From positions 1 to 22,029 of the IMG/VR virus record IMGVR_UViG_3300025117_000241: a stretch of DNA of 22,029 nucleotides, one strand, 5' to 3'. This DNA comes from a virus. The translations under genes and the position numbers were made by a program. The notes beneath the pieces were generated by a model, which saw only the letters and a list, made by a program, of their open reading frames with translations, was not told the origin of the DNA and did not search any database. This document shows, piece by piece, positions 1 through 22,029 of this stretch; the stretch's first letter is position 1, and each line of letters opens with the position of its first letter.

Positions 1-1
1 G

Positions 2-682
2 TACGCACGACCGGCGGGCATGATCTACGATGCCTTTGACGAGGAAGCCTGTGTTATTCCACCTCGTGAAATTCCCGGTGACTGGACACTCTACATTGGT
101 GTAGACTTCGGCGGTGTTCACATGGCCGCATTGTTCATAGCCGAAGACCCGGCCACTGGCGATCTTTACTACTTCAATGAATACCTCATGGGGGGCAAGT
201 CTATCAAACAGCACGCGGAGAACTTTCGCAAGATCGTAGGCAACCGGCCTCTATTGTGGGTAGGCGGTGCGAGGCCGGAGGAGCAATGGCGACAGGAATT
301 TCAAGAGGCGGGCATACCCATGAGCGCGCCGCCGATCAATGATGTAGAAGTAGGCATTGCGCGTGTCTACGCCTATCACAAGCAGAATAAGATATTCGTG
401 TTCAACACACTCAAGAAGTACCTTGACGAAAAAGGCTCATACGCACGCAAATTAGACGAACACAACAACCCGATTGAGGATATTGAGGACAAGCATTCGT
501 ATCACATGATGGACGCAGAACGTGTCATCGTAAGCGCGATCTTCAATATGCGAAACCGTGTGGACGCAAGCATATTACCTTTGCTGGCGGAGGCTAATAG
601 AAGCCGTTGGGATGGAGGACGCCTATGGTCGAACCTCAGCACACACCGCGAAAGTCGCTGGCAGAGAGGCGGAAGGTACTAA
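2..682 (+). CDS. Terminase large subunit, C-terminal nuclease part (5' truncated by the window edge)
   Basis: The frame is open from the first bases, so the ATP-hydrolysing N-terminal motor domain lies outside the window. What remains is the RuvC/RNase H-like nuclease domain that cuts concatemeric DNA during head filling. Early in the fragment is the pattern PAGMIYDAFDE, then the beta strand YIGVDFGG, whose Asp is the usual first metal ligand. Near the end HSYHMMDAERVIV fits the last acidic nuclease motif (Asp in MMDAER). The final residues are Arg/Trp-rich, a common terminase tail. The next gene overlaps it on the same strand and the portal follows, the normal order. An internal Met at 20 is not the real start. 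The family is clear; which packaging type (cos or pac) cannot be told. Confidence 0.9.
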   Translation, partial: YARPAGMIYDAFDEEACVIPPREIPGDWTLYIGVDFGGVHMAALFIAEDPATGDLYYFNEYLMGGKSIKQHAENFRKIVGNRPLLWVGGARPEEQWRQEFQEAGIPMSAPPINDVEVGIARVYAYHKQNKIFVFNTLKKYLDEKGSYARKLDEHNNPIEDIEDKHSYHMMDAERVIVSAIFNMRNRVDASILPLLAEANRSRWDGGRLWSNLSTHRESRWQRGGRY

Positions 683-906
683 TGCACTGGCTGTTAGAGC
701 AACACCTTGCTCACTCCCAATACGGGTTCGTCGAGTGGCGCGAGTGCGAAAGTTGCCATAACCCGTATACTACTTGGCGGTCTAGCATTGAGCATATTTG
801 TTTGACTTGTCAAGAACGAGAACAACGGAAGAAACAACGAGGTGAGTCATTTGCCTCCCGCATACGACGGGAACTAGAACTCATCTGGAAGTTATGCGGG
901 AGATAA
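625..906 (+). CDS. Small zinc-knuckle protein, unknown function
   Basis: This is a basic protein of about 93 residues between terminase and portal. It carries ECESCHNPYTTW followed by HICLTCQERE, two CxxC pairs about 20 residues apart that probably bind one zinc ion. A basic helical tail with many Lys, Arg and Glu follows. Three in-frame starts exist (607, 625, 682). I chose 625 because GGAGG at 614-618 sits six bases upstream. The start at 682 overlaps the terminase stop (TAATG) and has GGAAGG at 671-676, so it is a real alternative. Small Zn-finger proteins beside terminase can be HNH remnants or DNA-binding packaging helpers, but no HNH catalytic motif is visible here. Confidence 0.7.
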   Translation: MVEPQHTPRKSLAERRKVLMHWLLEQHLAHSQYGFVEWRECESCHNPYTTWRSSIEHICLTCQEREQRKKQRGESFASRIRRELELIWKLCGR

Positions 907-909
907 CCA

Positions 910-2562
910 ATGCGTAAGAACAACCGCCAACCGGCCATACTCGAAGCACTAGACAAAGGGGGCGATCCCCCTATCATCGCACAGGACTTTAGCGTAACGC
1001 CAAGTTACGTTTACCGACTCGACAAACAAAGGCGCAACCGCAAGCGCAGCGCGGATATAATGGCTGATGGCATTCCCGGCGCGCCTATCATCAAACCAAT
1101 AGGCGACTTGTTCACACAACGCTCGGTCTCCGCGCTTATTCGACACGGTGGGGATGTAGCCGAAGACTACTTGCGCGAGTTGAACGGCTATCGCGCTGTT
1201 CAACTGTATAAGGAGATGGGAAATAACCCTATCGTTGCGGCAACGCTCTCGGCTATGAAGATGACCTTGCGCCGTGTCAAGTGGTTTGCCGTTTCCGAGA
1301 ACGACAAACAAAGCACGGAAGCAAAAGACTTCCTCGATCAATGTATGCACGATATGTCTCTCTCGTGGTCGGACTTCATTGATCAGGGTATGAGCATGTT
1401 GCAATACGGCTTCGCACCATTTGAGTCAGTGTACAAGATACGCCGAGGGCCGGGACTACGACCGGGGCCTCGCACGCCTCGCTCGCGCTATTCCGATGGG
1501 CGTATCGGGTGGAAGAAGTTTGCCTTCATCGGCCAGGATACACTCGCGCAGGGCAATGCGTGGATATTTGATGAGAAGGACGGATCACTCAGAGGACTCA
1601 ACCAGCGGCCTCCCATCGGCGGCACGTTTATCTCGCAGTCGGTTATCCCCATACCTATTGAGAAGATGATACTCTTTCGCACGACAACGGAGCGTGACAA
1701 CCCCGAGGGAAGGTCAGTACTTCGCGCAATGTATTCGTCGTGGTATTATGCCAAAAACCTAGAGGAAATTGAGGCCATCGCCACCGAGCGCATGGGCGCT
1801 GGTTTCCCCACATTCTACTTAGGCGATGATGTAAGCAAGGGAAACACTTCAGACGCGGAGATACAAGAATACCGTCGCATGGGCCGCAACATTCGCATTG
1901 ACGAGCAAATGAGCCTCGTCATCCCTCACAAGAAGATGGGTACGGGCAACTCACAGAACGATAACGGCGTGCTGTTCGAGTTTACTGCACCGCCAATGAG
2001 AAGCGCGGTAGACTTCGGTGCTATTATCCAACGACACGAAAAGCGTATGGCGATGGTTGGCCTAGCGCAATTCATACACTTGGGGATGGATCAACAAGGA
2101 TCGCAAGCATTGGCGACCGTCACAACCGACTTTTTTCAACTAGCGGTTGCGGCATGGGCCGACTCGATCAAGGATACGATCAACCGCTTCCTCGTTGATC
2201 CTCTGTTCATGCTCAACCCTGAGTTTGGTGTAGAGGATCACCCCATTGTTGATCACTCCGACATCTCAACACCAGACTTGAAAGTTGTGGGTGACTACAT
2301 CAACAAAACGGTCGGCGCACAGGTGATCACACCTGATGACAAACTGGAAGAATCGGTGCGCCGTATTGCCGGTTTCCCGTCAAAGGATGAGGCATCAGAG
2401 AGACGTGTAATGAACGAGGTAACCGGTAGCGGTGGGCAAAGAGTGGCGCGAGGGGAGAAAGCCATACCCGCTGATGCTGTCAACCAACGTAACCAGAATC
2501 CAACAGCGGAGAAGCCTCAAGAGCCAGCGAAGCCTGAGGTGAAGAAGCCAGCGAGGGCATAG
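910..2562 (+). CDS. Phage portal protein, DUF935 (Mu gp29-like) family
   Basis: The portal is a dodecameric ring at one capsid vertex through which DNA enters and leaves and to which the tail adaptors bind. From about residue 60 the protein looks like the DUF935 portal family: IKPIGDLFTQRSVSAL, then YKEMGNNPIVAATLSAMKM, SWSDFIDQGMSMLQYGFAPF, a middle domain with SVLRAMYSSWYYAKNLEEIE, and a Pro/Lys/Glu-rich C-terminus. Its 550 residues are usual for the family. GGGAG at 898-902 lies seven bases before ATG 910. The first 50 residues are extra and look like a helix-turn-helix (IIAQDFSVTPSYVYRLDKQ). A second in-frame ATG at 1060 would give a portal without it, but has no good ribosome site. Confidence 0.9.
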   Translation: MRKNNRQPAILEALDKGGDPPIIAQDFSVTPSYVYRLDKQRRNRKRSADIMADGIPGAPIIKPIGDLFTQRSVSALIRHGGDVAEDYLRELNGYRAVQLYKEMGNNPIVAATLSAMKMTLRRVKWFAVSENDKQSTEAKDFLDQCMHDMSLSWSDFIDQGMSMLQYGFAPFESVYKIRRGPGLRPGPRTPRSRYSDGRIGWKKFAFIGQDTLAQGNAWIFDEKDGSLRGLNQRPPIGGTFISQSVIPIPIEKMILFRTTTERDNPEGRSVLRAMYSSWYYAKNLEEIEAIATERMGAGFPTFYLGDDVSKGNTSDAEIQEYRRMGRNIRIDEQMSLVIPHKKMGTGNSQNDNGVLFEFTAPPMRSAVDFGAIIQRHEKRMAMVGLAQFIHLGMDQQGSQALATVTTDFFQLAVAAWADSIKDTINRFLVDPLFMLNPEFGVEDHPIVDHSDISTPDLKVVGDYINKTVGAQVITPDDKLEESVRRIAGFPSKDEASERRVMNEVTGSGGQRVARGEKAIPADAVNQRNQNPTAEKPQEPAKPEVKKPARA

Positions 2563-2565
2563 AAT

Positions 2566-2946
2566 ATGGCCGACAACGTGCTAATTTTCAACATCACCGA
2601 TAATGATGGTGTTATCTCAACCATCGGTCAACAGATGGTCAACCTCGCCGCGTCCGGTTACAAGGTTGAGGCCACATTCTTTGTAAACAACCCCGTCACG
2701 GATAAGATCAAGTTTCCCCCTCCTCCACCGCCTTCGCCTACAACCATTGGCAAGTGTCGCATTGGCGCGTCCAATGTGAAGATACGAAAAGTGCCAGCCG
2801 GGGAAGAGATCGGGCTGACACTTGCGGGCAAGGAGTTCGCCTTCTTCGAGAGACGCAGTTTTGGCACGGGTACATATCTGCGCTTAGGCGTGGATATGTG
2901 GATCGCGTCAAAGGCGGGTAGCGCGGTGCTGGCTACGGAGATTTAG
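2566..2946 (+). CDS. Small protein with proline linker and bacterial SH3-like domain
   Basis: The 126-residue protein has two parts. Residues 1-45 (VLIFNITDNDGVISTIGQQM) are a short alpha/beta segment that I do not recognise. A run of seven prolines interrupted by one serine then acts as a linker. From about residue 62 there is an SH3b-like beta fold: NVKIRKVPAGEEIGLTLAGK, TYLRLGVDMWIASKAG, with the typical 'vr..p..G..i....G' start and 'W(I/V)..' end. SH3b domains usually bind peptides or cell-wall material. It lies three bases after the portal stop, with GAGG a little upstream, so it is in the portal operon. It could be a virion accessory protein. Its last 14 bases overlap the end of the converging gene. 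Confidence 0.7.
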   Translation: MADNVLIFNITDNDGVISTIGQQMVNLAASGYKVEATFFVNNPVTDKIKFPPPPPPSPTTIGKCRIGASNVKIRKVPAGEEIGLTLAGKEFAFFERRSFGTGTYLRLGVDMWIASKAGSAVLATEI

Positions 2947-3220
2947 TCTCAAGCAATACGATAGGGTGATTCCATATCCCCTCAACGTATCTCCTTGCAG
3001 CGGCAAGGGATGGCATGGGATACCCTAGTTCAACGGTGACTTTTCGGACTGCCTTGATTAGGGAAATTTTCAAAAAACCCGCACGAGCCTCAGACAATGC
3101 GAGTTTATATACCCTTGATTGGAATTCCTGCGCTCTCCTCCCTATCCAAAGGAGAGGAGAATCATCTTTGCTAATTTCAATGGTCAAAATGTGTTTAAGT
3201 AGAAAGACGCGCAACCTCAT
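2933..3220 (-). CDS. Hypothetical small protein of the reverse island
   Basis: This is a 95-residue protein, last gene of the reverse-strand unit. ATG at 3220 has GGAGAGG seven bases upstream and overlaps the 3' end of the preceding (shifted) gene, a translational-coupling layout. The N-terminal half (LTIEISKDDSPLLWIGRR) may be a beta hairpin. The second half, LKISLIKAVRKVT followed by SLAAARRYVEG, is a helix-turn-helix pair that faintly recalls the C-terminal domain of ribosomal L7/L12. That likeness is weak and gives no function. A TTG at 3187 is an alternative start. Its stop runs 14 bases into the end of the SH3-like gene on the other strand; no terminator is visible between the two convergent units. 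Confidence 0.55.
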   Translation of the reverse strand: MRLRVFLLKHILTIEISKDDSPLLWIGRRAQEFQSRVYKLALSEARAGFLKISLIKAVRKVTVELGYPMPSLAAARRYVEGIWNHPIVLLETKSP

Positions 3221-3386
3221 CTCTTAACCTCTCCGCATCTCTGAGAATGTTAGCCGTGCGTATCTTGTTTAGTTCGGCCTGTCGTATGGCAAACTTCTCC
3301 TTATGTAAGTGCGATCCCAAGTATCTCCACTTGTCAGGGAATACCCGTCCAAAGATTCTCCCAACGACCAGCGAGTCTTAAGACTC
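3195..3386 (-). pseudogene. Displaced C-terminal part of the small gene starting at 3457 (-1 frame)
   Basis: In the frame next to the 3269-3457 gene, the stretch from the palindrome to TAA at 3195-3197 reads as convincing protein: DSLVVGRIFGRVFPDKW, then a charged amphipathic helix KFAIRQAELNKIRTA and RDAERLRDEVARLST. It has no usable start codon of its own near its beginning and follows a TAA. Joined to MTTYKPSNIDEFFSVVEKEL of the upstream frame by one base shift, it makes a coherent protein of about 87 residues whose end overlaps the next gene, as expected in a tight operon. A single missing base near 3378-3384, real or a sequencing error, explains it. No canonical slippery heptamer is present. 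Confidence 0.6.
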
Positions 3387-3457
3387 TCTGAATAAGCAAG
3401 TTCCTTCTCTACAACTGAGAAAAATTCGTCGATGTTGGACGGTTTGTAAGTTGTCAT
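3269..3457 (-). CDS. Small protein, N-terminal part genuine, C-terminus out of frame
   Basis: ATG at 3457 overlaps the TGA of the upstream gene (ATGA), so translation is very probably coupled. The first 27 residues (NIDEFFSVVEKELAYSESL) look like a true helical small phage protein. After the palindrome at 3373-3386 the reading (TRWSLGESLDGYSLTSGDTW) loses protein character and stops at 3269-3271, while the neighbouring frame takes over with good protein sequence down to 3195. As it stands the gene encodes 62 residues; the intact ancestor was probably about 87. The function is unknown. It belongs to the reverse-strand unit driven by the promoter at 3796-3824. Confidence 0.55.
   Translation of the reverse strand: MTTYKPSNIDEFFSVVEKELAYSESLKTRWSLGESLDGYSLTSGDTWDRTYIRRSLPYDRPN
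3373..3386. repeat. 14-bp perfect palindrome at the frameshift point
   Basis: GAGTCTTAAGACTC is its own reverse complement and contains the stop codon TAA of the second frame. It sits exactly where the coding frame of the small reverse gene changes. Restoring one G after CTTAAG would both repair the frame and destroy the palindrome, so the palindrome may be a by-product of the deletion. Confidence 0.7.
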
Positions 3458-3774
3458 TTGCCCTCGAACTCTCGCTTGAGATATTCAAACTGGCGACGAC
3501 GCTCCTCCCGATCCCCGGCATCTTTGACATCCCGTGCTTTGTCCATCTCCGCCTGGGTGATGATCCTCTCGCGCACAAGCGAGAAGCCAAACTCAACAGG
3601 CTGCAACGGCGTGGTCATAGAGATAAATGGAAGGCCAGTGTCCTCATCATCATACGCCTCAAGAAACACAAATGTATCATCGGTGAATTTGATGAGTACC
3701 TCTCCATGATCGCCCCATGCAATCACCGCAATTGTCTTGCCAACAGCATGACGAGGATTTGTAATTTGTTTCAT
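3454..3774 (-). CDS. Conserved-looking small acidic/basic protein, unknown function
   Basis: This is a 106-residue protein. Residues 1-45 form a beta-rich domain (VGKTIAVIAWGDHGEVLIKF, TDDTFVFLEAYDDED) of the 'lvGktI..v....g...i.FtDgt' kind that recurs in small phage proteins. The C-terminal half is a charged helix (AEMDKARDVKDAGDREERRR) ending in KREFEGK, probably a coiled coil. GGAGAA lies six bases before ATG 3774. A sigma70-type promoter at 3796-3824 puts the start of transcription about 14 bases before the gene. It is followed by an ATGA overlap to the next gene. I do not know its role; the position fits an accessory (moron-type) gene. Confidence 0.7.
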   Translation of the reverse strand: MKQITNPRHAVGKTIAVIAWGDHGEVLIKFTDDTFVFLEAYDDEDTGLPFISMTTPLQPVEFGFSLVRERIITQAEMDKARDVKDAGDREERRRQFEYLKREFEGK

Positions 3775-3795
3775 CTTCTGTTCTCCTTGGCCAGA

Positions 3796-3824
3796 ATACT
3801 ATCACATAAGCAGTGGCTTGTCAA
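3796..3824 (-). promoter_or_regulatory. Sigma70-type promoter for the 3774-2933 reverse unit
   Basis: Read on the minus strand: -35 TTGACA (3824-3819), a 17-bp spacer, -10 TAGTAT (3801-3796). Transcription would start near 3789, leaving a short leader that holds AAGGAGAA. It overlaps the last codons of the upstream gene. The upstream 19 bases (3818-3836) match those of the promoter at 4308-4336 at 18 positions. Confidence 0.7.
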
Positions 3825-4084
3825 GTGCCAATTTCCACCCTCTCCTGTTCCTCTACTCTGTCTTTGCAATAGGTGACTATCTCAAACCCACCACATAGAG
3901 AATACCTATGTAAGTGTTCTGTTCTTCCGTATAAAACACAGCGACACATCTTTCGGGTATACAGAAAGCCGTCGCATTTGGGACAGAATTGATAGAGATT
4001 GTATGGTGCGGGAACTCTCGGAGGTCTCAGACCGAGAAAGACTCGTATGATTTCAAGCACTTTTTTCCCCTTTCCATATATCAT
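3821..4084 (-). CDS. Small cysteine-rich, probably zinc-binding protein
   Basis: The core QFCPKCDGFLYTRKMCRC followed by HLHRYSLCGG has CxxC, CxC and a further Cys and His, enough to hold one or two zinc ions. The N-terminal part (KKVLEIIRVFLGLRPPRVP) is basic and hydrophobic and might touch membrane or nucleic acid. The tail is acidic (RVEEQERVEIGT). ATG 4084 lies inside the end of the previous gene and has GGAGAG too close to it. GTG 4060, eight bases into the overlap, has AAGGGG at a better distance, so the true start may be 4060. An upstream ATG at 4123 is unlikely. The Cys pattern does not match a family I can name. Confidence 0.55.
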   Translation of the reverse strand: MIYGKGKKVLEIIRVFLGLRPPRVPAPYNLYQFCPKCDGFLYTRKMCRCVLYGRTEHLHRYSLCGGFEIVTYCKDRVEEQERVEIGT

Positions 4085-4289
4085 ACTCTCCGACAGTATA
4101 TGCTTTACCCCCGCCACCCTCAACGATCTTATTTATTGACAAATCAACGACTTGCCACCAGTCTCGATCCTCATTCCTTCCAGCATTGCAAGCCTCTTTT
4201 AATGTCCCGTACCTTCCCAGAAAGTTCTCCCATCCAGGAAGGGGATAATAGGTCGAACCAGCAAACACAATAAAGTTTTTCTCTGACAT
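4053..4289 (-). CDS. Conserved small phage protein (Trp/Tyr-rich), unknown function
   Basis: The 78-residue protein MSEKNFIVFAGSTYYPLPGW, then GRYGTLKEACNAG and DWWQVVDLSINKIVEGG, matches a pattern I know from many small phage and bacterial proteins: 'fvVFaG..YYP.gGw.dF.g.f.tleeA...........WwhvvDl....iv'. Its role has not been established, as far as I know. GGGAG at 4302-4298 precedes ATG 4289 by eight bases. It is the first gene of the reverse island, directly behind a TTGACA promoter. Its 3' end overlaps the next gene. I am confident that it is a gene, but its function is unknown. Confidence 0.75.
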   Translation of the reverse strand: MSEKNFIVFAGSTYYPLPGWENFLGRYGTLKEACNAGRNEDRDWWQVVDLSINKIVEGGGGKAYTVGEYDIWKGEKSA

Positions 4290-4307
4290 GGAATTATCTC
4301 CCGATAT

Positions 4308-4336
4308 ATACTATTCCAAAAGCCACTATTTGTCAA
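4308..4336 (-). promoter_or_regulatory. Sigma70-type promoter for the first genes of the reverse island
   Basis: On the minus strand: -35 TTGACA (4336-4331), 17-bp spacer, -10 TAGTAT (4313-4308), so transcription starts near 4301. The leader is then only about 12 bases and begins inside the ribosome site. The -10 hexamer, spacing and upstream TGGCAC are the same as in the promoter at 3796-3824, which suggests duplication or one shared regulator. Confidence 0.7.
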
Positions 4337-4581
4337 GTGCCAGTTTCCCTCTCCCATCCCTCCACCCAACACGCGAAGATAGCAAAACGACCCCCACTTG
4401 GAGGGCCGTCTTGACTCCCTCACTTGAGGGGGTGTTGGGGGGTAACACCTATTATACTCAACTTGGGCCGTTGTACATTAGAAACTGGTGAGAACTTAGT
4501 GACGCACTGACTTTTCCCCTCCCTCTTGCATTATGTCAATTTGGTGGTAGACTATACTCTAGTAGTGTATGCACATCTTGT

Positions 4582-4621
4582 GTCCCGTCCTCGTCGGGTT
4601 GAGGCGGGACGCTTTTTGTTT
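4582..4621 (+). terminator. Intrinsic terminator or leader attenuator before the FmdB-like gene
   Basis: GTCCCG, a bulged T and CCTC (4582-4592) pair with GAGGCGGGAC (4601-4610) around the loop GTCGGGTT. GCTTTTTGTTT follows directly. This is a strong rho-independent terminator shape. It lies only 12 bases before the TTG start of the next gene, after the weak forward promoter boxes, so it may act as an attenuator on a leader and not as a plain gene end. Confidence 0.7.
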
Positions 4622-4633
4622 GCCGAGGTAACT

Positions 4634-4888
4634 TTGCCAAGATTCGACTTCAAATGTACAACCTGCGGTGGGACGTTCGAGAAAACCCTACCCTATTCAT
4701 CGGTGATCCGATCAAAATGTTCGGTGTGTGGTTCGAGCGATACCCACCGCTTGTTTACCAACCCGCCAAGTGTGGTTTATGCCACAACTGGCTTTCATCA
4801 TATCGACAGCGGTAAGCGGTTTGAATCACAACTCTCTCCCAAGGGTAAGCAAGTATGGGAAAAAGCCAAGCGTGACGTAGGAGTTTGA
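4634..4888 (+). CDS. FmdB-like zinc ribbon protein
   Basis: Starting at TTG 4634 the protein is MPRFDFKCTTCGGTFEKTLP with a second pair, SKCSVCGSSDTHRLF. This is the layout of the FmdB/CxxC_CxxC_SSSS family ('MP.Y.y.C..CG..fe......' then 'C..CG...'), four Cys for one zinc. The family's usual N-terminus fits this TTG exactly, and GAGG at 4625-4628 is five bases upstream. The rest (VVYATTGFHHIDSGKRF, then a charged helix ending RDVGV) is loosely helical. FmdB-type proteins are thought to be regulatory, but in phages the role is unknown. It overlaps nothing and is followed after one base by the protease gene, so both are probably one transcript controlled by the hairpin upstream. Confidence 0.75.
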   Translation: MPRFDFKCTTCGGTFEKTLPYSSVIRSKCSVCGSSDTHRLFTNPPSVVYATTGFHHIDSGKRFESQLSPKGKQVWEKAKRDVGV

Positions 4889-4889
4889 A

Positions 4890-6440
4890 GTGCCATACAA
4901 GATCGTTCAACAAGGTGATAAGCATTGTGTGGTCAAGTCTGCTGATGGCAAGAGCATGGGTTGTCACCCAACGCGAGATGAGGCTGTAAAGCACATGCAA
5001 GCGTTGTATGCTAACGAGGCCATGTCTTCTGAAGTTGTGTGGGTTGATCCGTTTGCCTACACTGCTGGCAAACCGTTTCGTATCTTTCCAGTTGGTATGT
5101 TCAAGCGTGGTGATCATACTATCGATCTCACTCCTGAACGCCTGGCGCAGATGAAGGCAAACTATGAGGCGCAACGACCCCGCTGGAAGATACCGATCTA
5201 TGCTGGTCATCCAACTGAGGCACAGCCCGATCCTCCCAAACTTGGCAACATTGCCAAGTTGGAGTTGCAGAGTGACGGTCTTTATGCTGTGCCAGAACTG
5301 ACAGACGAGGGAACAGGTCTCATCAACGATGGCAAATACCAGTATATCAGTCCTGGTGTGCTTTGGAAATTGTCGGGTGGCACAGTCTACACCGATGAGC
5401 AGGGGACTGAGCATGACAACGTGCTAGATCACATTGCCTTAACAAACCGCCCGTTCTTTGGCAACCAAACTTCCATCTTTAGTTCGGACGCGAACTTGAT
5501 GAAGGGTGGTGATGCAATGGTGGAAGACAACAAACTGACCACGCTTTTCAATATGTTCCGTGCCTTGTTTGCCGATGCCATGATGAAATGTCCGAAGTGC
5601 GAAGCGCAAATGAAACAGGGTGGCAAGTGTCCCGACTGTGGGTATCAAGACAAAAGCTTGGAGGGTATGGTTACTGATAATACGCCAGACACTTTCAAAG
5701 ACTACAACACCGAACAGCGCAGTGCAATGGCGAAAAGCGGAGCGGCAATGCCCGATGGTGCGTATCCCATTGCCGATGCCGCTGATCTACAAAACGCCAT
5801 TCATGCCATCGGACGTGGTAGCGCACCGCACGCCACTATCAAAGCACACATTATGAAGCGTGCCAAAACACTTGGAAAAACGGACATGCTTCCCGAAGAC
5901 TGGACAAAGAAAGGTGATGACAACATGAGCGACCCTATTATCAACGTTGAGGAATTCAACGCTCTCAAGCAGAAAGCCGAACAATTCGACGCACTCAAAG
6001 TGCAGGCGGACGGGTTTGCGGCCAGACTTGAGACAGAGAAGGCGCGTGCCGATACTCTCGCGGAGCAGTTTACCGTCGAACGCAAGGCGCGTGCCATTGA
6101 AGGCTTGAAAGTGCGTGCGGAGAAGTTCGCCATCGCGCTTCCCGTCAAGCCTGATGAGTACGCCGACAAGTTCTATGCGCTTGGTGAGCAGAATGCTGAA
6201 CTCGCCAAGTGGTTCATGGACAAGTTCGATGCACTCAACACTGTTCTCGCGCAGTCAGCGGTTTTCACGCAACTCTCGCGTGACAATGCGGCTAACACCG
6301 ACGAAACCATTGAAACTCTCGCCACTAAGATCGTGACCGAGAAGTTCTCTGGCAACATGCAGAAATATGGCGAGGCTCTTGTCGAGGCCGGTAAGCAACG
6401 ACCCGACTTGGCCGAAGCCTATGCCAACCTGAGCCAGTAA
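4890..6440 (+). CDS. Capsid maturation protease fused to scaffold (Mu I/Z-like)
   Basis: Start is GTG 4890, with AGGAG (4879-4883) six bases before. Order of parts: residues 1-43, a small phage domain (HCVVKSADGKSMGCHPTRDE); about 48-205, a protease-like domain with PVGMFKRGDHTIDLTPERLA, IPIYAGHPTEA (His107) and YQYISPGVLW (Ser154), resembling Mu gpI-type head proteases; about 232-256, a zinc ribbon (CPKCEAQMKQGGKCPDC); about 268-340, a small helical domain (EQRSAMAKSGAAMPDGAYPI, NAIHAIGRG, IKAHIMKRAKTLG) similar to DUF6582-type phage domains; 346-516, a coiled-coil scaffold (FNALKQKAEQFDALKVQADG). The protease should cut scaffold and itself after shell assembly. The His/Ser catalytic roles are inferred from position. 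The zinc ribbon and helical domain between protease and scaffold are unusual. Confidence 0.82.
   Translation: MPYKIVQQGDKHCVVKSADGKSMGCHPTRDEAVKHMQALYANEAMSSEVVWVDPFAYTAGKPFRIFPVGMFKRGDHTIDLTPERLAQMKANYEAQRPRWKIPIYAGHPTEAQPDPPKLGNIAKLELQSDGLYAVPELTDEGTGLINDGKYQYISPGVLWKLSGGTVYTDEQGTEHDNVLDHIALTNRPFFGNQTSIFSSDANLMKGGDAMVEDNKLTTLFNMFRALFADAMMKCPKCEAQMKQGGKCPDCGYQDKSLEGMVTDNTPDTFKDYNTEQRSAMAKSGAAMPDGAYPIADAADLQNAIHAIGRGSAPHATIKAHIMKRAKTLGKTDMLPEDWTKKGDDNMSDPIINVEEFNALKQKAEQFDALKVQADGFAARLETEKARADTLAEQFTVERKARAIEGLKVRAEKFAIALPVKPDEYADKFYALGEQNAELAKWFMDKFDALNTVLAQSAVFTQLSRDNAANTDETIETLATKIVTEKFSGNMQKYGEALVEAGKQRPDLAEAYANLSQ
5925..6440 (+). CDS. Possible nested scaffold protein made from an internal start
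   Basis: Inside the protease gene and in the same frame, ATG 5925 begins MSDPIINVEEFNALKQ and has AAGGTG (5911-5916) eight bases upstream. It would give a 171-residue free scaffold, all coiled coil plus a small C-terminal domain, like protein Z made inside gene I of Mu or Nu3 inside lambda C. The start falls exactly at the domain border. That the scaffold part exists is clear; that it is also made alone is inference. Confidence 0.45.
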   Translation: MSDPIINVEEFNALKQKAEQFDALKVQADGFAARLETEKARADTLAEQFTVERKARAIEGLKVRAEKFAIALPVKPDEYADKFYALGEQNAELAKWFMDKFDALNTVLAQSAVFTQLSRDNAANTDETIETLATKIVTEKFSGNMQKYGEALVEAGKQRPDLAEAYANLSQ

Positions 6441-6453
6441 GGAGTGATGAAAA

Positions 6454-6921
6454 ATGGCTAACTATCGTGATCTCGGAATTGCAGATGCGCCATTTGTCGC
6501 GGGAGAGGACTTCTCTTCTTGCGGTCTGTGGCAAGCGGTTGCGCCTGGTTCGGCTGCGGGTGAAGTGATCCTTGCCGTTGGGCCATCGGGCAACCCCTGG
6601 CCGATTGGTGTGTTGCAGAACAATCCCTGCTCCAGCCAAGAAGCCGAAGTGCGTGTCCTCGGCTTTACCAAGATGAAGTGTCGTGCCAACGCTTGTGGTC
6701 TAGCATTTGGTCGCTGGCTGATCTGTGCCTCGGACGGTGTGGGTGAGCCTCTCCTGACTGAAGCAACGGCAGCTGTGTCTGGTTACTCACACGGCGGCTC
6801 GCCAGTCTTCGCTCGCTACATGGACAGCGGAACGGTTGCGGCAGGGGGCGGCTCGGTTATCGCACAAGTTCAAATCTTCCCGAAGATTGAAGGCGCGTGC
6901 GGTCAGATGAGTGCGTCATAA
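6454..6921 (+). CDS. Capsid decoration/stabilising protein (DUF2190-like)
   Basis: This is a 155-residue protein rich in Gly, Ala and Ser, with small beta-strand patterns: VAGEDFSSCGLWQAVAPGSA, EVILAVGPSGNPWPIGVLQN, EVRVLGFTKMKCRANACG, ALARYMDSG-like end segment and VIAQVQIFP. It sits between scaffold and major capsid protein, where decoration (cement) proteins of gpD/DUF2190 type are found. 'G..iGvl.n....g....vrv.G..kv.a' is the typical repeat of such proteins. GGAG 6441-6444 precedes ATG 6454 by nine bases. Five Cys are notable for a virion protein. Such proteins bind the three-fold sites of the shell and strengthen it after expansion. The assignment rests on position and pattern. Confidence 0.7.
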   Translation: MANYRDLGIADAPFVAGEDFSSCGLWQAVAPGSAAGEVILAVGPSGNPWPIGVLQNNPCSSQEAEVRVLGFTKMKCRANACGLAFGRWLICASDGVGEPLLTEATAAVSGYSHGGSPVFARYMDSGTVAAGGGSVIAQVQIFPKIEGACGQMSAS

Positions 6922-6937
6922 GAAAGGACAATAAATA

Positions 6938-7861
6938 ATGCCTACTCCGACTCGTTCACAAGTCCATATCGATGGGCCGCTGACGAACATCAGCATTGCC
7001 TACCGCAATGGTAACTACATCGCGGAGCAAATCTTCCCGGCTGTTAAGGTGCAGAAGAACTCCGACAAGTATTTCATCTACACTAAGTCTGACTGGTTCA
7101 GGGATGAAGCGGCAGTCCGTGCGCCGGGTACTCGCGCCCAACTGGTGGACTACACCATTTCCACTTCGACCTACTCGTGCTTTGAGTATGCCGATGCGAA
7201 GGTTGTGCCTGACGAAGTGGTGGACAACGCTGATACGCCTCTGCGACCGTTGCAAGAAGCAACTGAGTTCGTCACTGATAAACTTCTGCTTCGGCAGGAA
7301 ATTGACGTGGCGGCCAAAGCCTTTGGCACATCCTGGTCGTCCAGTGCAACACCAGGAACGCTCTGGTCAAACGATACCAGCGATCCAGTTGGCGATGTCA
7401 ATCTCGCGGTGGATACCATTGCTAAGGCCATCGGTCGTGTTCCCTCGGTGGGTGTGATCGGACGTGGTCTCTGGCGACACGTCACTAAGCACCCTGACTT
7501 GATGGATCGCATCAAGGGTGCAGCCACCCCTGGCTCGCCGGCTATTCTTACCTACTCGGCTATCGCGGCCATCTTTGAACTTGAGAAGATCGTCGTGGGT
7601 AACGCAATCAAGGATACTGGTGCAGAAGGCGGAACATCGTCTCTCGGTTACGTCTGGGGCAACCACATGCTGGTGGCTTTTGTTACTAGCACACCATCTC
7701 TCCTGACGCCAAGTGCGGGATACATCTTCAACTGGAAGTCACGAATGGCTAACCGCTATCGCCTTGAGCCGGAGCACTCTGACTTGGTTGAGTGCTTGCA
7801 GTCGTGGGCAACGGTGCTCACGGCGGTTGATGCGGGGTACAAAATCGTCAGTGCCGCCTGA
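6938..7861 (+). CDS. Major capsid protein (HK97 fold expected)
   Basis: The 307-residue protein has the shape of phage major capsid proteins without a delta domain: HIDGPLTNISIAYRNGNYIA, AEQIFPAVKVQKNSDKYFIY, SDWFRDEAAVRAPGTRAQLV, LRPLQEATEFVTDKLLLRQE (spine-helix type segment), SVGVIGRGLWRHVTKHPDLM, and the C-terminal SRMANRYRLEPEHSDLVECL. The opening 'pLtnIsvay....fIAdqvFP.v.V.k.sdkYf.y.k.dwfr' is typical of capsid proteins following a Mu-like protease. AAAGGA lies nine bases upstream. The scaffold is in a separate upstream gene, so no N-terminal delta domain is needed. It forms the icosahedral shell. A structured spacer follows the stop codon. Confidence 0.88.
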   Translation: MPTPTRSQVHIDGPLTNISIAYRNGNYIAEQIFPAVKVQKNSDKYFIYTKSDWFRDEAAVRAPGTRAQLVDYTISTSTYSCFEYADAKVVPDEVVDNADTPLRPLQEATEFVTDKLLLRQEIDVAAKAFGTSWSSSATPGTLWSNDTSDPVGDVNLAVDTIAKAIGRVPSVGVIGRGLWRHVTKHPDLMDRIKGAATPGSPAILTYSAIAAIFELEKIVVGNAIKDTGAEGGTSSLGYVWGNHMLVAFVTSTPSLLTPSAGYIFNWKSRMANRYRLEPEHSDLVECLQSWATVLTAVDAGYKIVSAA

Positions 7862-7877
7862 TCAAACGTAATGATAT

Positions 7878-7930
7878 TTTGTGTGCATAGGGTATCTCTC
7901 TATGATACTTTCGGCACACAAAGTATCATA
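7878..7930 (+). promoter_or_regulatory. H-type RNA pseudoknot candidate after the major capsid gene
   Basis: TATGATACTTT (7901-7911) and AAAGTATCATA (7920-7930) form a perfect 11-bp hairpin with loop CGGCACAC. The loop bases GCACAC (7914-7919) are perfectly complementary to GTGTGC at 7881-7886, so the order is A-B-A'-B', an H-type pseudoknot. There is no U-run, so this is not a normal terminator. TATGAT (7901) with TTTGTG (7878) at 17 bp also resembles a weak promoter. Confidence 0.6.
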
Positions 7931-7948
7931 AGCACAAGTGCAAGTGTG

Positions 7949-7993
7949 CAGTTGGACAGTCCTCCCTCAACGGAGTGCGGCATGTGCCAACTG
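7949..7993 (+). promoter_or_regulatory. Leader hairpin before the 8015 gene
   Basis: CAGTTGGACA (7949-7958) pairs with TGT-G-CCAACTG (7983-7993), ten base pairs with one bulged G. Inside, CTCC (7962-7965) can pair with GGAG (7972-7975). It ends about 20 bases before ATG 8015. It could protect mRNA ends or set the translation rate of the next virion protein. Confidence 0.55.
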
Positions 7994-8014
7994 TGTAGAA
8001 AGGAAAAGTGAGAC

Positions 8015-8833
8015 ATGCCTGCTGAAAGACAACGACTTCTGTGGCGGTTCATAGGCGGACTTCGCTCTGGAAACGCTACGAACTACACTCAACTTGCCAG
8101 TGACGGAACGCTGACCCAAGTTGACGCCTCAGCCCTCCTAGGCGCAAGCGATAACGGCACGACCTTCAACGCCAGCGGCTATCAGCGCATTGCGAAGAAG
8201 GCGCGTGTGCTTCGTGACATCTGGATACCGGCGGCGAACTTTGATGTGCCGCTTGGCCCGGCCTCAGGTGCGGGTGTGGGCGCGAGTGGCGCATGTGGGG
8301 CGGGATCGCTCTTCGCCTCGTGTGTGCTGTTTAACATCACCGGCTCAGTCTTTGGTGGAACGGTTGGCTCACCTGCTATTACCGCACTCAACATGGGTGT
8401 TGGCGGATCGCCGGCCTCGCCTCTCAGTGCAATGGCTACGATCACCAAGCCGACCGATGCTGACACATCGGGTAGTATCATCGCCTACGTGGACTGGACG
8501 ACCGGGCAAACTCCCGCCACGACTGGCTCGAAGGTCAGCATGATCGTTGGCTTGGGCTTCCTTGGCACGGGTAGTTCCATTCGCACGGCGGCCTCGGCGG
8601 GTGTACCTATTGGTACAGCCTCGTACAGTGGAACGTCATGCGGTCTGTTCCAAACAACTTGTGTGGGCAAACTGCCGTCGTTCACCGCCAATGACCAACT
8701 TGGCTTTGTAGTTTTGCAACTTGGCGCATCGGCCGGCGGAGATAGCGGTAAACTCTCGACCGCCTGTGTGTTCGTGCTCGGTATGCGCCTGCGCTATGTA
8801 GCCTGTGCGCTTGGTGCGCAGTCTACTGAGTAA
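8015..8833 (+). CDS. Probable virion protein, head-associated, unknown family
   Basis: This is a 272-residue protein, very rich in Gly, Ala, Ser and Thr, with nine Cys. The N-terminus (ERQRLLWRFIGGLRSGNATN) is basic and hydrophobic. The rest looks like a beta sandwich: DNGTTFNASGYQRIAKKARV, VLRDIWIPAANFDVPLGP, FNITGSVFGGTVGSPAITAL, GSKVSMIVGLGFLGTGSSIR, ANDQLGFVVLQLGAS. It is not enzyme-like. Position straight after the major capsid gene, behind a structured leader, and its composition suggest a second decoration protein or head fibre base. GTGAG or AAGGA upstream may act as ribosome site, though the spacing is poor. I do not recognise the family. Confidence 0.7.
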   Translation: MPAERQRLLWRFIGGLRSGNATNYTQLASDGTLTQVDASALLGASDNGTTFNASGYQRIAKKARVLRDIWIPAANFDVPLGPASGAGVGASGACGAGSLFASCVLFNITGSVFGGTVGSPAITALNMGVGGSPASPLSAMATITKPTDADTSGSIIAYVDWTTGQTPATTGSKVSMIVGLGFLGTGSSIRTAASAGVPIGTASYSGTSCGLFQTTCVGKLPSFTANDQLGFVVLQLGASAGGDSGKLSTACVFVLGMRLRYVACALGAQSTE

Positions 8834-8846
8834 CCACTTGAACAAT

Positions 8847-8880
8847 TGAGGGTGATTAACCTACAGGTTAGTCACCCTCA
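8847..8880 (+). promoter_or_regulatory. Intercistronic hairpin 1
   Basis: TGAGGGTGA (8847-8855) pairs perfectly with TCACCCTCA (8872-8880). After a TT/AG internal loop, AACC pairs with GGTT around TACA. The following bases are CCTACATACG, so there is no U-run. It is more likely an mRNA stability or processing element than a terminator. Confidence 0.6.
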
Positions 8881-8886
8881 CCTACA

Positions 8887-8928
8887 TACGGGCATAACCG
8901 CGAGAGTCCCTCTCTCGTTCTCCCCGTA
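8887..8928 (+). promoter_or_regulatory. Intercistronic hairpin 2
   Basis: TACGGG (8887-8892) pairs with CCCGTA (8923-8928). Inside it CGAGAG (8901-8906) pairs with CTCTCG (8912-8917) around TCCCT. It ends a few bases before the GGAG ribosome site (8935-8938) of the next gene, directly beside hairpin 1. Confidence 0.5.
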
Positions 8929-8946
8929 GAGATTGGAGTAATAGTT

Positions 8947-9309
8947 ATGCGTACCTACGCTCAAGCCCCCAAAACCGTTTGGGACATTGATTACGCGACT
9001 GCGGCAGCGGCTAGTCTTCCTGCCGCTAGTTCTGTTCATAGCGGTTCTTTTGCCTCCATTGGATACTCTCGCCTGACCGGAGTTGTCTATTCGGATGCCT
9101 CCATGTCTGGTGTGTGTGGTATCAGAGTGCGGCAATCCTCAACCTCTACCCCCAATTGGGATTACGAGTCCAACTTTGCGCTATCAGCGTGTAGCGGTTC
9201 TGCATTCAGCGTAGAGGTTATCGGTCGCTATGTGGACATCCAACTGTTCTCAGGTGCGACATGCGCGGCCTCTATCCTTCGTTCTTTCTGGGCATTGCGT
9301 CCTATCTAA
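8947..9309 (+). CDS. Small beta-rich protein, probable virion component
   Basis: This is a 120-residue protein: YAQAPKTVWDIDYATAAAAS, SFASIGYSRLTGVVYSDASM, GVCGIRVRQSSTSTPNWDYE, FSVEVIGRYVDIQLFSGATC. Alternating hydrophobic and small polar residues suggest a jelly-roll-like or receptor-binding beta fold. 'R..G.Y.diql....' resembles small beta-sandwich modules in phage fibre and metagenomic virion proteins, but I cannot name a family. GGAG lies eight bases before ATG 8947. It is preceded by two hairpins and followed after six bases by the next gene. A role on the capsid surface is inferred from position only. Confidence 0.65.
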   Translation: MRTYAQAPKTVWDIDYATAAAASLPAASSVHSGSFASIGYSRLTGVVYSDASMSGVCGIRVRQSSTSTPNWDYESNFALSACSGSAFSVEVIGRYVDIQLFSGATCAASILRSFWALRPI

Positions 9310-9315
9310 GATAAT

Positions 9316-9519
9316 ATGATCAAAATTGCTAATACACCAAATAAAGATGGCAATATCTTGCAGGCGTGGTTGCCCGATCATCCTCGCCTGAACGCAGATG
9401 GTATACCAGGGCGCGGGCCGTACTTTGGCAATTTGAACCTGGACACACTGGAGTTAGTATTGCTGGATGACGAGCTTGAGATAGAGAAAACAGTCAATAC
9501 ACAATTGACTACGGAGTAG
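9316..9519 (+). CDS. Small hypothetical protein
   Basis: The 67-residue protein MIKIANTPNKDGNILQAWLP, then HPRLNADGIPGRGPYFGNLN and LELVLLDDELEIEKTV, ends seven bases before the fibre gene. It is acidic, with no membrane segment or Cys. The ribosome site is weak (AAGATAAT). It could be a small chaperone or spacer protein for the fibre encoded next, but nothing in the sequence proves this. Gene status is supported by tight packing between its neighbours and normal amino-acid make-up. Confidence 0.55.
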   Translation: MIKIANTPNKDGNILQAWLPDHPRLNADGIPGRGPYFGNLNLDTLELVLLDDELEIEKTVNTQLTTE

Positions 9520-9526
9520 ATCAATC

Positions 9527-10831
9527 ATGGGCACAAAACTTACAGCACTCACCGAAGTTGCCGATCCCGCCTCTACAGACATCTTATACATCGTAACCGA
9601 TCCTGGGGGTACACCAGTTTCCAAGAAGGTTACGGTAGCCAACTTGCTCGCGGGAGAGACCGTTACCGGCAGTTTGACGCTGACTGGTGATTTAGGTGTC
9701 AATGGTGGTGATATTACTTCGACCGCGACGACCTTCAACTTGCTCAACGCGACCGTTACCACCCTGAACATCGGCGGAGCGGCAACCGCTATCGCTCTCG
9801 GCGCGGCTTCGACCGTTCTCACGCTCGGATCGAACGCGAGGATCAACGGCGGCGCGGCGGCCAACGACGACTTGACGTTGCAGGGGACGAGCCACGCCAC
9901 GCGCACGACGAGTTACATCATCCTGCAACCCAACGGCGGCAACGTCGGCATCGGGACGACGTTGCCGGGAAGCGTCGCTCCTGGTACAGCTTCACCTGCT
10001 TACAACGCTGGTAAAGTATTGGAAATAGGCGGTTCTGACTCTACTGACCCTGGTTTGTTCTTGAGAGATGCGGGTACAGGAGCGACGGGTCTTGACATGT
10101 GGCTTGATACCACTGGGGCGCACGGATATTTTGACAGCCGTCTTGATAGTGCAACCATTAGAAGTTTCAATTTCAGAACACGAACAGTGGGAACTCCCAT
10201 AAATGCGTTGACTATTTTAGGTAGCGGCAACGTCGGCATCGGGACAACGTTGCCGGGTGGTGGTACGACTGTTGGCACGGCTGTATTGTCACTCGCCAAT
10301 GGCACCACGCCGGTTGGCGGAGTTGCCAATCAAGTGTCGCTCTACAGCGCGGATGTGGCGGCCAGCGCGGAATTGTTCGCGCTTGACGAGGCCGGCAACA
10401 CGCCGCAATTGACACCGCACCCGACCGACTTTCTGAATACGTTGCCTCTTGAGGGCCGTGAATATCCCTGGGCTTATCGTTCGACGAACTGCTATCTGGG
10501 CCAGCAGATTGACGTGGATATGATGGGCGCAATCCGTGAGATAGAGAAGTTGAGCGGCAAGCAATTCATTTACCTCCTCGACCTACCGCCCGAGACGAGA
10601 TCGGATTGGGATACGGAGCAAGAGGCTCGGCGAATAGAGCGTGAGACGGCGATTGCGACGGCCGGGGCTCTCGTGGTTAGCCTGGATGAGCGGATTTCCG
10701 CTGAAATGGATCCCGCGAGGAAGACGGAACTGGTTCGGGAGCGCAATGAGGTGAAGATTCCGTCAATGTATCAGAAGAAAGCACTGCCACAGTGGTTGAA
10801 AGATCGCGGTGCGAAGAGCCTGATACAGTAA
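9527..10831 (+). CDS. Fibre/spike-like protein with repeated 'GNVGIGTT' modules
   Basis: The 434 residues fall into three parts. Residues 1-50: a short head (KLTALTEVADPASTDILYIV) found at the N-terminus of several phage fibre proteins. About 50-280: beta-strand repeats (SLTLTGDLGVNGGDI, TTLNIGGAATAIALGAASTV) with two copies of GNVGIGTTLPG, the kind of sequence found in trimeric beta-helical fibres. About 285-434: ASAELFALDEAGNTPQLTPH, EYPWAYRSTNCYLGQQIDVD and a long charged helical tail (RIERETAIATAG, PARKTELVRERNEVK). The expected S74 self-cleaving chaperone domain is not visible at the end. Being in the head module, it may be a head fibre, not a tail fibre. Its codons are GC-richer than those of its neighbours. 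Confidence 0.7.
   Translation: MGTKLTALTEVADPASTDILYIVTDPGGTPVSKKVTVANLLAGETVTGSLTLTGDLGVNGGDITSTATTFNLLNATVTTLNIGGAATAIALGAASTVLTLGSNARINGGAAANDDLTLQGTSHATRTTSYIILQPNGGNVGIGTTLPGSVAPGTASPAYNAGKVLEIGGSDSTDPGLFLRDAGTGATGLDMWLDTTGAHGYFDSRLDSATIRSFNFRTRTVGTPINALTILGSGNVGIGTTLPGGGTTVGTAVLSLANGTTPVGGVANQVSLYSADVAASAELFALDEAGNTPQLTPHPTDFLNTLPLEGREYPWAYRSTNCYLGQQIDVDMMGAIREIEKLSGKQFIYLLDLPPETRSDWDTEQEARRIERETAIATAGALVVSLDERISAEMDPARKTELVRERNEVKIPSMYQKKALPQWLKDRGAKSLIQ
9938..9969 (+). repeat. 32-bp direct repeat, copy 1 (hairpin-forming)
   Basis: It encodes GNVGIGTTLPG. The DNA differs from copy 2 at only one of 32 positions. GGCAACGTCG and CGACGTTGCC at its ends are perfect 10-bp inverted repeats around nine bases. 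Confidence 0.85.
10226..10257 (+). repeat. 32-bp direct repeat, copy 2
   Basis: This is a near-identical copy of 9938-9969 (A instead of G in the right arm), 288 bases downstream and in the same reading frame. Identity at third codon positions, when the flanks do not match, points to recent duplication or gene conversion. Confidence 0.85.
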
Positions 10832-11208
10832 TGATCAAAATTAGGCTGTCTCAACTGGTCGATGCCTCTGCTGCTCTTTCACGCTTGGGGGCTCGGGAGC
10901 CAAAAGCCATAGTCGCCTTGCACATCAAGAAGGTGCTGCGCCTGTCGCAGATCGAACTCGCTGATTACGACGCGGTTCGCAAGCCGCTGCTGGCGAAGTA
11001 CGGAATTCTCTCGGTGGACGGGACACATTATGATTTCGAGACGCCGGAGAAGGCCGCGGCGCTCAACGCGGAAATGAGGCCGGTTCTCGATGCGGAAATT
11101 GAACTGGACGTGAAGCCACTCCTATTTGCGGAGATTGAAGGCATGTCGATTAGCGGTAGCGACCTGCTGTTGCTTGATTGGTTGGTGGAGGAGCCGATAG
11201 ACGGGTGA
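10831..11208 (+). CDS. Small conserved-looking phage protein, fibre-linked
   Basis: ATG 10831 shares a base with the fibre stop (TAATG), so translation is coupled. An upstream in-frame ATG at 10792 is inside the fibre gene and unlikely. The 125-residue protein is mostly helical and acidic: IRLSQLVDASAALSRLGARE, LRLSQIELADYDAVRKPLLA, KYGILSVDGTHYDFETPEKA, LDVKPLLFAEIEGMSISGSD, LLLLDWLVEE. This pattern ('k...L......al..L.......a..i.k....i..el...e..r..l..kyg' ending 'leg..is..dL..l.wli') recurs in small proteins of siphoviruses. Their function is not known to me. It might assist fibre or connector assembly. Confidence 0.65.
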   Translation: MIKIRLSQLVDASAALSRLGAREPKAIVALHIKKVLRLSQIELADYDAVRKPLLAKYGILSVDGTHYDFETPEKAAALNAEMRPVLDAEIELDVKPLLFAEIEGMSISGSDLLLLDWLVEEPIDG

Positions 11209-11224
11209 GGGAGATGATTCAATA

Positions 11225-11425
11225 ATGACAACTGTTCTCATCTGTCTTGCTGCGCGGCCGGTGTCGCAATCTGTCGCTGCCCGGACTGTGCTGCATCTCC
11301 GTGTGGCGGCTTATACCAACCGCCAGCCACATTCCGGGCAGGGATGGGAGATTGGTAGTAGAGTCGATCTGGTAAAGTGTGATGGGAGTTTGACGCCCAT
11401 CGGTCAAATATACTCAGAATGGTAG
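11225..11425 (+). CDS. Small hypothetical protein (uncertain)
   Basis: This 66-residue reading frame, MTTVLICLAARPVSQSVAAR, then WEIGSRVDLVKCDGSLTPIG, fills the gap before the adaptor gene. The ribosome site is poor: GGGAG lies 11 bases from ATG. There is no recognised domain. The end (RVDLVKCDGSLTPIGQIYSE) reads like protein and the composition is similar to the neighbouring genes, so I keep it at low confidence. Confidence 0.35.
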   Translation: MTTVLICLAARPVSQSVAARTVLHLRVAAYTNRQPHSGQGWEIGSRVDLVKCDGSLTPIGQIYSEW

Positions 11426-11471
11426 TACCCATTGCTGGCGGAACGGGCTGTGGTGGCTAACTCGTTTGTGA

Positions 11472-11490
11472 TATAATTGGAGACACTCCA
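11472..11490 (+). promoter_or_regulatory. Extended -10 box abutting a hairpin over the ribosome site
   Basis: TGATATAAT (TATAAT at 11472-11477) is a perfect extended -10 without a good -35. TGGAG (11478-11482) and CTCCA (11486-11490) pair around ACA, hiding the only ribosome site of ATG 11493. A transcript from this box would start about nine bases before ATG and lack the site altogether. Confidence 0.3.
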
Positions 11491-11492
11491 CG

Positions 11493-12008
11493 ATGTCATA
11501 TTCTTCCGCGTCTGACGTTGCCATTTTAACGCCTCACCTCCTCGGTACAGCGTCCGACTTCACTACCTCGACCTCCCCTACTCTTGCGGCTGTCAACTCG
11601 TGGCTGTCCTCAGGTTGTGCTGTTATCAATGGTAAACTCGCGGCACACGGCTACGGTGCGATACCCGCTGGTAATGCCGTCTATGGTATTGCGCAACAGG
11701 CTGAGGCAACCTATGGCGCGTGGTTTGCCGAACGCTCGCGCCTCTCTGCGCGTGTGGCGCGCGATGAAAACACCCGTGATACCGCGTTTCGCAAGGACTT
11801 CTTCGACTTGCTCAACCAACTTGTAAGTATAGACCTGACAACGGTTGGCGTGTCGAGAACGAGTGCGCCACCAGCCACATACGCAGGAGGTGTGTCAATT
11901 GCGGATAAGGAAGCGAATGAGGGTGACTCGGACATTGTACAAGGAAGATTCAGGCGAGGAATTTTTAGGAATACCGAGGCGTTGACGCCGAGTACAAGCG
12001 GGAGTTAG
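11493..12008 (+). CDS. Head-tail adaptor/connector protein
   Basis: The 171-residue protein begins YSSASDVAILTPHLLG, then SDFTTSTSPTLAAVNSWLSS, INGKLAAHGYGAIPAGN. This is the N-terminal pattern of small helical head-tail adaptors (gp6/gp15-like: 'Y.s..dV..l.p......df...t.PT...v...l......i...l...GY..P'). A middle helix (FAERSRLSARVARDENTRDT) and a polar tail (VQGRFRRGIFRNTEALTPST) follow. Such proteins form a ring under the portal that seals the head and receives the tail. The gene comes after the head genes and, apart from inserted genes, before the tail completion gene at 15309, which fits. Confidence 0.7.
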   Translation: MSYSSASDVAILTPHLLGTASDFTTSTSPTLAAVNSWLSSGCAVINGKLAAHGYGAIPAGNAVYGIAQQAEATYGAWFAERSRLSARVARDENTRDTAFRKDFFDLLNQLVSIDLTTVGVSRTSAPPATYAGGVSIADKEANEGDSDIVQGRFRRGIFRNTEALTPSTSGS

Positions 12009-12014
12009 GCTATA

Positions 12015-12539
12015 CTATTCTATCCATTGGTATCCTAGTAGGATGTTGCTTGCTTGAGATTTCTTGATACCGAATTTGTCTGCTAATTCTTGCTTGGTAT
12101 ATTTTCCAGTGGAAAACAGTTGTCGCATCTCTCTTACTTTTTCCCAAGTCATAATAGAACGACCATTGTTTTCACCAGTATTGTCCCTATCGAATATACC
12201 AAATACTTTCCCTAGTTCGTGACGTGCGTGAAGCGTGTTTCTTGAACGGGTAACACACTCAAGGTTAGATAAACGGTTATCAGACTTGATACCGTTCTTG
12301 TGATTTATCTCATAGTCATTTGGAATTTCTTGACCAGAAGCCAGCCAGATAAATCTGTGTGCTAGAATAGAATGATTTCTGGCGGAAAGATTGCAGTATC
12401 CGTTACCTTGTTTAGAACGCATTTCTCTATGTTTACCAGAGAGATATGAGAAGATTTTTCCAGTATCAAAGTCTATCTCAAACAAGCTATTATGATAGAG
12501 AGCGAGGAAGACTTGTTCACTTTCCCATCTGCGTTTCAT
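12015..12539 (-). CDS. HNH homing endonuclease with C-terminal HTH
   Basis: The central part reads ILAHRFIWLASGQEIPNDYE, INHKNGIKSDNRLSNLECVT, RSRNTLHA: the HNH motif with H of 'HRFIW', 'INHKNG' and final N/H, zinc or magnesium dependent. The C-terminus KYTKQELADKFGIKKSQASN is a HTH DNA-binding module usual in such free-standing endonucleases. I place the start at ATG 12539 (MKRRWESEQVFLALYHNSLF) and not at 12578, because AGAAGGGA is seven bases upstream and the -10 box lies between the two ATGs. It gives 174 residues. It stands alone on the reverse strand inside the late operon, seven bases from the adaptor stop, a typical selfish insertion. Such enzymes cut an empty allele and are copied into it by repair. 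Confidence 0.88.
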   Translation of the reverse strand: MKRRWESEQVFLALYHNSLFEIDFDTGKIFSYLSGKHREMRSKQGNGYCNLSARNHSILAHRFIWLASGQEIPNDYEINHKNGIKSDNRLSNLECVTRSRNTLHARHELGKVFGIFDRDNTGENNGRSIMTWEKVREMRQLFSTGKYTKQELADKFGIKKSQASNILLGYQWIE

Positions 12540-12560
12540 GGAGGAGTCCCTTCTCCACTC

Positions 12561-12589
12561 ATTATAAGACAGTTTCATTGGACTGTCAA
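12561..12589 (-). promoter_or_regulatory. Perfect consensus sigma70 promoter of the HNH gene
   Basis: On the minus strand: TTGACA (12589-12584), 17-bp spacer, TATAAT (12566-12561), a full match to the sigma70 consensus. Start of transcription is expected near 12554, leaving a leader of about 15 bases with the AGAAGGGA site. This rules out the upstream ATG at 12578 as the main start. Confidence 0.85.
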
Positions 12590-12610
12590 TATGAAGGGGG
12601 GTGATTTCTA

Positions 12611-12685
12611 ATGGCAGTTCCTACTCGTGGCACACACATCACATATTTATATGCTGATAGCGACGCAGAATGGAACTGCTCTTGA
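12611..12685 (+). pseudogene. Displaced N-terminus of the glycosyltransferase-like gene
   Basis: ATG 12611 follows a very G-rich ribosome site (GGGGGGTGAT ends nine or fewer bases away). It encodes MAVPTRGTHITYLYADSDAE then WNCS before TGA at 12683. The segment 'ITYLYADSDAEWNCS' looks like the first beta strand of a glycosyltransferase, and the next frame continues at once with TEWRAKIPSDSLN. A -1 shift, or removal of a five-base TGACT, joins them into one protein. So the intact gene probably started here. Confidence 0.6.
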
Positions 12686-13935
12686 CTGAATGGCGAGCAA
12701 AAATACCCTCTGACAGTCTGAACGCCGAGCACGAGGCTGGTCGCACGCCTCACACGGCACAGTTGGTTTATCTTCCAACCGCGCTAGACTTCAACCACCC
12801 CAAGGTTCATCAGATACTTGGGAAGGCAGATGTGCTGGTATTCCAGCGTAACGCGCTTAGCCCCGATGTATGGGCCGCGATGGACTATTGGCGCACGCTT
12901 GGTAAAATTGTAACCTTGGACGCCGACGATCATTATTATTGCCTGCCGCCCAGCAACCCGGCGTGGGCTTATTGGATTGCTAACAAGGGCAATATGCCAA
13001 TGTATCCTCCTGACGCACTGATGGAGGGACTGAGGCATGTGGACGCTTTCACATCACCGAGCAAGGTGATGATCAAAGATGTAGAGCATATTGCTCCCGG
13101 CTTCTGGCTACCGAACTGGCCTCGGCGCATGTGGTATGAGAAGTGTGTGCCGAAGCCGTTAGGCTCGCCTGACATTGCGTTCTCGTACTCTGCCGATCCT
13201 CAAAACGCACAGCAGATGTTATTCAACGGGCAGTTTCGTGAGGGAAGTGAGGAGTGGATCGTACTCGGTTGGGGTGGTTCAATTAGCCATGTGGATAGTT
13301 GGGTGTACAGTGGGGCTATTGAGGCATTGGACGTGATGTTCGAGAAGTATCCCAACTTGCGCCTGAAGTTCTGCGGGTATGAGCAACGGTTGGACTATCT
13401 ACTCAACCGATGGGGAGACAGAGTTATTCGACAGATAGGCGTCAAGCCTGAGCATTGGCCATTCGTTGTGAGTACGTTTGACATTGGCCTTGCTCCTTTG
13501 GATATGCGCGTTGTTCCTAGCAACACGGGAAAAGAAGGCGAGACGATGTGGGAGGGTGGCACATACTCCTACGATGAACGACGCTCGTGGCTCAAGGGAA
13601 TAGAGTATATGGCCGCTGGCGTTCCCTGGCTGGCGACTCGTAGCACAACGTATGAAGGCATTGCGCGACATGGTACAATGGTCGAGAACGCAATGGATGA
13701 TCCGAAAGTGAGGACTGAGAATTGGACGAAAGCACTAGACTCGGCGATACAGAACCTACCCGCACGCAAGATACTGGCGATGGAAAAGAAGAAGTGGGCA
13801 TTACGCAAAATGTGCATGGAGGCGAGGGTGAACGAGTACGTCGAGACCTACGAGAGGATCGGCAACCTCAAGCAGACGAGACGCGGAACACTGCCGGGGG
13901 TGTTCTGGCACAAGCCGGTAGTGGCGACAGCATAA
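12670..13935 (+). CDS. GT-B glycosyltransferase-like protein (GT4 type)
   Basis: The 421 residues include KADVLVFQRNALSPDVWAAM, GKIVTLDADDHYYCLPPSNP, HVDAFTSPSKVMIKDVEHIA, then the second Rossmann domain: EWIVLGWGGSISHVDSW, LRLKFCGYEQRLDYLLN, FDIGLAPLDMR and SWLKGIEYMAAGVPWLATRS. The last part matches the 'K..EymAaGvP.la' sugar-nucleotide site of GT4 enzymes (the usual Glu-rich motif is GIEYMAAG here). It probably moves a sugar from a nucleotide donor onto an unknown acceptor, perhaps a virion protein or phage DNA. ATG 12670 has no good ribosome site and the true N-terminus seems to lie in another frame from 12611. It follows the homing endonuclease and precedes a second carbohydrate enzyme. 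Confidence 0.75.
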   Translation: MELLLTEWRAKIPSDSLNAEHEAGRTPHTAQLVYLPTALDFNHPKVHQILGKADVLVFQRNALSPDVWAAMDYWRTLGKIVTLDADDHYYCLPPSNPAWAYWIANKGNMPMYPPDALMEGLRHVDAFTSPSKVMIKDVEHIAPGFWLPNWPRRMWYEKCVPKPLGSPDIAFSYSADPQNAQQMLFNGQFREGSEEWIVLGWGGSISHVDSWVYSGAIEALDVMFEKYPNLRLKFCGYEQRLDYLLNRWGDRVIRQIGVKPEHWPFVVSTFDIGLAPLDMRVVPSNTGKEGETMWEGGTYSYDERRSWLKGIEYMAAGVPWLATRSTTYEGIARHGTMVENAMDDPKVRTENWTKALDSAIQNLPARKILAMEKKKWALRKMCMEARVNEYVETYERIGNLKQTRRGTLPGVFWHKPVVATA

Positions 13936-13976
13936 CTGATCCCGCCTCGTACATTGCGCGTAACTGGTATCGTGGG

Positions 13977-14084
13977 ATGAAACTTGAGTACAGCGGGGTA
14001 GACTTCGGCAAGTGCATGGAATACGATGTGCTACAGGTTGTCAACCGAACAGTGGTGAAACAGAAGAATGAGCGAGAACAATAG
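13977..14084 (+). CDS. Very small protein between the two carbohydrate enzymes
   Basis: MKLEYSGVDFGKCMEYDVLQ, then VVNRTVVKQK, stops at 14084 and overlaps the next start by 17 bases. In-frame sequence upstream of the ATG (ITDPASYIARNWYRG) still reads as good protein back to about 13932, so the true start may be a non-ATG codon inside the end of the glycosyltransferase gene (for example CTG near 13905). The ribosome site for 13977 is weak. The pattern looks genuine but no family is recognised. Confidence 0.45.
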   Translation: MKLEYSGVDFGKCMEYDVLQVVNRTVVKQKNEREQ

Positions 14085-15309
14085 CCAACGTCCCACCCTG
14101 CTTATGCTCGGTGGTCACACCCTACAACCGTTGTGGCAACCGCTAAGTGATACCTACGATATTTGTATGGTACACCCTCAGTCATCGGCGCTGATGACCG
14201 AGATGGGTATACAAGGTGCGTTTGGCATACAGAAGTATCTCAACGCTGAGATACAAGAGGAAGCAACGAACATCGCCTATCGCATTGCGACAAAGGTACA
14301 CCAACAGTCGGCTTCATTAGTGTCAGTTATACACGAAGCCTTTGGCGAGAGCGTACCCGACAATTTTGCGCCAGACAAAGTGGCCGACTGGTTTCCCGCG
14401 ATGGTTGGCGAGCACGTGCGACAAGAGGCATTGATTCTCAACATGCTTGATGCGCTGAAGAACGATAGGCATATATCTGGTTGTGTGGTGCATGAGGATG
14501 TGACACCTGATGCGCGAGCGGTTGTGCTCTGGTGCAAGGTAAAAGGTATTCCAACAGTGCATGTGCCACATGCCAATTGCTTTTACATCGGTGAGGAGTG
14601 GGATATACACACTGAGAGCATATCGGACTGCATTGCGGCAGCAGGTGAATACATGTATGAGTTCTATGTCAAGTGGGGATACCCATCTGAGCGAGTGCGG
14701 GTGTGCGGTCAGCCACAACTAGATTCATGGTATGGACTCAACCCTCCATCTCGCACCGAGTCTAGGCGAGTGCTAGGCATAGACGATGGCACATTCTTGC
14801 TGGTGTACGCAACCTCGTGGGGACAACTCACCTCCGCTAGAGGCGACTTTGACGCAGAGTATGAGAACTCATTGCGCGAGGTTATTGAAACAACCAAAGA
14901 ACTAGGTGCAACACTGTGCATAAAGATGCACCCTAGCGAAATGCAGAACCAAGAGCAGGTTTACTTGGAGGCCATGAAAAACAATGGCGTGACGGGGTTT
15001 GTCACGCGCCAGTTCAATGAGTATGTGCTGAGGGCGGCAAACGCTCTTGTGGCACATGGGCCAAGCAACATTTGTGTTCAGGCCGCGATACTTGGCTTGC
15101 CAAGTTGTTATCTGCCAACGGAGGGGTTTGAGTTTCCGCGTCCCGGCCCAGTGATGAGCATGATGTCACTCACTCATGCTGTGCGTATATCCCAAATGCT
15201 GGACAAGGGTAAAACTTGGGATATATTCGTGCGACAGATGAATGCCAGTCATGATGTTGGCAACGGTGCGGAACGTGTTGCAGAGTTTGTGCGAGAGGTA
15301 TGCCAGTAA
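14068..15309 (+). CDS. GT-B fold carbohydrate enzyme, CDP-glycerol transferase/epimerase-like
   Basis: The 413 residues show the two-domain GT-B layout. N-terminal: TLLMLGGHTLQPLWQPLSDT, a helical middle, CVVHEDVTPDARAVVLWCKV, IPTVHVPHANCFYIGEEWDI, SISDCIAAAGEYMYEFYVKW, GYPSERVRVCGQPQLDSWY. C-terminal: FLLVYATSWGQLTSARGDF, ATLCIKMHPSEMQNQEQVYL, NALVAHGPSNICVQAAILGL, PSCYLPTEG. 'K.HPsE' and 'vahgpSn...eA...glP..yl' match CDP-glycerol glycerophosphotransferase and polysaccharide synthesis/UDP-GlcNAc 2-epimerase-like enzymes. It probably acts with the preceding glycosyltransferase. Substrate and acceptor cannot be told. It ends overlapping the tail completion gene, so it is in the same late transcript. 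Confidence 0.7.
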   Translation: MSENNSQRPTLLMLGGHTLQPLWQPLSDTYDICMVHPQSSALMTEMGIQGAFGIQKYLNAEIQEEATNIAYRIATKVHQQSASLVSVIHEAFGESVPDNFAPDKVADWFPAMVGEHVRQEALILNMLDALKNDRHISGCVVHEDVTPDARAVVLWCKVKGIPTVHVPHANCFYIGEEWDIHTESISDCIAAAGEYMYEFYVKWGYPSERVRVCGQPQLDSWYGLNPPSRTESRRVLGIDDGTFLLVYATSWGQLTSARGDFDAEYENSLREVIETTKELGATLCIKMHPSEMQNQEQVYLEAMKNNGVTGFVTRQFNEYVLRAANALVAHGPSNICVQAAILGLPSCYLPTEGFEFPRPGPVMSMMSLTHAVRISQMLDKGKTWDIFVRQMNASHDVGNGAERVAEFVREVCQ

Positions 15310-15842
15310 TGGTAAGGATCACAATTGACATCTCCGAGATCAAGGCTGTTATTGCCAATCTCGGTCGTGCGCCACAGTGGATGCCAAAGGAGATAGATCG
15401 TGTCTTTCCCATACTTGGCAAGAAGGTCAAAGACATCATGGCTGATCAACTTGGCAAGCGGAGTTGGAGTGGGAAACTGGCAGGGAGTGTGCAGGACAAT
15501 TACGATGCAGGCACAAAGACATTGACTATCGGGCCAACTCGCAAGTGGAAGGACAAAGATGCTGGCATGGTTCATCAACTTGGCACAGGGCCGTATCCAA
15601 ATACCAAGAAACCGCCTTGGCTACCGATCAAACAATGGGCTGAGGATCGAGGACGCGATCCTCGAAAGACCTATGTGAAGATATGGTTAGCAGGCGTATC
15701 GCCTCATCCATTCCTTATGGAAACAATGAACCGTCCCGACTTTCAAGCCGCACTGGAAGATGCCGCACAGAAACTTGGTGTGAATATCGCGGCACAGGCA
15801 GTAGCGGGTGACAAAACATTGGGTGTAGGGATAACAGAATGA
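15309..15842 (+). CDS. Tail completion protein (HK97 gp10 / virion morphogenesis type)
   Basis: The 177-residue protein has VRITIDISEIKAVIANLGRA, PKEIDRVFPILGKKVKDIMA, DQLGKRSWSGKLAGSVQDNY, MVHQLGTGPYPNTKKPPWLP and VSPHPFLMETMNRPDF. This is the gp10-like pattern: N-terminal helix, 'TG.L..si' (here SGKLAGSV), 'yA...h.Gt' (here MVHQLGTG) and the end 'p.pFl.pA.......'. Such proteins help join tail to head. ATG 15309 shares a base with the previous stop (TAATG) and has GAGAGG ten bases upstream. ATG 15300 is an alternative but its ribosome site would be too close. Confidence 0.75.
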   Translation: MVRITIDISEIKAVIANLGRAPQWMPKEIDRVFPILGKKVKDIMADQLGKRSWSGKLAGSVQDNYDAGTKTLTIGPTRKWKDKDAGMVHQLGTGPYPNTKKPPWLPIKQWAEDRGRDPRKTYVKIWLAGVSPHPFLMETMNRPDFQAALEDAAQKLGVNIAAQAVAGDKTLGVGITE

Positions 15843-16288
15843 GTCTCGCCAGCACACGTGCCGGTTTCTACACACACATTACAAGTTGTGGGCCGTATCT
15901 CTCAAGCGAGATAAGCGCGTGTGACTACGGAATAATCGAGCGCACCTCTGGTTGCGCTATCATCTTCACGCCAACCGGTGAACATGTCAATGAACCATTG
16001 ACTCATTCTGGCACAGGTATCACCGTCTCGCACATGACGACGTGGCATATCACGGGTGAGTTGTACATTCGCTTTACTGGTGACTCGCCTGCGTTTCTCT
16101 CCAAGGTGTGGGGAGGCATTGACGATATACAAACGACGATCAACAAAGACGTATCTCTTGGCAACAGTGTAGACTTCGCCTATCTCAGTAGCATGAGTTA
16201 CGATGTGAACCGAGGATATGAAATTGGTGGGTTTGACTACGGCGTGATAGGCTTTGTTGTTACCTGTCAGGACTTGATACCACAATAG
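15839..16288 (+). CDS. Tail terminator-like / minor tail protein
   Basis: ATG 15839 overlaps the previous stop (ATGA). The 149-residue protein has GFYTHITSCGPYLSSEISAC, CAIIFTPTGEHVNEPLTHSG, TVSHMTTWHITGELYIRFTG, LSKVWGGIDDIQTTINKDVS, GGFDYGVIGFVVTCQDL. A strand-rich fold with 'i.a.lyi' in the middle and a final strand 'G.....v.....' fits tail terminators of gpU/gp17 type, which cap the tail tube after it reaches full length. The position after a gp10-like gene and before the tube gene is the usual one. Sequence support for the family is moderate. Confidence 0.6.
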   Translation: MSLASTRAGFYTHITSCGPYLSSEISACDYGIIERTSGCAIIFTPTGEHVNEPLTHSGTGITVSHMTTWHITGELYIRFTGDSPAFLSKVWGGIDDIQTTINKDVSLGNSVDFAYLSSMSYDVNRGYEIGGFDYGVIGFVVTCQDLIPQ

Positions 16289-16304
16289 GCAATAGGGTGA
16301 GGGT

Positions 16305-17162
16305 ATGGCTAAAGCAGATCGCACAACACTCAAGAGTTACTTTGAAACCGGCGACCGACCAACACAGGCTCAGTTCATTGATCTAATTGACTCGTCAATT
16401 GATATTATGATTGCTGGTCAGACGCCGTTACAGGCTACCGCCTCTCTTGCGGCTGGCACGGGAATTAGCCTTGCTCAAAGCGGTAGCACTATTACTGTTA
16501 CCAGTACCGTTACATCGTTTGCCATTGCCGCCAGCGAACAGGCAGATCTAAGTTCTACCGCCTCCATTCAGGCGGGCGATGGAGTAGAATTAAGTCAGAC
16601 AGGTAGTGTGATAAAGTTCACTGGTTTGTCCATTGCGGCCAGTGGTGCGGCCTCGCTCACCAAGTCAGCATGTTTTCAAGCAGGCGATGGGATCGCACTG
16701 GCACAAACGGGTAGCATTATCAAATTCACTGGCTTATCTATTGCCGCAAGCCTTTCCACATCGCTGACACAAACTGCTTGCTTTCAAGCGCCTACGGCTT
16801 GCGGGTTGACCATTTCCCAAAGTGGCAGTGTGATCACACACGGTGTTGGTAATGACTATCGTATCAAAGCGTGGATCAACTTCGATGGACAATTGGGTAC
16901 ACCAACTGCACGCGCCAGTTTCAACGTAGACAGCATTACCGATAATGGCACTGGTCAATATACGATCAACTTCATTACTCCCTTTGCCAATGCGAACTAC
17001 GTAGCCGTTGGCACATGCGCCTCTCCCGAAGGCGGGGCTATTGTTGTTGCCTCAGTTGCGCTGCCAACAACCACCGCTTACCGTTTTGAGACACGCACTG
17101 TCGGCGCTGGCGCGCCAGTGGACAAGGCCTGGATCAACATGATATTCATAGGCGATCAGTAA
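16305..17162 (+). CDS. Fibre-like protein with 36-residue internal repeats
   Basis: The 285 residues start with TTLKSYFETGDRPTQAQFID, a segment common at the N-terminus of phage fibre proteins ('LK..FetGd.Pt...F.dLIDS'). About residues 49-175 are repeats: AGDGVELSQTGSVIKFTGLS starts at residue 90 and AGDGIALAQTGSIIKFTGLS at 126, with more worn copies before and after. The end, DYRIKAWINFDGQLGTPTA, ASFNVDSITDNGTGQYTINF, PFANANYVAVGTC, is a well-known C-terminal fibre domain ('kaWvnFng....i..s.nVssitdnGtGdYtvnF...m.danY'). It probably forms a trimeric fibre that contacts a receptor. Its place between tail terminator and tail tube is unusual. Confidence 0.75.
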   Translation: MAKADRTTLKSYFETGDRPTQAQFIDLIDSSIDIMIAGQTPLQATASLAAGTGISLAQSGSTITVTSTVTSFAIAASEQADLSSTASIQAGDGVELSQTGSVIKFTGLSIAASGAASLTKSACFQAGDGIALAQTGSIIKFTGLSIAASLSTSLTQTACFQAPTACGLTISQSGSVITHGVGNDYRIKAWINFDGQLGTPTARASFNVDSITDNGTGQYTINFITPFANANYVAVGTCASPEGGAIVVASVALPTTTAYRFETRTVGAGAPVDKAWINMIFIGDQ

Positions 17163-17164
17163 CC

Positions 17165-17204
17165 AAGCATTCAGTTCAAGCATTCAGTCTAAGCATGGTA
17201 TAAT
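17165..17204 (+). promoter_or_regulatory. Promoter with 13-bp direct repeats upstream of the tail operon
   Basis: AAGCATTCAGT occurs at 17165 and 17178 and the shorter AAGCAT at 17191, exactly 13 bases apart. TATAAT follows at 17199-17204. The -35 region (TTCAAG, 17175-17180, 18-bp spacer) is poor, and it lies inside the repeats, as expected where an activator replaces -35 contact. Confidence 0.55.
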
Positions 17205-17214
17205 AGTACGAGCA

Positions 17215-17281
17215 TCCCGCACATCTGGCGGGACAAGTAGCGGAAACGTATGCGCCGACACAGTTTGGCGCATTTTGCTTT
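17215..17281 (+). terminator. Two leader hairpins, the second terminator-like
   Basis: TCCCGC (17215-17220) pairs with GCGGGA (17228-17233). ATGCGCC (17250-17256) pairs with GGCGCAT (17267-17273), followed by TTTGCTTT. The AAGGAGG ribosome site (17282-17288) begins at once. Being downstream of a promoter and upstream of the gene, the second may be an attenuator. Confidence 0.5.
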
Positions 17282-17296
17282 AAGGAGGCACAACAA

Positions 17297-17716
17297 ATGA
17301 CTCAAGTTCACGGACGCAATTTGGTTCTACAACTCTTCCCATCAGGTGCGGCTTCGCTGAATGTTTCGGGTGATATGAACAGCGCAAACCTCACTTGGTC
17401 ACGCAACAACCCAGAAACAACCACATTTGGGAAGGATACTGTTCAGCGTATCGCCGGTCTACGTGACTACACGCTGGACTTTGCCGGTATCTGGAACAGC
17501 GGTAGCGTTGCGGTTGACGTTCTAGCAACCGAAATAGCGGCCTCAACCAATACATTGTTTAGGCTTGCGCCAGCAAGTGTGGCGGGTAGTCCAATGTACA
17601 CGGGTTGCGGACTGCTCTCGAACTGGAATGTCACCGGGCCTGTTGGCGGGCCAATAGCGATGTCATTCACAGTGCAGTCTGGTGCGGGATCGCTCACGAC
17701 AACCGGTGCTGTCTAA
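17297..17716 (+). CDS. Tail tube (major tail) protein
   Basis: The 139-residue protein has VHGRNLVLQLFPSGAASLNV, SGDMNSANLTWSRNNPETTT, FGKDTVQRIAGLRDYTLDFA, NTLFRLAPASVAGSPMYTGC and GGPIAMSFTVQSGAGSL. The pattern 'G.....v.........i......sa.l....e..e.T.fg......i.Gl.d.tl...g' is that of small siphoviral tail tube proteins, which stack as hexamer rings. AAGGAGG eight bases upstream is one of the strongest ribosome sites in the window, as expected for an abundant protein. It opens the tail operon behind the 17165-17204 promoter and is followed by the chaperone genes, the usual order. Confidence 0.8.
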   Translation: MTQVHGRNLVLQLFPSGAASLNVSGDMNSANLTWSRNNPETTTFGKDTVQRIAGLRDYTLDFAGIWNSGSVAVDVLATEIAASTNTLFRLAPASVAGSPMYTGCGLLSNWNVTGPVGGPIAMSFTVQSGAGSLTTTGAV

Positions 17717-17751
17717 ACGCACAATTTACGTCTCAATAAGGAGGTCAGCGC

Positions 17752-18060
17752 ATGGCTGACAACAAGAAAGTCCTCAACGGGGATGAAAACATTTGGGTTG
17801 TTTTCAAGCCTAGTGGCTATCCTTTTCGTCTATCGCGTCAGTTGAAAGAAGCGACACGCGAGAACGAGATACTTGATACTATCCTCCCGTACATTAGCGC
17901 GTGTAAATTGCCAAGGGTGGACGGCACACTGCTTGAGGCTGAAACACTCTCCAATAAAGAATTGCTAGACGAAGTGGATGAGCAGATCGTCGTAGCGATC
18001 ATTCGCGCGTTCTACGAGTTTCGACAGGAGAGGATGTACCAGCCTGTCTCCCCAAACTAA
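17752..18060 (+). CDS. Tail assembly chaperone, upstream frame (lambda gpG analogue)
   Basis: The 102-residue protein NIWVVFKPSGYPFRLSRQLK, then TILPYISACKLPRVDGTLLE, EVDEQIVVAIIRAFYEFRQE, is small and acidic, between the tube and tape measure genes, as chaperones that bind the tape measure are. AAGGAGG (17738-17744) lies seven bases before ATG. The end codons TCC CCA AAC TAA contain the slippery heptamer CCCAAAC (18051-18057) in the correct phase. A -1 shift there would continue into the next gene and give a fused protein of about 192 residues, equal to lambda gpGT. Confidence 0.8.
   Translation: MADNKKVLNGDENIWVVFKPSGYPFRLSRQLKEATRENEILDTILPYISACKLPRVDGTLLEAETLSNKELLDEVDEQIVVAIIRAFYEFRQERMYQPVSPN
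18051..18057 (+). promoter_or_regulatory. Programmed -1 ribosomal frameshift site, CCCAAAC
   Basis: The heptamer reads C CCA AAC in the zero frame, the X XXY YYZ form. Both tRNAs can re-pair on CCC AAA after a one-base slip back. The zero-frame stop TAA follows directly (18058-18060), and the -1 frame is open through 18329. Confidence 0.8.
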
Positions 18061-18329
18061 TGCGGCAACTTGCTCTCTACGCAAGAGGTGAGGGTGGGTT
18101 GCCAGCCGAAACAACCGAGGCCGACATCTGCGAACGCTTCGGCTGGACGTTTACCGAACTGGATAACGAGGATCAAGATCGCGTATATACGGCAGTAGCA
18201 CTGGCGAATATACGCGATTGTGTTAGCAGAATTAAGCAGTGGCTATCGAGTAGTGGCAAGTCGCATATTGATGAGAGAGACCTGGAGATTTGGGGTGTCA
18301 TTATGAAAGCGGAGAAACAAGATGGCTGA
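18060..18329 (+). CDS. Tail assembly chaperone, downstream (T) part
   Basis: The 89-residue part, LALYARGEGGLPAETTEADI, CERFGWTFTELDNEDQDRVY, ANIRDCVSRIKQWLSSSGKS, DERDLEIWGVIMK, overlaps the G-like stop by one base (TAATG). ATG 18060 has no good ribosome site, so its main route of translation is probably the -1 frameshift at CCCAAAC, as in lambda and most siphoviruses, where this part is made only as an extension. The C-terminal helix (RDLEIWGVIM) probably binds the tape measure. The tape measure start lies inside its last codons. Confidence 0.75.
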   Translation: MRQLALYARGEGGLPAETTEADICERFGWTFTELDNEDQDRVYTAVALANIRDCVSRIKQWLSSSGKSHIDERDLEIWGVIMKAEKQDG

Positions 18330-20973
18330 TGCACTTGCAAGGATCATCGTCCAAACAAAAGATCAAGCCTCTCAGCAATTTGAGGAGATATTCGCACGCA
18401 TAAATGCACAGTATGGCAATTCTATGAGTGTATATAAGAAAATGTCCTTGGCGAATACGGAATTTATGCAAACACAGCGCAAGATGGCCGAGGCTGGTGT
18501 TAGCATTACTGGAGTCACAGCCACACAAACAAAGGCACACCTTGATCTTGCTAATGCCGCTGGACAGAACGCACAGAAGTACAAGGAGTTAGAGAGTAGC
18601 ACAACCACTGCTGGTCAAGGCTTCAAACTCTTCGGCATGAACATTGTGGACATCGCCGCAAAATTTTATTTGTTGCAGACAAGTATTCGCGCTGTTATTC
18701 AGGGAATTGAGGGACTGTTCAAACTGGCCGAACTTGGCGCACAGGTGCAACAGTCTGATATTTCATTCGCTCGTTTATTGAAAACACTTGATGCTGCGCC
18801 AGATGTGATGGATCGTCTGCGTGAGGCGGCTGGCGGACTGGCAACCGACTATGAGTTGCAATCGAAGTCGGCCATTGTCCTAATGGGTACGAGTGGAGAA
18901 CTTGGTAAACAACTAGCAAATAATTTACCTCAATTGATGGAAATTGCTCGTGCGGCAAAGATAGTCAACCCCGCCATACGCGATGTAGACTATGCCTATG
19001 AGTCATTGACAACGGGTATCAAACGCGGTGAGAAACGCTGGTTGGATAACATCGGTATTATTTTCAAGGCTGAAGATGCCTATATAGAATATGCTACAGC
19101 AATTGGGAAAAGCGTTGGAGAACTCACCGCTGAGGAACAACAACTTGCATATTTGGAGAAAACATTGCGAGTCGGGGAGATAATCAAAAAGCAGGCCGGA
19201 GAGAGTACGGACTCACTTACTGATAAATATGGCATACTCAAAACAGAATTACAAGAGTCTAAACAAGCCTTTGGAGAATTTCTCAACGAGGCACTTTCGC
19301 CCACTCTTATCGAAATGACAAGATTGCTGAGCATTGTTAACGATCATGCTCCTACTTGGATCGCATGGGGAGAGGCAATTGCCCCAATTATTGAGAAGGC
19401 ATACAAACTCAATATGCAACTCAACCCAGCCTTTATTATACTCAAGGCTATCTCTGACCTGCTTGGCCCCATGCCAGAAGAACATAGGGAGGTTGCTGAT
19501 TCCATTGATACTGTTACAGAGGCCGTTGCTAAAGAATCGGATGTTTTCGCCTTAGCCATTGAAGGTATAGAAAACTACTCCGATAAATGGCGTGCGGCTG
19601 CTGATAAAATTGTTGAAACTGAGTTGGATAAAGTCAACCGTCTACTAGATGAGAATGAGAAATTCGGGGAGAAGATAGCAGACCTTGAACTCGATCTCAA
19701 TGATAAATTACAAGATATTCGTGAAAAGGCAGATAAGAATAGACTTGATACTTACAGGAAATATGATGATCGCATTGTTGATGCAAGGGAATCTTTCAAT
19801 GATCGCATGATTGATCTGGAAAGATCGCTCATGGATAATCTCCTGTCCGAGAATGAAAGTTATGCACAAGCACGCATGGCCCTTATGCAACGACTAACTG
19901 ATTCTCTTAGAGATTTCGATGAGCGTCGTGCAGACTCAATTGAAGACGTCAACCAAGATTTGGCCGAATCCGATTCTGATTATGCCCGTGACCTTGCTAG
20001 AGTCAATGAGGATGCATTAACTGATATTGAGAGAGCACGGCGTGATTATGGTGATGATGCCGAGAGATTAGCCGCGCGTTTGCAAGATATAGAGGATCAG
20101 CGTCTTGATCAATTGCTTTCTCTTGAGAGACGACATATCGATCAAAGAGCCGATCTACAAAGAAGAATGGCCGAGGTAGAGGATGATTATTCCACTGAGC
20201 GTCGACGGCGTATTGAGGAAGAGATACAACGTGATTTGGATGCACTAGAAGCCAAACACACAGCAGAACTTTCTATGATACGAGATAAGTATGTCCGTGA
20301 GTTGGATGAGGCTAATATAAAACATGCACGAGAAATAGAGGATTTGGAGACAGCCAAACAAGCACAGATTGCTGTTATTATTGCTGCTGAGGGAGCAGCA
20401 ACAGAGAAAGCTAATGAAGAATCTCAAAAACGACGTGAACAAGCCGAAGAGGATATAAAGAAGATTACGGAGGCAATTGAAAAAGGATTCAAGGTTGCCT
20501 GGCTTGATGCTTTGCTTTCGGTAACGACTGAGGGATCACAGATTCATGAAATGCTTGAGGTTGCACGTCTTAAGACCATGGGTGCATCAGATGCTATGCT
20601 TGTGTATCGAGATCGGTTACAAGAGGCAGGAAACACAGCATTTGGTCTAGCCACAATAATGTATCAAATGGGCCTAATATCTACCCTTCCTAGCATACCA
20701 CCCCCTCCAGATTGGACACGTCATCAGGGTCGTCAGCATGGTGGCCCGGTATGGCCCGGTGGGGCATTCCCTGTTGGCGAGGCTGGCCCAGAACTCTTTA
20801 TGCCAAAAACTGCTGGCACAATTATTCCTAATAATATGCTCGGTGGCGGCACAAATATAACTATCAGTGCGGGTGCATTCCTCGGATCGCGCGCTGATGC
20901 TATTCGCTTAGGCAATGAACTTGCGCCTATCATCGCACGCAGTTTGAAAGCACACGGGATACAGATACAGTAG
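18322..20973 (+). CDS. Tail tape measure protein
   Basis: The 883-residue protein sets tail length and is released with DNA. Start ATG 18322 overlaps the chaperone end; GGAG (18311-18314) is seven bases upstream. N-terminal helices (RIIVQTKDQASQQFEEIFAR) lead to FGMNIVDIAAKFYLLQTSIR, a hydrophobic stretch, and the region AELGAQVQQSDISFARLLKT to NPAIRDVDYAYESLTTGIKR typical of tape measures. About 430-720 is an Asp/Arg/Glu-rich coiled coil (DRIVDARESFNDRMIDLERS). The end GGPVWPGGAFPVGEAGPELF, MPKTAGTIIPNN is the usual tape measure C-terminus. At about 0.15 nm per residue the tail would be near 130 nm. No peptidase or lysozyme domain is seen. Confidence 0.9.
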   Translation: MADALARIIVQTKDQASQQFEEIFARINAQYGNSMSVYKKMSLANTEFMQTQRKMAEAGVSITGVTATQTKAHLDLANAAGQNAQKYKELESSTTTAGQGFKLFGMNIVDIAAKFYLLQTSIRAVIQGIEGLFKLAELGAQVQQSDISFARLLKTLDAAPDVMDRLREAAGGLATDYELQSKSAIVLMGTSGELGKQLANNLPQLMEIARAAKIVNPAIRDVDYAYESLTTGIKRGEKRWLDNIGIIFKAEDAYIEYATAIGKSVGELTAEEQQLAYLEKTLRVGEIIKKQAGESTDSLTDKYGILKTELQESKQAFGEFLNEALSPTLIEMTRLLSIVNDHAPTWIAWGEAIAPIIEKAYKLNMQLNPAFIILKAISDLLGPMPEEHREVADSIDTVTEAVAKESDVFALAIEGIENYSDKWRAAADKIVETELDKVNRLLDENEKFGEKIADLELDLNDKLQDIREKADKNRLDTYRKYDDRIVDARESFNDRMIDLERSLMDNLLSENESYAQARMALMQRLTDSLRDFDERRADSIEDVNQDLAESDSDYARDLARVNEDALTDIERARRDYGDDAERLAARLQDIEDQRLDQLLSLERRHIDQRADLQRRMAEVEDDYSTERRRRIEEEIQRDLDALEAKHTAELSMIRDKYVRELDEANIKHAREIEDLETAKQAQIAVIIAAEGAATEKANEESQKRREQAEEDIKKITEAIEKGFKVAWLDALLSVTTEGSQIHEMLEVARLKTMGASDAMLVYRDRLQEAGNTAFGLATIMYQMGLISTLPSIPPPPDWTRHQGRQHGGPVWPGGAFPVGEAGPELFMPKTAGTIIPNNMLGGGTNITISAGAFLGSRADAIRLGNELAPIIARSLKAHGIQIQ

Positions 20974-20982
20974 GCAAAGTGT

Positions 20983-22029
20983 ATGGCATCTGCATCTCTA
21001 ATTGTTGAGACTGACTGGCCGAGCAAGGGAGACTATGCTAGTCTTGGTTGGAGGATCGTTGCTACGCCAACGAACGACGATGATTTCATTGTTGGCGGCT
21101 TGCTTGGCAATGGCATCGGTGCGGGACTTGAAAACATTGTTTACCTTGTGCAAGACTATAGCATCACGCGTGGTCGCACGAGTGAATTGGAGCGTGTGGG
21201 TGTCGGTACGGCAACAATCACAGTTGACAGTCCGAGTGCATTGTTCTCACCATTGAACACAAGCGGATGCCTAAGTGGAAGCCTACTGCCAAATAGAAGG
21301 ATCAACATCGGTTGGAAGTTCGGTAGTCCCGCGAGTACGTTCTATCGCTTTGTTGGTAAGTTGAAAGAGATCAACTCTGAGCCTGACACTGGTGGCGGTC
21401 GCAATGCCGTGCTAGTGTGTACGGATGACTGGAATGAGTTACAAAGGGTTGAGACACGGAGTACGCTATATCAGAATGTGCAAAGCGGAAGCCTTGCCGG
21501 TAGCCTGCTTGATAACGCTGGCTACTTCACTACCTGCCGAAACATTGCCGATGGCGCAGATAACTATCGGTATGCCTACTTCGAGCGGCGCAAGTTGGAT
21601 GAGGTATTGGTTGACATTGAACGCACCGAGTATGGGTTCATATACATCAATGGTGCAGGCGCATTCGTGTTCCACGATAGGAACTATCGAAGCGTTACGT
21701 CAACAGTAAGCGCATCGTTCGACAACACAATGGCGGGTATTTCCTACCGTCGAAGTGATGATGACATTGCAACAGTAGCAGAAGTGCCGTATGTGCCAAA
21801 GGTGCAGAAGGCCGAGACAACGGTTTGGACGTTGCAACCGCAGGGTGCGCTAGACATACCTGCACAGTCTAGTGGAAGTTTCTTTGGCAACTATCTTGAT
21901 CCCGGCACTTGTCAACTTGCACCAGCATTAGGTGTAGCCAGCGGCACGGCCAATTTCTTCACTGCCTCAGATGGCACGGGAACGAATGTTGGCGCGGACT
22001 TTAGCACTTCGTTTGTGGCATTTGCGGAA
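20983..22029 (+). CDS. Distal tail / minor tail protein, 3' end outside the window
   Basis: The frame from ATG 20983 is open to the last base (349 codons seen). It starts ASASLIVETDWPSKGDYASL, then VYLVQDYSITRGRTSELERV, GVGTATITVDSPSALFSPLN, SGSLLPNRRINIGWKFG, TFYRFVGKLKEIN and LVCTDDWNEL. The pattern 'V....i.RGR..el....pGtatitl.N.dg.fsP.n' with 'f.G.v..i' is that of the minor tail protein (Dit or hub-like) found right after tape measure genes in many siphoviruses. GRNAVLVCTDDWNELQRVET resembles the 'v...a.D....l' strand of such proteins. AGGCAAAG upstream is a modest ribosome site. The protein links the tail tube to the tip; its C-terminus cannot be judged. Confidence 0.75.
   Translation, partial: MASASLIVETDWPSKGDYASLGWRIVATPTNDDDFIVGGLLGNGIGAGLENIVYLVQDYSITRGRTSELERVGVGTATITVDSPSALFSPLNTSGCLSGSLLPNRRINIGWKFGSPASTFYRFVGKLKEINSEPDTGGGRNAVLVCTDDWNELQRVETRSTLYQNVQSGSLAGSLLDNAGYFTTCRNIADGADNYRYAYFERRKLDEVLVDIERTEYGFIYINGAGAFVFHDRNYRSVTSTVSASFDNTMAGISYRRSDDDIATVAEVPYVPKVQKAETTVWTLQPQGALDIPAQSSGSFFGNYLDPGTCQLAPALGVASGTANFFTASDGTGTNVGADFSTSFVAFAE

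Follow-up and report, generated by a model that had tools for sequence, protein, structure and literature searches.

Among the described systems closest to the locus reported here, the Mu-like Pseudomonas phage JBD26 encodes Tab, an 83-aa moron product whose gene is located on the minus strand inside the late operon and has its own promoter; tab is a single gene placed between the terminase genes, with an anti-Tab partner on the plus strand (PMC10884400). Mu-like Pseudomonas phages contain plasticity regions, in which variable small ORFs of 34–100 codons are located between core genes, and also a low-GC accessory region (region G), in which anti-CRISPR genes are found (PMC4378225). In the prophage ST64B, a moron is encoded antisense and has a promoter of its own (PMC7067206).

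The present locus is contained in a 22-kb virus record of IMG/VR (IMGVR_UViG_3300025117_000241), positions 1–22,029 of which constitute the window, i.e. the whole stretch of 22,029 nucleotides analysed. The portal protein and the protease encoded in the window match the Pfam families Portal_Mu (E 4e-31) and Mu-like_Pro (E 8.5e-10), respectively, and the head module is therefore regarded as Mu-like. This module is interrupted by a minus-strand island (2933–4289) consisting of five to six ORFs (Table 1). Like JBD26 tab, the island represents small minus-strand genes with their own promoters within the late operon of a Mu-like phage, but it contains multiple genes and is not located between terminase genes. 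It shares with the plasticity regions of Mu-like Pseudomonas phages the Mu-like head genes, small ORFs, low GC content, and a majority of products without a family, whereas the cassette here is inverted and equipped with a duplicated promoter module and a structured RNA. Unlike in region G, no anti-CRISPR or Aca-like product was recognised in the island.

Table 1. Positions of island features and adjoining elements in the window
Feature	Position	Strand	Remarks
Gene A, 78 aa	4053..4289	-	phrog_1411 family; coding signal +15.8
Gene B	3821..4084	-	87 aa from ATG 4084, or 79 aa from GTG 4060
Gene C, 106 aa	3454..3774	-	Highest coding signal, +27.1; without confident family
ORF D, 62 aa	3269..3457	-	Start overlaps stop of C (ATGA)
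ORF D2, 41 aa	3195..3320	-	TTG 3320 start behind GGAG Shine–Dalgarno sequence
Gene E, 95 aa	2933..3220	-	Frame favoured in most windows of 3230–2980
Promoter P_A, TTGACA-N17-TAGTAT	4308..4336	-	Within GAGAGGG-N10-TTGACA
Promoter P_C, TTGACA-N17-TAGTAT	3796..3824	-	Within GAGAGGG-N13-TTGACA; direct repeat of P_A module
Possible -10 (TATAAT) for structured element	4451..4456	-	Without good -35 (AATGTA at 17 nt); weak
Structured noncoding element, candidate leader RNA or small RNA	4360..4450, core 4446–4378	-	Conservation and fold
Terminator-like hairpin, conserved loop GTCGGG	4576..4625	+	Right border of inserted region

A preceding sequence-only reading had described the island as five tightly packed genes between portal and protease. 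All the minus-strand ORFs and the overlaps quoted for them are indeed present: either start of B falls within A, the ATGA at 3457–3454 is common to C and D, and the start of E falls within the frame 3320–3195. The stop codon of B is the TGA within the -35 of P_C, and the 3' end of E overlaps a convergent 126-aa ORF (2566–2946) by 14 nt. As for the location, the head module is interrupted as claimed, but the direct neighbours of the island are the 126-aa ORF and an FmdB-like Zn-ribbon ORF rather than portal and protease. The unit reaches upstream to ~4450, taking in the structured noncoding element, and on the left side of the island, near 2933, no terminator was recognised, with a hairpin followed by UUUU present upstream of A. 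The GC content of the island (0.457) is below that of most flanking head genes (0.52–0.53 in the adjacent ones); values as low or lower were found in 15 of 207 windows, with the minimum at ~18.4–19.5 kb in the tape-measure region.

In a codon scan conducted frame by frame, the coding signal was strong for A and C and moderate for B, D, and E, that of B being in frame in parts only. The signal in the D frame fades at ~3390–3340, and the best-scoring frame at 3350–3190 is that of D2. Because the signal passes from one frame to the other at ~3340, the number of ORFs is five or six, and the count of five given in the sequence-only reading stands for the ORFs as such but may have to be raised by one. 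It is possible from the sequence that D and D2 are two overlapping genes (62 and 41 aa), one frameshifted gene, or the outcome of an assembly error.

The two near-identical promoters reported for the island were recovered as exact matches at 4336–4308 and 3824–3796. The 41-nt direct repeat that contains them is identical at 31 of 41 positions; among 300 random islands generated by a first-order Markov model (Markov-1), none reached this value, the best 41-mer pair having 28 identities. Likewise, none of 500 random islands contained two promoters, defined by a perfect -35, a spacer of N17, and a -10 matching in at least four of six positions. The sequence GAGAGGG, 7–13 nt upstream of the -35, is common to the island promoters of the window and of its nearest relative, designated L005. 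A search of all IMG/VR for GAGAGGG-N5-15-TTGACA-N17-TAGKAT yielded nine stretches, of which three belong to this virus and L005, and no relation of the other six to this virus was detectable. The bare motif GGCACTTGACA-N17-TAGTAT was discarded as a family marker, as its 12 stretches in viral contigs are mostly from unrelated phages.

Comparison with relatives placed the island at a variable position. L005 (TerL, 88%; portal, 79%; 126-aa ORF, 73%; protease, 54%) is syntenic with the window in TerL, portal, 126-aa ORF, FmdB-like ORF, protease, a decoration-like protein, and the major capsid protein (MCP). Between its 126-aa and FmdB-like ORFs, L005 has a different minus-strand set without recognised homology to A–E, in the order of a 62-aa CxxC protein, a TTGACA-N17-TAGGAT promoter after GAGAGGG, a phrog_5444 gene (71-aa protein; E 3.6e-11) that recurs in jumbo phages, and a 58-aa ORF. 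In a second relative, L006 (portal, 61%), the interval has no island and contains a large repetitive ORF, more plus-strand ORFs, and an HNH gene. Three distant head modules from the Chloroflexota genome sample (L122–L124), arranged as portal-(gpF)-protease-MCP, also have no island. Thus, the genes flanking the island are in relatives either separated by other genes (L005) or found without an island (L006 and L122–L124); the support for gene exchange at the site comes from one relative, L005.

Of the island products, that of A, noted earlier as a member of a widespread Trp/Tyr-rich family, was assigned to phrog_1411 by PHROG profiles (E 1.6e-12), with the core FAGxxYYPxxG...W; F9, A10, G11, Y14, Y15, P16, G19, A33, and W44 are invariant in 12 sequences of the family. 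At a relaxed threshold, phrog_1411 is found in >700 phage records, mainly T4-like, and the member in Edwardsiella phage PEi26 is annotated as trna.3 and adjoins tRNA and ipI genes. The T4-like trna.3 product has the FAGxxYYPxxG...W core in common with A, but its gene stands beside tRNA and internal-protein genes, whereas A stands in a head operon. A literature search for trna.3 found nothing. In the AlphaFold2 (AF2) model, A is predicted to adopt a beta-beta-alpha-beta-beta arrangement (pLDDT 79); structural matches were limited to uncharacterised phage proteins, and a Foldseek search against the PDB gave zero matches. Small-gene clusters of T4-like phages, beside tRNAs and ipI, contain members of the families of A and of the L005 gene L005-k, and these families are also found repeatedly in jumbo phages.

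The Cys-rich product predicted earlier is that of B, with six Cys residues (CPKC...CRC...C...C) and no family match in Pfam, PHROGs, NCBIfam, or PADLOC. C gave only weak matches to PHROGs (E 0.012 and 0.021), and C and E gave weak or partial matches at best in annotated phages. The AF2 single-sequence model of E is all-helical (pLDDT 61), and the low-scoring resemblance of E to the ribosomal L7/L12 C-terminal domain (Pfam E 0.17), which has an alpha/beta fold, gained no support from this model of low confidence. None of A–E matched a profile of a helix-turn-helix (HTH) family, such as an Aca-type regulator, the all-helical model of E being of low confidence.

The moron layout claimed in the sequence-only reading held up, as the genes are inverted relative to the late operon, have their own sigma70-type promoters and a lower GC content, and are absent or different in relatives. 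The layout, the promoter repeat, the RNA fold, the differing island of L005, and the lack of one in L006 and in the three distant modules are directly seen in the sequences; from here on, we infer transcription, timing, the mechanism of exchange, and function. We consider that the island is a moron-type accessory locus at a plasticity site inside the Mu-like head module, with a probability of about 72%. In the proposed mechanism, host RNA polymerase with the main sigma factor would read the island leftward, independently of the rightward late operon, with P_A serving A–B and P_C serving C–E, and a possible third start would produce a structured leader RNA. This leader RNA and the promoter module would be the constant part, behind which genes may be exchanged between phages, presumably when recombination takes place at the conserved flanking sequences and at the repeated promoter module. 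The small proteins encoded would probably target the host or competing phages, singly and not as one machine, with takeover, counter-defence, and superinfection exclusion as candidate roles. By analogy, a role facing the host or competitors is the most likely one, because this is the kind of role established for morons in comparable positions and because the families of A and of the L005 gene recur among the small accessory genes of other phages. If this reading is true, a little-studied phage group, with Chloroflexota-assigned contigs among its TerL relatives, would have an accessory slot at this locus, and new takeover or counter-defence genes could be searched for behind the promoter module and the leader RNA.

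The island had also been proposed as an undescribed functional set. That its genes form a coherent system (defence, anti-defence, or toxin–antitoxin) moving as a unit is suggested by their close packing, the A–B and C–E translational overlaps, and the common promoters, all of which point to co-expression, but we regard this as quite unlikely in light of their distribution. The five genes were found together elsewhere only in a 32.4-kb IMG/VR contig (IMGVR_3300025087_000233); it was dismissed as an independent second copy, because its 100% identity to the window over 6166 bp (positions 1–6166) shows that it derives from the same virus, to which it adds 26 kb of sequence upstream of the window. 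When the proteins were searched individually in IMG/VR, the family of A was encoded at 15 further loci, none of which had detectable relatives of B–E, so that the genes were not seen to travel together. For C and E, IMG/VR gave no matches beyond the same virus, although scans by a single protein reach no further than close relatives and the group is thinly sampled, and in 400 sampled Chloroflexota genomes they gave weak, partial matches only. Furthermore, L005 carries different genes at the same site, against the idea of a fixed set, and PADLOC defence profiles gave zero matches for every island product. The claim of a functional set thus fails by the refuting condition that the sequence-only reading had itself named, and the gene set should not be taken as one system.

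Under the preferred reading of a moron-type accessory locus, the constant part would be represented by the element in the noncoding stretch between the FmdB-like ORF and P_A. It is conserved in L005 (6440–6561), with a local score of 488 for the aligned region 4640–4360, as compared with ≤309 in 500 shuffles. The minus-strand fold has z values of -4.2 in the window and -4.9 in L005, and the plus strand -2.3 and -1.6, respectively. The fold comprises a CCCUC-AAGU-GAGGG hairpin and a second, G+C-rich one of 12 bp with UUUU after it; the two hairpins are common to the window and L005, with 24 pairs kept and two pairs altered on both sides. The L005 counterpart of the possible -10 at the element is GATAAT. 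Rfam gave no relevant match, and an RNA model of the element matched the two source phages only, with no match in 98 other loci; matches of 20–24 bits in Chloroflexota genomes were judged to be at chance level and set aside. As judged from the sequence, three roles are possible for the element: a small RNA whose 3' end is a terminator, an attenuator, or a leader for antitermination. The put antitermination RNA of phage HK022 consists of two hairpins with one unpaired base between them. The candidate leader is similar, by description only, in being a short RNA of two hairpins at the start of an operon, but, unlike put, its second hairpin is followed by U residues in the manner of a terminator. 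The more specific proposal that the core (4446–4378) is a constant, hitherto undescribed cis-acting RNA controlling leftward transcription by antitermination or attenuation, with the GAGAGGG-TTGACA module receiving interchangeable anti-host or anti-phage genes, is at present unlikely.

Alternatively, the main product may be a leftward small or antisense RNA, comprising the element at 4446–4378 and transcripts antisense to the 3' end of the 126-aa ORF that continue in the direction of the portal gene, with the ORFs being secondary. No other noncoding part is as well conserved as the element, its minus-strand fold is significant in both phages, the island is convergent into a head-module gene, and an antisense RNA of BTP1 to structural genes excludes superinfecting phage (PMC7067206). 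Nevertheless, A and C have clear coding signals and good Shine–Dalgarno sites, A belongs to a conserved protein family, and the element is known from two phages only, which makes this alternative very unlikely.

To the right of the element, the GTCGGG-loop hairpin directly precedes the FmdB-like and protease genes in three phages, namely the window, L005 (6706–6755), and L006 (9132–9184), and in the latter two it is itself preceded by good rightward sigma70-type promoters; it is possible, from its placement, that the hairpin is an attenuator of the capsid operon. That the ORFs are chance occurrences and the whole interval a terminator or boundary, in which the minus-strand promoters merely insulate or tune the head genes, would fit this plus-strand hairpin, the rightward promoters, and the weaker coding signals of D, E, and B, but is highly improbable, given the homologues of A in many phages, the strong coding signal of C, the two perfect -35 promoters not reproduced in any random island, and the other genes present here in L005, one of them from a known phage family.

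Activity of the moron-type locus in lysogeny, also suggested previously, gained no support: in four records of the virus and its relatives, all of them fragments, searches for tyrosine and serine recombinases, DDE integrases, and resolvase or rve domains found nothing, and no integrase or repressor was found across the ~48 kb examined. A portal profile search of genome contigs gave zero matches. As to the host, some contigs among the TerL relatives are assigned to Caldilineae and Anaerolineae (Chloroflexota); a Chloroflexota-type host is plausible for the window phage on these sequence assignments.

Several other genes are found in the same virus and its relatives. An HNH endonuclease gene is inserted at 12015–12545 (-) of the window, with a perfect TTGACA-N17-TATAAT promoter at 12589, and the HNH gene of L006 (4230–4754, -) is a different one in a similar style. 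Two glycosyltransferase-like genes (12670–13935 and 14068–15309, +; Pfam matches below the cutoff) are located inside the structural region of the window, and glycosyltransferase-like genes are also found near the MCP gene in the L122 head module. In L122, a Phage Mu F-like protein (8582–10279, -) matches an intein splicing domain below the cutoff (E 2.8e-7), which suggests that this head protein contains an intein. Upstream of the window in the same virus (locus L023, G001 8000–27000), a run of sugar-metabolism genes is located on the late strand, including those for a CTP transferase (1076–2005), a TPP enzyme (4924–6531), a NeuB family protein (13098–13820), a class-III aminotransferase (sub-cutoff), and a Gfo/Idh oxidoreductase, resembling a phage-carried pathway of the nonulosonic-acid type. 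Amid these sugar genes, an RNA ligase (PF09414, E 4.6e-17) is encoded at 13992–14648 of L023.
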